A DNA stretch of 64,000 nucleotides from Dyadobacter fanqingshengii (GTDB lineage: Bacteria > Bacteroidota > Bacteroidia > Cytophagales > Spirosomataceae). Both the position numbers and the translations under genes were made by a program. Under the pieces are notes generated by a model, which was given only the letters and a program-made list of their open reading frames with translations, had not been told where the DNA came from and did no database searches. This document shows, in pieces, positions 1 to 64,000 of this stretch; within the stretch, counting starts at the first letter, position 1, and every line of letters begins with the position of its first letter. The stretch spans positions 6,136,501-6,200,500 of the forward strand of contig NZ_CP098806.1 in NCBI RefSeq assembly GCF_023822005.2, read 5' to 3'.

Positions 1-1
1 T

Positions 2-316
2 ATCCCGGACATTAACCAGATCCAGATCAAGATCAAAAGAGGACGTTTGTTGCCGACCGGAATTTTTAAACTCCTGTTTGGTAAAAAAAATATAACCCGC
101 ATCCGCGTACTCACATTGGGTGTAATTGAAGGATATCGCAAAATGGGCATTGAAGCCTGTTTATATGGCCATATCATTAAAAATACTTACGGTACAAAAG
201 TCACAGGTGGGGAATGTTCGTGGATGCTGGAAGAAAATTATCTGATGAACCACGCCATTGAGCAAATCAACGGAAAGCTGTACAAACGGTACAGATTGTT
301 GGAAAAGGCAATATGA
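2..316 (+). CDS. GNAT-fold acyltransferase, C-terminal fragment (bacterial ceramide synthase-like)
   Basis: Only the last ~104 residues lie in the window; the reading frame is open from base 2. The visible part looks like the acyl-CoA-binding half of a GNAT domain: a strand ending VLTLGVI, then a YRKMGIEA turn that resembles the GNAT pyrophosphate-binding loop, then a C-terminal segment with GGECSWML and KRYRLLEK. The stop overlaps the next gene by 4 bases (ATGA), so the two are translationally coupled. Known: bacterial ceramide synthase is a GNAT-type protein working with an SDR ceramide reductase. Inference: this gene N-acylates a sphingoid base, judged from its SDR partner and the lipid genes downstream. 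A generic N-acetyltransferase remains possible because the N-terminal half cannot be seen. Confidence 0.6.
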   Translation: MPDINQIQIKIKRGRLLPTGIFKLLFGKKNITRIRVLTLGVIEGYRKMGIEACLYGHIIKNTYGTKVTGGECSWMLEENYLMNHAIEQINGKLYKRYRLLEKAI

Positions 317-1338
317 AAGAGAAAGTATTCATAACGGGGGCCAGCGGTTTCATAGGTTTTCACCTGGTTGAAGCTGCACTGGAAGCAGGCATGGAAGTGC
401 ACGCAGCAGTAAGGCCTTCCAGCGACCTGACCTTTCTGAAAAAGCTGCAAAGCGATTTGGAAAAGAACGGAAAAGGCCCGCTGACGTTTGTGAATACCAA
501 TTTTGAGTCAAGGGATTCCTTGAAAGAATTACTGGAAAATGGAGGCTATTCCTACATTATCCATGCAGCAGGAGTGACGAAGGCGAAGAAAACGGCCGTT
601 TATAACAAAGTCAATGCAGAATATTCCCTGCATCTGGCGCAGGCCGCAATGTCAGCCAATATTCCTTTGAAGCGTTTTGTTTTTCTGAGCAGCCTGGCCG
701 CCATTGGCCCGCTTGCTTACGCTGAGCAACAGCTTATTACGGAGGATACATTACCCATTCCTGTGACCGATTATGGCAAAAGTAAATTGCTTGCCGAGCA
801 GTATCTCGAACAAGTAAGCGGCTTACCGCTCACCATTATCCGTCCGACTGCCGTTTATGGTCCCGGTGAAAAGGATTTGTTTATTCTTTTCAAAACACTG
901 AACAAAGGATTGGATGCATACATAGGCAAAGGCCCGCAACGGCTGAGCTTCGTTTATGTGAAAGATCTTGTGGCCGCCACAATGGCCGCAATGCTGGAAA
1001 GCCAGCGCGAAACCTCAGTATACAATATTTCCGACGGACAAGCCTACGACCGTTACGCATTCGCCGACCGGTTCCGGGAAATCAGTGGTAAAAACATATT
1101 CAGGGCACATTTACCTTTGTTTTTGGTGAGGTTCATGGCAGGGTTCCTGGATTTTATATATGGATTTACTTCCGTAACCCCGGTTTTGAATAAGGAAAAA
1201 CTGAAAGAGCTCACAGCTTCCAACTGGATCTGCAGCATAGAGGCAGCCAGAAACAGCCTGCACTATACACCGCAATACGACTTGCGACAGGGCATGCAGG
1301 AGACCTTAATTTGGTACAAAGAAAATAAGTGGCTGTAA
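313..1338 (+). CDS. NAD(P)-dependent epimerase/dehydratase family protein (ceramide reductase-like)
   Basis: This is a 341-residue extended short-chain dehydrogenase. The N-terminal Rossmann glycine motif is TGASGFIG (about residues 8-15). The active site shows a Ser in FLSSLAAIG and the Tyr/Lys pair in DYGKSKLLAEQ, followed by the RPTAVYGPG segment typical of extended SDRs. The C-terminal part is less conserved and would hold the substrate. It starts inside the stop of the GNAT gene. Known: in bacterial sphingolipid synthesis a protein annotated as an NAD-dependent epimerase (CerR) reduces the keto group of the ceramide intermediate. The coupling to a GNAT gene and the lipid head-group genes nearby favour that role here; a nucleotide-sugar epimerase is the alternative. 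Confidence 0.75.
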   Translation: MKEKVFITGASGFIGFHLVEAALEAGMEVHAAVRPSSDLTFLKKLQSDLEKNGKGPLTFVNTNFESRDSLKELLENGGYSYIIHAAGVTKAKKTAVYNKVNAEYSLHLAQAAMSANIPLKRFVFLSSLAAIGPLAYAEQQLITEDTLPIPVTDYGKSKLLAEQYLEQVSGLPLTIIRPTAVYGPGEKDLFILFKTLNKGLDAYIGKGPQRLSFVYVKDLVAATMAAMLESQRETSVYNISDGQAYDRYAFADRFREISGKNIFRAHLPLFLVRFMAGFLDFIYGFTSVTPVLNKEKLKELTASNWICSIEAARNSLHYTPQYDLRQGMQETLIWYKENKWL

Positions 1339-1431
1339 AGTAAAGCCATTCCCGATGGAGCACCAAGCGTAGCGCCAGGGTAAAGCACCCCCGCGAGGGA
1401 AACATGAAAAATAACGTTATGAAGTTCAACA

Positions 1432-3999
1432 ATGAAAACAATAAATAAGTCGGTATGGTTAAAACTTTTCCTGGTTATCTGTCTTGCACAGACCTTTTCC
1501 GGAACAGCCATAGCGCAAAGCACCACAATTAAAGGAACCGTCACCGACGCAAAAACAGGCGAAACATTGCCTTTCGTGTCCGTCCTGATCCCGGGAACAA
1601 CCATGGGAACAGCTTCCGACGCAGACGGAAAATATGCGATGACATTGCGTGAAGATTACAAAACCGTAAAATTCACATACGTAGGATATCTCAGCATTGA
1701 AAAACCCATCACACCCGGCATTGATCAGGTGATCAATGTGAAAATGGCGGTGGATGCTTCCATGTTGAAAGAAGTGACCATTAAGGGAAGGGGACGTTAC
1801 AGAAACAAAGACAATCCTGCCGTTCAACTGATCCGTGAGGTGATTGCGCACAAGGACCAGAACAAGATGGCCGCCAGCGACTTTGTTGAGTACGAGCAAT
1901 ATGAAAAAATCTCGTTTGCACTGAGCAACCTGTCAGACAATTTCAAGGAGAAGCGCATTTTCAAGAATTACCAATTCCTTTTTGAGGATCAGGATTCGAC
2001 GGCAATGGGTGGCAAGAATATGTTGCCTGCTTACATTCAGGAAAAGCTATCGCAGGTTTATTTCCGCAAAAACCCTTATACCAAAAAACAATGGGTGCTG
2101 GCCAACAGAAGAGCGGAATTTGACTCAAAATTTGTTGATAATGATGGTCTGAGTGCTTATTTCAACAGGTTATACGAAGATGTAAATCTTTACGAAAATG
2201 ACATTTCAATTGCTACAAACCTGTTATTAAGCCCTATCGCGAATTCCGCGCCGACATTCTACAAGTTCTTCATTCGCGATACGATCAAGACAGAAACGCC
2301 GTGGCTGGTTGAATTGGGTTTTGTGCCGAGAAATAAAACAGACATGCTTTTCGAAGGTAAGCTGTTTATCACATTGGACGGAAATTATGGAGTTCAAAAT
2401 GCCTATCTGACTGTCAACAAAGACATTAACCTCAATTTCATGCGTGACCTCGAAGCGCGTCTGGAATATGAAAAAGGACCGGACGGGCGCTATCACCCGA
2501 CCAAGACGACACTGGGAATGGAGTTCGCCCTGGGCGAGAAGAATGCAGGTTTTTACGGTCAGCGTGTGGTAAATTTCAAAAACTACACCATTAACCAAAG
2601 TCGGCCCGACAGCGTTTACAGTGGGCCAAGAGAAGAAGTTGCTTTCAATCCGAGTACAAATTCGGGTGAAGCATTCTGGGCTGGCGCGCGGCACTTGCCT
2701 CTGGAAAAAATGGAGCTGAATATTTACAGAAATGTGGATACGCTGCAGACCATTCCGTCATTCCGCAGGACTATGGACATTGCCACGCTTTTCTTGTCCG
2801 GTTATAAATCGTTTGGAAAAGTGGAAGTAGGACCGGTGAACACGTTTTACAGTTTCAACCCGGTCGAAGGTTTCAGGCTGCGTTTTGGCGGACGGACTAC
2901 AACGGATTTCAGCAAGCGCTTCTATCTGGAAACTTATGCGGCTTACGGTTTCAAAGACCAGAGATGGAAGTATTTTTTGAGCGGCACTTATTCATTCAAT
3001 AACAAATCCGTTTACCACTTTCCTCTGAATTACATCCGCGCCAGTTACCAGCGTGATACCAAGATCCCGGGACAGGATTTGCAGTTTGTGCAAGAAGATA
3101 ACTTCCTTTTATCATTCAAAAGAGGCGATAACAACCGCTGGCTTTACAATGATGTATACAAGCTGGAATATGTCCGCGAGTTCGAAAGCCGCTTTTCTTA
3201 TAAGATCGGTTTTACGAACTGGAGACAAACACCCGCCGGGATTCTGCGATACGAAAAGCTTGATAGTGAAGGCGTTTTAGAGAATGTAGGCGGCCTGAGC
3301 AACACAGAAGCAAACCTGGAACTGCGCTATGCACCGCATGAGCAATATTATCAGGGAAAACTGTATCGGACGCCGATCATTAACAAATATCCGATTTTCA
3401 CATTGCGCTATAATGCAGGTTTGAAAGGTGTTTTTGAAGGGCAAAACCGTTATCACAACGTTTCAGCTAACATTGCCAAGCGTGTTTACCTGTCGCAGTT
3501 TGGTTATGCGGACGTCACGGCTGAGGGAAATTACATTTTCGGAAGCAACGTGCTGTTCCCGCTGCTGTCCATCCACCGCGCCAACCAGACTTACGCTTAC
3601 CAGCTCAACAGCTATAACCTGATGAACTTCCTGGAATTTGTGAGTGATCATTATGCCAGCCTGGACGTGCAGTATTACATGAACGGATTCATTTTTAATA
3701 AAATACCACTGTTGAAAAAACTGAAACTGAGAGAAGTTTTCAGCTTCAAAGGGTTGATGGGCGGACTTAGGGATGAGAACAATCCTACAAACAATCCCGG
3801 ACTCTTCCGCTTTCCGGTGGATGAGAACGGTAAGCCGATCAGCTATACATTGTCGCGCGAACCTTACATTGAGGGAAGCGTCGGCGTAGCGAATATTTTC
3901 AAGCTGCTAAGAGTCGATCTCGTGAAACGTTTTACTTATCTGGACAACCCGAATGTTTCGGAATGGGGGATAAGAGCGCGGTTCCGGCTTGATTTTTAA
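1432..3999 (+). CDS. DUF5686/carboxypeptidase-regulatory-like outer-membrane protein
   Basis: This 855-residue exported protein begins with a signal peptide ending near TAIAQ (residue 29). A CarboxypepD_reg-like beta-sandwich follows (about residues 32-115; GTVTDAKTGETLPFVSV and GTASDADGKYAM). The remainder is long, aromatic-rich and beta-strand-like, and ends in phenylalanine (RARFRLDF), as outer-membrane barrels do. This matches the Bacteroidota DUF5686 family, whose molecular role is not established. No TonB plug motif is apparent, so it is not a normal SusC receptor. Its position between the sphingolipid-like SDR and the head-group genes suggests, as inference only, a role in placing a lipid or surface polymer in the outer membrane. 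The 93-bp gap before it has no clear terminator. Confidence 0.8.
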   Translation: MKTINKSVWLKLFLVICLAQTFSGTAIAQSTTIKGTVTDAKTGETLPFVSVLIPGTTMGTASDADGKYAMTLREDYKTVKFTYVGYLSIEKPITPGIDQVINVKMAVDASMLKEVTIKGRGRYRNKDNPAVQLIREVIAHKDQNKMAASDFVEYEQYEKISFALSNLSDNFKEKRIFKNYQFLFEDQDSTAMGGKNMLPAYIQEKLSQVYFRKNPYTKKQWVLANRRAEFDSKFVDNDGLSAYFNRLYEDVNLYENDISIATNLLLSPIANSAPTFYKFFIRDTIKTETPWLVELGFVPRNKTDMLFEGKLFITLDGNYGVQNAYLTVNKDINLNFMRDLEARLEYEKGPDGRYHPTKTTLGMEFALGEKNAGFYGQRVVNFKNYTINQSRPDSVYSGPREEVAFNPSTNSGEAFWAGARHLPLEKMELNIYRNVDTLQTIPSFRRTMDIATLFLSGYKSFGKVEVGPVNTFYSFNPVEGFRLRFGGRTTTDFSKRFYLETYAAYGFKDQRWKYFLSGTYSFNNKSVYHFPLNYIRASYQRDTKIPGQDLQFVQEDNFLLSFKRGDNNRWLYNDVYKLEYVREFESRFSYKIGFTNWRQTPAGILRYEKLDSEGVLENVGGLSNTEANLELRYAPHEQYYQGKLYRTPIINKYPIFTLRYNAGLKGVFEGQNRYHNVSANIAKRVYLSQFGYADVTAEGNYIFGSNVLFPLLSIHRANQTYAYQLNSYNLMNFLEFVSDHYASLDVQYYMNGFIFNKIPLLKKLKLREVFSFKGLMGGLRDENNPTNNPGLFRFPVDENGKPISYTLSREPYIEGSVGVANIFKLLRVDLVKRFTYLDNPNVSEWGIRARFRLDF

Positions 4000-4030
4000 G
4001 GAGGACAAAAAAATACGACACCAATTATAT

Positions 4031-4744
4031 ATGAATTACGCAATTATAGCGGCCGGAGAAGGATCACGTTTGGCAAAGGAGGGCTTTCCGCTTCCCAAAC
4101 CAATGGTGACACTTTATGGAGAAATGCTGATAGACAGGCTGATAGGGATCTTTATGCGCAACAAGGCGGAAAAGATCATGATCATTATCAACGAAGAGTC
4201 AGCCGCCCTGGAAAGTCACTTGTCCGAACTGAGCCTGACATTGCCGATTCAGATCGTGAAAAAATCAACACCGAGTTCGCTGCATAGCGTTTTCGAACTG
4301 CTGGGAAGCGATCCGGAACTGGAAGCCATTTGCCTGACAACAACAGACACGGTTTTTAAAGAAGACGAATTCACCGCCTACATTCAGGAGTTCGCAGGCA
4401 GTAAAGAACTGGGCGGCCTTATGGCGGTAACAAGCTTCATAGACGACGAAAGCCCGTTATATGTAACAGTGGACCATGCGGCGAACATTACCGCATTCAC
4501 GGATACAAACACAACGCAAACCACGTTCGTTTCTGGCGGAATCTATTGCCTCAGAAAAGAAGCTATTGCGCTGGTAAGCGAGGCCGTAAACAATGGTGTA
4601 AGCCGGATGCGCAATTTTCAGCGCCAGTTGCTGGAAAGTGGCATTCATCTGAAAGCTTATCCGTTCTCGAAAATTGTGGATGTAGACCACGTGCAGGATA
4701 TTAAAACAGCCGAGCTTTTTTTAAGCCCCGAAACTGCTGTTTGA
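4031..4744 (+). CDS. Sugar/alditol-phosphate nucleotidyltransferase (NTP transferase family)
   Basis: This 237-residue protein is a single nucleotidyltransferase fold. The N-terminal nucleotide-binding signature is IIAAGEGSRLAKEG (residues ~4-17), followed by PKPMVTLYGEMLIDR, the usual lysine-containing NTP-transferase motif. TTTDTVF (~residues 98-104) fits the metal-binding Asp region, and VDVDHVQDI near the end supplies the second metal-binding segment. I chose the ATG at 4031 because the conserved fold begins at once; an upstream extension gives non-homologous residues. Known: related enzymes include CTP:inositol-1-phosphate cytidylyltransferases that feed CDP-alcohol transferases. With such a transferase two genes downstream, the product is probably a CDP-activated polar head group. 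The substrate cannot be read from sequence. Confidence 0.75.
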   Translation: MNYAIIAAGEGSRLAKEGFPLPKPMVTLYGEMLIDRLIGIFMRNKAEKIMIIINEESAALESHLSELSLTLPIQIVKKSTPSSLHSVFELLGSDPELEAICLTTTDTVFKEDEFTAYIQEFAGSKELGGLMAVTSFIDDESPLYVTVDHAANITAFTDTNTTQTTFVSGGIYCLRKEAIALVSEAVNNGVSRMRNFQRQLLESGIHLKAYPFSKIVDVDHVQDIKTAELFLSPETAV

Positions 4745-4808
4745 TTTAAAATATATTGAGTAACAGACACCAAATAAAGGCAGGAGCATATTATCTGCCG
4801 CAGCGTAA

Positions 4809-5678
4809 ATGAGTGAATTAAACATTTTAGGCGTTCCCAGGAACCGCAAGTTCTCGCCTAACCACATTGGAAATGATGATGCGATTTTTTCTTTGACAGC
4901 AAAGGAATTAGAGAAAATGGGATGCAAAGTGCGGATCAGTTTTGAAGACGATTTTTTACAAAACGAAAACATTACCGAGCAAAAGATCTTCACAATGGCC
5001 CGCCAGAAAGAAGTAGTCAAAAAACTGCAGGCTTTGGAAGAAAATGGTGCACAGGTTATTAACTCAGCATTTGGCATCGAAAATTGCTTTCGGACGAACC
5101 TGACCAACGCATTGAACCTGAACAACATTCCGGTCGCCGAAAGTTACATTGTGCCAACGGACTATCTGGGTGACGAGGTTTTTGATGCAATTACCGGTAA
5201 AGGTTATTGGATTAAAAGGGGCGATTTTCACGCTATTCACAAGGAAGACGTGTCATTCGCAGCGTCGCGTGAGGAGGCCAGGGAAATTTTGCGGGAATAT
5301 GCATTGCGTGATATACCCGATGCCGTGATCAGTAAACATTTGATCGGCGACCTGGTGAAATTTTATGGCGTGCGCGGAACAGACTTTTTCTTTTGGTTTT
5401 ATCCATATGATAACAACCATCATAAATACGTTGAATATCAAAACATTAACGGCAATTCGGCTTACTATGCTTTCGATGCAGATAAATTGAAAAACGTCGC
5501 AACAGAAGCGGCGGGAGTGGTTGGAATAGATGTTTACGGCGGTGACGCCATTATCGGCAAAGACGGCAGTTTCGGCATTATTGATTTAAATGACTGGCCC
5601 AGTTTCGCGCCATGCCGTGATCAGGCCGCAGGCCACATTGCCCGTATGATTTACGAGAAATTTACAAAAAGCAATTAA
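4809..5678 (+). CDS. ATP-grasp family enzyme in the lipid head-group cluster
   Basis: This 289-residue protein has the look of an ATP-grasp ligase or kinase. The central part carries a lysine strand (GYWIKRGDFHAIH, ~residues 132-144), then ISKHLIGDLVKFYGVRG, and a C-terminal metal site with GGDAIIGKDGSFGIIDLNDWPS, where the acidic residues and the Asn of DLND would hold Mg-ATP. The family ranges from amino-acid ligases such as RimK to inositol-polyphosphate kinases of the ITPK type, so either ligation or phosphorylation is possible. The stop shares its last base with the start of the CDP-alcohol transferase gene, which argues for a shared pathway. No standard phosphatidylinositol pathway I know includes an ATP-grasp step. 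The reaction is unknown. Confidence 0.7.
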   Translation: MSELNILGVPRNRKFSPNHIGNDDAIFSLTAKELEKMGCKVRISFEDDFLQNENITEQKIFTMARQKEVVKKLQALEENGAQVINSAFGIENCFRTNLTNALNLNNIPVAESYIVPTDYLGDEVFDAITGKGYWIKRGDFHAIHKEDVSFAASREEAREILREYALRDIPDAVISKHLIGDLVKFYGVRGTDFFFWFYPYDNNHHKYVEYQNINGNSAYYAFDADKLKNVATEAAGVVGIDVYGGDAIIGKDGSFGIIDLNDWPSFAPCRDQAAGHIARMIYEKFTKSN

Positions 5679-6649
5679 TGGATCCAGTTAGAAAGCGCCC
5701 CGAAACGACCAATACTGAACCTGAACTTTCAGCATTTGAAAGTTCGCTGAAATCCAATGATACGGAAGAGCAGATCGACATTTGGTTTTACCGGCCCATT
5801 GGGTATCAGATTGCATTGTTTTGTGCCAAAATAGGGTTAAGGCCCAATCCGGTGACCATTATCAGCATTTTCTTCGGCGTCGCGGCCGGGATCCTGTTTT
5901 ATTATCAGGAGCTATGGATCAATGTGATCGGGATGTTGCTGCTGGTTTTTGCCAATTCGCTGGACAGCGCGGACGGTCAGCTGGCGCGGATGACGAATGA
6001 CAAGAGCCGGTTAGGACGGATTTTGGATGGTGCTGCGGGTGATTTCTGGTTTATTGCCATTCACATTGCGATCTGCCTCAGGAGCATGAACGAGGGTTGG
6101 AGCGCGTGGATCTGGGTGCCGGGTGTGCTCGCAGGAGCGTCGCACGTGGTGCAGTCGGCGATGGCTGATTATTACCGGAATGTGCATTTGTTTTTTATCA
6201 AAGGAACTTCGGGAAGCGAGCTGGACAACAGCCGCGACTTGCAGGCTGAATATGACAACCTAAGTTGGAAATCGGATTTTGGAATGAAATTCATCGCCCG
6301 CACTTATCTGAACTATACTAAGTTACAGGAAAGCTTTTCACCGCAATTGCAGAAGTTGCTAAGCCTGGTTCGTGAAAAATATAAAACAGGTTTGCCGAAA
6401 GATCTGGTCACCGATTTTAGGGCGCATAACAAGCCATTGATGAAGTATACCAATATTGTCCAGTTCAATACAAGGGTGCTATTCCTGTTTCTTTGGCTGT
6501 TTTTGGACCAATCTTGGATTTATTTCTTCTTCGATATGTTTGTTCTTAACCCCATCCTGATCTACATGATCGTGAACCAGGAAAAGGTGAGCCGTTATTT
6601 TTATCAAAAGATTTTGACTGAAAAAACGAATGAATTCCAAGGCGTATAA
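5678..6649 (+). CDS. CDP-alcohol phosphatidyltransferase family membrane protein
   Basis: This 323-residue integral membrane enzyme is expected to transfer a phospho-alcohol between a CDP-activated donor and an alcohol acceptor. The signature is D96-x2-D99-G100-x2-A103-R104-x8-G113-x3-D117, matching the family, but the last Asp is at 122 instead of 121 (LDGAAGD), one residue beyond the textbook spacing. Hydrophobic segments lie near residues 58-92, 125-165 and 265-305. A long polar N-terminus (~35 residues) and a soluble stretch around 185-255 are larger than in minimal family members. It overlaps the ATP-grasp gene by one base and the next gene by 20 bases. Together with the nucleotidyltransferase it could condense a CDP-head group directly with diacylglycerol or ceramide. 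Confidence 0.85.
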   Translation: MDPVRKRPETTNTEPELSAFESSLKSNDTEEQIDIWFYRPIGYQIALFCAKIGLRPNPVTIISIFFGVAAGILFYYQELWINVIGMLLLVFANSLDSADGQLARMTNDKSRLGRILDGAAGDFWFIAIHIAICLRSMNEGWSAWIWVPGVLAGASHVVQSAMADYYRNVHLFFIKGTSGSELDNSRDLQAEYDNLSWKSDFGMKFIARTYLNYTKLQESFSPQLQKLLSLVREKYKTGLPKDLVTDFRAHNKPLMKYTNIVQFNTRVLFLFLWLFLDQSWIYFFFDMFVLNPILIYMIVNQEKVSRYFYQKILTEKTNEFQGV

Positions 6650-7643
6650 AGCCCTTTTCATGGCCATAGGCATTCTGTCGCTAGGATATATGATCTATGG
6701 CACGGGGCCGCTTGTGATTTGGGAAAACATTAACAGGACAGGCATCTGGTTTATCCCGGTCATCGGGAGCTGGCTGGTAATTTACGTCCTGAATGCGCTT
6801 GCTTTCCGGTCGATTATCCGGGAGCCGAATTTGCCTGAAAGCAATCTTTCATTTTGGTCTGTCTTGAAGCTGACCATCTCGGGATATGCGATCAATTACA
6901 TTACGCCGTTTGTCGCGTTAGGCGGCGAGCCTTACCGGATATTGGAACTGAAACCCGCATTAGGAATCCAGAAAGCCACATCTTCGGTGCTGCTTTACAG
7001 CCTAATGCATATGTTTTCGCACGTTATTTTCTGGCTGGCTTCTATCGTTTTGATCGTCGCCGTGGTGCCATTGAATAATGTAATGCTGGCGGGTTGCGGG
7101 ATTCTATTGGTTACGGGGCTGGTTTTAGGATATTGGTTTATCAATGTTTATAAAAAAGGTTTTACCGTAAGCACATTCCGCCTTTTGGAAAAGATCCCTT
7201 TTATAAAAACCAAAGCCAGGGCATTTGCACTAAAAAACTCAGAAACATTATACGAGGTAGACGACCAGATCCGCATTTTATATGCCGAAAGGAGAAACAT
7301 TTTTTACTTGTCGTTGTTCTATGAATTCACCGCAAGGGTCATTGGTTGCGCAGAGATCTTTTTCACCGCTCACGCCATTGGTTTAGGAATGTCCTTGTCG
7401 GAATCGCTGATCATCAGTTCGGGATCGTCGCTCTTTGCCAACCTGATTTTCTTTTTCCCGATGCAATTGGGCACAAGGGAAGGCGGACTTGCACTTGCAT
7501 TAAGCAGCGTGGGTTTCGCAGCATCACAAGGCATCTTCATCGGGATCGTGATGCGGATCCGGGAAATTTTCTGGATCATCGTTGGTTTAGCGTTGATGAG
7601 TAAAAAGGTGAAGGTAAAGGAAGAAGCCGTTTTGGCTGATTAG
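6630..7643 (+). CDS. Lysylphosphatidylglycerol synthase TM-region/UPF0104-type membrane protein (flippase-like)
   Basis: This 337-residue polytopic protein has roughly eight hydrophobic segments and the layout of the UPF0104/AglD/LPG-synthase transmembrane family: a first helix from residue 5, an ITPFVALGGEPYR segment (~residues 90-102) and a late FFPMQLGTREGG motif (~residues 275-286), both of which are typical. The soluble aminoacyl-transfer domain of MprF is absent, so it cannot make lysyl-phosphatidylglycerol by itself. Related membrane-only proteins act or are proposed to act in lipid translocation. It begins 20 bases inside the CDP-alcohol transferase gene, so coupled translation is likely. 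I infer that it flips or presents the lipid made by its neighbours. Confidence 0.8.
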   Translation: MNSKAYKALFMAIGILSLGYMIYGTGPLVIWENINRTGIWFIPVIGSWLVIYVLNALAFRSIIREPNLPESNLSFWSVLKLTISGYAINYITPFVALGGEPYRILELKPALGIQKATSSVLLYSLMHMFSHVIFWLASIVLIVAVVPLNNVMLAGCGILLVTGLVLGYWFINVYKKGFTVSTFRLLEKIPFIKTKARAFALKNSETLYEVDDQIRILYAERRNIFYLSLFYEFTARVIGCAEIFFTAHAIGLGMSLSESLIISSGSSLFANLIFFFPMQLGTREGGLALALSSVGFAASQGIFIGIVMRIREIFWIIVGLALMSKKVKVKEEAVLAD

Positions 7644-7738
7644 ATTGCCTGGTGGCAATCACCTATCAGCGAGATTTTGACTTAATATTTTTGAATTCAA
7701 TAAAGGCCGGAAGCTGCATGCGGAAAGCCGAAGCGCGT

Positions 7739-8452
7739 ATGATTAAAGGAATTTTATTTGATTACGGTGGTACGATCGATACCAACGGCCTGCATTGGGC
7801 TAATGTTTTGTGGGAAAGTTACCAGCGTAACCAGGTAAATGTGGATCGGGACGCATTTGCAGAGGCATACAAATACGGCGAGAGAGCTCTGGCAATCAAA
7901 CCGATCATTGAACCGCATCACGTATTCTATGACGTTTTGTTTTTAAAAGTTGAACAGCAATTCAGCTTTTTGCGAGAAAAGGGATTTGAATTAAATGATG
8001 GGGCCATTGAGGCGATAGCCAGCGAATGTAACCGTTTTGCACACACTACTGTTGAAAAAGCCGCGCCTGTTTTGGCACAACTGGCGCAAAAATACCCGCT
8101 CGTGATGGTTTCCAATTTTTACGGAAACATCAATCATGTTCTGCAGGATTTCGGCATTGCACATTATTTCCAGGCTGTTGTTGAATCTGCCGTTGTTGGC
8201 GTCCGGAAGCCCAACCCGCAAATTTATCAGCTCGGAATTGATAAGCTGGCGCTGCCTCCTCAGGAATGTGTCGTGATCGGGGATTCGTATTCCAAGGATA
8301 TTCAGCCGGCCAGGTCATTAGGCTGCAAAACAATCTGGCTGAATGTGAAAGGATGGGATGAAGCCGATGATTCGAATTTGAAAGTTTCGGAGGCGGATGT
8401 TGAGATTACCGATTTTGCCCAAATAGCGGACACAATTACAATTTGGGGTTAG
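7739..8452 (+). CDS. HAD-superfamily (subfamily IA) hydrolase, likely phosphatase
   Basis: This 237-residue protein shows all four HAD motifs: motif I FDYGGTID at the N-terminus (nucleophile Asp), motif II VSNFYGN, motif III lysine in VGVRKPNP, and motif IV GDSYSKDIQPARS. The second acidic residue of the usual DxD is Gly (DYG), a variation seen in other HAD-IA members such as YihX, so it does not rule out catalysis. An alpha-helical cap lies between motifs I and II. I chose the ATG at 7739 because the HAD strand follows directly; the frame extends upstream to 7652 without recognisable homology. Setting suggests dephosphorylation of a head-group phosphate or lipid intermediate; the substrate is unknown. 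Confidence 0.8.
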   Translation: MIKGILFDYGGTIDTNGLHWANVLWESYQRNQVNVDRDAFAEAYKYGERALAIKPIIEPHHVFYDVLFLKVEQQFSFLREKGFELNDGAIEAIASECNRFAHTTVEKAAPVLAQLAQKYPLVMVSNFYGNINHVLQDFGIAHYFQAVVESAVVGVRKPNPQIYQLGIDKLALPPQECVVIGDSYSKDIQPARSLGCKTIWLNVKGWDEADDSNLKVSEADVEITDFAQIADTITIWG

Positions 8453-8504
8453 TTGTCAACTTTTATCGGGCACCGACACAAGCCTTGATAAAATTAAATT
8501 GAAA

Positions 8505-9419
8505 ATGAAGATGTACGACATTTGTACCATAGGGCACATTACTTTGGATAAAGTGGTAACTGCCCAGTCTGTCAAATACATGCCCGGCGGCACGTCGTTC
8601 TACTTTTCGAAGGCGCTCAGGCACTTTGATGTGGACTACATGCTGGTGACGGCGCTGGCAGAAAAAGAAAACCATATCGTATCCGCATTGAGAGACGAAA
8701 ACATTCAGGTCTTCTCGCAACCGAGCGAACACACTGTTTACTTCGAAAATATCTACAGTGCCAATCAGGATCACCGCGAGCAGAATGTGCTGCACAAAGC
8801 CGCCCCGTTCACCACCGCGCAAATGCCTGACATTGAGTCGCGGATATTTCATTTGGGTCCTTTGCTTTCCGATGATATTTCTGTGGATCTGTTGAAATCG
8901 CTGGCTCAAAAGGGAACGGTTTCACTGGATATTCAGGGTTATCTGAGATATGTAAAAGACCGGAAGGTTTTGTATAAAGACTGGGCCGACAAAAAAGAAG
9001 CGCTTCCGCATGTTTCGATCCTCAAAGCCAATGAGTTTGAAATGGAAGTGGTGACAGGCACCAGCGACGTGCGCAAGGGCGCCGAATATCTGGCGGACCT
9101 TGGTGTAAAAGAAGTAATTATCACACTGGGCAGTAAAGGCTCACTGATCTATAAAGACAATGATTTTTTCAGGATTCCAGCTTATAAGCCAACGGCGATC
9201 GTGGATGCGACCGGCTGCGGTGACACCTATATGGCGGGTTATCTGAGTAAAAAAATTCAGGGAGCTGATATCCAGGAAGCGGGTGAATTCGGAGCAGCTA
9301 TGGCTACTTTGAAAATACAATCGTCCGGACCATTTTCGGGAAATGCCGCAATGGTTGAAGAAGTGCTCCAATATGGTGAATGTGACCGCGAAATGATTGC
9401 CCAGGCAATTTATCAATAG
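8505..9419 (+). CDS. PfkB-family carbohydrate/cyclitol kinase
   Basis: This 304-residue kinase has a ribokinase-like fold. Near the N-terminus is GHITLDKVV and the substrate-lid glycine motif PGGTSFYFSKAL; the C-terminal signature DATGCGDTYMAGY supplies the anion hole and the catalytic Asp (the usual GAGD is GCGD here). LGSKGSLIY is the ATP-binding strand. ATG codons at 8505 and 8511 are both plausible, and a TTG lies two codons upstream. Known: PfkB members include myo-inositol kinases as well as sugar and nucleoside kinases. The neighbouring nucleotidyltransferase needs a phosphorylated alcohol, so a kinase for the free head group fits. Direct proof of an inositol substrate is not visible. 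Confidence 0.8.
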   Translation: MKMYDICTIGHITLDKVVTAQSVKYMPGGTSFYFSKALRHFDVDYMLVTALAEKENHIVSALRDENIQVFSQPSEHTVYFENIYSANQDHREQNVLHKAAPFTTAQMPDIESRIFHLGPLLSDDISVDLLKSLAQKGTVSLDIQGYLRYVKDRKVLYKDWADKKEALPHVSILKANEFEMEVVTGTSDVRKGAEYLADLGVKEVIITLGSKGSLIYKDNDFFRIPAYKPTAIVDATGCGDTYMAGYLSKKIQGADIQEAGEFGAAMATLKIQSSGPFSGNAAMVEEVLQYGECDREMIAQAIYQ

Positions 9420-9434
9420 TACTCAACAATAGTC

Positions 9435-10007
9435 ATGAAAAACGCAGTTAGTATAATGCTGGCTTTTAGCCTGCTGCTGTGTTCGTATTCAGTAAGTCAT
9501 TCTGCTCATGAAATTTCAAAGGTTTCCGCTAGCGAACCCGATGAGTTTCCAGTACCAAAGAATATCCCCGGATTACTTTTCTACATTCAGCGTGACCCCA
9601 ATGCGAATACCATTATTTATCACCTTAACATGGACGAACAGGGCCGGTTAAGTCAGAAGAACCCTGTCGACGCGTTCTGGATCAGATATACCGATGGAGG
9701 CGAGAAGAGGGATCTCAATTACCTGCAGAGAAAGTTTGCTTACGGGATTAACTCCAAGTCCATCGGAAATTCCACCTACGAACTACGGTCGGTTGCATAC
9801 TCGAAAATGCCGCTCTATCTGCGGAAGGACAGCAAGAATGAGTATCATGTTTATGCGAATATAAATAAGAAGGAGTGCATCCTGAGCCGGGTTTTTATCC
9901 ATATCGACGGTGGGACGTTCTGGTCTCCCAATGTAGTTTATATTGAACTGAAAGGAACTGAAACGGCTACCGGGAAAACTGTGGTGCAGCGGATTAAACC
10001 GGTTTAA
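9435..10007 (+). CDS. DUF4833 exported protein
   Basis: This 190-residue protein has a hydrophobic signal segment (residues ~5-25, cleavage probably near SHSAHE) and then a domain beginning FPVPKNIPGLLFYIQRDPN, which I recognise as the DUF4833 pattern; VDAFWIRY, YAYGI-like and HIDGGTFW segments are further hallmarks. No catalytic motif is evident. It follows the PfkB gene by 15 bases and closes the run of tightly spaced lipid genes, so it is probably co-transcribed. Its place suggests a periplasmic accessory role in lipid or envelope handling, which is inference. A 159-bp gap then separates it from cmoA. Confidence 0.75.
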   Translation: MKNAVSIMLAFSLLLCSYSVSHSAHEISKVSASEPDEFPVPKNIPGLLFYIQRDPNANTIIYHLNMDEQGRLSQKNPVDAFWIRYTDGGEKRDLNYLQRKFAYGINSKSIGNSTYELRSVAYSKMPLYLRKDSKNEYHVYANINKKECILSRVFIHIDGGTFWSPNVVYIELKGTETATGKTVVQRIKPV

Positions 10008-10166
10008 GATTGCGAAAATCTTTAAGTGATGCTGTTAGCGGGTGGATTTTGTGTTTTATTTGTCAGTTTTAAGGACAAATTCCGTGTCAGTGCCATTATC
10101 GGCTTATGGCAGGGTTTTTGATCAAAAGATATTTAACCGCAAAATCCCGATAAAACCTAACCAAGT

Positions 10167-10913
10167 ATGACAGAGACACCGCAACCCGAACAGGACAATG
10201 TTTTCAAAGATGAAATTACCAAAGTGTCGGATTTTAAATTCGGGACAACAGTTGTAAAAGTTTTTGACGACATGGTCAGCAGATCAGTCCCGTTTTACAA
10301 CGAAATGCAGCGCATGCTGGGAGAAATTGCGGCGGATCACGTCAGGGAAGGAAGTTTTGTATATGATTTGGGATGCTCCACGGGCACCACAATGATCGAG
10401 ATAGACAAGCTCATCCCGTCGGATATCCGGTTCATCGGGATCGACGAGTCGACCGAAATGCTTGACAAATGTGATGTGAAGTTAAAGGAAGCAGGTTTTG
10501 TGCGTCCATACGAACTCGTTACGGGCGATTTGCACGAGAAGCTGCCGATCAAGAATGCTTCCGTTGTGATCCTTTGCCTGACATTGCAATTTGTAAGGCC
10601 ACTTTACAGAGAGCGGTTACTGCGCAATATTTACGAAGGGCTTAACCCCGGAGGTGTGCTGTTGCTGGTCGAAAAAGTGCTGGCAGAAAGCACCGTTTTC
10701 AATCGTGATTTTATCAAATATTATTACAATTATAAGCGCCGTAACCATTATAGCGAGATGGAAATTTCGCAGAAACGGGAGGCCCTGGAAAACGTTCTCA
10801 TTCCATATAAGCTATCTGAAAATCTGCTTTTATTGAAAGAAACGGGCTTTGGAGATTGTGAAACTTTCTTCAAATGGTATAATTTTTCAGGTCTAATCGC
10901 TTATAAAAAATGA
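10167..10913 (+). CDS. cmoA: Carboxy-S-adenosyl-L-methionine synthase
   Basis: This 248-residue SAM-fold enzyme closely follows CmoA over its length: SVPFYNEM near residue 34, motif I VYDLGCSTGTT (~residues 68-78), GIDESTEMLDKC, the LTLQFVRPLYRE region, and YSEMEISQKREALENVL, which is nearly the E. coli sequence. CmoA converts SAM and prephenate to carboxy-SAM, used by CmoB to make the wobble-uridine modification cmo5U. CmoB is not present in this window; instead the stop overlaps the start of an isoprenylcysteine-methyltransferase-like membrane protein (ATGATG). Either CmoB is elsewhere or carboxy-SAM has another use here. An ordinary methyltransferase is the less likely alternative. Confidence 0.85.
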   Translation: MTETPQPEQDNVFKDEITKVSDFKFGTTVVKVFDDMVSRSVPFYNEMQRMLGEIAADHVREGSFVYDLGCSTGTTMIEIDKLIPSDIRFIGIDESTEMLDKCDVKLKEAGFVRPYELVTGDLHEKLPIKNASVVILCLTLQFVRPLYRERLLRNIYEGLNPGGVLLLVEKVLAESTVFNRDFIKYYYNYKRRNHYSEMEISQKREALENVLIPYKLSENLLLLKETGFGDCETFFKWYNFSGLIAYKK

Positions 10914-11641
10914 TGGTCACAATTGGTAATTTCTTTTTCAGGTTCAGGAATATTTTGTTTATTTTTCTTTATCTGTTGCTATTCCTGCCCTCACCATTAT
11001 TGTTCAAGCCAGAGCATTTTGGAGAAAAATATTATCTGTTTCCAATCATTCTAGGCTTATTGGTGACTTTTTCCGGGGAGATCATCCGGGGCATAACCAT
11101 TGGTCTTGCGTACATTATCCGCGGCGGGCGCGACCGGAGGGTTTATGCTGAAAAACTGGTGACGGAAGGCATTTTCAAACATTGCCGCAATCCGCTTTAT
11201 GTTGGAAATATCCTAATGTTGCTGGGTGTAGGGATTTTATCGAATTCTTTGGTATATGTGGGCATTGTTATGCCGTCATTTTTGTTCATATATCAGGCGA
11301 TCGTGCTGGCGGAAGAGAACTTTTTACGCAACAAGTTCGGCGCTGATTTTGACAATTATTGCAGGAAAGTAAACAGGTGGATCATCAACTTCAGTGGCAT
11401 GTCGGAGACATTCAATGATATGCGTTTTAATTACAAACGATGGATTTTAAAGGAATATAACACGTTGTTCGTCTGGTTAATGGGGATCACGGCCATCATA
11501 CTGTTCAGATATCCCGAGCTTACTCCCGACAGCGAAACGCGCGTGAGGCTTTTCATAGGCATTGGCGTCTTTCTGGGTCTTGTTTATGGATATATCAAAT
11601 ATTTGAAAAAATCGGGGAAAATGACCGACAGCCTGGCCTAG
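10910..11641 (+). CDS. Isoprenylcysteine/phospholipid methyltransferase-like membrane protein
   Basis: This 243-residue protein has about six hydrophobic segments and the ICMT/PEMT-type SAM-binding core near its middle: EGIFKHCRNPLYVGNILM (~residues 84-101) followed by AEENFLRNKFGADFDNYC (~residues 136-153). In this fold the arginine-asparagine-proline segment and the later glutamates bind SAM and the substrate. The family methylates prenyl-cysteines, phospholipids or small lipophilic molecules; bacterial members usually have unknown substrates. It overlaps cmoA by 4 bases, an intriguing link to carboxy-SAM. A C-terminal extension with two more hydrophobic stretches (~residues 184-230) is beyond the core fold. 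No clear terminator follows. Confidence 0.75.
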   Translation: MMVTIGNFFFRFRNILFIFLYLLLFLPSPLLFKPEHFGEKYYLFPIILGLLVTFSGEIIRGITIGLAYIIRGGRDRRVYAEKLVTEGIFKHCRNPLYVGNILMLLGVGILSNSLVYVGIVMPSFLFIYQAIVLAEENFLRNKFGADFDNYCRKVNRWIINFSGMSETFNDMRFNYKRWILKEYNTLFVWLMGITAIILFRYPELTPDSETRVRLFIGIGVFLGLVYGYIKYLKKSGKMTDSLA

Positions 11642-11743
11642 CGTGCCTCATTTGATAATCTTACCTGGGGGGCTATGCAGACTGTTGCCGATCAATGCGG
11701 AGCAAATAATTAACAACATTACCCCTAAAAAACAGTAAGCATT

Positions 11744-13030
11744 ATGAAAATTGTAATCGTAGGAGGTGGGTTTGCCGGTGTAAACCTGGCGCTCGACCTG
11801 GCCAAGAACAATAAGTTTGAGGTAACACTCGTCGATAAAAACAATTATAATTTCTTTCCACCGCTGATTTATCAGGTTGCCACGGCTTTTTTGGAGCCAT
11901 CGAGCATTAGTTACCCGTTCCGCAAGCTTTTCCGGGGAAAAGGTAATTTAGCATTCCGTCTGGGAGAGTTGCAAAGTGTGGTAACCACCGAAAACAAGAT
12001 CATCCTTTCAAACGGAGAGCTTGAATATGACTACCTGGTTTTCGCAACCGGGGCAGAAACCAATTTCTTCGGCATGGAGAATGTCAAGCGTAATGCTACT
12101 CCCATGAAAACCGTCGAAGATGCCATTGGCATGCGGAATCGCCTGTTGCAGCAAATGGAGCTAGCCACGATTTCCGAAGATCCCGAGGAAGTCAGGAAAC
12201 TTTTGACTGTTGTTATTGCCGGCGGCGGGCCTACGGGCGTTGAAATTTCCGGTATGTTTGCCGAAATGCGTAACGGCATTTTAAGAAAAGAATATCCCGA
12301 GCTGGCCGGAAAAGGAAGTGAAATTTACCTGGTCGATGGCGGCGACGCGTTGCTGTCGCCCATGAGCGTAGCCTCACAGAAAGACACTTACGAAGCGTTG
12401 CGCAAGCTGGGTGTGAAAATCAAGCTTAACACGCACGTTTCCGATTTTGTGGATGATAAGGTCTGTTTCAGTGAAGGTGAATGTATTGAAGCCAAAACAC
12501 TGATCTGGGCAGCAGGCGTAACGGGCAAGGTGTTCGAAGGCATTCCGCCGGAAGCTTACGGTCGCGGCCGGAGGATGCTGGTGGACGCTTATAACAAGCT
12601 GATCGGCACTTACAATATTTATGCAATAGGCGACGCGTGTCTGCAGCAAACGGACCCAAATTTTCCAACCGGTCACCCGCAGGTAGCCCAAGTTGCGATC
12701 CAGCAAGGCAAAACATTGGCAGAGAATTTCCGAAGAACCGCAGAACATCAGCCGTTAAAACCATTCGCATATCACGATAAAGGCTCCATGGCCATCATTG
12801 GCCGCGCAAAAGCGGTTGTGGATATGCCATCGCCAAAACTGCATTTCAAAGGTGTGATCGCGTGGCTTGCATGGCTTTTCATACACCTGATCTCGCTGAT
12901 TAATCACCGGAACCGGATCAAGACCCTGTATAACTGGATGGTGGCCTATTTTACCAAAGATCAGTCACTTCGGATGATCATAAAACCATCTGTCACAGAG
13001 AAAATTAAAGAACCGGTCTTAAAAGAGTAA
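11744..13030 (+). CDS. ndh: Type II NADH:quinone oxidoreductase
   Basis: This 428-residue flavoprotein has two dinucleotide folds: FAD at the N-terminus (VGGGFAGVNLA) and NAD(P)H around residues 150-160 (IAGGGPTGVEISG). YAIGDACLQQ (~residue 295) is the second FAD contact, followed by HPQVAQVAIQQG, characteristic of NDH-2 (quinone side). The C-terminal part has a hydrophobic and basic segment (IAWLAWLFIHLISL, then NHRNRIKTLYNW) that would attach it to the inner face of the membrane. It oxidises NADH and reduces quinone without pumping protons. It stands 100 bases after the methyltransferase gene and seems to be its own unit. Confidence 0.9.
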   Translation: MKIVIVGGGFAGVNLALDLAKNNKFEVTLVDKNNYNFFPPLIYQVATAFLEPSSISYPFRKLFRGKGNLAFRLGELQSVVTTENKIILSNGELEYDYLVFATGAETNFFGMENVKRNATPMKTVEDAIGMRNRLLQQMELATISEDPEEVRKLLTVVIAGGGPTGVEISGMFAEMRNGILRKEYPELAGKGSEIYLVDGGDALLSPMSVASQKDTYEALRKLGVKIKLNTHVSDFVDDKVCFSEGECIEAKTLIWAAGVTGKVFEGIPPEAYGRGRRMLVDAYNKLIGTYNIYAIGDACLQQTDPNFPTGHPQVAQVAIQQGKTLAENFRRTAEHQPLKPFAYHDKGSMAIIGRAKAVVDMPSPKLHFKGVIAWLAWLFIHLISLINHRNRIKTLYNWMVAYFTKDQSLRMIIKPSVTEKIKEPVLKE

Positions 13031-13113
13031 CTTAAAATTTAACATTGGGGTTTAACAAAAAACGCGGAATTTTGACAACCGTCAGAAGGTAAGCGCGTTT
13101 AAAAAATATAATA

Positions 13114-15510
13114 ATGGAACCGACTATTATTGATGTAATCCAAGATGCACCATACGGTCTCCAGAAAATTGATTCTTCCATTTCATTCAGGAATTTTATA
13201 AACTTCCTGGAAGAGAAAGCAGGGCAGGAACAAACAGTCAAAAAAACATTCTTCTCTATGGTGCTGGACCGGCTTCGGTCTAATCCGGCGTTTTCCGCAG
13301 ACATTGACATTAATGATATCGCGGATTTCAGAGAAGAGTTAAGTTTGGTTTATGGCATGCTTATGCCACCCGTTACAAACGAAGATGAGGTTTTTTGGGC
13401 ACTCAGCACACCGATTAGTCCCGTCGTATTTTACGGAACGTCAGGCTTTTACAAGCTCATGACAGACAATTCGGGCTGTGTCCGGTGCGAGATTGCGGAT
13501 AAGACCGTGATCAATGTGAAGCAGAAAATGAAAAAGCTTTACTCGTTTATTCTGGAACGGCTTTACCATTTTCCGCCCCTGCACGAGAATGATCTCATTA
13601 TCGCGCTGAACGACGACAAGACTGGCCTCAAACGATTTTACAGGGCAAATCTAGACACCCGTTTTGCCGACGTATATGCCAAGGGAAGTCTTCCCGAACT
13701 GGATCTTGAGGAGATCCGGAAAGAGTTGCAGGAATCCAATGAAATCACCGTCCTGAGCCGACTCTTACCTTTGTCGATGTTCAGGTTTGAGGGTTTTTCT
13801 GTCATTACATTCACGGATGTTACGGCAGAGCACGCGGTGGATAACATTAAAAGCGCAATACTCGATCGGGCGTCCTACGACGCCAACACGTATTTCAGCA
13901 ATGTTACAGATGCTTTGAAAATGCTGGCCTGTAACTCGGACATTGATTTTGGCTTGTTGCCCGTGTTGCGTGTGAACAATAAGCTGGTTTTTGACCGGAG
14001 CACCGTGCTTTTCAGCAAGCTCATGAGTGCTGCGCTTGCCGACGAAAGGGCAGAAGACATGTATCTGTCCATGGCCAACCAATACTTTCAGGCGCCTAAG
14101 GTGCTGTTTATGAGAAACCTGGCGATGGAAGATGAAAGTAAGCAAGACTTCATCCGCATACTGAGAAACGATGGCGTGGAGTCTTACGCTTTATTGCCGG
14201 TTTACTATGATAGCAAAGCCATTGGTGTGCTGGAAGTGTATTCCAAGTCGCAAAAGGCGATTGACGAGCGTGTGCTTGCGCGGTTGGATGCTGCACTTCC
14301 CTTCATCGGGCAAATGATGAAATATTACATTGACGAGTTTAATGTGGAGATCGATAATGTGATCCGGGAAAAGTTTACATCCTTACAGCCTGCGGTGCAG
14401 TGGAGATTTCGCGAAACCGCCTGGCATTACCTGCGCGATAAGTCACTGAAAATGCCTTCGCCAACCATTGAAAATATCCAGTTTCGGAATGTTTACCCAC
14501 TTTACGGCGCCATTGATATCCGGAATTCCACATTGGAAAGAAATGCTGCGCTGAGAGACGACTTGCACTTACAATTTGACTTATTGATTGAAACCTTTAC
14601 AATATTAAAGCAGAAACTGGGGTTTGGGCTGGCCGATGAAATGATCTATAAGTGCAAAAAATGGATCGATGAAATTGACAATGATTCCACTGACAGCGAC
14701 GAAATGCGTGTGCGCGATTTTCTGGAATATGAAGCGCACCCGTTCCTTGTTCATTTCAAAGAAGCAAGAACATTTCAGGCAGTTGCGGGTGCCTCCGATG
14801 ATGAAAATGAGGAATTGGTTGATGTTATTGACAAATATTTTGAAATAACAGATGAACACACCGGAGCCGCTTATTCGAACAGACGGGCGCTGGAAGCCTC
14901 CATGCAAAAGGTCAATTCGTCTGTAAACCTTTATCTGGACCTGTTCAGAAAAGAAATCCAGCAGTCCTACCCATGTTATTTTGAAAAATTCAGGACGGAT
15001 GGGATTGAGTATGACATTTACATCGGGCAGTCCATTGAGCCCGAGAAAAAGTTTAGTGAATTATATCTCAAGAACATCCGCCTCTGGCAGCTAACTTCTA
15101 TGGCAGCCATTGCCAAAATCACAAATTCGCTGATCTATCAGATGGACAAACCGCTGCAAACCACGCAGTTGATTTTTATCCATTCCAGCAGCATTGACAT
15201 TAGTTTCCGCGATGATGAACGCCGGTTTGATGTGGAAGGCGCCTATAACATTCGCTATCAGGTTATCAAGAAGCGCATCGATAAAGTCCATATTAAAGGG
15301 ACCGGAGAGCGCCTTACGCAGCCCGGAAAAATAGCGCTGGTTTATTTTAATAGTAAATCTGCTGAAGAATATGTAGGTTATATCCGGTATTTGCAGGAAA
15401 AGAAGACTTTAAATGATGACCTGGAATTCCTTGATCTCGAAGAGTTGCAGGGCGTTACCGGATTAAAGGCGCTCAGGATCGGGGTTAACCTCCAATCCGA
15501 GTGGTCCTGA
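13114..15510 (+). CDS. Large GAF-domain protein with a cyclase-like motif, function unknown
   Basis: This 798-residue soluble protein has no signal peptide. The middle region (~residues 270-400) resembles a GAF sensor domain (LAMEDESKQDFIRILRN, then SYALLPVYYDSKAIGVLEV). After it comes FRNVYPLYGAIDIRNSTLERN (Asp 468), reminiscent of the first metal-binding strand of class III nucleotidyl cyclases (FxDIxxST). A later FEKFRTDGIEYDIYIGQS (Asp 629) loosely matches the second cyclase motif, but the ~160-residue spacing is far longer than usual, so catalysis is unproven. The next gene, 36 bases on, carries an HD hydrolase and a nucleotide-effector membrane domain, so the pair may be a signalling unit. 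I do not recognise a named family beyond GAF. Confidence 0.6.
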   Translation: MEPTIIDVIQDAPYGLQKIDSSISFRNFINFLEEKAGQEQTVKKTFFSMVLDRLRSNPAFSADIDINDIADFREELSLVYGMLMPPVTNEDEVFWALSTPISPVVFYGTSGFYKLMTDNSGCVRCEIADKTVINVKQKMKKLYSFILERLYHFPPLHENDLIIALNDDKTGLKRFYRANLDTRFADVYAKGSLPELDLEEIRKELQESNEITVLSRLLPLSMFRFEGFSVITFTDVTAEHAVDNIKSAILDRASYDANTYFSNVTDALKMLACNSDIDFGLLPVLRVNNKLVFDRSTVLFSKLMSAALADERAEDMYLSMANQYFQAPKVLFMRNLAMEDESKQDFIRILRNDGVESYALLPVYYDSKAIGVLEVYSKSQKAIDERVLARLDAALPFIGQMMKYYIDEFNVEIDNVIREKFTSLQPAVQWRFRETAWHYLRDKSLKMPSPTIENIQFRNVYPLYGAIDIRNSTLERNAALRDDLHLQFDLLIETFTILKQKLGFGLADEMIYKCKKWIDEIDNDSTDSDEMRVRDFLEYEAHPFLVHFKEARTFQAVAGASDDENEELVDVIDKYFEITDEHTGAAYSNRRALEASMQKVNSSVNLYLDLFRKEIQQSYPCYFEKFRTDGIEYDIYIGQSIEPEKKFSELYLKNIRLWQLTSMAAIAKITNSLIYQMDKPLQTTQLIFIHSSSIDISFRDDERRFDVEGAYNIRYQVIKKRIDKVHIKGTGERLTQPGKIALVYFNSKSAEEYVGYIRYLQEKKTLNDDLEFLDLEELQGVTGLKALRIGVNLQSEWS

Positions 15511-15546
15511 TTACAATGTTAATGCGCTATTCAAAATTGAATTTCT

Positions 15547-16797
15547 ATGAATTACAACCATCGGCTCGATAAGGTAAGGCATCATGTCCATCATTTTTTT
15601 GGTACAAAAGAGCTGGCGCAACTTAGTTACCATAATCTGGTGCATACCGAAGCTGTTGTTTCCAATGCGGTTAAAATCGCCAATCACTACCGGTTAGAAG
15701 ACAAAGAAACCTTCATTGCAGTAACCGCAGCCTGGTTCCACGACACTGGTTACAGCACGGGAGAAGCGGCGGGTCATGAACAAAGAGGGGCAGCGCTTGC
15801 CGCCGATTTCCTGCGTTCCGAGGAAATTGAAGAGAGCGTTATTGCCGAGGTAGAAGGTTGCATTTTAGCGACCATTTGGCCTCAAAATCCGCAGAACTTT
15901 TTGCAGCAGGTTGTCTGTGATGCAGATCTTTTCCATTTTGGGACGCCTGAGTTTTCAGACTGGAACAAGCTTGTGCGAAAGGAAGCCGAGCAGCGTTCCG
16001 GAAAGAAAATGGATAAGGCGCAATGGCGTAAAAGCACCATAGCATTGCTGGAATCACACACTTTCCAAACGGATTATTGCCGCGACCTGCTGGATAAGCA
16101 AAAGCGAAAGAACATTGAAAAGCTGAAAGAAAAAGAGCTTGAAAATTCCGGCATACCCGAGGAGACGCTCAGTATCGCAGAAAATCCTGTCGTTGAATCA
16201 GGAACGCAGCCTTTTATACCGGCAACGGCGCCCGAAATCATGGACATCAAAAAAATAAAGAATGACCGTCCGGACAAAGGCATTGAAACCATGTTCCGGA
16301 TCAGTTCAAATAACCACCAGCGATTGAGCGATATGGCTGATAATAAGGCGCATATCATGATCACGACAACGTCCATTATCATTTCGGTCCTGCTTAGCAT
16401 CCTCATCCGCAAGCTGGAAGACAACACCTATCTGATTGTACCAACCATGCTTTTGCTCACGGTTTGTATGGTCACAATGGTTTTCTCCATCCTTTCCACG
16501 CGCCCTACGATCCCGCACGGCACGTTTACGCAGGAGGACATTGATACCAAGGATGTGAATTTGCTTTTCTTCGGGAATTTCTACCGCATGTCATACACTG
16601 ACTATTCCAATGGCATGCAGCGTATGATGAACGACCGCGAATTTTTGTATGGAAGTTTAACCAAAGACGTCTATTCCCAGGGTGTTGTATTGGGAAGAAA
16701 ATACAGGTTACTGCGCATTGCCTACAACGTGTTTATGTTCGGTATAGTCGTGTCCGTCATTGCCTTTGTCACTGCTTCGGCTATTTTTGAACACTGA
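15547..16797 (+). CDS. HD phosphohydrolase fused to a Pycsar effector-like (PycTM/DUF5706) membrane domain
   Basis: This 416-residue protein has two parts. Residues ~1-190 form an HD domain: HNLVHTEAVV, the doublet in AWFHDTGYS, AGHEQRG, and the final Asp in VCDADLFHFG. Such domains hydrolyse phosphoester bonds, often in nucleotides. A charged, coiled-coil-prone linker (~190-245) leads to residues ~250-416, where ISSNNHQRLSDMADNKAHIMI precedes two adjacent transmembrane helices, then FFGNFYRMSYTDY, and one more helix at the C-terminus; this is the arrangement of Pycsar system effectors. Known: stand-alone PycTM effectors respond to cyclic UMP or CMP. No recognised pyrimidine cyclase is adjacent. 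It sits 6 bases before ppk1. Confidence 0.8.
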   Translation: MNYNHRLDKVRHHVHHFFGTKELAQLSYHNLVHTEAVVSNAVKIANHYRLEDKETFIAVTAAWFHDTGYSTGEAAGHEQRGAALAADFLRSEEIEESVIAEVEGCILATIWPQNPQNFLQQVVCDADLFHFGTPEFSDWNKLVRKEAEQRSGKKMDKAQWRKSTIALLESHTFQTDYCRDLLDKQKRKNIEKLKEKELENSGIPEETLSIAENPVVESGTQPFIPATAPEIMDIKKIKNDRPDKGIETMFRISSNNHQRLSDMADNKAHIMITTTSIIISVLLSILIRKLEDNTYLIVPTMLLLTVCMVTMVFSILSTRPTIPHGTFTQEDIDTKDVNLLFFGNFYRMSYTDYSNGMQRMMNDREFLYGSLTKDVYSQGVVLGRKYRLLRIAYNVFMFGIVVSVIAFVTASAIFEH

Positions 16798-16803
16798 TCA
16801 GTT

Positions 16804-18837
16804 ATGGAAAAGTACCGCTATTTCAACCGTGATATCAGCTGGCTTTCCTTCAATGGCCGTGTTTTACAGGAGGCAGCCGATGAATCCGTGCCGCTGATGG
16901 AGCGCATCCGTTTCCTCTCCATTTATTCTTCCAATCTGGACGAGTTTTATCGTGTTCGGATGCCCTATCTGCAAAAGAAGGAAATCATAGATAAAAATGA
17001 GAATGCATTCAGCAAAGCAGGGTTAATAATCGACCGGCAGCAGGATGAATTCGGAGGGATATTGCGCGACTCCATCATTCCTTCCCTGACAAAGCTTGGG
17101 GTGCATTTCTGTTACAAAAATGGCATTCCCGAAGATATTTCAGGCATTGCAAATAACTACTTTTTTGCGCAGGTCGCAGGGTTTTTGCAGCCTGTTTTTC
17201 TGGAAAAAAACACTTCCTTTTTTCCAGAAAACAACCAGCTTTATCTCGCTGTGATCTTAAAGTTCCCGCCGGATGACGAGCAGGTAGCCCTTGTCAATGT
17301 GCCTGCCGGTAACCTGAGCCGCTTTTTGAAAGTAACGATCGAAGGGCAGGATTACATTATTTTTTTGGAGGATATCATTAAGCGGAACCTCAAAAGCCTT
17401 TTCCCGGAAGCCATCAGCATTGAATCCTTCAACATCAAGGTGACGCGCGATGCGGAGCTCGATATCATGGACGAAGATGGCGACGATATTGCGGAAAAAT
17501 TTGAAAAACAACTCAGTAAGCGTGATTTTGGCTTCGCTACGCGCCTGTTGTACGAGCCGGGCTTGTCATTGCGCCATTTGCAGAAACTGATCTCTTTTTT
17601 TGATCTGAAAACGGCCTCAGTAGTTCAGGGAGGCCGATATCATAACCTCAAAGACCTGGCTTCACTGCCTGTAAGCCCGCCAGCGGAAACCTATCCCAAA
17701 TGGCCAGCCGTACAAGGCATGGAAGGGGTGAACGAAAGCAGTTCGCTGTTCGACGCGATCCTGGATCGCGACCTGATGGTGCATGCGCCTTATCAGAGTT
17801 ACGACACCATTCTGCGGTTTTTCAATGAGGCAGCAATCAATCCGCAGGTTGAAGAAATCTATACGACCATGTATCGCGTAGCGCATGATTCCAAGATCGC
17901 TTTTGCGCTGATTAGTGCAGCGAAAAATGGTAAGAAGGTGACCGTTCTGGTGGAGCTTAAAGCAAGGTTTGATGAAGCCAATAACATTCGCTGGGCGAAG
18001 AAAATGAAGTCAGCTGGTGTAAAAATTGTGCATAGCGTGAATGCGCTTAAAGTGCACGCGAAGCTCGCATTGGTAAAAAGAAAAAACCCGACTTGTCCCT
18101 ATCTCGGCCTGCTTGCCACGGGAAATCTCAATGAGGGAACCGCGCGTTTTTACACCGATCACATATTGCTTACGGCGCATCAACCTATGTTAACCGAAGC
18201 AGAAACGCTTTTCCGGTTTTTGAGTAAAAAGAAGAAGCCCGACAGCTCGGATATCATTGCATTTCAGCATTTGCTGGTGGCGCAATTCAATTTGCAGGCC
18301 AAATTTTTACAGCTGATCGACCGGGAGATCGCGAATGTGAAAAATGGCCTGGCTGCCGGGATTACGATTAAATTAAATAACCTCGAAGAAGAAGTTCTGG
18401 TCAACAAACTGTACGAAGCGTCCAATGCAGGCATTACCATCCGGCTGATCGTTCGCAGCGTCTGCCGTATTGTGCCCGGCGTGAAGGGGCAAAGCGAGAA
18501 CATTACGGTGAAGCGGATCGTCGACCGTTACCTGGAACACGGCCGCGTATTTATTTTTCACAACAACGGGCAGCCCGAAGTTTACATGGGCTCAGCCGAC
18601 TGGATGAACCGGAACATCTATCGCCGCATTGAAGTATGCTTCCCCATTTACAGCGAAACACTGAAAACGAAAATGATGGAGATCATTGAGCTGCAATGGC
18701 AGGATACAGAGCAGGCGGTGATGATCGACAGCGAACTGAACAATGTTACCCTGAAAGGAACAGGGAATGGAATCCGGTCGCAGGAAGCGATTTATACGTT
18801 ATTGTCAGTCGACGTTCCGGAATTAAAAGTGATTTAA
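16804..18837 (+). CDS. ppk1: Polyphosphate kinase 1
   Basis: This 677-residue enzyme matches PPK1 in length and order. The N-domain starts YFNRDISWLSFNGRVLQEA and continues SSNLDEFYRVRMP. The two catalytic phospholipase-D-like domains carry the phosphorylated His in ALKVHAKLALVK (~residue 418), LLATGNLNEGTARFYTDH, and near the end the second site VYMGSADWMNRNIYRR. It makes long-chain polyphosphate from ATP, reversibly, in association with the inner membrane. It is 6 bases after the HD-PycTM gene and 8 bases before a lipoprotein gene, so it is in the middle of an apparent operon that also encodes a phosphoesterase. Confidence 0.95.
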   Translation: MEKYRYFNRDISWLSFNGRVLQEAADESVPLMERIRFLSIYSSNLDEFYRVRMPYLQKKEIIDKNENAFSKAGLIIDRQQDEFGGILRDSIIPSLTKLGVHFCYKNGIPEDISGIANNYFFAQVAGFLQPVFLEKNTSFFPENNQLYLAVILKFPPDDEQVALVNVPAGNLSRFLKVTIEGQDYIIFLEDIIKRNLKSLFPEAISIESFNIKVTRDAELDIMDEDGDDIAEKFEKQLSKRDFGFATRLLYEPGLSLRHLQKLISFFDLKTASVVQGGRYHNLKDLASLPVSPPAETYPKWPAVQGMEGVNESSSLFDAILDRDLMVHAPYQSYDTILRFFNEAAINPQVEEIYTTMYRVAHDSKIAFALISAAKNGKKVTVLVELKARFDEANNIRWAKKMKSAGVKIVHSVNALKVHAKLALVKRKNPTCPYLGLLATGNLNEGTARFYTDHILLTAHQPMLTEAETLFRFLSKKKKPDSSDIIAFQHLLVAQFNLQAKFLQLIDREIANVKNGLAAGITIKLNNLEEEVLVNKLYEASNAGITIRLIVRSVCRIVPGVKGQSENITVKRIVDRYLEHGRVFIFHNNGQPEVYMGSADWMNRNIYRRIEVCFPIYSETLKTKMMEIIELQWQDTEQAVMIDSELNNVTLKGTGNGIRSQEAIYTLLSVDVPELKVI

Positions 18838-18845
18838 ACAAAGAT

Positions 18846-19706
18846 ATGACTACATTTTTACAACAGCTGGGCATGCTTGCGATGTTGGGTTTTTCGCTCG
18901 GCGGATGCGACTCTACCAAGAAAGAGCAGGTCATTTACAAAGATTACAATCTGGATGAACCGGACAAATTCAATATGCCGGAAAGTCTTTTCGAGATCTC
19001 AGGCATCGCCTTGAAACAAGGCAACCCGGACACCCTTTACGCTATCCAGGATGAAGACGGGCGGGTGTATCGCCTCGGCTGGGACCATCCCAAGCAGTTG
19101 AATGCTAAATTTTCCAAAAAGGGCGATTACGAGGATGTTACTATACTAAAAAGCAGTGTCTTTATCCTCAAAAGCAATGGGGTCATGTTTAGTTTCCCTT
19201 TGTCCGAAGCCGTATATGAGGAAGTAGAGCAGATCAGGGAATACAAGAAAATTCTGCCCAAAGGCGAGTATGAGGGCATGTTTGGAGACGAAGCCTCAGG
19301 CAAGATCTACGTGCTATGCAAAAACTGTGAGCAGGATAATTCCAAAAGCAGCGTTACCGGCTACATTTTCGAGCCGGACAAAGATTCGACGCAGGCGACG
19401 GGAACATTTGCTATTAATGTGGATCAGATTAAGGCCATTACAGGCAAAGTAGAGCGTGGTTTCAGGCCGTCGGGGCTGGCGAAAAATCCGTTAACCAACG
19501 ATTGGTATATCATTTCGGCTGTGAATAAGATGATGATTGTTACGGATAGCGAATGGAAGGTGAAGGAAGCCTATACGCTGAATGGAAACACATTTATCCA
19601 GCCTGAGGGCATCACATTCGACAAGCAGGGAAACCTTTACATTTCCAACGAGGGGGACGACCTGTTTTCAGGTAATATCTTAAAATTCAAAAAGATGGGC
19701 CGATGA
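18846..19706 (+). CDS. Beta-propeller lipoprotein, SdiA-regulated-like
   Basis: This 286-residue protein starts with a lipoprotein signal (hydrophobic stretch then FSLGGCD; Cys ~21), so the mature protein should be lipid-anchored outside the inner membrane. The rest resembles the SdiA-regulated/YjiK propeller fold: EISGIALKQGNPDTLYAIQDEDG at the start and FIQPEGITFDKQGNLYISNEGD at the end are the typical blade sequences. I chose the ATG at 18846, 8 bases after ppk1, because it gives the signal peptide. No catalytic residues are recognisable. Its stop overlaps the next gene by 4 bases, so it is probably co-expressed with the phosphoesterase-barrel protein. Confidence 0.75.
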   Translation: MTTFLQQLGMLAMLGFSLGGCDSTKKEQVIYKDYNLDEPDKFNMPESLFEISGIALKQGNPDTLYAIQDEDGRVYRLGWDHPKQLNAKFSKKGDYEDVTILKSSVFILKSNGVMFSFPLSEAVYEEVEQIREYKKILPKGEYEGMFGDEASGKIYVLCKNCEQDNSKSSVTGYIFEPDKDSTQATGTFAINVDQIKAITGKVERGFRPSGLAKNPLTNDWYIISAVNKMMIVTDSEWKVKEAYTLNGNTFIQPEGITFDKQGNLYISNEGDDLFSGNILKFKKMGR

Positions 19707-22700
19707 GGAACGCGTTGCGGGTTTTCACTTTTTCGGTTTTGCTGACTGGGGCTTTTTCCTGTGCCAGCTATAAAACGCAGTTTTCCAAAGATGCGACAGC
19801 GTGGGAGCGTGACGCGCCCGCGCCCGATCTGGTTTTGAAACACACCATGTATCTGATTGGGGATGCAGGAAACGACTCGCCGGAAAGCCGGGCGCCGGTT
19901 TTGGAATATCTCAAAACAAAACTTGAAACAGAGTCCAAAAACAGCTCTGCATTATTTTTGGGAGATAACATTTATGAGCATGGTATGCCCCCTTCGGAGG
20001 ATTCTGCTGATCGCAAGGTTGCTGAATTCAGGATCATTTCTCAGCTCGAAACATTGGATAAATTCAAAGGAACACCCATTTTTCTTCCGGGAAACCACGA
20101 TTGGCGGGGCTGGGGTGTGAAGGGTTTGAAGCGTCAGGAAAAATTTGTTGATAAGTACATCAATGAGCAGCGCGGTGTTAAGGATAAGGAAGATTATGAG
20201 AATTACTTCCTGCCGCTGGACGGCTGCTCGGGCCCGGAGGTGATAGAACTGAATGATAATGTGGTTGTTATTGTGGTGGATTCCCAATGGTGGCTGACGG
20301 ATTGGGATAAGGATTCTAAGATCAACGATGGCTGCGAGATCAAAAACAGGGAGCAATTTCGCTTTGTTTTTGAAAATGTGGTCCGTAAATACCGCAGCAA
20401 AAATGTGGTTTTTGCTATGCATCACCCGCCTTACACATACGGCCCGCACGGGGGACGATTTACCATTAAGCAGCACATTTTCCCGCTCACCGAGCTCAAC
20501 CCCGATCTATGGATTCCTTTGCCCGTACTAGGCAGCATTAGCGCATTGTTCCGCGCAACTATTGGTTCCAGGCAGGACGTTGCCAACAAGCATTACAAAG
20601 ATTTGCGCACGGCTGTTATGGCAGGCGCGAAAAAGAACGGCAAATTCATTTTTGCGAGCGGGCATGAGCATGCATTACAATCCATTGAAAATGAAGGGCA
20701 GGAGTTCATTGTCAGTGGAAGCGGCAGCAAAAACAGTCCGGTTAGCCTGGGTAAAGGTTCGCAGTTTGCTTCATCCAGGCTCGGTTACTCTACGATCAAC
20801 TTTTATGAAGGAGGGGAAGCGTGGACAAATTTTTGGGAAGTAAGCCCGGACGGAAAAGATGCAAAACTGGTTTTTCGCAAAAAAATTAAGGATAAGCAAA
20901 CCATTGAATTGCCCGATTCCACAATCGCATTCACAGAATATAACCAGCACAAGGATTCCACAAGCCGGTTTGTGACAAGCCGCGAAGTAAAACCAGTTGG
21001 CGGGTTTCATAAATTCGTACTAGGGGAACATAACAGGGACCTTTATACATATAAATACCCGTTCCCGGTTTTGGATCTTGCCCAATATAAAGGGGGTGTC
21101 ACACCCGTGAAGCAAGGCGGGGGAAATCAGACCAACTCATTACGCTTGCGCGACGGCGAGGGGAAAGAATACGCTTTACGCGGCCTCACCAAAGACGTGA
21201 GCCGGTTTTTGCCATTTCCATTCAACCAAATGATCGCTGCAAAATATTTGGTGGAAGATAACTTCTTGTCGACCAACCCTTTTGCGCCGCTTTCCATGCC
21301 CATATTGGCGGATGCAGTAAAGGTTTATCATACCAATCCAAAGCTCTATTATGTTCCTGCCCAGCCCGGTCTGGCTACTTACAATGCGCTTTTTGGCGGA
21401 ACAATGAATTTGCTGGAAGAACGGCCTGACGGAAAAAGATGGAAAGAGGCAGCGTTTTTCGGGAATCCTGATAAAATTGTAAGTACGCCGGAACTGGTTG
21501 AGAGCATGCTGGAAAATGGCAAAAATAAAGTAGACGAGGAATGGGCGGTCCGCACACGGCTTTTCGATTTCGTAATTGGCGACTGGGACCGGCATGATGA
21601 TCAATGGGCCTGGTCTTCGTTGAAGCAAAAAGACGGCACGATATTGTATCGCCCCATTCCCAGAGACCGTGATCAGGCATTTTCCATGTATGATGGCTTG
21701 CTAACCGGTGTGGCACGCCTCACATTGCCGTTCCTTCGGCAGCTGCAAAGTTTCAGTCCCGAGATCCAAAGCATGAAATGGACGACTTGGAGCGCCCGTC
21801 TTTTTGACAGAACATTTCTTACGCAGCTGACCTGGGCGCAATGGGAAGAGCAAGCGAAATTTATCCAAAATAACCTGACCGACGAGGTCATTAACAGCGC
21901 CTTTGCCGTCTGGCCCGATGAAGCCAGAAAAATATCGTCGCCCGCTTTGATCCAAAACATGAAGAGCAGACGCGATAACCTGCTTCGAATGGCCAGAACG
22001 CATTACGAATTTGTAAGTGAGAATGTGAATGTCATCGGCACGGAAGAAGAGGAGCGTATCGTGGTAGAAAGGCTGGATGATAAACGGACGAAAGTTTCTG
22101 TCTATGAAACGGGCAAGGACCGCCATATCAAACATTTGAATTACGAACGCATTTTCGACGCGGATGTGACCAGGGCGATTAATGTGTATGGCAATGGTGA
22201 TGATGACGAGTTCATCGTCAAAGGAGATGTTAGAAAAGGCATTAAAGTGCGGTTGATAGGCGGATTAGGAACCGACGCGTTTGCAGACAGCACGCATTCA
22301 GGCGCAGGGAAAAAGAAAACCTTCATCTACGACGATCTGCGGAACAACACCTTCGTTTCCGGCCCGGATACGAAGGACAAGCGCACGAACCTTTACCGAT
22401 ACAATGTGTATGACAGGCGAAGCGCCGACAGTAATTATGACATTGCCATTCCGGCGCCGATTTTGGGCGTTAATCCCGATGACGGCTTGCTGCTGGGCGC
22501 AAGCGCGACCTGGATGCGTTACGGATTTAAAAAAGAGCCATATGCTTCGCTACATGCATTTGGTGGGAGCTATGCATTTGCTACAAAAGGATTTAAGGTA
22601 AATTACACAGGCGATTTTATCAATGCTTTCAAGAAATTCGACTTCTATCTCGACACTTACTATCACGGCCCAACTTACGCTTTTAACTATGCCGGATTAG

Positions 22701-23494
22701 GCAATGACACCGAAAGGCCGGTCGACGATCCGGACTATTATCGGGTGAGACAAAGTTTTTTCCACGTTTACCCCGCGTTGAAAAAGCGCTTTGCCGGAAC
22801 GGCTGGCTTTATCACGCTCGGCCCGTTCTTCGAACTATCGGACATTCAGCCGACGAGCGGACGATTTATTACAAGTCCGGAGAATGAACTATCCAATGAT
22901 ATTTTTCATACCAAAATGTTTGCCGGCGGAAAGTTTTTGTTTGATTTCAACAGCGTGGATAACATTTTCGCGCCGCATACCGGAATTCGTTTCAATGCTG
23001 GTTTCAACTGGACGACTAATCTGGATAATAACAACAACTTTGGCTCACTCAGGGCTAAATTTGCTTACTATACCAGCCTGGATGCTGGTGAAAACATCAT
23101 TCTCGCTACTCAGATCGGCGCCGGGCTCATTTTTGGGGATGGTTATGAATTTTTCCAGATGCCAACATTGGGGGGCAAGCAGGGGTTACGCGGATATCGC
23201 ACAGAGCGTTTTTATGGGAATAGCAGTATTTGGCATGATACGGATCTGCGGATCAGGCTCGGAAGCAGTTATAACCCAACATTACCGCTTACTTACGGGG
23301 TGTTTGGCAGCTTCGATCACGGCCGGGTTTGGCTGGAAGAGGATGACGAGTCGAAGGCCTGGCATTATAGTTACGGAGGCGGCGTCTGGTTTGCGCCCGT
23401 CGACATTCTCACATTCGCAATAGGCGCATTTATTCCAAAAGAAAAGAAAGAAGAAAAGCCTAGAATAGCGTTTCAGATCGGTTTCTGGTTCTGA
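19703..23494 (+). CDS. Calcineurin-like phosphoesterase fused to an Omp85-type outer-membrane barrel
   Basis: This 1263-residue lipoprotein-like protein (lipobox AFSCAS) has a metallophosphoesterase domain at ~residues 45-330: YLIGDAGND, FLGDNIYEHG, LPGNHDWRG, FAMHHPPYT and ASGHEHALQ, which give the full set of two-metal ligands. A central region of ~550 residues contains FVIGDWDRHDDQWAW and IPRDRDQAFS, of unknown fold. From ~residue 920 to the end it is a barrel with the Omp85-like MPTLGGKQGLRGYRTERF and a terminal FWF. The phosphoesterase should therefore be attached to an outer-membrane pore-like domain. Coupled by ATGA to the lipoprotein gene and near ppk1, which suggests a phosphate or polyphosphate theme (inference). 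Confidence 0.85.
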   Translation: MRNALRVFTFSVLLTGAFSCASYKTQFSKDATAWERDAPAPDLVLKHTMYLIGDAGNDSPESRAPVLEYLKTKLETESKNSSALFLGDNIYEHGMPPSEDSADRKVAEFRIISQLETLDKFKGTPIFLPGNHDWRGWGVKGLKRQEKFVDKYINEQRGVKDKEDYENYFLPLDGCSGPEVIELNDNVVVIVVDSQWWLTDWDKDSKINDGCEIKNREQFRFVFENVVRKYRSKNVVFAMHHPPYTYGPHGGRFTIKQHIFPLTELNPDLWIPLPVLGSISALFRATIGSRQDVANKHYKDLRTAVMAGAKKNGKFIFASGHEHALQSIENEGQEFIVSGSGSKNSPVSLGKGSQFASSRLGYSTINFYEGGEAWTNFWEVSPDGKDAKLVFRKKIKDKQTIELPDSTIAFTEYNQHKDSTSRFVTSREVKPVGGFHKFVLGEHNRDLYTYKYPFPVLDLAQYKGGVTPVKQGGGNQTNSLRLRDGEGKEYALRGLTKDVSRFLPFPFNQMIAAKYLVEDNFLSTNPFAPLSMPILADAVKVYHTNPKLYYVPAQPGLATYNALFGGTMNLLEERPDGKRWKEAAFFGNPDKIVSTPELVESMLENGKNKVDEEWAVRTRLFDFVIGDWDRHDDQWAWSSLKQKDGTILYRPIPRDRDQAFSMYDGLLTGVARLTLPFLRQLQSFSPEIQSMKWTTWSARLFDRTFLTQLTWAQWEEQAKFIQNNLTDEVINSAFAVWPDEARKISSPALIQNMKSRRDNLLRMARTHYEFVSENVNVIGTEEEERIVVERLDDKRTKVSVYETGKDRHIKHLNYERIFDADVTRAINVYGNGDDDEFIVKGDVRKGIKVRLIGGLGTDAFADSTHSGAGKKKTFIYDDLRNNTFVSGPDTKDKRTNLYRYNVYDRRSADSNYDIAIPAPILGVNPDDGLLLGASATWMRYGFKKEPYASLHAFGGSYAFATKGFKVNYTGDFINAFKKFDFYLDTYYHGPTYAFNYAGLGNDTERPVDDPDYYRVRQSFFHVYPALKKRFAGTAGFITLGPFFELSDIQPTSGRFITSPENELSNDIFHTKMFAGGKFLFDFNSVDNIFAPHTGIRFNAGFNWTTNLDNNNNFGSLRAKFAYYTSLDAGENIILATQIGAGLIFGDGYEFFQMPTLGGKQGLRGYRTERFYGNSSIWHDTDLRIRLGSSYNPTLPLTYGVFGSFDHGRVWLEEDDESKAWHYSYGGGVWFAPVDILTFAIGAFIPKEKKEEKPRIAFQIGFWF

Positions 23495-23524
23495 TATACT
23501 TCTATCTTTAACGTTAGCCCAATT

Positions 23525-24043
23525 TTACTGAATCGAATCTTTCATCGATTTCGCCGTTTCGAGGTGTGCCCGTAACTTGGTTAAATTGTCCGAGGCAAAT
23601 GTTTTCAGCGTAACATTGCGGCCGGTTGTGGCCTGGATCTCATACAAATTTATACTTCCTTCGTGTGTGCTGACCATCATTTTGATATAAGTCGTATCAA
23701 ATGCCATCCCAGAAAGCCCGGACAATGTATCCAGCTTTTGCTGCTTTGCATTGGATAGTGTAGTCGGGAGGTCCAGATTGACCTCTTTGGCAAGCTGCAT
23801 CAATTCCTGATTGATAACTGTATGATCGTCGAGCAATTGTCCGCCAAAATCGGTGATAACACTTGTGGTCCCCTTGGACGACGCCACCTGACCCGCATTT
23901 ACTTCAAATAAACCATCGTCAAAAGCGGCAAGCATAAATTGCTTATCCATTTCCGCAGGCACGTCGCTGCTTGTGGTCTCATCGTCGCACGCAACTGCTG
24001 AAAGTATCAGTGCTGCGAAAAAATATACTTTAATGTTCTTCAT
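23525..24043 (-). CDS. DUF4142 ferritin-like lipoprotein
   Basis: This 172-residue protein starts with a lipoprotein signal (ILSAVACDD, Cys ~19). The mature part is helical and matches DUF4142: DKQFMLAAFDDGLFEVNAGQ, a central VITDFGGQLLDDHTVINQEL, and a third helix VSTHEGSINLYEIQATTG. Family members are predicted four-helix bundles, exported, with unknown function; some occur with stress genes. It is transcribed toward the phosphoesterase gene, with only 30 bases between the two stops. Upstream lies a 143-bp AT-rich stretch shared with the PAS-kinase gene on the other strand, so both promoters may be there. Confidence 0.85.
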   Translation of the reverse strand: MKNIKVYFFAALILSAVACDDETTSSDVPAEMDKQFMLAAFDDGLFEVNAGQVASSKGTTSVITDFGGQLLDDHTVINQELMQLAKEVNLDLPTTLSNAKQQKLDTLSGLSGMAFDTTYIKMMVSTHEGSINLYEIQATTGRNVTLKTFASDNLTKLRAHLETAKSMKDSIQ

Positions 24044-24228
24044 GACTAGTATTCATTTTGAATTTCCTGGTGACTTAACAGAGGCGGGTAATAATTGTGC
24101 CAAGGCGCGTTAATTTTCCAGCTTCCCGTATTTCAGTGAAACAATTAGTAATATTAATTCTACAATTCTAGAAAAATAATTTTAGATTGCTGGTTTTATC
24201 GGGATTATCGGATTACTCTACCATTTTG

Positions 24229-25602
24229 ATGATTAATTATACGCAGGGAGGAATTGAAAGAAATGGTTCTATTTCGTCAGAAGTAATGTATCGGGACCTG
24301 TTCCTGCTCAATCCCCAGCCAATGTGGGTGTATGACGTGGAAACTTTTGAAATACTGAACGTGAATGAGGCGGCGGTCAGGCATTATGGTTACAGCAGGG
24401 AAGAATTTCTTCATCTCACCATTAAAGACTTGCGTCCGGCTGCCGATATTCCAATTCTGGTGTCGGCCGTAAAAAAGGTCAGAAAATATGATAAACTTTA
24501 CTCCACAGGCGTTTACAGGCACCAGAAGAAAAACGGGACGATCATTGATGTTAACATTCAAAGCAACATTATTTATATCGACGGCCGTAAGGCTGAGCTT
24601 GTTCTTGCCACCGACATTACTGAAAAATGCAAAGCCGACGAGAAGTTCAAAGCGATTTTTGAACACACGCGCGATGCCATTATAATCTGTGATGATGATG
24701 GTAATTGCCTGGATTATAATGTAGCGTTGGTGGACATGTTTGGCTATTCCAGGACAGAGCTGGACCAAATCAACCTTTTCACATTACTGAAAGTCAGGGA
24801 TGGAGAGAATTCGCACGATCTCTGGAAAAGATTCCTGAAAGGAGAAATCCGGAGTGGCAAGATGCACCTTATTCACAAGGACGGGAGCCTGATCATCGGC
24901 AGCTTCAATGCCAAGCCCAACATCCTGCCGGGTATGCATCTCTGCGTCGTTACGGATATCACCGAAAAAGTTTTGAAATCCAAAGCTTTGATCGTGAGTA
25001 ACGAGCGTTATAAACTCATTCTCAATGCAGCCAATGAAGCCATTTACGATTGGGATATCGAGCGGGATAAAGTTGAGTGGGGGACAGGGTTCAAGGATAT
25101 TTTTGGATACGATCTTGCCGTTTACAATAATCATATCTGGTCGGATAATATTTACCATGAGGACAAGGAACGGGTGGTCAGAGAGATTACGGAAGCGCTT
25201 GATGACGAAAGCCGGGAAATGCTGGTTACCGAATGCCGCTATGTAAAATGTGATGAAAGGGTGGCGTTGGTGGAGCACAGGATCATTTTTTTACGTAATG
25301 TGAATGGAAAGGCTATCCGCGCAGTTGGTTCCGTCCGGGATATCACCGATTACAAGCAGAATTTACACAGGATTCAGCTCCAAAACGAGCAATTGAAGGA
25401 GATAGCGTGGATTCAGTCGCATGTAGTGAGGGCACCTCTGACCCGGATGATGGGGTTGGTGGAACTTCTCAGAATGGGGGAATATGGGGATTTGGGGAAA
25501 GAAGAAATACTCAATCTTGTGCAACAGTCCGCAACCGAATTAGACAATGTGATAAAGGAGATAGTGAATAAAGCAGATAAAGTCCAGAGCGAAGATGATT
25601 AG
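24229..25602 (+). CDS. Multi-PAS protein with histidine-phosphotransfer-like end and no ATPase domain
   Basis: This 457-residue soluble protein has three PAS domains: ~residues 17-125 (PMWVYDVETFEILNVNEAA), ~140-250 (AIIICDDDGNCLDYN), and ~265-390 with a PAC-like end (RAVGSVRDITDY). The C-terminus (~395-457) looks like a HisKA dimerisation helix pair with H-box WIQSHVVRAPLTRMMGL, but no HATPase_c domain follows. It could be a phosphoacceptor that depends on another kinase. The frame is open upstream to a TTG at 24187; ATG 24229 is the better start. The stop overlaps the response-regulator gene by 8 bases, so the two surely work together. Confidence 0.8.
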   Translation: MINYTQGGIERNGSISSEVMYRDLFLLNPQPMWVYDVETFEILNVNEAAVRHYGYSREEFLHLTIKDLRPAADIPILVSAVKKVRKYDKLYSTGVYRHQKKNGTIIDVNIQSNIIYIDGRKAELVLATDITEKCKADEKFKAIFEHTRDAIIICDDDGNCLDYNVALVDMFGYSRTELDQINLFTLLKVRDGENSHDLWKRFLKGEIRSGKMHLIHKDGSLIIGSFNAKPNILPGMHLCVVTDITEKVLKSKALIVSNERYKLILNAANEAIYDWDIERDKVEWGTGFKDIFGYDLAVYNNHIWSDNIYHEDKERVVREITEALDDESREMLVTECRYVKCDERVALVEHRIIFLRNVNGKAIRAVGSVRDITDYKQNLHRIQLQNEQLKEIAWIQSHVVRAPLTRMMGLVELLRMGEYGDLGKEEILNLVQQSATELDNVIKEIVNKADKVQSEDD

Positions 25603-26017
25603 TGATCTTAAAATCCTGTTGGTAGATGATGACAAGATCATGCTGTTCCTGCATGAGATGTTTTTAAAAAAAAGCGGTATCTTACACGATACGGTCTTGT
25701 GCTACAATGGATTGGATGCGCTTCAATATCTGGATAATTACGCGTCGGAAGAAACCCATTTCCTGGTTTTACTGGATATAAACATGCCCGTTATGAACGG
25801 GTGGGAGTTTTTGAATACAATTGCCGACAGGCCCTATGTAAACCGTGTGCATGTAGTGATGGTAAGCTCGGCAACAGAAGAATCCGAAAAGAAAAAAGCG
25901 CTTAATTACAGCCAGGTGATCGATTACCAACAAAAACCGCTCAACGTTGAAAGCTGCGGAAAGATAGTCCATAGTGAAATGTTGAAGGGCTTTTTCGAAG
26001 ATTTTACCGCAGAATAA
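25595..26017 (+). CDS. Single-domain response regulator receiver
   Basis: This 140-residue protein is one REC domain. LLVDDDKIM carries the acidic Mg-binding pair, LLDINMPVMNG the phosphorylatable Asp (~residue 63), MVSSATEES the Thr/Ser switch, and QKPLN the conserved Lys. There is no output domain, so it acts by protein-protein contact or as a phosphorelay shuttle, much like the Rcp1/CheY types found next to PAS proteins. It begins inside the preceding PAS gene (8-base overlap) and ends 12 bases before the hybrid kinase gene, which suggests an operon of three signalling genes. Confidence 0.9.
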   Translation: MISDLKILLVDDDKIMLFLHEMFLKKSGILHDTVLCYNGLDALQYLDNYASEETHFLVLLDINMPVMNGWEFLNTIADRPYVNRVHVVMVSSATEESEKKKALNYSQVIDYQQKPLNVESCGKIVHSEMLKGFFEDFTAE

Positions 26018-26029
26018 ATTTTTTAAACA

Positions 26030-27799
26030 TTGAAAAATATAGCTTATGCCAAGTCTTTCGAAAGGCTTTGGCAGTCAGAAGCGGAGGCGGAGAATAAATT
26101 ATACAACAAGCTCTTCTGTATCGCTTTCCTACTCTGTAACCCAGCAGCCTCTATTGGTTTTTACCTGGCCAATGACCCGTTTTATTTAACATTACTTTAC
26201 ACACATTGCATTTCAAGCAGTCTGATCGCAGTGCTTTTGCTATTGCATTACAAAAAAGTGATCACGGGCCAGCAAATGAGTTTTATCACGCAGATCATGC
26301 TGATCTGCTTTTATACTTACCTCCTTGCACAACCACACAGGTCCTACGCGCAGTCGTGTCTTAACCTTACATTGGGTATCATTTTTACGGGGCTGATTTT
26401 GCGCTGGCCAGTCCGGTACGCGCTCGCGTCGTCGTTGCTAAGCATCATACTTTACCCCGCCGCGATTTATTTTCTTGGGGAGCCGTCAGCATTAAAGATG
26501 TTCTTTGCAGAAGGCGGCGTTTTCTTGTTACTCGCGCAATTCCTGTTTCCTTTTGTGATGAAGGTCAGTGTTGGAAAAGACAAGCGGGAGTTCTATTACC
26601 GGTATAATTTGCAAGAGCAGAATGTTGAGCTTGAAAAGCAAAAGACGATTGCGGAAAATGCTACGAAGGCGAAGTCGGATTTCCTTTCCATGATGAGCCA
26701 TGAAATACGCACGCCGCTGAACGGGATCGTGGGAATTGTGCATATCATGATGGACGAAGACCAAAATTCAAAAAACAGGAACGAGCTTTTAACAACATTG
26801 AAATTCTCTTCCGATCATTTGATGGCCGTTGTGAATGATGTGCTGGATTTCAGTAAGATCAATGCCGATCATATCCAGCTCGACGAGTTTGCTTTTGACC
26901 CCGGTTTGCTTTTCGAAAACCTCCGGAAAACATTTGTTCCCAGAACCGACGAAAAAAAGATTGATCTCATCTTTGACATTGATAGCAGGCTGCCGTCGCA
27001 CATTATCTCGGACAGCGTCCGGCTGAACCAGGTTATAACGAACCTGATTCACAACGCGATTAAGTTTACCGAAACCGGATATGTGAAATTTGTGGTCAGG
27101 GAAATTACCCGGGATGATAAAACGGTTCGTTTACACTTCTCCGTGGAAGACACGGGCATAGGGATTCCGGTTGAGGAGCAGCCTACCATTTTTGAAAGCT
27201 TTACGCAGGTGCGGCAAGAGGACAGCGAGAATAAAGGGACGGGCCTGGGACTGGCTATTTCCAAAGAATTGCTTCTGCTGTTCAAAAGTGACATTTTTCT
27301 TGAAAGCGAGCCTGGGAAAGGATCTGTTTTTTCATTTGAGATACAATTCCCCTATCTGGAAGAAGAAGTGACCGTAAAGCCGGTTCCTCTCAAAAAGATC
27401 ATGACGGCAATAGCCTTTCCGCAGGCAAAAGTGCTTGTTGCCGACGATAATAAAATTAATGTAACGCTGGCGACCATGCTGCTGAAAAGAAAGAACATTC
27501 TTTTTGAAGTTGCGCAGAATGGGAAAGAAGCCTACGAGCTTTTTCTGCAAGGAGGCTTTAACCTCATCCTGATGGATCTGAGGATGCCGGTCATGGACGG
27601 TTTTGAAAGCACCGCGCTGATCAGGAAGATCGACCAGGACATTCCGATCATCGCATTGACAGCATCTGCATTTGGGGACGAAAAGGATCGTGTCCATGCC
27701 AGCGGGTTCACGGGTTACCTTACCAAACCGTTTATTCCCGAAGATTTCTACGCTTATATTTTCCCTTTCCTGGGCGTTCAGACAGCCAAAGTTTCCTAG
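26030..27799 (+). CDS. Hybrid sensor histidine kinase with N-terminal membrane domain
   Basis: This 589-residue protein begins with about six hydrophobic helices (~residues 25-185), no large extracytoplasmic loop, then a short coiled coil. HisKA follows with H-box FLSMMSHEIRTPLNG (His ~224), then HATPase_c with NLIHNAIKFTE, DTGIGIP and GTGLGLAIS, and a C-terminal REC domain (VLVADDNKIN; phospho-Asp in ILMDLRMPVMDG, ~residue 514; LTKPF). The only reasonable start is TTG at 26030, since an in-frame stop lies two codons upstream and the next ATG is ~80 codons downstream. It could supply ATPase activity to the PAS protein upstream that lacks one. Input is probably membrane state or a hydrophobic signal. 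Confidence 0.9.
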   Translation: MKNIAYAKSFERLWQSEAEAENKLYNKLFCIAFLLCNPAASIGFYLANDPFYLTLLYTHCISSSLIAVLLLLHYKKVITGQQMSFITQIMLICFYTYLLAQPHRSYAQSCLNLTLGIIFTGLILRWPVRYALASSLLSIILYPAAIYFLGEPSALKMFFAEGGVFLLLAQFLFPFVMKVSVGKDKREFYYRYNLQEQNVELEKQKTIAENATKAKSDFLSMMSHEIRTPLNGIVGIVHIMMDEDQNSKNRNELLTTLKFSSDHLMAVVNDVLDFSKINADHIQLDEFAFDPGLLFENLRKTFVPRTDEKKIDLIFDIDSRLPSHIISDSVRLNQVITNLIHNAIKFTETGYVKFVVREITRDDKTVRLHFSVEDTGIGIPVEEQPTIFESFTQVRQEDSENKGTGLGLAISKELLLLFKSDIFLESEPGKGSVFSFEIQFPYLEEEVTVKPVPLKKIMTAIAFPQAKVLVADDNKINVTLATMLLKRKNILFEVAQNGKEAYELFLQGGFNLILMDLRMPVMDGFESTALIRKIDQDIPIIALTASAFGDEKDRVHASGFTGYLTKPFIPEDFYAYIFPFLGVQTAKVS

Positions 27800-27861
27800 A
27801 ATGGCGTTCCGGGCAAGTGATATGTCTGGAAATGCCGGTTACAAATGATGCAGTCGTTTTG

Positions 27862-27869
27862 TATGTTTG
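27862..27869 (+). promoter_or_regulatory. Bacteroidota -7 promoter box before the GT39 gene
   Basis: TATGTTTG fits the Bacteroidota -7 consensus TAnnTTTG exactly and lies 50 bases upstream of the ATG at 27920, so a start of transcription near 27876 would give a short leader. No good -33 TTG-type box is evident at the normal spacing. Confidence 0.5.
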
Positions 27870-27919
27870 CAACTTTCCCCCGAAAGCGCCGGAAGTTTCT
27901 GGTATGAAAAACTACACTT

Positions 27920-29569
27920 ATGCGTGATGTTGAGCCCGTACTGCAACGTTATTTTCCCTGGTTACTGACAATCGGCATTGCACTGAATGTTCCCGGCTTG
28001 TGGCTCGAAATCATCGAACCCGACGGTGCCCTTTACGCCACCATTGCCAAGCACATTGTACAGCACCGCGATTGGATCAACTTGTGGGGCGACGGCCACG
28101 ACTGGCTCGATAAGCCGCATTTCCCCTTCTGGATGGCTGCGATCAGTTACAAAATTTTTGGAATAAACAGTTTTGCTTATAAGTTTCCCGCTTTTCTTTT
28201 CTGGCTCCTGGGGCTCTATTATACTTTTTTAACGGCGCGGGATCTTTTCAATGTTACTGTGGCCCGGATTTCAGTGTTGATCTCAGCGGTTGCTTTGCAC
28301 AGCACACTGGCGAATTTTGATGTCCGTGCGGAACCTTATCTGACCACCTGTATTATTGCCGCCGTATGGCATATGTTAGGTGTTTATCAAAAAAAAGGGG
28401 GGGGCCATATCGTTGCCGCTGCACTTTTCGCAGCTTGTGCGATCATGACCAAAGGGATTTTCGTGTTGCTTACCATTGGCGGCGGCTGGGTTCTTTTCTG
28501 GATTTTTACCTCACAATGGCAACAATTTATCAATTACCGTTGGTGGGTAATGCTCATCCTTAGCTTCATATTCATTACGCCTGAATTATACAGTCTTTAC
28601 GCACAATTTGATCTGCATCCTGAGAAAATCGTTTTTGGGAAAACCGGCGTTTCCGGCTTGAAATTCTTTTTCTGGGACAGTCAGTTCGGTCGCTTTTTCA
28701 ACACCGGACCGATCAAGGGAAGCGGGAATGCTACTTTTTTTATGCACACCACATTATGGGCCTTTCTTCCCTGGTCGATCGGTTTGGTAAGCGGGATTGT
28801 CTATTTGATCCGCTTTGATACAAACAGGGCGCCTGTGCGCTGGGCTATTTACGGCAGCACATTGCTGACATTCATATTGTTCTCGTTGTCGCGGTTTCAG
28901 CTCCCGCACTACATTGTGATCCTGTTTCCCTATTTCTCGATCATTACCGCCTATTTTTTATACCAAAAATCGAAGCATGTCAAATTGCACATTCTCGCAA
29001 GGGTTCAGCAGGTTTTGGTTTTCATCATTGCTATTGCAGTGATCGCCCTACTGTATTTTACGGGGCTAAAAAACGAATGGCTGGCAACTGGGCTAACATG
29101 TCTGATCGTGGCGGTCGTAAACATTATCCGCTTTCAGAACGCATTACAACGGATTTTATATCATGGATATGCCATGGCGGCCATTATTTACATCTTCTTA
29201 TTCCTGTTCTTCTATCCATTCCTGCTTCAATATCAATCTGGCCGAAGCGCAGCCAGAACCATTTGGGCAAATGATCCCAAACCTCCGGTTGCGGCCTATA
29301 AATCGTTTTCCTATTCTCTTGAATTTTACGCGCCCGGCGACGTGAAAATTACGCATACCAGCCAGGAACTGGGTGCGTTTATGGCGCAGAAGCCCTGCTA
29401 CATTTATACATCCCCGGAACTCGCAGACAGCCTTATCAAAGCCGGCGTGAATGCCGATGTGCTCGATAAACCGGCCTATTTTCGCATTACAAAATTGAAG
29501 TCCAAATTCTTAAATAAAAACACCAGAAATACGATGATTGAGAAGCGCAGCTTACTATACGTCAGGTAA
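27920..29569 (+). CDS. GT39-family membrane glycosyltransferase (ArnT-like)
   Basis: This 549-residue polytopic protein has about twelve hydrophobic helices and resembles the dolichyl-phosphate-mannose/ArnT transferases. The first periplasmic loop has the acidic catalytic context EIIEPDGALYATIAKH (~residues 31-46) and WGDGHDWLDKPHFPFWM, with the ...DKPP-like motif common to the family. The C-terminal third is a soluble periplasmic domain (from ~residue 450). It would use a polyprenyl-phosphate sugar to modify a lipid or envelope glycan; neither sugar nor acceptor can be told. A run of eight A then eight G lies inside the gene and would shift the frame if it slipped. It stands alone after the kinase gene. 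Confidence 0.85.
   Translation: MRDVEPVLQRYFPWLLTIGIALNVPGLWLEIIEPDGALYATIAKHIVQHRDWINLWGDGHDWLDKPHFPFWMAAISYKIFGINSFAYKFPAFLFWLLGLYYTFLTARDLFNVTVARISVLISAVALHSTLANFDVRAEPYLTTCIIAAVWHMLGVYQKKGGGHIVAAALFAACAIMTKGIFVLLTIGGGWVLFWIFTSQWQQFINYRWWVMLILSFIFITPELYSLYAQFDLHPEKIVFGKTGVSGLKFFFWDSQFGRFFNTGPIKGSGNATFFMHTTLWAFLPWSIGLVSGIVYLIRFDTNRAPVRWAIYGSTLLTFILFSLSRFQLPHYIVILFPYFSIITAYFLYQKSKHVKLHILARVQQVLVFIIAIAVIALLYFTGLKNEWLATGLTCLIVAVVNIIRFQNALQRILYHGYAMAAIIYIFLFLFFYPFLLQYQSGRSAARTIWANDPKPPVAAYKSFSYSLEFYAPGDVKITHTSQELGAFMAQKPCYIYTSPELADSLIKAGVNADVLDKPAYFRITKLKSKFLNKNTRNTMIEKRSLLYVR
28389..28404 (+). repeat. A8G8 homopolymer tract inside the GT39 gene
   Basis: Eight A (28389-28396) directly followed by eight G (28397-28404) encode Gln-Lys-Lys-Gly-Gly-Gly in a cytoplasmic or loop segment. 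Such tracts are prone to replication slippage; one base lost or gained would truncate the protein about a third of the way along. The frame is intact in this copy. Confidence 0.8.
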
Positions 29570-29658
29570 ATTAACCCGATTTTCAATCATTGCAAACGAC
29601 GCTGGAACAATTATTGATAAGCTGCATGAAAATGAATTTCATCAACAAAATCAATAAT

Positions 29659-30231
29659 ATGAAAAAGCTAAAAATGAGCGTAGCCTTACTAATGCTGACA
29701 TTATGCGGCACGGTCTACGCGCAAACAACGAATCAAAATTCGAAGCCGGCAAGTACGACAACGAAGGACACAACGCAGGCACAGGGAAACAGCGCGGGGG
29801 GGACATCCGCATGGCCGCAGTCAACGGGAACAGCGGGAGCAACCCGGCCGACGCCAGCCATGGATACAACTGGAAAAAACAGCAAATCGCAGGGAGCAGG
29901 AACCAGTGAAAATACGGGTCAACAGCAAACTACAAGTCCGACCGTAAATGGGACACAACCTCAGGGAAACAGCGCGGGAGGCACATCGGCGTGGCCGCAA
30001 GCTACGGGAACTGCCGCAGCCACAACGCCTGACTCAACAAAACAAACATCGTCCCAGAGCGCTACTCAATCCACGGTGAACCAGTCGTCTGAGACGAGTT
30101 CAAGCACAGGAACCGGCAGCACTTTAAATAAGGCAAATGGGGATGAGCAGATGAATGATAAAGCGAGCAAAAAAGAAAGAAAACGTAAAAACCGGGACAA
30201 GGAAGACAAAGGAACTAACATTCCGGAATAA
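29659..30231 (+). CDS. Secreted low-complexity Thr/Ser/Gln/Gly-rich protein with internal repeat
   Basis: From the ATG at 29659 this is a 190-residue protein with a signal peptide (VALLMLTLCGTVYAQ). Mature sequence is low in complexity, rich in Thr, Ser, Gln, Gly and Asn, and holds two copies of an 18-residue unit, QGNSAGGTSAWPQ then S/A, TGTA, set 60 residues apart. It ends with a highly charged tail (KKERKRKNRDKEDKG). I do not recognise a family. It is presumably disordered and exported; a strong hairpin terminator follows at 30253. Upstream in-frame starts exist (29626, 29632) but would bury the signal peptide in an unlikely N-terminus. Confidence 0.7.
   Translation: MKKLKMSVALLMLTLCGTVYAQTTNQNSKPASTTTKDTTQAQGNSAGGTSAWPQSTGTAGATRPTPAMDTTGKNSKSQGAGTSENTGQQQTTSPTVNGTQPQGNSAGGTSAWPQATGTAAATTPDSTKQTSSQSATQSTVNQSSETSSSTGTGSTLNKANGDEQMNDKASKKERKRKNRDKEDKGTNIPE
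29782..30015 (+). repeat. Two 54-bp imperfect direct repeats within the secreted protein gene
   Basis: Copies at 29782-29835 and 29962-30015 are 180 bases apart, in the same frame. They encode the same 18-residue unit with one residue changed, and most differences at the DNA level are at third positions, so the protein unit seems to be under selection. Confidence 0.8.
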
Positions 30232-30252
30232 GAGCTTTGGCAAATAAATGCA

Positions 30253-30286
30253 AAGATGGCGTTCAAATCAGGACGCCATCTTTTTT
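30253..30286 (+). terminator. Rho-independent terminator after the repetitive secreted protein gene
   Basis: A 10-bp stem, AAGATGGCGT (30253-30262) with ACGCCATCTT (30273-30282), is followed by six T. It would end transcription of the 29659 gene. Confidence 0.85.
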
Positions 30287-30360
30287 ATGTATGCTGTTTT
30301 CTCTAAAATTTTGGTCTTATCTTAACAAATATTCAAACCAAACAAACTGACCTTTCGGAT

Positions 30361-31407
30361 ATGGAGTACAGACAATTGGGCGCATCCGGCTTGAAAGTTC
30401 CGGTGCTGAGCTTCGGAACAGGCACATTTGGTGGTGGCGGCGACTTCTTCAAAGCCTGGGGAAATACGCAAACAGATGAGGCCGCGCGGCTCGTCCATCT
30501 GTGTATGGATGCAGGAATAACATTTTTTGATACAGCCAACGTTTATTCCCAGGGTTTGTCGGAGGAGATCCTAGGAAAAGCGATCATCGGATTACGCGAC
30601 AAAATTGTCCTTTCCACCAAAGCCACATTCAAGATGGGTTCTGGGCCAAACGATTACGGCTCTTCCCGGTTCCACCTTGTAAGATCCTGCGAAGACAGCC
30701 TCCGCCGACTCAAAACAGATTACATTGATATTTATCACATGCACGGATTTGACGGGAATACGCCTGTTGAAGAAACACTTAGCGCATTGAATGACCTGAT
30801 CACAGCCGGTAAGGTGCGTTACATTGCATGTTCCAATTTTTCGGGATGGCATCTGATGAAATCACTTTCGGTTTCGGAAAAGTACGGCTGGTCTAAATAC
30901 ATTGCCCACCAGGCCCACTACTCGCTTATCAGTCGCGAATTTGAGTGGGAACTAATGCCGCTGGGTGTTGATCAGAACATTGGGACAATTGTTTGGAGTC
31001 CGCTTTCGGCTGGCAGGCTCGGCGGAAAATACAGGAGAAACCAACCGATCCCGCCGGATGGCCGCATTGCGCAGGGCGGGGGAGAAGGGCCCGAGATCCC
31101 GGAGGAATTCTTCTTCCATCTCATTGATGTGCTGGACGAACTGGCTGCTGAAACCGGCAAAACAGTGGCGCAGGTTGCACTCAACTGGCTGTTGCAAAGG
31201 CCTACGGTAAGCAATGTGGTAATCGGGGCCCGGAATGAAGAGCAACTCAAACAGAATCTGGGTGCCGTAGGCTGGAACCTGGACCTTGAACAGGTTAAGA
31301 AGCTTGACGCGGCAAGTGACAAATCGCCGATATATCCTTACTGGCACCAGCGCAAAAATACGGCGCTCAACCCATTGCCCGATTTTTATGGGAAGTTTAA
31401 CCGCTAA
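30361..31407 (+). CDS. Aldo/keto reductase family oxidoreductase
   Basis: This 348-residue TIM-barrel reductase starts MEYRQLGASGLKVPVLSFG, the usual AKR opening. The catalytic tetrad is visible: Asp and Tyr in FFDTANVYSQG, Lys in VLSTKATF, and His in DIYHMHGFD. NADP binding is by the C-terminal NVVIGARNEEQL region (~residues 284-295). Such proteins reduce a range of aldehydes and ketones or oxidise sugars. It is flanked by terminators on both sides, so it is transcribed alone. L-fucose dehydrogenases of some bacteria are AKRs, but this gene is 11 kb from the deoxysugar operon and not evidently linked. Confidence 0.9.
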   Translation: MEYRQLGASGLKVPVLSFGTGTFGGGGDFFKAWGNTQTDEAARLVHLCMDAGITFFDTANVYSQGLSEEILGKAIIGLRDKIVLSTKATFKMGSGPNDYGSSRFHLVRSCEDSLRRLKTDYIDIYHMHGFDGNTPVEETLSALNDLITAGKVRYIACSNFSGWHLMKSLSVSEKYGWSKYIAHQAHYSLISREFEWELMPLGVDQNIGTIVWSPLSAGRLGGKYRRNQPIPPDGRIAQGGGEGPEIPEEFFFHLIDVLDELAAETGKTVAQVALNWLLQRPTVSNVVIGARNEEQLKQNLGAVGWNLDLEQVKKLDAASDKSPIYPYWHQRKNTALNPLPDFYGKFNR

Positions 31408-31430
31408 TCGCCGAATGTTCCGACAACCGA

Positions 31431-31463
31431 AAAAGCCGGCATTTAAGCCGTGTGCCGGCTTTT
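31431..31463. terminator. Bidirectional terminator between convergent genes
   Basis: AAAAGCCGGCA (31431-31441) pairs with TGCCGGCTTTT (31453-31463), an 11-bp perfect stem with A and T tracts at both ends. It overlaps the last codons of the minus-strand LuxR-type gene and can serve both transcripts. Confidence 0.85.
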
Positions 31464-32096
31464 CATTTCAGGAATATACAGTCCATGTTGCATGGCGTAA
31501 ACAATGAGGTCCGTTGTACGTTTCACTTTAAGCTTTTCCATCACGCTTCTGTGGTAATATTGCACCGTATGGGCGCTCAGTTTCAGGTCGTAAGCAATTT
31601 CCTTAATGGTGCGGCCACTGCAAACTTTTTGCAAAACCTCCTTTTCTCTGGGTGATAGATGCAGGACAACCTGTTCGTCTGTAAAAACACTATTGATCAG
31701 ATTATCCCTGATTCCCTTTCCTATGTACTGTTTCCCGCCGATAACCAGTACAATGGCTTCTTTCAATTCTTCCAACGGAGCGGACTTCGGCAGAAAGCCA
31801 TTCGCTCCCCTCCTGATTGCATGCTTGATCGTTTGTACGTCGGTCACAGTAGACAGGATAATGATCTTCATCTCTTTTGGCATGGCATTGCGGCATAGGT
31901 CCAGCAGTTCCAGTCCACTCATTCCATTGATGGCCCAGTCCATGATCAGGATGCCGGGCGGACAAATGGATTTATCGGCCAAAAATTCCTTTCCATCCGT
32001 GTAACTCGCGACGGTGTTTACTTCCGGCATGTGCTGCAAAACGCATCGCAAAGCGTCAGTTAAAAGTACGAGTTCATCCACTAAAGCCACATTCAT
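31443..32096 (-). CDS. LuxR/NarL-type response regulator
   Basis: This 217-residue protein has an N-terminal receiver domain with the phosphorylatable Asp in GILIMDWAINGMSG (~residue 55), Ser/Thr in ILSTVTD and Lys in LPKSAPLEE, and a C-terminal LuxR helix-turn-helix, LSPREKEVLQKVCSGRTIKEIAYDL (~residues 147-171), with the recognition helix ending VKRTTDL. It should bind DNA as a phosphorylated dimer. No kinase is next to it; the nearest kinases are 3.6 kb away on the other strand. The first acidic pair is reduced to VALVDELV near the N-terminus, so Mg binding may be weaker than normal. Confidence 0.9.
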   Translation of the reverse strand: MNVALVDELVLLTDALRCVLQHMPEVNTVASYTDGKEFLADKSICPPGILIMDWAINGMSGLELLDLCRNAMPKEMKIIILSTVTDVQTIKHAIRRGANGFLPKSAPLEELKEAIVLVIGGKQYIGKGIRDNLINSVFTDEQVVLHLSPREKEVLQKVCSGRTIKEIAYDLKLSAHTVQYYHRSVMEKLKVKRTTDLIVYAMQHGLYIPEMKSRHTA

Positions 32097-32341
32097 AGAA
32101 TTATTTTTAATGCTGCTCGAAACATATTTTGGTTTACCTTCTTATCTCTTTTAACCAATTTTATACCAGGTAAGAAGTCACTGCATGTTTATCAGGTGTA
32201 ATGTCAAGCAAAAAGGTGTAGGTTATCCGCTATTTAAATATGCAAATCTGCTTGTGTTAACTCTAAAAGGCATTTTGGCAATTTTAGATTGGCAATTTAA
32301 CAATAACTCGCATAATTATTTTGTGGATAAAATTAATTCTA

Positions 32342-32363
32342 TACCCCCTATAATATGGGGGTA
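32342..32363. promoter_or_regulatory. Palindrome TACCCCC-N8-GGGGGTA in the gap
   Basis: A 7-bp inverted repeat with an AT-only 8-base spacer (TATAATAT) stands out in AT-rich surroundings, 45 bases upstream of the -7 box. It could be an operator for a dimeric regulator such as the LuxR-type protein next door, or a small hairpin. This is inference from symmetry alone. Confidence 0.35.
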
Positions 32364-32408
32364 GTTTCATAGTAACATTATGCGGGGATTTTTTGGGTTA
32401 TTTATAGA

Positions 32409-32416
32409 TACATTTG
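32409..32416 (+). promoter_or_regulatory. Putative -7 promoter box before the T9SS cargo gene
   Basis: TACATTTG fits TAnnTTTG. It is 306 bases upstream of the ATG at 32723, so its use would give a leader of about 300 bases. A TTTG at 32392-32395 is closer than the usual -33 spacing. Confidence 0.35.
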
Positions 32417-32722
32417 CAAATAACTACTATTCGGACACATTGGTTGTGCATGTTTTGTAACCGGTTATTGCGCAGTTTCAATTTGTTATCCGTTAATATA
32501 TCCATCAACTTAAAACCATTCAATGAACTAAATCTACATCCTCGAATTAGTGTTACAGTAGTCCTTTATGCCCTCTTCCAGTGGTTGTCTGGAAGTCTCC
32601 ACGATACGATAAAAAAGTCCCGGATTCGTCTGCTCCAAAGCTGTCGCCCGCCATTACTATAAGCAAATCAACATCCTTTATTTCACAAAACGGTTCACTA
32701 TAACTATCTAAATTTAAAGATC

Positions 32723-34723
32723 ATGAAAATTTCTATCTATCAATTAGTCAGGGAGCTAGCCATGAAAAGTTCCCGTTTATCATTAGGCTTCATATTGGGT
32801 TTTGCTTTACTTGTCCAGAGCGTGTCTGCCCAGGAGTATGTAAGCAGTACGTCATTTACGGCAGAAGACGAGGGATCGGCTAATGCCACAGTTACAACCG
32901 AAAGTAATGCGGTTGGCATCCCTGATGGCGCAGCAGCCAGAATCCGGGTTGAAGGGTTGACAATCAGTGCTTTTCCTCTTCCCGATATTGCTATTGCAAG
33001 TAAGGGAACATTAAACATGTTTTTTACCAATAGTATAGCAGGGGGCGTTACAACATATGTTCGTATCAGCGATTTTGAATCCAGCATTATTGGCCTTGAC
33101 ATTGATCAGCTGGTAGGGCTACTGGGCTTGCTCAGTAACCAGGCTATTTCTGCAAGTTCGGATGGTGGGACAACAACTTTCAAACTGGTAAGGGATCCGG
33201 CCGGTGCATTATTCCTTGCAGTTACGCCGGCTGATCAGTACACCAGGGTGAATGTTGCACTGGATTTTGCAAAGATAGGAACCGTGGCAGTTGGAAATGC
33301 AACAATGGATATTGAACATGCGGTTGCCTATACAAATACTGTTTTTACTCCATGTGAATCGGTGCCCAGGTTTACCAACGCAGCCGCGGAAACGGACGGC
33401 GTAAGTGTAACGCTTACAAACGCATTAGTGAACCCGGAAAGGGCAATTGACGGCACCATGGCTACATTTTCAGTGTTAAAGGCTGCTGAGGTCAGTGCGG
33501 TTGCGGGAACATCCCAGATAATTCGCTTTACAAAAACTTTACCGGGCTCTACCGAAATCGTTGCTACGCTTTCTAAAATCGGTTTGCTGGCAGACGTAAC
33601 ACTATTATCTAACATCAGGATTCAGGCGAGACTTGGCAATACGAGGGTTGGTACAGTGAGGACGCTGCAAAGTCTGCTGCTGGGTTTAACATTGCTGGAC
33701 TTTGATGGTTTGCAGCCTGCCACCGTGGCTTTTGCTCCGGGTGTAACTTTCGATGGAGTGGAAATCACCGTAGAAGGTGTAGCCAATGTGCTTAACAGTT
33801 TGAACATCCATGAAGTAAGCGCACGTTCACCTATCGTATTTACCGGTGGCGACTTGCAAGTGTATGATGCAAATGACAATATTAATGTAAATCTTACTTC
33901 TGCAACTGCCTTCCTGCTGGATCCTAATTTCCCGTCAAATCCGGGCCAGCCAGGTTTCAGCATTGCGTGCGGAACGTCAACGGATTATACTTACACGCTG
34001 AAAGATGTAACGCTGGTAAATGCAAGGACTACTGCCGGAACATTACCGAATACTTTGTCTTTGTCATTAGCGGGCGTCTTGACCGGAAATACAGAAGAGA
34101 GTCAGGTAGGCGTGTACTTTTTCGATGTGGAAGCGCGTAACGCCTTTGGACAAACTGCGGTGACGACTTTTAAAATCATCATTGAACCAACATTGCCGGT
34201 GACGCTGGTAAGCTTCAAAGCTGCATCCGAAGGCACGACGGCTTTGCTTTCCTGGTCAACTGCCTCGGAAACGAATAGTGATCGTTTTGACATTGAACGC
34301 AGCCAGAATGGTAAGAAATGGGATAAAATTGGAACTGTGAAATCAAACCGTGAAAGTGTTTCGCAACGTTTTTATTCTTTCCAGGATGCACAGCCGCTGG
34401 ACGGGCAAAATCTGTACAGGTTGAAAATGGTTGATCTGGATGAGACATTCGCTTACAGCCATATTGAAAATCTCAAATTTGCCAGCACTGCATTCTTATA
34501 TCCAAACCCGGTTCGCAATGCTGAAAATCTGAACCTGAATTTAACGGACTGGTCTAAAATCAAACAGGTAAAAGTGGTTAATGCGCTTGGTAAAACGGTT
34601 TTTGAAGCGTCGAATGCTTTAAGCACTGGCATCAGCACACGTAACCTGAGCTCCGGCTCATATGTTGTTCAGGTGATTCATATCAATGGTACGATATCTG
34701 CACACAGATTTGTGAGACAATAG
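32723..34723 (+). CDS. Secreted protein with type IX secretion (type A) C-terminal sorting domain
   Basis: This 666-residue protein has a signal peptide (ILGFALLVQSVSAQ; start at 32723, or at the internal ATG 32762 which also gives a signal). Residues ~30-390 consist of repetitive beta-rich sequence without a named domain. A putative Ig/cadherin-like segment follows (~390-490, with DYTYTLKDVTL and VGVYFFDVEARNAFGQT), then the LPVTLVSFKA module common in Bacteroidota surface proteins. The last ~75 residues are the T9SS type A sorting domain (FLYPNPVRNAENL through SSGSYVVQVIHINGT). It should be exported and either released or anchored to the surface. A terminator follows at 34747. Confidence 0.85.
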   Translation: MKISIYQLVRELAMKSSRLSLGFILGFALLVQSVSAQEYVSSTSFTAEDEGSANATVTTESNAVGIPDGAAARIRVEGLTISAFPLPDIAIASKGTLNMFFTNSIAGGVTTYVRISDFESSIIGLDIDQLVGLLGLLSNQAISASSDGGTTTFKLVRDPAGALFLAVTPADQYTRVNVALDFAKIGTVAVGNATMDIEHAVAYTNTVFTPCESVPRFTNAAAETDGVSVTLTNALVNPERAIDGTMATFSVLKAAEVSAVAGTSQIIRFTKTLPGSTEIVATLSKIGLLADVTLLSNIRIQARLGNTRVGTVRTLQSLLLGLTLLDFDGLQPATVAFAPGVTFDGVEITVEGVANVLNSLNIHEVSARSPIVFTGGDLQVYDANDNINVNLTSATAFLLDPNFPSNPGQPGFSIACGTSTDYTYTLKDVTLVNARTTAGTLPNTLSLSLAGVLTGNTEESQVGVYFFDVEARNAFGQTAVTTFKIIIEPTLPVTLVSFKAASEGTTALLSWSTASETNSDRFDIERSQNGKKWDKIGTVKSNRESVSQRFYSFQDAQPLDGQNLYRLKMVDLDETFAYSHIENLKFASTAFLYPNPVRNAENLNLNLTDWSKIKQVKVVNALGKTVFEASNALSTGISTRNLSSGSYVVQVIHINGTISAHRFVRQ

Positions 34724-34746
34724 TCCTGTTCAACACGATACACATA

Positions 34747-34779
34747 CAAACCGCTGGCCAAAACCAGCGGTTTGTTTTT
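34747..34779 (+). terminator. Rho-independent terminator of the T9SS cargo gene
   Basis: CAAACCGCTGG (34747-34757) pairs with CCAGCGGTTTG (34764-34774), followed by five T. The 11-bp stem is perfect. Confidence 0.9.
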
Positions 34780-34839
34780 GTTTATAGCACTATCGCGTCA
34801 AAAAAAAACAACATGAATAAATTTGCAGCTAGGTATCGG

Positions 34840-34847
34840 TATATTTG
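34840..34847 (+). promoter_or_regulatory. Bacteroidota -7 promoter box
   Basis: TATATTTG fits TAnnTTTG and lies 48 bases before the ATG at 34895, directly after the preceding terminator. Confidence 0.5.
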
Positions 34848-34894
34848 CGTTTAACAGCATCACAAAACATCACAAGAACGATAACAATACATAT

Positions 34895-35395
34895 ATGGCA
34901 GGAAGAAGAGGCAAAAAAGCCAAGTTCAAGAAGTTCTTTATTCCTTTGTTAAAATGGGTCAGCGCCTTAGTTCCTGTTTGCGCATTCATTTACATCCTTT
35001 ATTACTACAAACAATTCGATTTCCTTAAAGAGAAACCGGTTGTTCAATCCAAAACAGAAGTGATCAGCCAGGCCGACTCTCTCAATGCGGTCAGCTCCCA
35101 GAGCAAGGACAAACTGATTGGGAAAATTAAAATCCTTGAAAACGAGTGGCATTCTGTTGGCGGCATCGCCATTCACAGCATGGTTATCGAGAACAATTCA
35201 CCGACAACTATTAAGAACATTGAGGTGGAATTTAAATATTTATCCGATACACAAGCCGTGATCACTTCTAAAATCGTCACCATTAAAACGCCGCTCCCTT
35301 CCAGAAAAGCCACCAAAGTTTCGGGAATCAGTGTTGGGTATGTAAATAACTCGGTTGTGGGTTGCGATACTAAAGTGGTGAACGCGGTTATCTGA
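34895..35395 (+). CDS. Membrane-anchored protein of unknown function
   Basis: This 166-residue protein starts at the ATG at 34895 with a very basic tail (AGRRGKKAKFKKFF), then one transmembrane helix (~residues 18-40, WVSALVPVCAFIYILYYY). The remaining ~120 residues should face outside, with a beta-rich stretch (IHSMVIENNSPTTIKNIEVEFKYLS) that resembles FxLYD-like or other small beta-sandwich domains; this is only a resemblance. The frame runs further upstream, but that extension would sit over the -7 promoter box at 34840. No neighbour gives a clue: the next gene is a short unknown protein 64 bases downstream. Confidence 0.65.
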   Translation: MAGRRGKKAKFKKFFIPLLKWVSALVPVCAFIYILYYYKQFDFLKEKPVVQSKTEVISQADSLNAVSSQSKDKLIGKIKILENEWHSVGGIAIHSMVIENNSPTTIKNIEVEFKYLSDTQAVITSKIVTIKTPLPSRKATKVSGISVGYVNNSVVGCDTKVVNAVI

Positions 35396-35459
35396 TTATG
35401 CCTCGGATAAGGCATGGTTTTAATCGATAGCAAGCAAACGGTTTTTCAATTATACAATC

Positions 35460-35828
35460 ATGGCAGATCAGGAGTCGACAATGCAGAATCTTTACAAGAT
35501 CCAGGATTTTCTGTTCCAATACGAAGGAATCGGAAAGAGGCCGGAATATGATGAAAATCAACAGGTCTATTTAAAGGTTCTGAAATTGCTGGCAGAAGAA
35601 AAAGGGTTGCATTTTATCAGCAAAGAATTAAGTGACCCGGAAATTACATTCGAAAGTACATTGAACAGGTGGAACCCGATCCTGACATTCCTTATCACGG
35701 ACGCACTCTCGCAATTGGAGCCGGACAAGAAACACAAGCTTTTTTCAATGAAAATTACCGAGATGACTGGGTATGAGTTCCGCGAATATCTGGGTTATTT
35801 GAAAGACGAGAATGTGTTCAAGAGCTAA
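35460..35828 (+). CDS. Hypothetical protein
   Basis: This 122-residue soluble protein is acidic-to-neutral and probably all helical, without signal peptide, membrane helix or a motif I recognise (features: IQDFLFQYEGIGKRPEYDE and a C-terminal EMTGYEFREYLGYLKDE). A second in-frame ATG is at 35481. The spacing of 64 bases to the preceding gene allows co-transcription. Codon use is like its neighbours, so it is probably real, but its function cannot be inferred. Confidence 0.55.
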   Translation: MADQESTMQNLYKIQDFLFQYEGIGKRPEYDENQQVYLKVLKLLAEEKGLHFISKELSDPEITFESTLNRWNPILTFLITDALSQLEPDKKHKLFSMKITEMTGYEFREYLGYLKDENVFKS

Positions 35829-35992
35829 TTTTAGCGGTTGATATTCCACACTTTTCAACACTTAACTGCCTGCCATTCTACAAGTTTGCTATAAAAACGG
35901 CATTAGGGATTACTTAACGCATGTAGTGCTTCTGGTACGATTGTTTTTCATTTTTAGTCAAAACACAGAAACCTGACTAACTATTGGAAATC

Positions 35993-36187
35993 ATGACTCA
36001 GCTACTTCAAAGCATGTACGCAATTGGTCCATATCTTTTCATCCTTGTGCTTATGGGCGCAGCTCTTTGTGGGGTGTGGCTGATCACACAGTTAAAAAAA
36101 TCACCGGATCACGATCGCTTCGGAGTCAACGATACAATGTTCTTGAAGCAAAATGCTACGAGGCTCAGAAAGATGGAATTGCACTAA
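35993..36187 (+). CDS. Small single-pass membrane protein
   Basis: This 64-residue protein has one transmembrane helix (~residues 10-34, IGPYLFILVLMGAALCGVWLI) and a short charged tail (QLKKSPDHDRFGVND). ATG at 35993 is preferred over a TTG three codons upstream. It is preceded by a 164-bp gap and followed by a strong terminator at 36233, so it is probably a free-standing transcript. Function unknown. Confidence 0.55.
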   Translation: MTQLLQSMYAIGPYLFILVLMGAALCGVWLITQLKKSPDHDRFGVNDTMFLKQNATRLRKMELH

Positions 36188-36232
36188 TACTCTGCTGCAA
36201 CATTGATATCAATAAATTAACATCACACACAC

Positions 36233-36260
36233 AATGCACAGCTATCTGTGCATTTTTTTT
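36233..36260 (+). terminator. Rho-independent terminator of the small membrane protein gene
   Basis: AATGCACAG (36233-36241) pairs with CTGTGCATT (36246-36254) around a four-base loop, with eight T at the end. Confidence 0.9.
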
Positions 36261-36277
36261 GTTTGAAGACCCTATAT

Positions 36278-36313
36278 AAAAAAAACATCCCAAATACAAT
36301 GTATTCGGGATGT
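36278..36313 (-). terminator. Minus-strand terminator of the YfbU-like gene
   Basis: An A8 run (36278-36285) then ACATCCC pairing with GGGATGT (36307-36313) through a mismatched AT-rich stem. Read on the minus strand it is a hairpin followed by U8. It lies ~130 bases beyond the stop of the 36446 gene. Confidence 0.7.
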
Positions 36314-36445
36314 CTGATTTTACTCAACGTTATTTGATAGGCAGTTTCCTGGCTATCAGTAACAAATTTAACGAATTCTTTATTTAAAACATTATTTTTT
36401 ATCCAAGAAATAATATTTTTATAGGGAGACGAAGTAAATAATTTT

Positions 36446-36994
36446 TTACGCTTGCGTTTCCAGGACTGCATCTATGAAACGTTGTAAATCGGTCAGGGCG
36501 AAGTGAGTGTTCTTATTGTTTTCATGACTTGAATATACAGAAAGCATCTTGTTATACTTAATCATACAAGAACTGTTGTGAGCTTTCAGCTGCCGGCCTT
36601 TATACTCACCATGCTCATCCATTCTGTCAACGAGATAAGACATCATATAATAATGCATGCCGCTGTCCTGGTCGAAACCTTCGAAGTCAATTTTAGCAAG
36701 ATCGAGCATTTCTTTTTCTTCGTTGGATAACCGCTTGATCGACTCGTTAATGTGTCCATACATTTTCATAATGTTGGAAATTTCGGTGTAAACGCTGATA
36801 GGCACTTCTTCGTACAGCGAATTGAAGACTTTGGGATAAAGACCGGTGTAGCCTTTTTCCAGAATTTCTATCCGTTTCTCATTGATTTCCCTTTCTTTTT
36901 CATCGCTGATTATCGATAGTATCTTGCATTGGTTGATGAGTAATTGGCGCTCGATCAAAGGAATACTCTCGGGAATCGTAGTGTTACTGGTCAT
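36446..36994 (-). CDS. YfbU-family protein
   Basis: This 182-residue soluble protein follows E. coli YfbU along its length: LIERQLLINQCKILSII at the start, then EILEKGYTGLY, IMKMYGHINESI, the FEGFDQDSGMHYY segment and YNKMLSVYSSHENN near the end. YfbU is helical and has no established biochemical role; reports connect it with cell death control, which I do not extend to this gene. It stands alone between a small membrane protein gene on the other strand and a small charged protein gene divergently placed 141 bases away. It is followed by its own terminator. Confidence 0.75.
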   Translation of the reverse strand: MTSNTTIPESIPLIERQLLINQCKILSIISDEKEREINEKRIEILEKGYTGLYPKVFNSLYEEVPISVYTEISNIMKMYGHINESIKRLSNEEKEMLDLAKIDFEGFDQDSGMHYYMMSYLVDRMDEHGEYKGRQLKAHNSSCMIKYNKMLSVYSSHENNKNTHFALTDLQRFIDAVLETQA

Positions 36995-37135
36995 CTTTTA
37001 AAGCTTTAAGGGGCATTTCGGTTAATTTTTGCTTATAAAGTTTAACAATGTTTCTGATATTTGATCTATCAAAAGCATCTTTGCGTAATTTATTAAATCA
37101 GTCTTTTTAATTCTTGCTTTCCGGACGCTCAACCC

Positions 37136-37318
37136 ATGAAAAAGAACAAACCGATGTCTGATGACGCCAAGTCTGTCCAGAAAAAGGAGACCGATGAGAA
37201 CCTTGCGAAGATGGCAAAAAAATTGTCAAAAGAGTGGAGCAAGCTGCCTAAAACGGATAATGCTCCCGATCTTTCATTTTCGAAATTTGAAGAAAAACTG
37301 AAAAACAAGGATCAGTAA
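37136..37318 (+). CDS. Small charged hypothetical protein
   Basis: This 60-residue protein is rich in Lys, Asp and Glu (MKKNKPMSDDAKSV, then LAKMAKKLSKEWSKLP) and is probably helical. Its last codons overlap the end of the convergent rarA gene by 7 bases. No known family is recognised. Upstream a weak CATCTTTG could act as a promoter, but one base departs from the consensus. Confidence 0.45.
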   Translation: MKKNKPMSDDAKSVQKKETDENLAKMAKKLSKEWSKLPKTDNAPDLSFSKFEEKLKNKDQ

Positions 37319-38583
37319 CCATACCAGTCTCCCCACCAATTTTGTAGTTTTTTACGGATTTCTTCCTCCCTGGCATTGAAGCCGGGATCAAAAAGTTTTT
37401 TCCCTTTCAGTTCATCCGGCATGAAGTTTTGCCGGGCAAAATTTCCTTCAAAATCATGCGAATACTTGTATTCTTTCCCATAGCCGATCTGCTTCATCAG
37501 CTTGGTGGGGGCGTTGCGTAAATGCAGGGGAACGGGCAGGTGGGCTGTGTTTTTGGCCAGCTCAATCGCATCGCCAATAGCCATATAACTTGCATTACTT
37601 TTGGGTGAGGTTGCCAGATAAATAGCCACTTGTGACAGGATAATGCGGCATTCGGGATAGCCAATGACGTTCACCGCCTGCATGCAGGCATTGGCCATGA
37701 TCATAGCCGTGGGATTAGCATTCCCGATATCCTCCGAGGCCATAATGAGCATTCTGCGCGCAATAAACGAAGGATCTTCACCCGCCACGATCATGCGCGC
37801 CATCCAGTAAACCGCACCATTCGGATCACTCCCGCGAAGGGATTTGATAAAAGCGGAAATGATATCGTAATGTTGTTCACCGGATTTGTCGTAACGTGCA
37901 ATGTTCTGCTGCGCGACTTCCGTAACCCATTCGTCTGTAATAACAATGTCTTTTTCCTGGCCCTTTCCTAAAATAATCAGTTCAAGCAGATTGAGCAATT
38001 TACGTCCGTCACCGCCGGAAAGGCGCATTAATGCGTCATAGGAAGTAAATGTGACGTTTTTCTCTTTCAGAAACTGATCCTTTGTGAGCGCTCGTTCGAT
38101 CAGTTCTTTCAATTCTTTTTCACCAAAAGCTTCCAGAATGTAAATCTGACTTCTGGACAAAAGTGCCGAATTGATCTCGAAAGAGGGATTTTCAGTCGTA
38201 GCGCCGATCAATGTAACCTGACCTTTTTCCACTGCACCCAGCAATGCGTCCTGCTGGCTTTTATTATAGCGGTGAATCTCATCAATGAACAAAATGGCAG
38301 GAAACAACCCGGATGGCCTGGCCAAAACTTCCCGCAAATCCTTCACACCGGAACTGATGGCGCTGAGGTTATAAAATTGTCTTTTTGTGGTTTCGGCAAT
38401 GAGTAATGCCAATGTGGTTTTGCCCACTCCCGGGGGTCCCCAGAAAATCATGGAAGGGATGGTATTTTGCAAAATAGCCCTGCGTAATGGGCCGTTGGGG
38501 CCTAAAAGCTTATCCTGGCCTACAAAATCATCCAGTGTTCTGGGCCGGAGGCGTTCAGCGAGTGGCGTGGTAATCAGCGACAT
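37312..38583 (-). CDS. rarA: Replication-associated recombination protein A (AAA+ ATPase)
   Basis: This 423-residue protein matches RarA/MgsA in length and order: PLAERLRPRTLDDFVGQDKLL at the N-terminus, Walker A WGPPGVGKTTLALL, Walker B ILFIDEIHRYNKSQQDALL, sensor 1 LIGATTENPSFE, and the C-terminal tetramerisation part with DIISAFIKSLRGSDPNGAVYW and EDIGNANPTAM. It acts at stalled replication forks with SSB and DNA. It is monocistronic or read with the gene behind it: a terminator for the ECF sigma gene lies just upstream of its start at 38631. Confidence 0.95.
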   Translation of the reverse strand: MSLITTPLAERLRPRTLDDFVGQDKLLGPNGPLRRAILQNTIPSMIFWGPPGVGKTTLALLIAETTKRQFYNLSAISSGVKDLREVLARPSGLFPAILFIDEIHRYNKSQQDALLGAVEKGQVTLIGATTENPSFEINSALLSRSQIYILEAFGEKELKELIERALTKDQFLKEKNVTFTSYDALMRLSGGDGRKLLNLLELIILGKGQEKDIVITDEWVTEVAQQNIARYDKSGEQHYDIISAFIKSLRGSDPNGAVYWMARMIVAGEDPSFIARRMLIMASEDIGNANPTAMIMANACMQAVNVIGYPECRIILSQVAIYLATSPKSNASYMAIGDAIELAKNTAHLPVPLHLRNAPTKLMKQIGYGKEYKYSHDFEGNFARQNFMPDELKGKKLFDPGFNAREEEIRKKLQNWWGDWYGY

Positions 38584-38630
38584 TCAAATGGTATTATTTC
38601 AGTTTGTTAATGATCGTAATTATTTAACAA

Positions 38631-38661
38631 AAAAAGCGTGGCTTAGTTCGCCACGCTTTTT
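38631..38661. terminator. Hairpin terminator between the ECF sigma gene and rarA
   Basis: AAAAAGCGTGGC (38631-38642) pairs with GCCACGCTTTTT (38650-38661), a 12-bp stem with a seven-base loop. On the minus strand it ends the sigma-factor transcript. Confidence 0.85.
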
Positions 38662-38685
38662 GCTATGATGTTTCTAAAAGGAATA

Positions 38686-39267
38686 TCAGAAGGTCAGCCT
38701 ATCCAGCGTCATTTGCTTTTTAAGGTTGCCCAATGCGCCAAAAACCAGGTTATAAACAGACTGAATGTTGATTTTCATCAGATCTGCAATTTCGTGGTTA
38801 TTCAAGTTCATGTAAAATTTTAGGAAAATGGCCTCGCGCTGGCGGCGTGGGAGCCCGTTGATCGCTACATTAAGGTGTTGATTGGTTGATTCAAACTCTT
38901 CCTCAGAAATCAGATGGTTTTCGTGAGAAGGCGTGTTGATATGCCAGTATTCAACCGGAATATCTTCGTTGCTTGTGTGCTTTTGCTGCGCGTTCAAGTG
39001 GCGGACCAACTTTCTTTTGATAGACGCCATAAGATAAAACCGAACGGAAGTGGTGTCACCCAGCGTCATTCGGTTTCTCCAGAGTTCTACAAATAAATCG
39101 TGGATGCAGTCTTTAATCAGTGGTTTGTCAATCGTAAACTGAGAGCAATACTGATAAAGAATGTGAACGTAAGAGCGGTACAGGCATGCATAAGCATTTT
39201 CATCGCCTTTTCTGAACTGATCCCAAAAACAGAGTTCTTCTTCTTGCTTGTAGCGTAAATGAGCCAT
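38686..39267 (-). CDS. ECF RNA polymerase sigma factor
   Basis: This 193-residue protein has sigma region 2 (CLYRSYVHILYQYCSQF through CIHDLFVELWRN, ~residues 28-70) and region 4 with a helix-turn-helix (LPRRQREAIFLKFYMNLNN and EIADLMKINIQSVYNLV, ~residues 136-175), with a linker between. This is the Bacteroidota ECF type often paired with a FecR-like anti-sigma factor or a SusCD pair; neither is next to it here, so its regulator and targets are unknown. The AT-rich 162-bp upstream gap contains no box I would trust. Confidence 0.9.
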   Translation of the reverse strand: MAHLRYKQEEELCFWDQFRKGDENAYACLYRSYVHILYQYCSQFTIDKPLIKDCIHDLFVELWRNRMTLGDTTSVRFYLMASIKRKLVRHLNAQQKHTSNEDIPVEYWHINTPSHENHLISEEEFESTNQHLNVAINGLPRRQREAIFLKFYMNLNNHEIADLMKINIQSVYNLVFGALGNLKKQMTLDRLTF

Positions 39268-39429
39268 TGTTTGGAAAGGATTTTGATTGGGGTTAGGAAT
39301 TGATATATGTAATAAGGGTCATTATTACACTTGTAAATATATTTATAAAAAAACGTATTAAAAAAATATTTTCGCGAGAAAATTATATTTCAAAGGTTAA
39401 TGTTACCATTTCGTTAAATATGTGACCAT

Positions 39430-41061
39430 TTAAAGACTTAATGAAACAAATCTGAAATTTACTCCATCAAAAAGTCCTTTATCGCTCAGTTTTAAAGAAG
39501 GAATCACGAGTAAGGCCATAAATGACAATGTCATAAACGGCGATTGAAGTGCAGACTGTAACTCTTCCTTCACAAAATTGTCGAGCGATGTGTAGGATGC
39601 CGCCACGGCATAGCCATCCATATCCGTCATAATGCCCGCAATAGGGAGCGGGATCAGATGCCTTTTTTCGTTCCCAACGGCCGAAATCCCGCCTTTTGCT
39701 TCAATGATCATATTCACGGCGATCGCTATACTTTCATCATCGCAACCGACACATATAATGTTGTGCGAATCGTGCCCGACTGAGGAAGCAATCGCTCCGC
39801 GCTTCAATCCGAAATTTTTGATGAATGCAACTGCGGGATGCGTATTTTCATAGCGATTGATCACGGTAATTTTCAGGATATCATGGTCCGGATCAGCCAA
39901 AATCACATCGCCTTCCTGCTTCGCATGCGTCATGATTTCATTGGTAATCAGTTGACCTTCTAACGCCTCGATGACCCTTATTTGGGTTTCAGATTTTTTT
40001 TCGTTTTTGCAAATAAAATCCAGTGGCGTTTTCGGCTCGCAAACAAACTGATTGGGATGCGCGCTTCGCAAGTCGGGGATGAGCGATACGGTGTCTTTGG
40101 CAACCAAAGCTCCGTCAATCCAGGTTTCCAGCACGTTCAATGCATGCAAATTGTCAACAATAATAAAGTCAGCAGGATCACCTTTTCGCAGCAGGCCAAC
40201 GGGCAAACTATAATGTAACACAGGATTTACGCAAGCCGCCAGCAGGATATCCCAAATGTCATACCCCAATGCTAATGCCCTTTTAACCAACACATTAATG
40301 TGTCCTGCAACCAGGCTATCCGGATGCTTGTCATCGGAACAGAACATGATTTTCTCCGGAAATTCCGCAATGAGCGGGATCAGGGCGTCGAAATTTCGTG
40401 CGGCACTTCCTTCACGGATCAGAATTTTGACTCCATAGCCGATTTTTTCCTTTGCTTCATCATACGTAAAGCATTCATGATCAGTGGAAATGCCGTGAGA
40501 AGCGTATTTTTTTGCAGCCTCTCCACGCAGGCCGGGCGCGTGGCCGTCGATCACCTTGTTATAATGTTTAGCCCATTTGATCTTCGCGATCATATCAGGA
40601 TCTTCATTAATTACGCCCGGAAAGTTCATGACTTCCGCCAGATAGCCGATGTCCCCACTGGCAAGCAATTGTCCTACCTGCTCTGCATTAATGACAGCGC
40701 CGGCCGTTTCAAAAATCGTGGCAGGAACGCATGATGGTGCTCCTAAGCAGAATTTGAAAGGCACGCGTTTGCCGTCATTGATCATGAATTCAACGCCTTC
40801 CATACCCAGCACATTACCAATTTCGTGCGGATCCGAAACTGTTGAAACCGTCCCATGAACAACCGCGAGCCGGGCAAATTGCGCGGGCGTTAACATCGAG
40901 CTCTCTATATGTACGTGCGCGTCCGTGAAGCCAGGCATGGCATAATGCAACAAAGGATTTTCAGGGCCGGTAATGTTGATTTCTTTTATAAATCCATCGG
41001 CAATGTGCAGTTCAGCCTGGGAAATGGTTTTTTCAAAAATATTGACAACGTTGATTTTCAT
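39430..41061 (-). CDS. ade: Adenine deaminase
   Basis: This 543-residue amidohydrolase matches adenine deaminase in length. The metal-binding HxH is in PGFTDAHVHIESSML (~residues 44-58), then TVSDPHEIGNVLG, APSCVPAT, IDGHAPGL, STDHECFTYDEA, and the later FCSDDKHPDSL, all familiar in this family; the C-terminal domain has VGHDSHNIICVG. It converts adenine to hypoxanthine. The start of ade overlaps the end of the AraC-type gene by 4 bases, an unusual regulator partner for purine salvage. No terminator is visible in the AT-rich gap beyond. Confidence 0.93.
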   Translation of the reverse strand: MKINVVNIFEKTISQAELHIADGFIKEINITGPENPLLHYAMPGFTDAHVHIESSMLTPAQFARLAVVHGTVSTVSDPHEIGNVLGMEGVEFMINDGKRVPFKFCLGAPSCVPATIFETAGAVINAEQVGQLLASGDIGYLAEVMNFPGVINEDPDMIAKIKWAKHYNKVIDGHAPGLRGEAAKKYASHGISTDHECFTYDEAKEKIGYGVKILIREGSAARNFDALIPLIAEFPEKIMFCSDDKHPDSLVAGHINVLVKRALALGYDIWDILLAACVNPVLHYSLPVGLLRKGDPADFIIVDNLHALNVLETWIDGALVAKDTVSLIPDLRSAHPNQFVCEPKTPLDFICKNEKKSETQIRVIEALEGQLITNEIMTHAKQEGDVILADPDHDILKITVINRYENTHPAVAFIKNFGLKRGAIASSVGHDSHNIICVGCDDESIAIAVNMIIEAKGGISAVGNEKRHLIPLPIAGIMTDMDGYAVAASYTSLDNFVKEELQSALQSPFMTLSFMALLVIPSLKLSDKGLFDGVNFRFVSLSL

Positions 41062-41960
41062 ATGGTTATTTCCAGGTTTGGCAGGTGAACGGCGATTTTC
41101 CGGAATTCCTTCTGATAGGCCAAAGGACTCTTGCCGGTGTGGATTTTGAAATATTTATTAAAATTGGCAAAATTGTTAAACCCGCTTTCATAGCAGATCT
41201 GGGCAACAGGCAGCTTCGTTTCAGACAGTAATTTGCAAGCATGCCCAATCCTTAGTTCCAGCAAAAACTGCGAATAAGTCTTGCGGCTGCGACTTTTGAA
41301 ATAGCGGCAAAAGGAATGCGGGCTGATGTTCGCGATCTCCGAAATTTCTTCAATAGAGATTTTTTTCTGGAAATTACCGATTGAATACTGATAGATCTGG
41401 TTAATGCGATCCGTGTCATACTGATCATATTCCTCCTGATAATGTGTGTGCGATAAAGTCTTCATTTCAGCACAATGTGCCAGATTTTCAAGAATTTGTA
41501 AAAGTGAAATAACCGGATTTCCGCTTTTTTGATCCAACAGTTCCTGCAAAAGCTTTTTCACATTTTCCGTCCCTTCACCCAATAGTTTCATTCCAAACCT
41601 GGCTTTAAGCAGTAATTCGCGAATGGCTTTATTTTCGGGCAAATCCAGAAACGCGTTACCGAAAAGGTCCAGTGAAAAGTGCACAACCGTTGCCTGTGCG
41701 TACAACTGACTTTCGCGCTGGAAATATTTTTCGTCACAACGCCAGTAATGCGGCAGGTTTGGGCCGATTAAAAGCAGATCGCCGCTCTGGAAATTTTGAA
41801 TGTTGTCGCCCACGAATTGCGTGCCGGAACCTTGCTCAATGTGAATAAGCTCCAATTCGGGATGGTAATGCCAGCGGTTATAAAAGTAAAGGACTACGTC
41901 GCGCCGGATACTGAACGATTTTTGCAGGCCTTTGGGGACTTTCAGTAATTGCGGTTTCAC
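41058..41960 (-). CDS. AraC-family transcriptional regulator
   Basis: This 300-residue protein has an N-terminal cupin sensor (YNRWHYHPELELIHIEQGSGTQFVGD; DLLLIGPNLPHYWRC) and a C-terminal double helix-turn-helix, ISIEEISEIANISPHSFCRYF and the last helix ICYESGFNNFANFNKYF (~residues 200-285). Such proteins usually sense sugars or sugar acids. It is divergently arranged from the deoxysugar-acid operon at 42117, with 156 bases between the starts, so it is a good candidate regulator of that operon; it is also coupled to ade. The intergene holds no obvious operator repeat. Confidence 0.9.
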   Translation of the reverse strand: MKPQLLKVPKGLQKSFSIRRDVVLYFYNRWHYHPELELIHIEQGSGTQFVGDNIQNFQSGDLLLIGPNLPHYWRCDEKYFQRESQLYAQATVVHFSLDLFGNAFLDLPENKAIRELLLKARFGMKLLGEGTENVKKLLQELLDQKSGNPVISLLQILENLAHCAEMKTLSHTHYQEEYDQYDTDRINQIYQYSIGNFQKKISIEEISEIANISPHSFCRYFKSRSRKTYSQFLLELRIGHACKLLSETKLPVAQICYESGFNNFANFNKYFKIHTGKSPLAYQKEFRKIAVHLPNLEITI

Positions 41961-42116
41961 AAATAATTACAAAAAGAATCTATTAAGAGGAAATATATGC
42001 CAATATAGTTGAAAACTTTGCTATTATTACGAAGCATTGTATTGAAATATTTCAGTTCATTTGTTGATAAATTCTATTTAAGAGACCCTAAGATTTAAAC
42101 CAATTCAGAGCAGACT

Positions 42117-43769
42117 ATGGCGTCACAGCTTTTAAAAATACATCCTTCTGATAATGTGATCGTTGCATTGCGCGATCTGCCGGTGAATGCCGACGTGGCA
42201 TGGGCGGGCAGTCACTATTCGCTGCCTTATGGTGTTTCGGCCAAGCATAAGTTTGTGACGGAGGACATTGAAACGGGTGGCGCTATCATTATGTATGGTG
42301 TACTTGTGGGCCGCGCATCGCAGCCTATTAAGAAGGGCGAGCCGATCACCACATTCAATCTTAAACATGATTCACAGGATTACAGCACGGCCAATCGTCA
42401 GCCTTACACTTATATCCAGCCGGACGTAAGCAAGTGGGAGGGCCGGACTTTCAGAGGATATCATAGGGAAGATGGCCGCGTAGGCACATATAATTACTGG
42501 CTTGTGGTGCCGTTGGTGTTTTGTGAAAACCGCAATGTATTGATTATGAAGGATGCGTTTGAGCGTGAGCTCGGTTATGCGCAAACGGACATTTACAGAG
42601 AACACGTTAGGGATTTCCTGCATTTATATCAAAGCGGCGATTTGCGCACCATTAAAAGCATGGAAGCATTCACCGAACGTGAGCCGGTGAGAAAGAAACA
42701 GGAACGTCCGTTCAAGAATGTGGATGGCGTTAAATTTCTGACGCATGAAGGCGGCTGCGGTGGAACACGGGCGGATGCGAACACGCTTTGTGCGCTTTTT
42801 GCAGCCTATGCGGTGCACCCTAATGTGGCCGGAATCACGGTTTTGAGCCTGGGTTGCCAGAATTCAGAACTGAAAACATTGGAAGACGAGATCAAAAAAC
42901 GGGATCCGAATTTTAATAAACCATTCTTCGCATTTGAGCATCAGAAAGGAACGGAATATTCATTAATGTCGGGCGCCATCAAGGAAACATTTATGGGCGT
43001 TACCAAAATCAATGAGTTTGAAAGAAGCGACGCCCCTTTGTCTAAACTTTCTGTCGGACTGAAATGCGGCGGTTCGGACGGATTTTCAGGCATATCGGCT
43101 AATCCTGTTTTAGGACATCTTTCTGATATCGTTGTCGGGTTGGGCGGCCAAACATTATTAGCTGAATTTCCGGAGCTTAACGGCGTGGAGCAAGAGCTTA
43201 TTAACCGTTGCGTTACAGAAGAAAAAGCAGCGAAATTTGAAAAACTAATGCGGGATTATGCAGGTAAGGCTGAGGCCGTTGGGTCCGCATTTGCATTTAA
43301 TCCTTCACCCGGAAATATAAAGGACGGACTGATTACGGATGCGATCAAATCTGCCGGGGCAGCCCGGAAAGGGGGTAATGCATACATTACTGATGTGCTG
43401 AATTACACCGAGAGGGCCACAGAATCGGGCCTGCAACTGGTTTGCACGCCCGGCAACGACGTCGAGGCAACAACCGGCCAAACTGCGGCAGGAGCAAACA
43501 TTATCCTCTTCACAACCGGCCTGGGAACTCCAACAGGAAACCCGATTTGCCCGGTTGCAAAAGTGGCGACCAACACCACACTAACCAACCGCATGCCGGA
43601 TGTGATCGATTTCGATTGCGGGCCCGTTGTAGACGGCGCTCAAAGTCTGGAACAAAATGCCGAAGCATTGCTGGAATACGTGATCCGCGTTGCCAGCGGC
43701 GAGCTAACCAAAGCGCAGCAGCTGGGGCAGGACGATTTTATCCCCTGGAAGAGAGGAGTTTCTCTATAA
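42117..43769 (+). CDS. UxaA-family sugar-acid dehydratase
   Basis: This 550-residue protein is an altronate dehydratase-type enzyme with both halves fused: an SAF-like N-terminal domain (~residues 1-100) and the main UxaA domain (THEGGCGGTRADA ~residue 203, LGCQNSELKTLE, GLKCGGSDGFSGISANP, and later CTPGNDVEATTGQTAAGAN). Such enzymes dehydrate aldonic acids to 2-keto-3-deoxy acids with an iron centre. The following SDR, FAH hydrolase and lactonase genes point to L-fuconate, or a similar 6-deoxy acid such as rhamnonate, as substrate. In the Xanthomonas fucose route this step is by an enolase-superfamily enzyme, so this would be a non-homologous replacement. Confidence 0.85.
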   Translation: MASQLLKIHPSDNVIVALRDLPVNADVAWAGSHYSLPYGVSAKHKFVTEDIETGGAIIMYGVLVGRASQPIKKGEPITTFNLKHDSQDYSTANRQPYTYIQPDVSKWEGRTFRGYHREDGRVGTYNYWLVVPLVFCENRNVLIMKDAFERELGYAQTDIYREHVRDFLHLYQSGDLRTIKSMEAFTEREPVRKKQERPFKNVDGVKFLTHEGGCGGTRADANTLCALFAAYAVHPNVAGITVLSLGCQNSELKTLEDEIKKRDPNFNKPFFAFEHQKGTEYSLMSGAIKETFMGVTKINEFERSDAPLSKLSVGLKCGGSDGFSGISANPVLGHLSDIVVGLGGQTLLAEFPELNGVEQELINRCVTEEKAAKFEKLMRDYAGKAEAVGSAFAFNPSPGNIKDGLITDAIKSAGAARKGGNAYITDVLNYTERATESGLQLVCTPGNDVEATTGQTAAGANIILFTTGLGTPTGNPICPVAKVATNTTLTNRMPDVIDFDCGPVVDGAQSLEQNAEALLEYVIRVASGELTKAQQLGQDDFIPWKRGVSL

Positions 43770-43781
43770 TTATTATTTGTT

Positions 43782-43805
43782 ATCCCCGGGTTGAAACCCG
43801 GGGAT
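43782..43805. repeat. Perfect GC-rich hairpin, 11-bp stem
   Basis: ATCCCCGGGTT (43782-43792) and AACCCGGGGAT (43795-43805) are separated by GA. There is no T tract, so it is not a normal terminator. It is placed 13 bases after the dehydratase stop, where it could stabilise the upstream mRNA or be a dispersed REP-like element. Confidence 0.6.
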
Positions 43806-43891
43806 CCAGAGAATAAGGAATTCATCAACACAAATAATTCAAGTAAAGGCCAGATCATAGGCCCTTTTGTTTCAATAACAATAAAAACTTC

Positions 43892-44665
43892 ATGTTTGAT
43901 TTAAGTGGAAAAACGGCATTGGTGACAGGAGGAGCAAGCGGAATTGGCCTTGCGATCTCGCAAACCTTTGCAAAACAAGGCGCATTCGTCCATATTCTTG
44001 AACTCAATTCCGAGCTTGCCAGTCAGGTTGTTAATCAGATTGTTGCCGATGGCGGACAAGCCGAAGCCCATGCAGTGGATATTTCCAAGCAAGCCGATGT
44101 GGTGAATGTGATCAATGTTATTGCAACAAATCACACCATTAATATTTTGGTTAATAATGCCGGGATCGCGCATATCGGCAAGGCTGATAACACATCTGAA
44201 ATTGATTTTGATCGGGTGATTAATGTCAATGTAAAAGGCGTTTATAACTGCCTGATGGCGGCTATCCCTCATTTGAAAACCAATGGCGGCGGCGTGATTT
44301 TAAACATGGCATCCATTGCGGCTACGGTCGGCATTCCAGATCGGTTTGCTTATTCTACGGCTAAGGGTGCGGTTTATTCGATGACATTATCGGTTGCGCG
44401 TGATTATCTGGCGGATGGAATTCGTTGCAATAGTATTTCACCTGCACGGGTGCATACGCCGTTTGTGGATGGATTTATCTCAAAAAATTATCCTGGGAAA
44501 GAAGAGGAAATGTTTGAAAAACTTTCCAAAACCCAACCGATCGGCAGAATGGCCAAACCAGAGGAAATTGGTGCATTGGCATTATATCTGTGCTCCGACG
44601 AGGCTGGATTTATCACCGGCTGCGATTATCTGATTGACGGAGGATTTGAAAAATTAAATAACTAA
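43892..44665 (+). CDS. SDR-family oxidoreductase (probable 2-keto-3-deoxy-sugar-acid dehydrogenase)
   Basis: This 257-residue classical short-chain dehydrogenase has the NAD motif VTGGASGIGLAI (residues 10-21), NILVNNAGIAH, the catalytic Ser in LNMASIAATVG and the Tyr-Lys pair in FAYSTAKGAVY. Asp of VDISK and the acidic residue in HILELNSE after the second strand suggest NAD rather than NADP. In the known non-phosphorylating fucose route a dehydrogenase of this class makes 2,4-diketo-3-deoxy-L-fuconate, the substrate of the following FAH enzyme, and the order here agrees. It could alternatively be the first sugar dehydrogenase. It lies 42 bases before the FAH gene. Confidence 0.85.
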   Translation: MFDLSGKTALVTGGASGIGLAISQTFAKQGAFVHILELNSELASQVVNQIVADGGQAEAHAVDISKQADVVNVINVIATNHTINILVNNAGIAHIGKADNTSEIDFDRVINVNVKGVYNCLMAAIPHLKTNGGGVILNMASIAATVGIPDRFAYSTAKGAVYSMTLSVARDYLADGIRCNSISPARVHTPFVDGFISKNYPGKEEEMFEKLSKTQPIGRMAKPEEIGALALYLCSDEAGFITGCDYLIDGGFEKLNN

Positions 44666-44707
44666 AACTAAAAAAGCCGACGGTTCGCCCGAAGCTGAGA
44701 TTTACAT

Positions 44708-45571
44708 ATGAAACTTTTTCGATTTGGTGCTTTTGAGCAGGAAAAACCGGGCGTAGAACTGCCCGACGGAAAAAAACTGGATGTATCTGCATTTGGTGAA
44801 GATTACAATGAGAAATTTTTTGCCACCAATGGCTTAAACCGCCTTTCCGAATGGCTGATTGCCAATGCTGCAACCAGCCCGGAAGTTGCAGAAGGTTTCC
44901 GATACGGCTCTTGCGTAGCGCGTCCGTCCAAAATCGTGTGCATAGGCATGAATTATGCAAAGCACGCATACGAATCCGGAGCCACAGAATTACCAAAAGA
45001 GCCTATTGTATTTTTCAAATCCACTTCTGCGCTTTGCGGACCTAACGACCAGGTGATCATTCCAAGGAATTCAGAGAAGACTGACTGGGAAGTTGAGCTG
45101 GCTGTAATTATTGGTAAGAGAGCGAGTTATGTGGAGGAAGCGGAGGCATTGAGTTATGTAGCAGGTTATGCTGTTCACAACGATTATTCAGAACGCGCAT
45201 TCCAGATGGAACGCGGCGGACAATGGGTGAAAGGAAAAAGCAATGACACTTTTGCGCCGCTGGGGCCTTATTTGGTTACCGCCGATGAAGTGGGCAATGC
45301 CAATGATCTGAATCTCTGGTTGACATTAAACGGAAAGAAAATCCAGGATAGCAGCACGTCTGATATGATTTTCCAGGTTCCGTTTTTGATCAGTTACCTG
45401 AGCCAGTTCATGACGCTGCTGCCAGGAGATATGATCACAACGGGAACGCCGGCGGGAGTTGGTTTGGGGATGAAGCCTCAAATGTATCTGAAAGCAGGCG
45501 ACGTGGTTGAACTGGGTATTGAAAAACTGGGCGCACAGAAACAGGAAGCCATCGCCTGGAAACTGCTTTAG
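44708..45571 (+). CDS. Fumarylacetoacetate-hydrolase family enzyme (probable diketo-deoxy-sugar-acid hydrolase)
   Basis: This 287-residue protein has an N-terminal small domain and the FAH fold from ~residue 75: VCIGMNYAKHAYESG, then the metal-binding acids in DWEVELAVIIG, the Asp in VHNDYSERAFQ, the GKSNDTFAPLGPYL segment and TTGTPAGVGLG. Known relatives cleave 2,4-diketo-3-deoxy-L-fuconate to pyruvate and L-lactate. With the SDR upstream this is the most economical assignment, and it would explain the lactate-utilisation gene lutA further on. The stop is one base before the lactonase start. Confidence 0.85.
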   Translation: MKLFRFGAFEQEKPGVELPDGKKLDVSAFGEDYNEKFFATNGLNRLSEWLIANAATSPEVAEGFRYGSCVARPSKIVCIGMNYAKHAYESGATELPKEPIVFFKSTSALCGPNDQVIIPRNSEKTDWEVELAVIIGKRASYVEEAEALSYVAGYAVHNDYSERAFQMERGGQWVKGKSNDTFAPLGPYLVTADEVGNANDLNLWLTLNGKKIQDSSTSDMIFQVPFLISYLSQFMTLLPGDMITTGTPAGVGLGMKPQMYLKAGDVVELGIEKLGAQKQEAIAWKLL

Positions 45572-45572
45572 T

Positions 45573-46403
45573 ATGGTAATCGATTCGCATCAGCATTTTT
45601 GGATATTCGATCAGGATCGTGATTCCTGGATCACGCCGGAAATGCAGGTTATCAGGAAAAACTTTTTACCAGAAGACTTGAAACCAGTCTTGAAATCTAA
45701 TGGCGTAGATGGTTGCGTGGCCGTGCAGGCTTCGCAATCCAAGTCGGAAACGGATTTTTTGTTGCAGTTGGCGGAGGCCAATGACTTTGTAAAAGGCGTT
45801 GTCGGCTGGGTGGATCTGCAAGCGGCCGATCTGTACGATCAGCTTGAAAAATATTCGCAATTTGAGAAACTGAGAGGTTTCAGGCATGTTGTGCAGGGAG
45901 AAGCGGAAGGTTTCATGTTGCAACCCGTATTTATCAAAGGCGTCGGCCAGCTCGTCGCATTTGATTTTACATATGACATGCTGATTCGTCAGGATCAGCT
46001 GAAAGAAGCTTTCAATTTTGCTGTAAAGCTGCCTCATGTACATTTTGTCCTGGATCACATTGCCAAGCCTTTGATCAAAAACGGCGAAATGCAACCCTGG
46101 GCAACGGATATCCGCAATCTCGCAGAGCTTTCCAATGTAAGCTGCAAAGTTTCCGGAATGGTCACCGAAGCGGATTGGAGAAACTGGGAAAAAGCGGATT
46201 TCAGACCTTACTTAGATGTAGTTTTCGAAGCATTCGGGACAGAACGACTTTTATATGGTTCTGACTGGCCGGTTTGCCTCGTTGCGGCTGAGTATGAAGG
46301 TGCGAAAGGCATACTAACGGATTATCTGAGCATGTTTTCCGATTCGGAATTGCAGAAAGTGATGGGCAAAAATGCGGTAGATTTTTATGGTCTTGATATA
46401 TAA
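45573..46403 (+). CDS. Amidohydrolase-family lactonase (probable L-fuconolactonase)
   Basis: This 276-residue TIM-barrel protein begins MVIDSHQHFWIFD, the pattern of the fuconolactonase/4-sulfomuconolactone family (amidohydrolase_2). Further hallmarks are LRGFRHVVQGEA (~residue 106), HFVLDHIAKP (~residue 156), and the final LLYGSDWPVCLVAA with the metal-binding Asp. It hydrolyses a sugar lactone to the aldonic acid consumed by the UxaA dehydratase. I chose the ATG at 45573, which gives the conserved N-terminal strand; the frame is open 66 bases further upstream into the FAH gene. Confidence 0.85.
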   Translation: MVIDSHQHFWIFDQDRDSWITPEMQVIRKNFLPEDLKPVLKSNGVDGCVAVQASQSKSETDFLLQLAEANDFVKGVVGWVDLQAADLYDQLEKYSQFEKLRGFRHVVQGEAEGFMLQPVFIKGVGQLVAFDFTYDMLIRQDQLKEAFNFAVKLPHVHFVLDHIAKPLIKNGEMQPWATDIRNLAELSNVSCKVSGMVTEADWRNWEKADFRPYLDVVFEAFGTERLLYGSDWPVCLVAAEYEGAKGILTDYLSMFSDSELQKVMGKNAVDFYGLDI

Positions 46404-46412
46404 ATTGATACA

Positions 46413-46745
46413 ATGAAAAAATACTGTCTTGCGGTGGATCTGGTGAATGATCCGGTTATGATTGCTGAGTATGAGCAATATCATAAAAAAGCCAGACCGG
46501 AAATTGCAGAAAGTATCCTGGATGCTGGAATCACCCAAATGGAGATTTACCGGATCGGCGAACGCCTTTTTATGATCATGGAGACCGAAGACGATTTTAG
46601 TTTTGAAAATAAAGCCCAAATGGATGCGGCCAATGCGCAGGTTCAGGAGTGGGAACAGTTAATGTGGAAGTATCAAAAAGCCCTGCCATCCGCCAAACCA
46701 GGCGAAAAATGGGTATTAATGGATAAAATATTTGCCCTCAAATAA
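46413..46745 (+). CDS. L-rhamnose mutarotase-family protein
   Basis: This 110-residue protein matches the RhaM/DUF718 family: KKYCLAVDLVNDPVMIAEYEQYH at the start with the conserved His in YHKKARPE, the MEIYRIGERLFMIME strand, and WEQLMWKYQKALP. These small dimers interconvert anomers of L-rhamnose or L-fucose. It follows the lactonase gene by 9 bases and is the last member of the sugar-acid operon before an EEP-type gene. It supports a 6-deoxyhexose substrate for the operon, but not which one. No recognisable sugar transporter or first dehydrogenase is adjacent. Confidence 0.85.
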   Translation: MKKYCLAVDLVNDPVMIAEYEQYHKKARPEIAESILDAGITQMEIYRIGERLFMIMETEDDFSFENKAQMDAANAQVQEWEQLMWKYQKALPSAKPGEKWVLMDKIFALK

Positions 46746-46784
46746 GAAAAAAGGAAGATCTGTGACTTAGCGTTCTAAAATAGT

Positions 46785-47567
46785 TTGAGTAAATTAATTT
46801 ATCTATTACTAATTGTCAGTTTGTCTTGCACATTACTTTCTTCCCGGCCGCGTAAGGCTGTGGAAATCAAAGTGATGAGTTTTAACATCCGCCATGGGCT
46901 GAACCGGAGCGAGGAGTCGAACCTGAGGGACATTCTGAAAATCATTAACGAACATAAACCCGATCTCATCGCGTTGCAAGCGGTTGATAGTCTGGTTGGT
47001 AGCGGAAAAGTGCAATTCCAGCTTCGGCAAATTGCTGTCCAGACGGGCATGCATTATGTGTATGGGGAAGCAGACAGATCTGAAAACGGGTCGCAGGGGG
47101 TAGGGATCTTATCCACCTGGGAATTTGAAAAAACGCAGACCATCGACCTGCCGAAAACAGCAGGGGCAGACCCGAAAGTATTGTTATGCGGCCTTGTTAA
47201 ACCTGCCAGAGGACTCACTTTCCGCTTTTGTAATGCAAGGTTGGAATATGCATCGGTGATGGACAGGGCTTTGCAAGCGGCATACATTAATCAGATGCTC
47301 GTAAACAGCGTCCAGCCTGTGTTATTGGGGATGGATATGGGCGCGCGGCCAAATGAACAGCCTTATTTTTCATTCCGGAAAAATTGGCAGGACGCAGCTC
47401 AGGGATCGCAGCTGGAAACCTGGAACGAAGGACTGCCCGGCGATCGGCTCGATTATATTTTTGCTTTGTTGAATAATAAGGTAAGGATCAGGAATTATAA
47501 GGTAATCAGGAATTACCCGCAGGTTTCGGACCACTACCCAATACTTGCCACCATTGAATTTTGGTAA
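46785..47567 (+). CDS. Endonuclease/exonuclease/phosphatase-fold protein, probably inactive
   Basis: This 260-residue exported protein (signal LIYLLLIVSLSCTLLSS) has the EEP fold: VMSFNIRHG at residue 30, DRLDYIFALL, and SDHYPIL at the end are conserved. However, the metal-binding Glu of the LQEV motif is Ala 66 (LQAVD), the catalytic His of the NTHL motif is Arg 152 (NARLE), and the Asn of GDxN is Gly 186 (MDMGA). These are the core catalytic positions, so a phosphodiesterase reaction is unlikely. TTG at 46785 is the start because it gives the signal peptide; the next ATG would remove it. It is 2 bases before lutA. Confidence 0.75.
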   Translation: MSKLIYLLLIVSLSCTLLSSRPRKAVEIKVMSFNIRHGLNRSEESNLRDILKIINEHKPDLIALQAVDSLVGSGKVQFQLRQIAVQTGMHYVYGEADRSENGSQGVGILSTWEFEKTQTIDLPKTAGADPKVLLCGLVKPARGLTFRFCNARLEYASVMDRALQAAYINQMLVNSVQPVLLGMDMGARPNEQPYFSFRKNWQDAAQGSQLETWNEGLPGDRLDYIFALLNNKVRIRNYKVIRNYPQVSDHYPILATIEFW

Positions 47568-47568
47568 A

Positions 47569-48345
47569 ATGAATTACTCGGATCTAAAAATCGGATTGTT
47601 TATTCCCTGTTATGTCGATCAATTTTATCCGCAGGTGGGCATAGCAACCCTCGAACTGCTTGAAAAACTCGGCTGTAACTTAACATTCCCATTAAGCCAG
47701 ACTTGCTGCGGGCAACCCATGGCAAACTCGGGATTTGAACATCTCACAAAGGATTGCGACCGCTTGTTTTATAATCAATTCGCTGATTGTGATTATGTTG
47801 TGTCGCCGTCGGGAAGCTGTGTGCTGCATATTAAGGATCATTTGAAGGTGGAGGAGAAGCCGGACGAATCCAAGGTTTTGCGTAAAAAAGTTTATGAGCT
47901 CGTGGAATTCATCGTCGACGTTTTGAAAGTTGATTTCATAGAAGCCGAGTTTCCGCATCGCGTGGGATTGCACCAGGGATGCCACGGGCAGCGAGGATTA
48001 CATTTGTCGCAAATGTCGGAATTGAATGCTGCGCCATTTTCAAAACCCGTTTCGCTTTTAAAAAATGTCAGAGGATTAGAGCTGGTGGACTTGGACAGGG
48101 CAGATGAATGCTGCGGTTTTGGCGGGACTTTTTGTGTGAGTGAAGAAGCGGTGTCTGTGAAAATGGGCAAGGACCGCGTTTCAGACCACATTCGTCACCG
48201 TGCCGAATTCATTACGGGCTCGGATATGAGTTGCTTATTGCATTTGGAAGGGATCTTGAAAAGAAGCAAAAGCAATGTTCAGGTGAAGCACATTGCCGAA
48301 ATTTTGAATAGCGCGGTAAAAAAACAAATGCCGATCCCTGCATAG
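47569..48345 (+). CDS. lutA: L-lactate utilisation protein LutA (CCG-domain (Fe-S)-binding oxidoreductase)
   Basis: This 258-residue protein has two cysteine-rich CCG domains: FIPCYVDQFYPQ with TCCGQPMANSGF (~residues 40-53), and HQGCHGQRG with DECCGFGGTFCV (~residues 183-194). These bind Fe-S clusters in the LutABC complex, which oxidises L-lactate to pyruvate. It is 2 bases after the EEP-type gene and thus in the sugar-acid transcript, but separated from lutB by a minus-strand gene. I chose the ATG at 47569 because it begins the typical KIGLFIPCY sequence. Heterodisulfide-reductase-like relatives are the alternative, less likely given LutBC nearby. Confidence 0.85.
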   Translation: MNYSDLKIGLFIPCYVDQFYPQVGIATLELLEKLGCNLTFPLSQTCCGQPMANSGFEHLTKDCDRLFYNQFADCDYVVSPSGSCVLHIKDHLKVEEKPDESKVLRKKVYELVEFIVDVLKVDFIEAEFPHRVGLHQGCHGQRGLHLSQMSELNAAPFSKPVSLLKNVRGLELVDLDRADECCGFGGTFCVSEEAVSVKMGKDRVSDHIRHRAEFITGSDMSCLLHLEGILKRSKSNVQVKHIAEILNSAVKKQMPIPA

Positions 48346-48358
48346 GAACCGGCATTTT
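48326..48358 (+). terminator. Weak hairpin terminator at the end of lutA
   Basis: AAATGCCG (48326-48333) pairs with CGGCATTT (48350-48357), followed by one further T. It overlaps the lutA stop codon; the T tract is short, so confidence is limited. Confidence 0.5.
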
Positions 48359-48406
48359 ACAAAGTTGATGGGAGGTTAGCCTCAGAATCTGAGAAGTGCC
48401 TTGTTG

Positions 48407-48799
48407 TTAGTTGATAGAAGAAACAACGCGGCTGGTTGTAGTCAGGATATCAAATGATTGTGTAGCCTTCTCTTTACCGTCCGTGATTTCGAATGTGTAA
48501 GTGCCATCCATCAAGGTCGATAAGTCGAAATATTTCAAATAGTTGTTATCCACACGTTTGCTTTCTGAGAAAAGAACATTTTTATCAGTATCCAAAATGC
48601 GAACGGCTACATTTTTCGCAGTTGGATTATTATATGAAACGCGGAATTGCATTGGTTTGATCTGAAGAACCGTCAGTTTGTTAGAAACCGTTTCAGTTTT
48701 TTCAGTTGCGATGTTGGTTTGTGCATTAACAGTCAATGCTGAACCTGATAAAAGCAAGCCAGTCAAGGCTGCGATGAGAAGCGTGTTTTTAGTTTTCAT
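48407..48799 (-). CDS. Small exported beta-rich protein of unknown function
   Basis: This 130-residue protein has a clear signal peptide (LLIAALTGLLLSGSALTVNAQ, cleaved after ~residue 27). The ~100-residue mature part is a single beta-sandwich-like unit, with FRVSYNNPTAKNVAVRILDTDK and a GTYTFEITDG strand, similar to the small periplasmic proteins common in Cytophagales. No enzyme motif is visible. It interrupts the lut genes on the opposite strand, with its promoter box at 48886. Highly expressed small secreted proteins often look like this, but that is inference. Confidence 0.8.
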   Translation of the reverse strand: MKTKNTLLIAALTGLLLSGSALTVNAQTNIATEKTETVSNKLTVLQIKPMQFRVSYNNPTAKNVAVRILDTDKNVLFSESKRVDNNYLKYFDLSTLMDGTYTFEITDGKEKATQSFDILTTTSRVVSSIN

Positions 48800-48885
48800 A
48801 AGAGTGAAAATTTAATTGTGTCTAAAAAAAGTTAAACTAAACTTGTTTCAAACTCCGATGCCCTGATCGAATAACTTTGTTGATT

Positions 48886-48893
48886 CAAATGTA
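48886..48893 (-). promoter_or_regulatory. Minus-strand -7 promoter box of the small exported protein
   Basis: CAAATGTA on the plus strand reads TACATTTG on the minus strand, an exact TAnnTTTG match, about 87 bases upstream of the ATG at 48799. Confidence 0.55.
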
Positions 48894-49042
48894 TAAGATA
48901 TTGCATTACAATAAAATAGCTTTTTTGCGATAAGTAAAAAGTTGTTTATTAAACAAATAGCAAACTTGGAATAGTACAATGAATGTGAAAAGTACAATTC
49001 TTATTCTTTATAAAATACTATTATCAAATTGTTAAGGAAACT

Positions 49043-50419
49043 ATGTCTAAGACAATAATTGAGCATTCTGTGGCTTCGGAAACCTTCAATAAGGACGAAC
49101 CATATGTGGATTGGCATGATGAGACGCTCTGGTTTGTGCGCCAAAAAAGGGATAAATCCTCGAAATTATTGCCGGAATGGGAGCAATTGAGGGAAGTGGC
49201 CTCGGGCATTAAAAACTATGTCCTTTCGCATATGGATGAGTTGCTCATTGCTTTCGAACAAAAGGCTAAGGAAAATGGCATTCACATTCACTGGGCAGCA
49301 GACGCTGCCGAGCACAATGAGATCGTGCTCAACCTTTTAAAACAGAACAACATTGACAAGATGGTCAAAAGCAAGTCCATGCTGACCGAAGAATGTCATA
49401 TGAATGAATTTTTGTCCAAAAATGGCATTGAGGTCATTGATACGGATTTGGGCGAGCGGATCGTGCAGTTAAGAAATGAACCGCCAAGCCATATTGTGCT
49501 TCCGGCGATACACTTGAAAAAGAAAGACATCGGCGACCTTTTCCATGAACATTTAGGAACAGAAGCCGGCGCAACGGACCCGCAATATCTGACAGAAGCT
49601 GCCAGACAACATTTGCGCGACAAGTTTTTGACCAGAAGGGCAGCATTAACGGGCGTAAACTTCGCCATTGCAGAAACCGGCGGTTTTGTGGTTTCCACCA
49701 ACGAAGGAAATGCAGATATGGGAGCTCATTTGGCCGACATTCACATTGCCAGCATGGGCTTTGAAAAAATAATCCCGGCACAAAAAGATCTGGCCGTTTT
49801 CCTCAGGCTATTGGCAAGAAGCGCAACCGGCCAGCCCATTACGACTTACAGCAGCCATTTCAAAAAGCCGCGCGAAGGTCAGGAAATGCACATCATCATT
49901 GTCGATAATGGCCGCACGACCCAGCTGGGACGCGCTGATTTCCGGAATTCATTAAAATGCATTCGCTGTGGCGCTTGTATGAACACTTGTCCGGTTTACC
50001 GGAGAAGTGGCGGGCATAGTTACCATAATGCGGTTGCCGGGCCGATCGGGTCTATTCTTGCGCCGAATCTGGACATGACCAAAAATGCAGATCTGCCTTT
50101 TGCAAGCACATTGTGTGGCAGTTGTTCCAATGTTTGCCCTGTTAAAATTGACATTCATGATCAGCTTTATAAGTGGCGGCAAGTTTTGGTAAAAGGCGGT
50201 CACGTGCCGCAGGCGAAGGAAATGGGGATAAAAGCCATGTCCGTGGTGTTGTCGCAACCGAGGTTTTACCAATGGTCGGGCAGGTTAGGGCGCTCGCTGA
50301 TGCGGACCATTCCTTTTGTAGTGAATAACGGAATGAATCCCTGGTTTAAACAACGCGAAATGCCCGAGCCACCCAAAGAAAGCTTCCGCGACTGGTATAT
50401 CCGTAATAGAAAAGAATAG
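49043..50419 (+). CDS. lutB: L-lactate utilisation iron-sulfur protein LutB
   Basis: This 458-residue protein has an N-terminal LUD-type domain (TEECHMNEFLSKNGIEVIDTD and AETGGFVVSTNEGNADMG, ~residues 115-235) and a C-terminal dicluster ferredoxin with CIRCGACMNTCPVY (~residue 307) and CGSCSNVCPVKI (~residue 358), each binding a [4Fe-4S] cluster. It forms a complex with LutA and LutC. It begins a new transcript with lutC; the 243-bp gap upstream separates it from the exported-protein gene. A conserved C-terminal helical stretch is typical of the family. Length fits LutB. Confidence 0.92.
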   Translation: MSKTIIEHSVASETFNKDEPYVDWHDETLWFVRQKRDKSSKLLPEWEQLREVASGIKNYVLSHMDELLIAFEQKAKENGIHIHWAADAAEHNEIVLNLLKQNNIDKMVKSKSMLTEECHMNEFLSKNGIEVIDTDLGERIVQLRNEPPSHIVLPAIHLKKKDIGDLFHEHLGTEAGATDPQYLTEAARQHLRDKFLTRRAALTGVNFAIAETGGFVVSTNEGNADMGAHLADIHIASMGFEKIIPAQKDLAVFLRLLARSATGQPITTYSSHFKKPREGQEMHIIIVDNGRTTQLGRADFRNSLKCIRCGACMNTCPVYRRSGGHSYHNAVAGPIGSILAPNLDMTKNADLPFASTLCGSCSNVCPVKIDIHDQLYKWRQVLVKGGHVPQAKEMGIKAMSVVLSQPRFYQWSGRLGRSLMRTIPFVVNNGMNPWFKQREMPEPPKESFRDWYIRNRKE

Positions 50420-50423
50420 CACA

Positions 50424-51011
50424 ATGACCTCACGGGAAAGAATATTACAGCAGATCAAATTGAATAAACCAGCCGAAACGTTGCTGCCTGAAACCACGCG
50501 TTTTGACAGTTTATATGAAAATACAGAAGACAAATTCATAGAAACGCTCACCGCTATCTACACCGAAGTGATCGTAGTAAAGGATTATGCGGCTTTGGCT
50601 CAAAAGGCAGACGAGCTTTACGCCTCCGTGGTGAACCGGGCGACAACCATTCCTGCATTGGGCAATTGGGCAGATTTCAGTCTTAATAATCCCGATCCGC
50701 ATGCATTGGAAATGATCGAGATCGCCATATTACAAGCCGAATTCGGTGTGGCAGAAAATGGCGCAGTCTGGATCTCGGATGCACATTTGCCACACCGTGC
50801 GCTGCCCTTTATCACACAAAACCTGGCTTTTGTAATCCCGCGTAACGCCATTGTAAACAACATGCATGACGCATATGAACGTTTGCAGGACACGACAGGT
50901 TGGGGTTGTTTTATTTCAGGTCCTTCAAAAACTGCCGATATTGAACAATCTTTGGTCATAGGAGCCCATGGCGCGCGGAGTTTGGTGATCTTTTTGCTGG
51001 AAGATGCCTGA
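50424..51011 (+). CDS. lutC: L-lactate utilisation protein LutC (LUD domain)
   Basis: This 195-residue LUD-domain protein follows lutB by 4 bases. Recognisable segments are SRERILQQIKLNK at the N-terminus, VGVAENGAVWI-like sequence (FGVAENGAVWISDA, ~residues 104-117), and the C-terminal FISGPSKTADIEQSLVIGAHGA. It completes the LutABC complex for L-lactate oxidation. It lacks cysteine clusters, as expected. There is no clear terminator between it and cmk, but a -7 box for cmk follows at 51082. Confidence 0.9.
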   Translation: MTSRERILQQIKLNKPAETLLPETTRFDSLYENTEDKFIETLTAIYTEVIVVKDYAALAQKADELYASVVNRATTIPALGNWADFSLNNPDPHALEMIEIAILQAEFGVAENGAVWISDAHLPHRALPFITQNLAFVIPRNAIVNNMHDAYERLQDTTGWGCFISGPSKTADIEQSLVIGAHGARSLVIFLLEDA

Positions 51012-51081
51012 TATGCAGTGGATCATATTGCAACCAAAGGAAAAAATTGCTTGAAATCGCCTTCCAGCCCATTCTTTCTCC

Positions 51082-51089
51082 TATTTTTG
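51082..51089 (+). promoter_or_regulatory. Bacteroidota -7 promoter box of cmk
   Basis: TATTTTTG fits TAnnTTTG and lies 21 bases before the chosen cmk ATG at 51110. This also argues against the in-frame start further upstream at 51047, which would precede the promoter. Confidence 0.5.
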
Positions 51090-51109
51090 CAAACACAAGA
51101 TTCATCCAT

Positions 51110-51817
51110 ATGCCCAAAATAATTGTTGCGATTGATGGCTATTCCAGCTGTGGCAAAAGCACAACTGCGAAACTGGTTGCAAAGCAGCTGAATTACCCCT
51201 ATATCGACACAGGTGCCATGTATCGGGCTGTTACCCTGTATTTTATACAAAATCACATAGGCCTCACGAATCCCAAAGAGACAGAAGCGGCACTCAATCA
51301 TATCCACATTTCTTTTCGTCGGCACGCAGAACTGGGGCGCAATGACACTTACCTGAACGGGCTGAATGTGGAAGACGAAATCCGCAAAATGTATGTTTCT
51401 GAGAAAGTGAGCGATGTGAGTGCGATAGCGGAAGTCAGGCACGCATTGGTCGCACAGCAACAGCGAATGGGCAAGACCAAAGGCATTGTTATGGACGGCC
51501 GCGACATTGGTACCGTCGTTTTTCCACAAGCCGAATTAAAAATCTTCATGACCGCCGATCCCTTGATTCGTGCGCAAAGAAGGCAACTCGAGTTACTCGA
51601 AAAAGGGGAGCTGATAGGGCTCGCTGAAATTGCGGAAAATCTGAAAATGCGTGATTATATTGACACTACCCGCGCTGAAAGCCCATTACGTCAGGCCGCA
51701 GACGCAATTTACATTGATAATTCGCTGATGACGCTCGATGAGCAGGTTGAAATGGTCGTCAGGTTGGCTGATGAGCAGATCGGATTATCATTGCGCAGAA
51801 AAGCAAGCAAAGCCTGA
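51110..51817 (+). CDS. cmk: Cytidylate kinase
   Basis: This 235-residue NMP kinase starts MPKIIVAIDGYSSCGKSTTAK with a Walker A loop whose centre is SSCGKS, then YIDTGAMYRAV, the CMP-binding GIVMDGRDIGTVVFP, and a lid region with RRQLELLEKGE. It phosphorylates CMP and dCMP with ATP. I prefer the start at 51110 because the P-loop strand follows at once and a -7 box precedes it; an upstream in-frame start at 51047 would add unrelated residues. The FAD-oxidoreductase gene starts one base after its stop, so they are co-transcribed. Confidence 0.93.
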   Translation: MPKIIVAIDGYSSCGKSTTAKLVAKQLNYPYIDTGAMYRAVTLYFIQNHIGLTNPKETEAALNHIHISFRRHAELGRNDTYLNGLNVEDEIRKMYVSEKVSDVSAIAEVRHALVAQQQRMGKTKGIVMDGRDIGTVVFPQAELKIFMTADPLIRAQRRQLELLEKGELIGLAEIAENLKMRDYIDTTRAESPLRQAADAIYIDNSLMTLDEQVEMVVRLADEQIGLSLRRKASKA

Positions 51818-51818
51818 T

Positions 51819-52889
51819 ATGAAAGCGCACGATTACGACTATCTGATTGTCGGACAAGGCATTGCGGGCACTTCACTAGCTATGCATTTATTAGACCTTG
51901 GAAAGAGGATACTTATCGTAAATGATTCAGGCGCGCCGTCTTCCTCCAAAGTTGCGGCTGGGATTTTTAATCCGCTAACCGGTAAAAAACTGGTCAAAAC
52001 CTGGCTTGCAGATGATCTTTTTCCCTACGCAAAAGGCTTCTACGCTTATCTGGAAGCGATATTCAACGAGAAGTTGGTGCATCAGGCACCCATCTACAGA
52101 CCATTTCGTTCCATTGCCGAACAAAACACTTATTTAGCCCAAACAGAAGATCCAAAAATAGCTTCCTACGTCAGGCAAGACGGCGATCCGGCCAATTTAT
52201 CCGATTATATCCACGCCGATTTTGGCGGTTTGGAGGTCATTAAATCGGGATGGATTGACTTGCCTCTTTTGTTGGAGCAATGCAGAAATTACTTTTTAGA
52301 ATACGACCTCCTTGCTGATGAGCAGTTCGATGCTAATGCACTATCTGTTTCAAAGGATGCAATTGTTTGGAAAGAAAAGACATTTGGCAAACTGATTTTA
52401 TGCCAGGGGTTCAAAGCCTTGGAGAATGACTTTTTTAACTGGCTTCCGTTTACGCCCGTTAAGGGTCAGATCCTGGAAATTGAAACGGAAGTTGCCCTGC
52501 CCAGTTATATCGTGAACCAGGGGATTTTTATGTTCCCGGTGAGTGAAAGGGTGAGCCGGGTAGGAGCCACTTATTCCTGGGATCCGCTGGACTGGGAACC
52601 CACAAAAGAAGCAACTGCTGAGCTAAAAGAAAAGCTCGATGCACTGCTAAAAACTCCGTATCAGATCAAGTCGGAAGTGGCCGGGATCAGGCCGTCTGTG
52701 AAGGACCGCAGGCCGCTGGTTGGTGTGCATCCCAAGTATGATAATGTCGCTATTTTCAATGGATTAGGCACGAAAGGTGTGACGTTGGCGCCGTTTTTTG
52801 CAAACGAGCTCGCCCAACATTTGGAAAACGGGAAAGAATTGAATCCGCTAGTTAATATTCAGCGGTATTTTTCGTTATATTTCCGTTGA
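51819..52889 (+). CDS. FAD-dependent oxidoreductase (DAO family)
   Basis: This 356-residue protein starts KAHDYDYLIVGQGIAGTSLAMHL, the FAD-binding beta-alpha-beta motif (GxGxxG), and has the DAO-type ending GIRPSVKDRRPLVGVHP and ATFNGLGTKGVTLAP-like FNGLGTKGVTLAPFFA that contacts the flavin. It would oxidise an amine or an alpha-hydroxy or amino acid; the substrate is not evident. I chose the ATG at 51819, since the upstream extension runs through cmk in another frame. It follows cmk with one base between and precedes the large envelope protein by 16 bases. Confidence 0.85.
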   Translation: MKAHDYDYLIVGQGIAGTSLAMHLLDLGKRILIVNDSGAPSSSKVAAGIFNPLTGKKLVKTWLADDLFPYAKGFYAYLEAIFNEKLVHQAPIYRPFRSIAEQNTYLAQTEDPKIASYVRQDGDPANLSDYIHADFGGLEVIKSGWIDLPLLLEQCRNYFLEYDLLADEQFDANALSVSKDAIVWKEKTFGKLILCQGFKALENDFFNWLPFTPVKGQILEIETEVALPSYIVNQGIFMFPVSERVSRVGATYSWDPLDWEPTKEATAELKEKLDALLKTPYQIKSEVAGIRPSVKDRRPLVGVHPKYDNVAIFNGLGTKGVTLAPFFANELAQHLENGKELNPLVNIQRYFSLYFR

Positions 52890-52905
52890 AGTCAGCCTTA
52901 GCACT

Positions 52906-55900
52906 ATGAGCATAAAATCTATATACAAATTAACCTTTTCGGTCGGTCTTTTAGCGGTTTTAGGATTATTTACCGAATCAGTAGCGCAACGCTACCCCTC
53001 TCAGGAAACATTTGGAAAGAACAGGATCCAGTACAAAACCTTTAACTGGAAAATATTCAGGACAACCAATTTCGAGATCTATCACTACCAGGGCGGAACT
53101 GCGCTTGCCAAGCTGACGGCGCAATATGCTGAAAGTGAATTTGATAAGATCACGGATATTTTAGGCTGGACCCCTTACAGCCGCGTTAAGATCTTTCTTT
53201 ACAATTCGCCTGCTGAATTAGAGCAAAGCAACATGGGCCTGTCGACATTGGACAACCTGACTGAGCAAAAACTGGATCTTTCCCAGTCACGCGTGGAAGT
53301 TGCATACACAGGAGACCAGATCGGTTTCCGTAAAAAGCTCGTAAAGGACATCAGTCTTTTGTTTGTTTACGACATGCTTTACGGCGGGAATATGAAGGAA
53401 GCATTGCAAAGTTCATTGCTTCTAACCCTTCCTGAATGGTTCATGTCAGGAACTGCCGCTTATATCGCAGAAGGTTGGTCGCCGGAATTGAATGATTATA
53501 TGCGTGATTTTTTCAAAAACCGCAATGTGCGCAAGCCAACGTTAATGACGGGAAATGATGCAACATTGATCGGCCACTCCATCTGGAATTACATTGCTGA
53601 GCGTTACGGAAAGGACAAAATATCGGATATTCTGAACCTCACCCGCATCATCCGGACCGAGCAGACCAGCATTACGAGTACTTTGGGAATTCAGTCTTAC
53701 AATCGCTTCCTACGCGATTGGAAAGCATATTATTTGAATCAAAATAAGAACGCGGAGCAATTTTACACCGATCCGAATCCCACCTGGAAATATAAGCTCA
53801 ACGAATTCAGCGTTTCCGACGCGAGTGCGGTGATCAAAGTGTCTCCTGATAAAAAATTCACGGCGGTTAGCGAGATTAAGAATGGTCGTTACCGGGTTTA
53901 TTTGTTTGATAGCGAGACCGGAAGCAAGAAAATTGTTCGTCAGGGCAAGCTTGATTTTATTGGTGGAAGGGTGAAAACGCAACCTCCGCTTTTGGGCTGG
54001 TCCAGAAACAATGTGCTTTCGATCCTGGCCACTGAGAATGACCGCAAGAATTTTTATATGTATGAAAACCTGGGTACTAAAAAGGTCAAGGTGAAGCTGA
54101 AACGCAACATCCGCGGTCTAGATCAGATCGTTGATATGGATGTTTCGCACGATGGAACAATGCTGGCCGTGAGCGCGGATAAGGGTGGGCAAAATGACCT
54201 TTACCTGATCAGCGTTGCAAGAGCTTCTGCATTGCCGTTGACAAGCGATCTTTACGATGATCTCTCGCCACGCTTCGTGCAAGGGTCGTCACGCAGGGTT
54301 GTTTTTTCTTCAAACAGACCGCTGGATTCACTGGGAACAGGCGATAAGGGTAGTTATAAATCCATTTCCGGCTCATTTACCATATTCGAGCATGATGGAA
54401 CACCTAAGTCTGATAACCTGCTGAAACTCGTTCAGACGGACGGAAAAACCAAGATTTCCCCCGTTTACGCAGATGAAAGTGACATCATTTATCTTTCCAA
54501 TGCGCAAGGCGTAAGCAACCTGTTCAAATTCAATCGCGCCAGCAACACCAACTCGCAGTTAACGAATTATATTCAAAACATAAGAAATGCGGATTTGACG
54601 ACCAAGTCGGGAGGCGGATTGGCTTACACTTATTTGAACGACGGTTATTACACAGCCGCGTTTAAAAACTCCTTTGACATCAATGCAACAGTCAGCACAC
54701 CGGCATTAAACAATAGCGCAGTGGCGACCGGTGCGGGAGCGGCTAGTGCAGCAACTCCCGGTGCAGCAGCTCCAAAAACGGATTCCGTGCAACCTGCCAA
54801 AACAGCTGAAACACCGAAAATTGCTTTGAAGGATGGCGAAGTGGACACGGACAATTATGAATTTGATGAAGATGTGTTAAAAGCGTTCGAATCCAAGCAG
54901 CGCAGAGGAACATTCCCGACAACGCCAAGCACATTATCCAGAACGAAGGCAACGCGAGAGAACATTGCGATCAAAGGGCCATATCCTTACAAAGGACTTT
55001 TCATTACCAATGATGCAAATTCCGACTGGCGCATTGATCCGATCAGAGGATTTGGTTACGCGCAGTCCATTTCGATGAATGATCTGTTGGAAAACCACGT
55101 CATTAAAGCCGGACTTTTCATTTCGTCCAATTTCAGGAACAGCGATCTTTTCGCAGAATATAACAACAACACTTACCGTATCGACTTCGGATTGCGGATC
55201 GACAGAAAAAGTCTCTACATTGATTCCGAAGGAGCACCGCAGAAATATCGGTTCAACCAGCTGATGTTCACGGCTTCTTATCCGTTCTCGACTACGAGCC
55301 GTTTCTCGCTGTCCCCCATGTTCAGTTCCACGCGCATGATCGACGTGTATTTGCTGCCAAATCCTGATCTTGCTTCGAGCTACGGCGGTTTGAGAAGTGA
55401 ATATGTGTTTGATAACACGCGGGTGAACGGCATGAACATGATGGAAGGAACGCGTTTCAAGATTCGCTATGACTTGCAACAAGGTCTTACGAATGGTAAT
55501 GAGAGCTTCAATCGCGTAAGTCTTGATTTCCGCCATTACCAACAAATCCACCGCGATCTGATCCTGGCAGTCCGTGCTTCGGCCAGCCATTCAGGCGGTA
55601 AAGCGCCAAAACAGAACATTTTGGGTGGAATGGAAAACTGGATAGGAAACAAAAAGGAAACACGCACAGGCGATAACCCGCTCGATTTTCAGAAAGATAA
55701 CCGCGACATTTTCTTCGCTGACTTCGCTACCAACTTACGTGGCTTTAAGCTCAACCGTTTATCAGGAACAAGTTATATGCTGCTGAATGCGGAACTAAGA
55801 ATTCCTTTGGTGAAATATCTGTATCGCGGCGCGATCACTTCCAGCTTCCTGCGCAACTTCCAGATTGTCGGTTTCGGGGATATTGGAACTGCCTGGACGG

Positions 55901-56133
55901 GTAAAGGGCCATTCAGCGAAAACAACAGTTTGAATACACAAATTATTGGAACCGAGGACGATCCATTCCGGGCAACGGTTACCAACTTTAAAAATCCTTA
56001 CCTGATGGGCTATGGAGTGGGTGCCAGAACAACATTGTTCGGCTTTTATGCCAAGTTTGATTATGCCTGGGGTGTTGACAATGGTTACACAAACAAAGCA
56101 GTTCCCTACGTAACATTGGGTTATGATTTTTGA
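52906..56133 (+). CDS. Large outer-membrane protein: gluzincin-like domain, TolB-like propeller and barrel
   Basis: This 1075-residue exported protein (signal ending ESVAQ, ~residue 28) has three parts. Residues ~40-280 resemble a peptidase MA-like (gluzincin) domain, with LPEWFMSGTAAYIAEGW (175-191) in the position of the third-ligand motif, but the upstream HExxH site is replaced by KDISLLFVYDML, so proteolysis is unlikely. Residues ~290-600 form a TolB/WD40-like propeller (VSPDKKFTAVSEIKNGRYRVYLFD; DMDVSHDGTMLAVSADKGGQND). A Thr/Ala/Pro-rich linker leads to a C-terminal barrel of ~400 residues ending in VTLGYDF. It precedes a PorP/SprF-like gene and could be an envelope scaffold. Confidence 0.75.
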   Translation: MSIKSIYKLTFSVGLLAVLGLFTESVAQRYPSQETFGKNRIQYKTFNWKIFRTTNFEIYHYQGGTALAKLTAQYAESEFDKITDILGWTPYSRVKIFLYNSPAELEQSNMGLSTLDNLTEQKLDLSQSRVEVAYTGDQIGFRKKLVKDISLLFVYDMLYGGNMKEALQSSLLLTLPEWFMSGTAAYIAEGWSPELNDYMRDFFKNRNVRKPTLMTGNDATLIGHSIWNYIAERYGKDKISDILNLTRIIRTEQTSITSTLGIQSYNRFLRDWKAYYLNQNKNAEQFYTDPNPTWKYKLNEFSVSDASAVIKVSPDKKFTAVSEIKNGRYRVYLFDSETGSKKIVRQGKLDFIGGRVKTQPPLLGWSRNNVLSILATENDRKNFYMYENLGTKKVKVKLKRNIRGLDQIVDMDVSHDGTMLAVSADKGGQNDLYLISVARASALPLTSDLYDDLSPRFVQGSSRRVVFSSNRPLDSLGTGDKGSYKSISGSFTIFEHDGTPKSDNLLKLVQTDGKTKISPVYADESDIIYLSNAQGVSNLFKFNRASNTNSQLTNYIQNIRNADLTTKSGGGLAYTYLNDGYYTAAFKNSFDINATVSTPALNNSAVATGAGAASAATPGAAAPKTDSVQPAKTAETPKIALKDGEVDTDNYEFDEDVLKAFESKQRRGTFPTTPSTLSRTKATRENIAIKGPYPYKGLFITNDANSDWRIDPIRGFGYAQSISMNDLLENHVIKAGLFISSNFRNSDLFAEYNNNTYRIDFGLRIDRKSLYIDSEGAPQKYRFNQLMFTASYPFSTTSRFSLSPMFSSTRMIDVYLLPNPDLASSYGGLRSEYVFDNTRVNGMNMMEGTRFKIRYDLQQGLTNGNESFNRVSLDFRHYQQIHRDLILAVRASASHSGGKAPKQNILGGMENWIGNKKETRTGDNPLDFQKDNRDIFFADFATNLRGFKLNRLSGTSYMLLNAELRIPLVKYLYRGAITSSFLRNFQIVGFGDIGTAWTGKGPFSENNSLNTQIIGTEDDPFRATVTNFKNPYLMGYGVGARTTLFGFYAKFDYAWGVDNGYTNKAVPYVTLGYDF

Positions 56134-56174
56134 TTAGAAAATCAGTATAAATGCAGAATTTGGGGTCTTAATGG

Positions 56175-56204
56175 TGGCAAGGGATAAACTCTCTTGCCAT
56201 TTTT
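56175..56204 (+). terminator. Rho-independent terminator after the large envelope protein gene
   Basis: TGGCAAGGGA (56175-56184) pairs with TCTCTTGCCA (56190-56199, one G-U pair), followed by five T. Confidence 0.8.
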
Positions 56205-56236
56205 AGTTTAATAATTAACAAATTTAATCCATTTTC

Positions 56237-57157
56237 ATGAACACACATTTCTTCCTTAAATTAAGCCTTTGCCTCCTGCTGTTAATCGCAGCCAGTTCTC
56301 AAACCGTTTTTGCCCAAAGAGAAGTCCTTTACGAACAATATGTGCAAAGTCCGATGACCATTAACCCGGGCTTTACGGGCGTGCGCGAGACATTCAACAT
56401 GACAGCCATATTCCGCAGGAAATGGTTTAACATTCAAAATTCGCCGTCCAGTCAGACATTCACCGCGGACGGAACCGTTGCCAACGGAAAGTTCGGAATA
56501 GGTTTTATGGCACTGAACGATCAAACGAGCTTTTTCACGACAACCGGCTTTTCCGGGTCGTTTGCATTTCATCTGGGACTATCAGATCAATGGAAGCTGG
56601 GACTTGGCGCGCAGGGCGGCATTAATGTGCTTCCGGTAGTGGATTTAACCTCACCCAGAAATAATACAGTGCTCGGCAGTTTCGGACTCGGGGCATGGCT
56701 GCGTTCCGATCGTCTGTATTTTGGACTGTCGAAACCGGAACTATTATCGCAGAATTTCGGCAATCAGGCAATATCCAGCGTTTATCGTCGTCCCTTATAT
56801 ATAATGGCCGGTGGCAGTTATGATTTGAATGATGATATTATGATGCTGCCTCATGTTCTGTTTGTTCAGGAAAAGGACCACGAATTGCGTTTTGATTTTG
56901 GCAGTCGTTTTTGGTTTAATGAAAAAGTGGGCGTGGGCGCCTCATATCGGGCAGGCGGAGGCTACCAATCGTTTTCTGCAAAAGTCGACTATTTGCAGAT
57001 TTCGGCAGAAGTGCAGGCGGGTAAGAACATAAGGTTGGGATATTTTTACAGCACGCGGCAAGCTGAACAAATTTATGCCTCTTATTCCGGCCCGAAAGGC
57101 ATTCATGAACTGATGCTGAAATTTGTTCCCAGTCCGAACGGATTTCAGAAAAACTAG
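56237..57157 (+). CDS. PorP/SprF family type IX secretion-associated membrane protein
   Basis: This 306-residue protein has a signal peptide (ASSQTVFAQ) followed by the family opening REVLYEQYVQSPMTINPGFTG, then alternating beta strands such as FGIGFMALND and FGLGAWLRSD, ending in a charged tail. PorP/SprF proteins are outer-membrane barrels that help T9SS substrates attach to the surface or support gliding; specific copies pair with a particular giant adhesin. No adhesin is adjacent here. The gene follows a terminator, so it is probably transcribed from its own promoter. Confidence 0.88.
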   Translation: MNTHFFLKLSLCLLLLIAASSQTVFAQREVLYEQYVQSPMTINPGFTGVRETFNMTAIFRRKWFNIQNSPSSQTFTADGTVANGKFGIGFMALNDQTSFFTTTGFSGSFAFHLGLSDQWKLGLGAQGGINVLPVVDLTSPRNNTVLGSFGLGAWLRSDRLYFGLSKPELLSQNFGNQAISSVYRRPLYIMAGGSYDLNDDIMMLPHVLFVQEKDHELRFDFGSRFWFNEKVGVGASYRAGGGYQSFSAKVDYLQISAEVQAGKNIRLGYFYSTRQAEQIYASYSGPKGIHELMLKFVPSPNGFQKN

Positions 57158-57233
57158 TGCAGCTGAACGGTCAGAAATCGTCTTTGGCCTAAGTTAAAAG
57201 GATAATTTATTCGTAATGTTTTAATAAGTCTCG

Positions 57234-57241
57234 TACCTTTG
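57234..57241 (+). promoter_or_regulatory. Bacteroidota -7 promoter box of sucA
   Basis: TACCTTTG matches TAnnTTTG, 29 bases before the sucA ATG at 57270. A -33 box is not clear. Confidence 0.6.
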
Positions 57242-57269
57242 TGCGGTAAATGAAATACTCACTTTTGTG

Positions 57270-60032
57270 ATGGATAAATACACATATATAGCAAATTCCG
57301 ACGGCGCTTACATAGAGGAATTGTACAATTCCTATAAGCATAATCCAGCTTCCGTAGACGAAGGCTGGCAGAAATTTTTTGAAGGTTTCGACTTCTCACA
57401 AAAGTATCCTGTTAACGGAAACGGCCATGCAAATGGTGCTGCCAACGGCAAGGAAGCAGCCACGATTTCCAAAGTTGACCCTGCCCGTATCCGTAAGGAA
57501 ATGGAAGTGGTTCACTTAATACGCGGTTTCAGATCAAGAGGGCACTTATTGGCCACTACTAATCCGATACAGAAACGTAAAGACCGTCAGCCACAGCTCG
57601 ATATCGCTGATTTTAACCTCGGGAACGAAGACCTTGATTCGGTTTTTGAAGCGGGGGTGGAGGTTTTCGGCAGACCGGCCACATTGCGGGAAATTGTTGA
57701 TTCCCTGACTACGATTTATACAAGAAACATTGGTTTCGAATATTTATACATCCGCGACCGCGAGCAAAAAAGCTGGTTGCGTAAGAAAATCGAGAAGGAA
57801 GCATTGAATATGAGTTTTTCCATTGATGAGAAAAAACATATTCTGTCCAAATTGAATGAGGCGGTTGTTTTTGAAAATTTTCTCCACACAAAATATTTAG
57901 GTCAAAAGCGTTTTTCTCTGGAAGGTGGCGAAACCACGATCCCGGCGTTGGATGCGATGATTAACAAGGCCGCAGAAATGGGCGTTGTGGAAGTAATGAT
58001 CGGGATGGCTCACCGTGGTCGTCTTAACGTGCTTGCCAACGTAATGCAAAAAACGTACGGACAAATCTTCAATGAATTTGAAGGCAATTTGCCGGACCAG
58101 GTTTGGGGCGATGGCGACGTGAAATACCACATGGGTTTTGCAAGCCAGATCACAACCAAAAATGGTGAAAAAGTACATTTGAAACTGGCACCTAACCCTT
58201 CACACCTTGAAGCCGTTAACCCGGTTGTGGAAGGTTACATCCGTGCGCGCGCCGATGGCATGTATGACAGTGATTATGACCGCGTTTTGCCGGTTCTGAT
58301 CCACGGTGATGCAGCCGTTGCAGGTCAGGGAATTGTTTATGAAGTTACTCAAATGTCCGCGCTGAACGGCTATTACACAGGGGGAACCATTCACTTTGTG
58401 ATCAATAACCAGGTTGGTTTTACAACGGATTTCATTGACGCCAGGTCAAGCATTTATTGTACAGACATTGCAAAAATCGTTGATGCGCCTGTTTTGCACG
58501 TGAATGGAGATGATCCTGAGGCAGTTGTGTTCTGTATGCGACTGGCCGTGGAATATCGTCAGACATTCAATAAGGATATTTTTATTGACATGGTTTGTTA
58601 TCGCCGTCATGGTCACAATGAAGCAGACGAGCCGAAATTTACGCAGCCAGTTCTTTATAAGTCCATCGAGAAGCACCAGAACCCCAGGGAAATTTATCAA
58701 AAAACCCTTGCGGAGCGTGGTGATGTAGACGCGCAGTTGGCGGCTAATATGGACAAAGAATTCAAGCAGCTTTTGCAGGAACGTTTGGATATGGTGAAGC
58801 AAAAAGCATTGCCCTATACTTTGCCGAAACTGGAACAGGAGTGGCACACATTGCGCAAATCCAAACCGGAAGATTTTGAGAAATCGCCGGAGACAAGTGT
58901 TCCTTTGGAAACTTTGGAAAAAATCGGGAAGGCTTTGACAAGCACGCCCGAGAATTTCAGCCGCCTGAAACAGATCGATAAATTGCTCAAAGATCGTGAG
59001 CAAATGATCTTTGATAAGAAGGAAGTGAACTGGGCAACAGCCGAATTGCTGGCTTATGGTTCAATTCTTACCGAAGGAAATATTGTAAGATTGAGCGGAC
59101 AGGATGTGCAGCGCGGGACATTTTCACACCGCCATGCGGTTCTGAGAGATGTGGAAACCAATGCCGCTTACAGTAACCTTGAACATATTCAGGAAGACCA
59201 GGGCCGGTTCATGATCTACAACTCGCTGCTTTCGGAATACGGCGTTTTGGGTTTTGAGTTTGGTTATTCTATGGCGAACCCTAATGCACTTGTGATCTGG
59301 GAAGCACAGTTTGGTGATTTTGCCAATGGGACGCAAGTGATCATTGACCAGTTTGTAACGTCAAGTGAAACCAAATGGGATCGCTGGACAGGTTTGGTGA
59401 TGTTGCTTCCACATGGTTATGAAGGCCAGGGGCCAGAACATTCGAATGCGCGTCCGGAACGTTATTTGCAGCTCTCTGCCAATTACAACCTGATCGTGGC
59501 AAACGTTACAACACCTGCTAACTTCTTCCACTTGCTTCGCAGACAGTTGAAATTCCCGTTCCGCAAGCCATTGGTGGTGATGTCTCCAAAATCTATGCTG
59601 AGACATCCATTGTGCGTTTCTCCGATGGACAGCCTAGTTAATGGCTCGTTCCAGGAAACAATCGGTGACACTTTTGCTGACCCCAAGAAAGTTAAAAAAG
59701 TGTTGCTATGCACCGGAAAGCTGTATTACGAGCTTTACGAAAAGCAGCAGGCAGATAAGCGCGACGATGTGGCCATTATCCGTCTGGAACAAATGCATCC
59801 GTTTCCGCAAACGCAGATCGACGGACATTTGGCACAATATCCGAATGCAAAAGTATATTGGGTGCAGGAAGAACCTTTCAATATGGGTGGCTGGACGTTC
59901 ATGTTGAGAATGTACAAAGGCGCGAAACCATTGCAGGTGATTGCCCGCGTATCCAGCGCTTCCCCTTCAACAGGATTCTCGAAAATCCATGCGAAAGAGC
60001 AGGCTGAAATTATTAACAGAGCTTTTGAATGA
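57270..60032 (+). CDS. sucA: 2-oxoglutarate dehydrogenase E1 component
   Basis: This 920-residue thiamine-diphosphate enzyme matches OdhA/SucA in length. Recognisable segments: the N-terminal DGAYIEELYNSYKHNP motif for E2 binding, HLIRGFRSRGHLLA (~residue 82), EVMIGMAHRGRLNVLAN (~residue 245), HGDAAVAGQGIVYE, GDDPEAVVFCMRLA, CYRRHGHNEADEP, SGQDVQRGTFSHRHAV (~residue 610) and ANFFHLLRRQL. It decarboxylates 2-oxoglutarate and passes the succinyl group to E2. GTG at 57267 directly precedes the ATG and is the less likely start. sucB follows after 48 bases; E3 is not in the window. Confidence 0.95.
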   Translation: MDKYTYIANSDGAYIEELYNSYKHNPASVDEGWQKFFEGFDFSQKYPVNGNGHANGAANGKEAATISKVDPARIRKEMEVVHLIRGFRSRGHLLATTNPIQKRKDRQPQLDIADFNLGNEDLDSVFEAGVEVFGRPATLREIVDSLTTIYTRNIGFEYLYIRDREQKSWLRKKIEKEALNMSFSIDEKKHILSKLNEAVVFENFLHTKYLGQKRFSLEGGETTIPALDAMINKAAEMGVVEVMIGMAHRGRLNVLANVMQKTYGQIFNEFEGNLPDQVWGDGDVKYHMGFASQITTKNGEKVHLKLAPNPSHLEAVNPVVEGYIRARADGMYDSDYDRVLPVLIHGDAAVAGQGIVYEVTQMSALNGYYTGGTIHFVINNQVGFTTDFIDARSSIYCTDIAKIVDAPVLHVNGDDPEAVVFCMRLAVEYRQTFNKDIFIDMVCYRRHGHNEADEPKFTQPVLYKSIEKHQNPREIYQKTLAERGDVDAQLAANMDKEFKQLLQERLDMVKQKALPYTLPKLEQEWHTLRKSKPEDFEKSPETSVPLETLEKIGKALTSTPENFSRLKQIDKLLKDREQMIFDKKEVNWATAELLAYGSILTEGNIVRLSGQDVQRGTFSHRHAVLRDVETNAAYSNLEHIQEDQGRFMIYNSLLSEYGVLGFEFGYSMANPNALVIWEAQFGDFANGTQVIIDQFVTSSETKWDRWTGLVMLLPHGYEGQGPEHSNARPERYLQLSANYNLIVANVTTPANFFHLLRRQLKFPFRKPLVVMSPKSMLRHPLCVSPMDSLVNGSFQETIGDTFADPKKVKKVLLCTGKLYYELYEKQQADKRDDVAIIRLEQMHPFPQTQIDGHLAQYPNAKVYWVQEEPFNMGGWTFMLRMYKGAKPLQVIARVSSASPSTGFSKIHAKEQAEIINRAFE

Positions 60033-60080
60033 TATTCCTATAAATTAGACACTTAGTTCGATAACAAGATTGCACATAAA

Positions 60081-61733
60081 ATGGCTGAAATTGAGATAAA
60101 AGTACCGCCCGTTGGCGAGTCCATTACAGAGGTTACAATTGGGAATTGGTTCAAAAATGATGGCGATTTTGTGAAAATGGATGAGGTCATTTGTGGACTT
60201 GATTCGGATAAAGCGACATTTGAACTAACAGCAGAAGCGGAAGGCGTCCTGCACATTAAAGCGCAGGAAGGTGATACGCTGAATATCGGCGACCTGATTG
60301 CAACCATCGATTCAGCCGCAAACGGTGCATCGAAAGCGCCAGCTCCCAAGCAGGAAGCTGCGCCAGCCGCATCAAATGCAGCCGCACCGGCCGCGTCCGC
60401 TGCCGAAGAGCCAGCTGCCGATAAAATTGAAGATAAAGCAGCCGAACCGGCTGACGCTGCGCCAGCTGCTGGATCGCCAGCCGCTGCACCGGCAAGTGGT
60501 GGAAAAGCATATGAAATGAAAGTTCCGGCAGTGGGAGAGTCCATTACAGAGGTTACCATTGCTTCTTGGAGCAAAAAAGATGGTGATCACGTGGAGGTTG
60601 ACGAGATCCTCTGCGAACTGGAATCAGATAAAGCGACATTTGAACTACCGGCAGAGGCTGCGGGAACGTTGCGGATTGTTGGTAAAGAAGGTGAAACACT
60701 GGCGATTGGGGCTATCATCTGCACCATCGAGCAAGGCACCGGTGCCACGGTGGCCGGTGCTGCCCCTCAGTCGGCACCACAGGCATCCGCGCCAGCTGCT
60801 GAAACAGCCGGAGCAGATAAAGCTTACAGCGAAAAACACACTTCACCCGTTGCAGCGAAGATTTTAGCGGAAAAAGGAATTGATCCCAAGGACGTTAACG
60901 GTTCAGGATCTGGCGGACGAATTATGAAGGATGATGCTTTGAAAGCGGGCAGCAAACCGGCTGAATCGGCTCCTGCTTCACAACCTGCCCCAGCCAAACC
61001 AGCAGCGCAAGCAGCCCCATCCCCAGCCGGCGCAAGAGGTCAGCGTCGTGAAAAAATGTCGTCGTTGCGTAAAACCATCGCACGCCGTTTGGTTGCTGTG
61101 AAGAATGAAACAGCCATGCTTACCACGTTCAATGAGGTAGATATGAAGCCTGTAATGGACGTGCGCTCGAAGTTCAAGGACAAGTTCAAAGAAAAGCATG
61201 AAGTGGGTTTAGGCTTTATGTCATTTTTCGTAAAAGCTGTTACCGTCGCGTTGAAAGACTTCCCGGTTATCAATGCTTATATGGATGGCGAAGAGCTGGT
61301 TTACAACGATTACGCAGACATTTCCGTAGCAGTTTCAACGCCTCGGGGTTTAGTTGTGCCGGTGATCCGCAATGCTGAAACATTGTCGTTCGCTGCTGTG
61401 GAGAAGGAAATTGTTCGCCTTGCCGTGCGTGCGCGTGATGGTAAACTTGGACTGGATGAAATGTCCGGTGGAACGTTCACGATCACCAATGGTGGAACAT
61501 TCGGTTCTATGCTCTCGACTCCGATCATCAATGCACCGCAGTCTGCGATTTTAGGCATGCACAACATTGTGGAACGTGCAGTTGTAGTAGACGGTCAGAT
61601 CGTTATCCGTCCGATCATGTATGTGGCGCTTTCTTACGACCACCGAACGATTGATGGTAAGGATTCGGTAAGCTTCCTGGTTCGCGTGAAGCAGCTTCTG
61701 GAAGATCCAATGAGATTATTGCTTGATATGTAA
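60081..61733 (+). CDS. sucB: 2-oxoglutarate dehydrogenase E2 (dihydrolipoyl succinyltransferase) with two lipoyl domains
   Basis: This 550-residue protein has two lipoyl domains: the lipoylated Lys lies in [15 protein letters not shown] (~residue 44) and again in [15 protein letters not shown] (~residue 184), separated by an Ala/Pro linker. A peripheral E3/E1-binding domain follows ([22 protein letters not shown], ~residue 256), a second linker, and the catalytic domain from ~residue 320 with the active-site His in [18 protein letters not shown]. Two lipoyl domains are more than the single one of the typical E. coli SucB. It follows sucA and ends with a strong terminator. Confidence 0.95.
60117..60647 (+). 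repeat. Internal direct repeats marking the duplicated lipoyl domain
   Basis: Two exact repeats, each recurring at an offset of 420 bases: a 20-base unit at 60117-60136 and 60537-60556, and a 21-base unit at 60207-60227 and 60627-60647. They encode the ESITEVT and DKATFEL segments. The intervening sequence has diverged, so these are patches of identity in an older tandem duplication. Confidence 0.85.
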
Positions 61734-61757
61734 TTCAATATTGCATGATAAAAATGA

Positions 61758-61790
61758 AGAGAGCCTGGTCATCCGGGCTCTCTTTTTTTT
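61758..61790 (+). terminator. Rho-independent terminator of sucAB
   Basis: An 11-bp stem (61758-61768 with 61773-61783, one G-U pair) encloses a TCAT loop and is followed by eight T. The T tract reaches the stop codon of the convergent MazG-like gene. Confidence 0.9.
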
Positions 61791-62115
61791 AGCTCAGCTT
61801 TGCATTATCCTTGTGCCTGTCTTTGTCCCGCTCGGTTTTCTTGGCCATGTTTTTCTCAAAAGCTTCGGTCAGGTCAATGCCTGTTTGGTTGGCAAGGCAT
61901 ATCAGCACCCACATAACATCCGCCATTTCATCGCCCAGGTCTTTGCCCATATCCGATTTTTTAAAAGACTGATCGCCATAAGTTCTGGCCATAATTCTGG
62001 CCAGTTCTCCCACCTCTTCGGTCAGAATCGCCATATTGGTCAGTTCTGAGAAATAACGTACACCGTAGGTCTTGATCCAGTTATCAACTTGCGATTGTGC
62101 TTCTTGAATAGTCAT
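61789..62115 (-). CDS. MazG-like nucleotide pyrophosphohydrolase
   Basis: This 108-residue protein is a short all-helical MazG-type domain. The metal-binding acids are in LTEEVGELARIM (~residues 30-41) and DLGDEMADVMWVL (~residues 60-72), spaced as in the family. It hydrolyses nucleoside triphosphates to monophosphates, usually house-cleaning of unusual or toxic nucleotides. It is convergent with sucB and lies behind dtd on the same strand, with a 92-bp gap that contains a short direct repeat. Small family members like this one have unknown specific substrates. Confidence 0.88.
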   Translation of the reverse strand: MTIQEAQSQVDNWIKTYGVRYFSELTNMAILTEEVGELARIMARTYGDQSFKKSDMGKDLGDEMADVMWVLICLANQTGIDLTEAFEKNMAKKTERDKDRHKDNAKLS

Positions 62116-62134
62116 GTTTTTAATTTTGAATGAC

Positions 62135-62175
62135 TGAATGAGCGGTCGCCGTTCCGGTGAATGAGCGGCCGCCGT
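62135..62175. repeat. Two 18-bp imperfect direct repeats between dtd and the MazG-like gene
   Basis: TGAATGAGCGGTCGCCGT (62135-62152) and the same with one T to C change (62158-62175), with 5 bases between. It is intergenic and GC-rich against AT-rich surroundings. It could be an operator, a small dispersed element or chance. Confidence 0.6.
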
Positions 62176-62207
62176 GCGTTAAATAAGTGAATAGGGGTAA
62201 TTTTAGC

Positions 62208-62660
62208 TTAAATCCTGTTTTTTGAATCAATAATGATGGTTACCGGGCCGTCGTTTAGTAATGCTACTTTCATGTCTGCCCCGAAGATCCCGCGCTGGAT
62301 GGTTTTTCCTAATTCTATTTCCAGGAAGTTGATCATTTTTTCGTAAAGCGGAATGGCAACTTCCGGCCTGGCTGCTTCGATGAAGGATGGCCTGTTTCCC
62401 TTCTTCGTACTCGCATGAAGTGTAAATTGGCTGATCAATAGAATGTCTCCATCCACAGATTTAAGATCTAAATTCATTTTATCATCACTATCACCAAACA
62501 CGCGCAAACCAACAATCTTTCGGCCCAGCCATTCAACATCCTCCTGATTATCAAGATGGGTAACGCCTAATAGCACCAAAAAACCCTTTTCTATTTCCCC
62601 TTCAACCTTCCCCTCAATGGTAACAGACGCACTGCTCACGCGCTGAATTACTGCGATCAT
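62208..62660 (-). CDS. dtd: D-aminoacyl-tRNA deacylase
   Basis: This 150-residue protein matches Dtd: MIAVIQRVSSASVTIEG at the start, LLGVTHLDNQED, the LKSVDGDILLISQFTLHAS active-site region (~residues 74-92), RPSFIEAARPE, and the C-terminal GADMKVALLNDGPVTIIID. It removes D-amino acids (and glycine from tRNA-Ala) mischarged onto tRNA. Both characteristic motifs, SQFTL and the gly-cisPro-like NDGPVT, are intact. A -7 promoter box precedes it at 62689. It is probably transcribed together with the MazG-like gene. Confidence 0.95.
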   Translation of the reverse strand: MIAVIQRVSSASVTIEGKVEGEIEKGFLVLLGVTHLDNQEDVEWLGRKIVGLRVFGDSDDKMNLDLKSVDGDILLISQFTLHASTKKGNRPSFIEAARPEVAIPLYEKMINFLEIELGKTIQRGIFGADMKVALLNDGPVTIIIDSKNRI

Positions 62661-62688
62661 TTATTGTTAATTAAATTTAAGAATTTAG

Positions 62689-62696
62689 CAAAGTTA
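62689..62696 (-). promoter_or_regulatory. Minus-strand -7 promoter box of dtd
   Basis: CAAAGTTA on the plus strand reads TAACTTTG on the minus, an exact TAnnTTTG match, 29 bases upstream of the dtd start. Confidence 0.55.
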
Positions 62697-62789
62697 GTGC
62701 TCTTGAATGAACGATTGTACATTGCAGCTTGATCGAAGTCTTTTTATTTGTTTGGATTTTCGCCAGGGCTGCACACATTATTGTAAAAC

Positions 62790-63230
62790 ATGAATCAACC
62801 GCATTACGCGTTCAAACACGCCAGTAAGAAAAATACATTTTCGTTTGTTAGTATTGGAAAAAGGGGCCAGATTAAGAAAGTTGTTCAATTCAGGCTTATA
62901 GAAGACAACGTTTACAACCTTGGTTTCGGCGATTATAGTGAGGAGCTAAAAACGTTGGACGATATGGTCGTTACTAATAACGGCGACATGGAAAAGGTCC
63001 TGGCAACAATCATTGCTATTATCGAGCATTTTTTCACCGGAAATCCGGATGTGCATATTTTCCTGACGGGTAGCACACCGTCTCGAACAAGGCTTTATCA
63101 GATCGTAATTAATTCGCATCATGACGACCTGGCCTCGCACTTTGAAATATATGGACTTCAACAAAATCAGTGGAGGCGATTCCGAAAAAATATAAATTAT
63201 GAATCATTCCTCATTTTGAAATTGTTATAA
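62790..63230 (+). CDS. DUF6934 family protein
   Basis: This 146-residue soluble protein looks like the Bacteroidota-specific DUF6934 family: YAFKHASKKNTFSFVSIGKRG at the start, VYNLGFGDYSEE, the VLATIIAIIEHFF helix, and a GSTPSRTRLYQIVI strand near residue 91. No enzyme motif is visible. A small basic protein gene follows after 10 bases. Such paired genes recur in related genomes as far as I recall, and a toxin-antitoxin-like or other two-protein role is possible but unproven. It is isolated by 129 bases from divergent dtd. Confidence 0.75.
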   Translation: MNQPHYAFKHASKKNTFSFVSIGKRGQIKKVVQFRLIEDNVYNLGFGDYSEELKTLDDMVVTNNGDMEKVLATIIAIIEHFFTGNPDVHIFLTGSTPSRTRLYQIVINSHHDDLASHFEIYGLQQNQWRRFRKNINYESFLILKLL

Positions 63231-63240
63231 CTTTACCAAA

Positions 63241-63429
63241 ATGAAACTAGCTATGAAAACCAGATCGTTGCCTGAACGAAGTGCGGGAGGTTCCTATGAC
63301 GCCAGTCTCGATAGGTTGGAGGATAATGATTTGTTTCCTGCCAAGACCGCAATTGCAAAAGCCACCTTGTCGAAGGCTAAGCTTCCTTCGCGAAAAGAAA
63401 AGCTTGTGAGCTCTTCTTCTGCTAAATGA
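63241..63429 (+). CDS. Small basic protein paired with DUF6934
   Basis: This 62-residue protein follows the DUF6934 gene by 10 bases. It is rich in Lys, Arg, Ser and Ala (MKTRSLPERSAGGSYDASLD and a basic SRKEKLVSSSSAK tail), has no membrane helix, and is probably disordered. No family is recognised. A second ATG at 63253 is possible. Its tight spacing suggests co-expression with the DUF6934 gene. Confidence 0.5.
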   Translation: MKLAMKTRSLPERSAGGSYDASLDRLEDNDLFPAKTAIAKATLSKAKLPSRKEKLVSSSSAK

Positions 63430-63459
63430 TCTCTTCAAAATCGAATGTCCATACTTCCC

Positions 63460-64000
63460 ATGAAAGAAGAACGCATATCCGTTTTTGATATTTTTAAGAT
63501 TGGGATTGGGCCTTCCAGTTCGCATACGCTGGGGCCGTGGAGGGCGGCGCAGCAGTTTTTGCAGGCTGTTCAGGTGCAATGTGGGCTGGATCAGGTGCGG
63601 GCTGTTGACATTCATCTTTATGGTTCTTTGGCGAAAACCGGGAAAGGGCATGGAACGGATATCGCAGTAATTCTGGGATTGAGTGGCTACGATCCGGTTA
63701 CAGTGAAGACGGAAAACATTGACAAGATCCTGGCAGAAATTGCTTCGAAGGAATGCATCATGCTCCCCGGCGACATGCGGGTTGTTTTCGCTCCAAAAGA
63801 CAACATTATCTTCCATAAGAACGAAACACTTCCATTCCATCCCAATGGCCTCACATTCATCGCAAATTGCGAATCGGCAGGCATCATTGAGGAAACCTAT
63901 TACTCAGTTGGCGGCGGATTTGTGATTCAAGAGGGTCAAGCAAATGATGAGGTGAAAGGGTGTGTTGATCTTCCATATCCGATTGACCAGGCTGCGGATT
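63460..64000 (+). CDS. sdaA: L-serine ammonia-lyase (iron-sulfur type), N-terminal part
   Basis: The first 180 codons are present, running off the window. Opening residues KEERISVFDIFKIGIGPSSSHTLGPWRAA match the serine dehydratase beta domain, and LYGSLAKTGKGHGTD, VFAPKDNII, HPNGLTF and EETYYSVGGGFV follow in family order. The enzyme deaminates L-serine to pyruvate and ammonia using a [4Fe-4S] cluster whose cysteines would lie beyond the window. ATG codons at 63445 and 63460 are in the same frame; the second begins directly with the conserved region. Truncation here is only the edge of the window. Confidence 0.92.
   Translation, partial: MKEERISVFDIFKIGIGPSSSHTLGPWRAAQQFLQAVQVQCGLDQVRAVDIHLYGSLAKTGKGHGTDIAVILGLSGYDPVTVKTENIDKILAEIASKECIMLPGDMRVVFAPKDNIIFHKNETLPFHPNGLTFIANCESAGIIEETYYSVGGGFVIQEGQANDEVKGCVDLPYPIDQAAD

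Follow-up and report, generated by a model that had tools for sequence, protein, structure and literature searches.

A conserved Dyadobacter gene row predicted to make and export an inositol-bearing sphingophospholipid, with an ATP-grasp enzyme as a candidate additional member

An "alternative" inositol-lipid gene cluster, with a route through CDP-inositol, was proposed for Prevotella and Bacteroides vulgatus by Heaver et al. in 2022 (PMC9246714). In the scheme outlined there, phosphatidylinositol is made on diacylglycerol (PI-DAG), followed by PI-dihydroceramide via a HAD enzyme, and the authors themselves called the CDP-inositol route unconfirmed (PMC9246714). Ceramide synthesis in Caulobacter proceeds through Spt, bCerS, and CerR, with CerR being periplasmic and the head group being phosphoglycerate (PMC11087976). 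In the ceramide diphosphoglycerate pathway, the CTP-using nucleotidyltransferase CpgD activates the phospho-head-group for the sphingolipid, and its closest structural relative is also the Thermotoga maritima inositol-1-phosphate cytidylyltransferase, IPCT (PMC12275187, PMC13228409). TM0415 of Thermotoga has been described as a PPi-dependent inositol kinase (PMC5931981). A review from 2023 still lists the CDP-inositol route as predicted, with its full characterization pending.

The window analyzed here, a 64,000-nucleotide stretch of Dyadobacter fanqingshengii DNA, opens within an operon-like row of 11 genes, all on the plus strand, that extends upstream beyond window base 1 (Table 1). In this soil bacterium, the row runs in the order serine palmitoyltransferase (SPT), bCerS-like GNAT, SDR, DUF5686, NTP transferase, ATP-grasp, CDP-alcohol transferase, flippase-like protein, HAD, PfkB, and DUF4833. 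Among the window proteins, NTP_transferase, CDP-OH_P_transf, LPG_synthase_TM, HAD, and PfkB were each found above the Pfam gathering cut-off, in line with the families named in an earlier reading of the sequence alone (the sequence-only reading). The gene order, strand, and overlaps that it claimed were borne out, with 4-bp overlaps at both the SPT-GNAT and GNAT-SDR junctions, and its suggestion to look upstream for an SPT gene led to one directly before the GNAT gene. All the genes that it named are present, but its list lacked the ATP-grasp, DUF5686, and DUF4833 genes.

Table 1 Features of the conserved row. Window base 1 is L002:10001, where L002 is G000:C1:6126501-6137500.
Feature	Position	Strand	Basis or remark
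SPT	L002:7993-9198 (G000:C1:6134493-6135698), outside the window	+	401 aa; directly before GNAT
GNAT acyltransferase, bCerS-like	2..316	+	C-terminal 104 codons in the window; full gene L002:9195-10316 (G000:C1:6135695-6136816), 373 aa
Extended SDR, candidate ceramide (3-keto) reductase	313..1338	+	Pfam for extended SDR; role by neighborhood only
CarboxypepD_reg_2 + DUF5686 outer-membrane-type protein	1432..3999	+	Pfam; also near some MIPS-linked cassettes
NTP transferase, candidate CTP:inositol-phosphate cytidylyltransferase	4031..4744	+	Pfam, alignment, Foldseek; ORF listed from TTG 3989, alignment favors ATG 4031
ATP-grasp enzyme	4809..5678	+	Between NTP transferase and CDP-alcohol transferase; fold and D-x-N-D-W-P-S-F metal motif
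CDP-alcohol phosphotransferase	5678..6649	+	Pfam PF01066, motif
LPG_synthase_TM/HpnL-like membrane protein, candidate lipid flippase	6630..7643	+	Pfam; HpnL model below cut-off
HAD-family phosphatase	7739..8452	+	ORF listed from GTG 7652; HAD domain starts just past ATG 7739
PfkB/ribokinase-family kinase, candidate ATP-dependent inositol kinase	8499..9419	+	TM0415 inositol residues, ATP-type donor site; ORF listed from TTG 8499, real start may be ATG 8505 or 8511
DUF4833 protein, last of the conserved row	9435..10007	+	Hydrophobic N-terminus; Pfam, row conservation

With the ATP-grasp protein as the query, 64 loci were retrieved, so its presence in all 64 is by construction, whereas the gene order and the neighbors are free of that effect. 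SPT was present in 36 of the 64 loci, and 34 of these 36 kept the complete 11-gene set with order and strand unchanged, the other two reaching a contig end; these counts are not independent events because the genome samples include related species, and neighbor absences in some loci carry little weight because those loci are short. The conservation of the 11-gene row exceeds chance. A Dyadobacter fermentans strain was also seen to carry the complete row (L021).

The core of the Dyadobacter row is the alternative inositol-lipid cluster of Heaver et al. The NTP transferase, CDP-alcohol transferase, and HAD hydrolase occur together in it, and the LPG-synthase-type and carboxypeptidase-regulatory-like neighbors are present as well (PF03706 and PF13715/DUF5686, respectively). 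Compared with Dyadobacter, the Prevotella nigrescens copy (L124) stands at 36% for the ATP-grasp protein and 40% for the CDP-alcohol transferase. The two arrangements differ in that the Dyadobacter core is joined in one row with SPT, GNAT, and SDR and holds a candidate PfkB inositol kinase but no gene for inositol-phosphate synthase (MIPS), the enzyme that usually makes the inositol; MIPS was found in the vicinity in 10 of 11 distant clusters. The locus ties the proposed CDP-inositol route genetically to ceramide synthesis, and it offers what may be a kinase-fed version of the route that works without MIPS.

The genes that open the row would provide dihydroceramide. The SPT protein scored 628 bits to Sphingobacterium-type SPT (3a2b, 8guh) versus 229 bits to cysteate acyltransferase, placing it nearer SPT than either cysteate acyltransferase or AONS, and the complete GNAT protein was, across its 373 aa, 33% identical to one from Roseomonas that adjoins lipid head-group genes in a CPG2-like cluster. 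The sequence-only reading had likened GNAT and SDR to the bacterial ceramide synthase/reductase pair; the GNAT is a candidate ceramide synthase, and for the SDR the putative role comes from its neighborhood. The likeness to Caulobacter, judged by gene families, lies in the SPT, GNAT acyltransferase, and SDR, which are consecutive in Dyadobacter, whereas the periplasmic CerR and the phosphoglycerate head group are Caulobacter features (PMC11087976).

The best PDB match of the PfkB protein was TM0415 at 110 bits, with the next protein at 57 bits. The two share the ribokinase fold, near full-length similarity, the catalytic Asp, and the four inositol contacts, which are matched by D17, N84, Q146, and R150 in 37/37 PfkB rows (36 named loci with a PfkB match plus the window); the full four-residue set was kept in none of nine PfkB paralogues. 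They differ at S89, which is Q in the window protein, and in homologue No. 7 a change at S89 is one of two associated with a product that is not Ins(1)P (PMC5931981). The window protein falls outside the PPi-dependent kinase subgroup defined by K171, R229, R232, F221, and M266, as K171 is kept but F221 is replaced by Y; R229, R232, and M266 are replaced by A, C, and I, respectively, and therefore the donor should be ATP. Judged from these residues, PfkB is likely an inositol kinase with ATP as its donor, which would convert scavenged myo-inositol to inositol phosphate in place of MIPS.

Neither of the MIPS families PF01658 and PF07994 was found in the Dyadobacter genome. Strong ATP-grasp matches were present in 12 of 296 sampled genomes of the phylum, and MIPS was found in 10 of these 12 versus 48 of the 296 overall (hypergeometric p = 2.7e-7, ignoring the relatedness of the genomes). 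Those 10 genomes have 11 clusters; the ATP-grasp and MIPS genes are 1.9 to 6.7 kb apart in 10 of them, and for the eleventh MIPS is on another contig. The two ATP-grasp genomes without MIPS belong to the window's own family, where PfkB is part of the row. The fetched DNA of the 64 named loci contained MIPS in 0/36 SPT-linked loci versus 12/28 others.

The top Foldseek match of the NTP transferase was the T. maritima IPCT. The IPCT/DIPPS model matched all 24 members with the lowest best E value among the families listed, all below the cut-off, and the catalytic Arg, Lys, and Asp, mapped by motif and spacing, correspond to R13, K23, and D106 in 24/24 rows. The protein is predicted to convert inositol phosphate and CTP to CDP-inositol. 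The use of CTP by a nucleotidyltransferase for a sphingolipid head group is a property of CpgD, whose fold the window protein shares; however, the Dyadobacter row is without a ceramide-kinase-type gene, and its NTP transferase showed no BLASTP similarity to the nucleotidyltransferase of the CPG2-like Roseomonas cluster (E = 0.92). The CDP-alcohol transferase scored 44.4 bits to PF01066 (gathering cut-off, 22), and D-x2-D-G-x2-A-R-x8-G-x3-D was invariant in 23/23 rows. Four residues after the third Asp (x3-D), where the family has its fourth, there is G in 22 rows and S in one, and 20 of the 23 rows have an Asp one residue further on. The genome encodes only two CDP-alcohol transferases. The membrane enzyme of the row would transfer phosphoinositol from CDP-inositol to a lipid hydroxyl, and the acceptor is likely the ceramide made by the row's own first genes.

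Based on these features, the row probably makes and exports an inositol-bearing sphingophospholipid, with inositol phosphate fed by PfkB, activated as CDP-inositol, and placed as phosphoinositol onto the lipid before export. The sequence-only reading had proposed such an activation by kinase, nucleotidyltransferase, and CDP-alcohol transferase, and inositol as the alcohol is now supported by the MIPS linkage in relatives, the inositol-site residues of PfkB, and the IPCT match; its pathway was incomplete because it left out ATP-grasp, encoded by 12 of the 14 genomes in the sample whose CDP-alcohol transferase is closely related to that of the window. A different polyol or sugar as the head group, such as a hexose or the glycerate of Caulobacter CPG2, with the MIPS links stemming from a different pathway, is improbable: although NTP transferases of the same fold take many substrates, PfkB enzymes phosphorylate many sugars, and TM0415 has a Km of 12 mM for inositol, with its authors raising another compound as its possible true acceptor (PMC5931981), MIPS lies less than 7 kb away in 10/11 clusters, all four inositol-contact residues are invariant in PfkB, and the NTP transferase lacks BLASTP similarity to its counterpart in the CPG2-like Roseomonas cluster. 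It is also highly improbable that the product of the cassette is a soluble solute resembling the di-myo-inositol phosphate of thermophiles and not a lipid. The nearest characterized proteins for both enzymes do include IPCT and DIPP synthase, but the same row holds SPT, the ceramide genes, and a flippase-like protein, and MlaFED lipid transport genes accompany 8/11 distant clusters.

A more serious competitor concerns the acceptor, as the CDP-alcohol transferase may instead make phosphatidylinositol on diacylglycerol, with the head group reaching ceramide by later exchange. We regard this order as rather unlikely. It matches the published scheme (PMC9246714), and none of the 28 non-SPT-linked cassette loci had an SPT match above 40 bits in the fetched DNA, up to about 10 kb on each side, but three ceramide genes open the row in SPT-linked loci, the HAD protein belongs with the soluble-type phosphatases, not with PAP2/AUR1-type transferases, and no AUR1-type PAP2_3 was found above the cut-off in the genome.

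The published three-enzyme scheme omits the ATP-grasp enzyme, and the main text of Heaver et al. contains no match for "ATP-grasp" (PMC9246714). No Pfam family matched this protein; its AlphaFold model (pLDDT 92) has a RimK/LysX-like fold, which RimK-type ligases fit slightly better than inositol phosphate kinases of the ITPK type do. Its metal motif, D-x-N in 24/24 members, is ITPK-like. Of the eight PDB sequences that the profile hit with E values no higher than 0.01, six are ITPKs, including four entries for inositol-tetrakisphosphate 1-kinase. The ATP-grasp fold and the D-x-N-x-x-P-[SG]-[FY] motif are common to both, whereas similarity over the whole sequence is marginal, with a best E value of 8e-5 that comes from weak separate stretches, and PF05770 (ITPK) never exceeded its gathering cut-off, matching 3/24 members at E = 0.03 or worse. 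The protein weakly resembles inositol phosphate kinases and is a candidate fourth enzyme new to the published pathway model. It may work at the inositol phosphate or CDP-inositol stage; its likeliest role is that of a second kinase, resembling ITPK, with the HAD protein able to take off the phosphate that it adds.

If it is a bacterial ITPK-like inositol-phosphate kinase in a sphingolipid operon, PfkB or MIPS together with ATP-grasp would yield an inositol with two phosphates, which would be activated with CTP, put on ceramide, and then trimmed by HAD or kept as a phosphoinositide-like sphingolipid. Other lineages, with an IolG-like dehydrogenase, a class III aminotransferase, sometimes a second ATP-grasp protein, and MlaFED, would make amino-inositol lipids. 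We put this forward as a tentative suggestion; if correct, bacteria would own phosphoinositide-like chemistry on sphingolipids. A slightly less probable conjecture makes ATP-grasp a carboxylate-amine (or carboxylate-hydroxyl) ligase, which would add an amino acid to the inositol head group and so give an aminoacyl-inositol lipid. The D-x-N of all 24 members, as in three ITPK alignments, speaks against it, as the two ligases aligned, ArgX and PsnB, have E-x-N, and the Dyadobacter row supplies no amine because it lacks an aminotransferase.

As for export of the predicted inositol sphingophospholipid, the LPG_synthase_TM protein may flip the product, and DUF5686, or MlaFED in some relatives, may serve its passage to the outer membrane. 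Some relatives carry an extra dehydrogenase and aminotransferase together with MlaFED, which suggests amino-inositol head groups there.

The window (G000:C1:6136501-6200500 of a 6.27-Mb genome) begins inside a row of 11 genes, all on the + strand, whose upstream part we read from 11 kb of DNA around the window start (locus L002, in which window base 1 is L002:10001). The sequence-only reading had proposed a ceramide and phospho-head-group cluster here and asked for a serine palmitoyltransferase (SPT) gene upstream of base 1. Such a gene was found, overlapping by 4 bases the complete gene of a bCerS-like acyltransferase (GNAT), which in turn shares 4 bases with the gene of the candidate ceramide reductase (SDR). 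Genes for DUF5686, NTP transferase, ATP-grasp, CDP-alcohol transferase, LPG_synthase_TM, HAD phosphatase, PfkB kinase, and DUF4833 proteins follow in this order. The gene order described in that reading held for the genes it named, but the ATP-grasp gene had been overlooked. The closest named relatives belong to Dyadobacter, with the D. psychrophilus ATP-grasp being 97% identical to that of the window. Directly 3′ of the row lies a CmoA-type carboxy-SAM synthase gene (TIGR00740, over cut-off), found in 27 of 64 named loci and probably unrelated to the row.

Coordinates of the row genes and of features in other loci
Feature	Coordinates	Strand	Remark
SPT	L002:7993-9198	+	upstream of window
GNAT	L002:9195-10316	+	complete, 373 aa; spans window edge
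SDR	starts window 313	+	
ATP-grasp	window 4809-5678	+	between NTP transferase and CDP-alcohol transferase
CDP-alcohol transferase motif	window 5963-6043	+	
CmoA-type gene	window 10167-10913		directly 3′ of row
NTP transferase-ATP-grasp fusion	L067:9299-10837		513 aa
Desulfobacterales row	L068:6601-11313		
Roseomonas plasmid genes	L123:1743-10868		
Cysteate acyltransferase-like gene	L144:1408-2679		G000:C1, about 5341312

The 64 named loci were retrieved with the ATP-grasp protein as the query, so that its presence there is by construction. SPT was found in 36 of them, and 34 of these carried the full set of 11 with order and strand unchanged, the remaining 2 stopping at a contig edge. The complete row occurs in Dyadobacter, Rhabdobacter, Runella, and Larkinella. 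Across all 64 loci, matches were found for the NTP transferase in 64, the CDP-alcohol transferase in 62, the HAD protein in 59, and the LPG_TM protein in 46. Of the two loci lacking a CDP-alcohol transferase match, L052 has a BACON-domain reading frame in its place and L068 has a contig end close by. In L067, the NTP transferase and the ATP-grasp form a single reading frame, a hint that the two may work together.

The structure model of the NTP transferase (pLDDT 93) had the Thermotoga maritima inositol-1-phosphate cytidylyltransferase (IPCT) as its top Foldseek match, and its catalytic Arg, Lys, and Asp were invariant in the aligned members. On the other hand, sugar nucleotidyltransferases were as near as IPCT to the model by VIA-align, several outranked IPCT in a PDB profile search, and a sugar-nucleotidyltransferase model scored above the IPCT/DIPPS model for the window's own protein. 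The IPCT/DIPPS model matched 24/24 aligned NTP transferases with the lowest best E-value among the families shown, below its cut-off. In the CDP-alcohol transferase, D-x2-D-G-x2-A-R-x8-G-x3-D was kept in 23/23 aligned proteins; the fourth-Asp position was Gly in 22 and Ser in 1, and one residue further Asp was present in 20, otherwise Ser, Asn, or Glu. Close relatives of this enzyme occur in L128 and L129 (genomes G030 and G135), where we recognized no NTP transferase or ATP-grasp in the DNA fetched.

The closest PDB protein to the PfkB kinase was T. maritima TM0415, which aligned along most of its length with 110 bits, the second-best protein reaching 57 bits; TM0415 has been shown to phosphorylate myo-inositol using PPi (PMC5931981). 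Its inositol-binding D11, N78, Q141, and R145 correspond to D17, N84, Q146, and R150, which were invariant in 37/37 loci. Ten other PfkB matches were found in the genome; none of the nine aligned kept the full contact set, the tenth, below cut-off, being left out. The PPi determinants are mostly gone, with A, C, and I replacing R229, R232, and M266, respectively, which makes ATP the likely phosphate donor. Because of a Km of 12 mM for inositol, this compound is possibly not the true acceptor of TM0415 (PMC5931981), and the same caution applies to the window PfkB as a predicted inositol kinase.

Inositol-phosphate synthase (MIPS, PF01658) links the cluster to inositol elsewhere in the phylum. 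Among 296 sampled genomes, MIPS was present in 48 and strong ATP-grasp matches in 12 (five weak matches left out); 10 of these 12 had MIPS, located 1.9 to 6.7 kb from the ATP-grasp in 10 of their 11 clusters, and the 2 without it were both from the window's own family. Of 150 genomes of that family, 29 carried the ATP-grasp, 16 MIPS, and 7 both, on separate contigs in six and 4.9 Mb apart in one. Two Pfam models found no MIPS in the window's own genome, and in the DNA fetched for the named loci MIPS occurred in 0/36 SPT-linked loci versus 12/28 others. PfkB is not a strict replacement for MIPS, since the single locus L060 (Phocaeicola barnesiae) carries both. A Prevotella nigrescens record is annotated with NDP-sugar synthase, a hypothetical protein (the ATP-grasp), CDP-alcohol transferase, HAD, inositol-3-phosphate synthase, and DUF5686, the arrangement of the alternative cluster that Heaver et al. 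2022 put forward, whose main text does not mention an ATP-grasp (PMC9246714). An inositol-catabolism survey lists Dyadobacter among the genera with such gene clusters (PMC9430895), which, for the genus, would fit an imported inositol supply.

For variants of the cluster, eleven distant clusters from ten genomes were read for gene content, with families assigned by Pfam or NCBIfam in L131 and L132 and by similarity to L131 in the others. MlaE-MlaF-MlaD lipid-transport genes were present in 8 of them, and a class III aminotransferase with an IolG-like dehydrogenase (in L131/L132, a model match far below its cut-off) in 7; all of these surround the cassette in L131, L132, L135, L136, L137, L139, and L140. 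Tandem ATP-grasp genes occurred in four (L131, L132, L135, L137), and genome G031 carries both the elaborated L131 and a plain cluster, L141. Amino-inositols in aminocyclitol antibiotics are made via a dehydrogenase plus an aminotransferase, and by this analogy the elaborated clusters may make amino-inositol lipids.

A CDP-inositol pathway to inositol-phosphoceramide is the most likely mechanism and fits the gene-content, linkage, and residue data. The SPT-bCerS-CerR ceramide route (PMC11087976) and CDP-activated sphingolipid head groups in Caulobacter (PMC12275187, PMC13228409) were already known, and the CDP-inositol route had been proposed (Heaver et al. 2022, PMC9246714). Judging by searches of the open-access literature, the new elements are the union of this route with ceramide genes in one conserved row, a version that lacks MIPS and carries a predicted inositol kinase of its own, the ATP-grasp member that had been overlooked, the shifted catalytic Asp in the CDP-alcohol transferase, and the amino-inositol-type variants.

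Related genes were also seen in other settings. On a Desulfobacterales contig (L068), the NTP transferase and ATP-grasp genes stand together with HAD and class III aminotransferase genes in a row of overlapping genes, downstream of genes for a radical SAM/DUF3463 protein and for an SDR; the product of this row likely differs. On a Roseomonas plasmid (L123), a GNAT homologue annotated as dATP pyrophosphohydrolase overlaps a nucleotidyltransferase gene, and near them lie genes for a sterol desaturase, LptF/G, a CDP-alcohol transferase, an acylglycerol-kinase-family protein, and a metallophosphoesterase. The window's genome may make sulfonolipids as well, since a gene apart from the row (L144) scored 559 bits to cysteate-C-fatty acyltransferase versus 225 to SPT. 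In a 2012 study of a sulfonolipid signal (PMC3463246), the table of tested bacteria gives Dyadobacter fermentans a plus.
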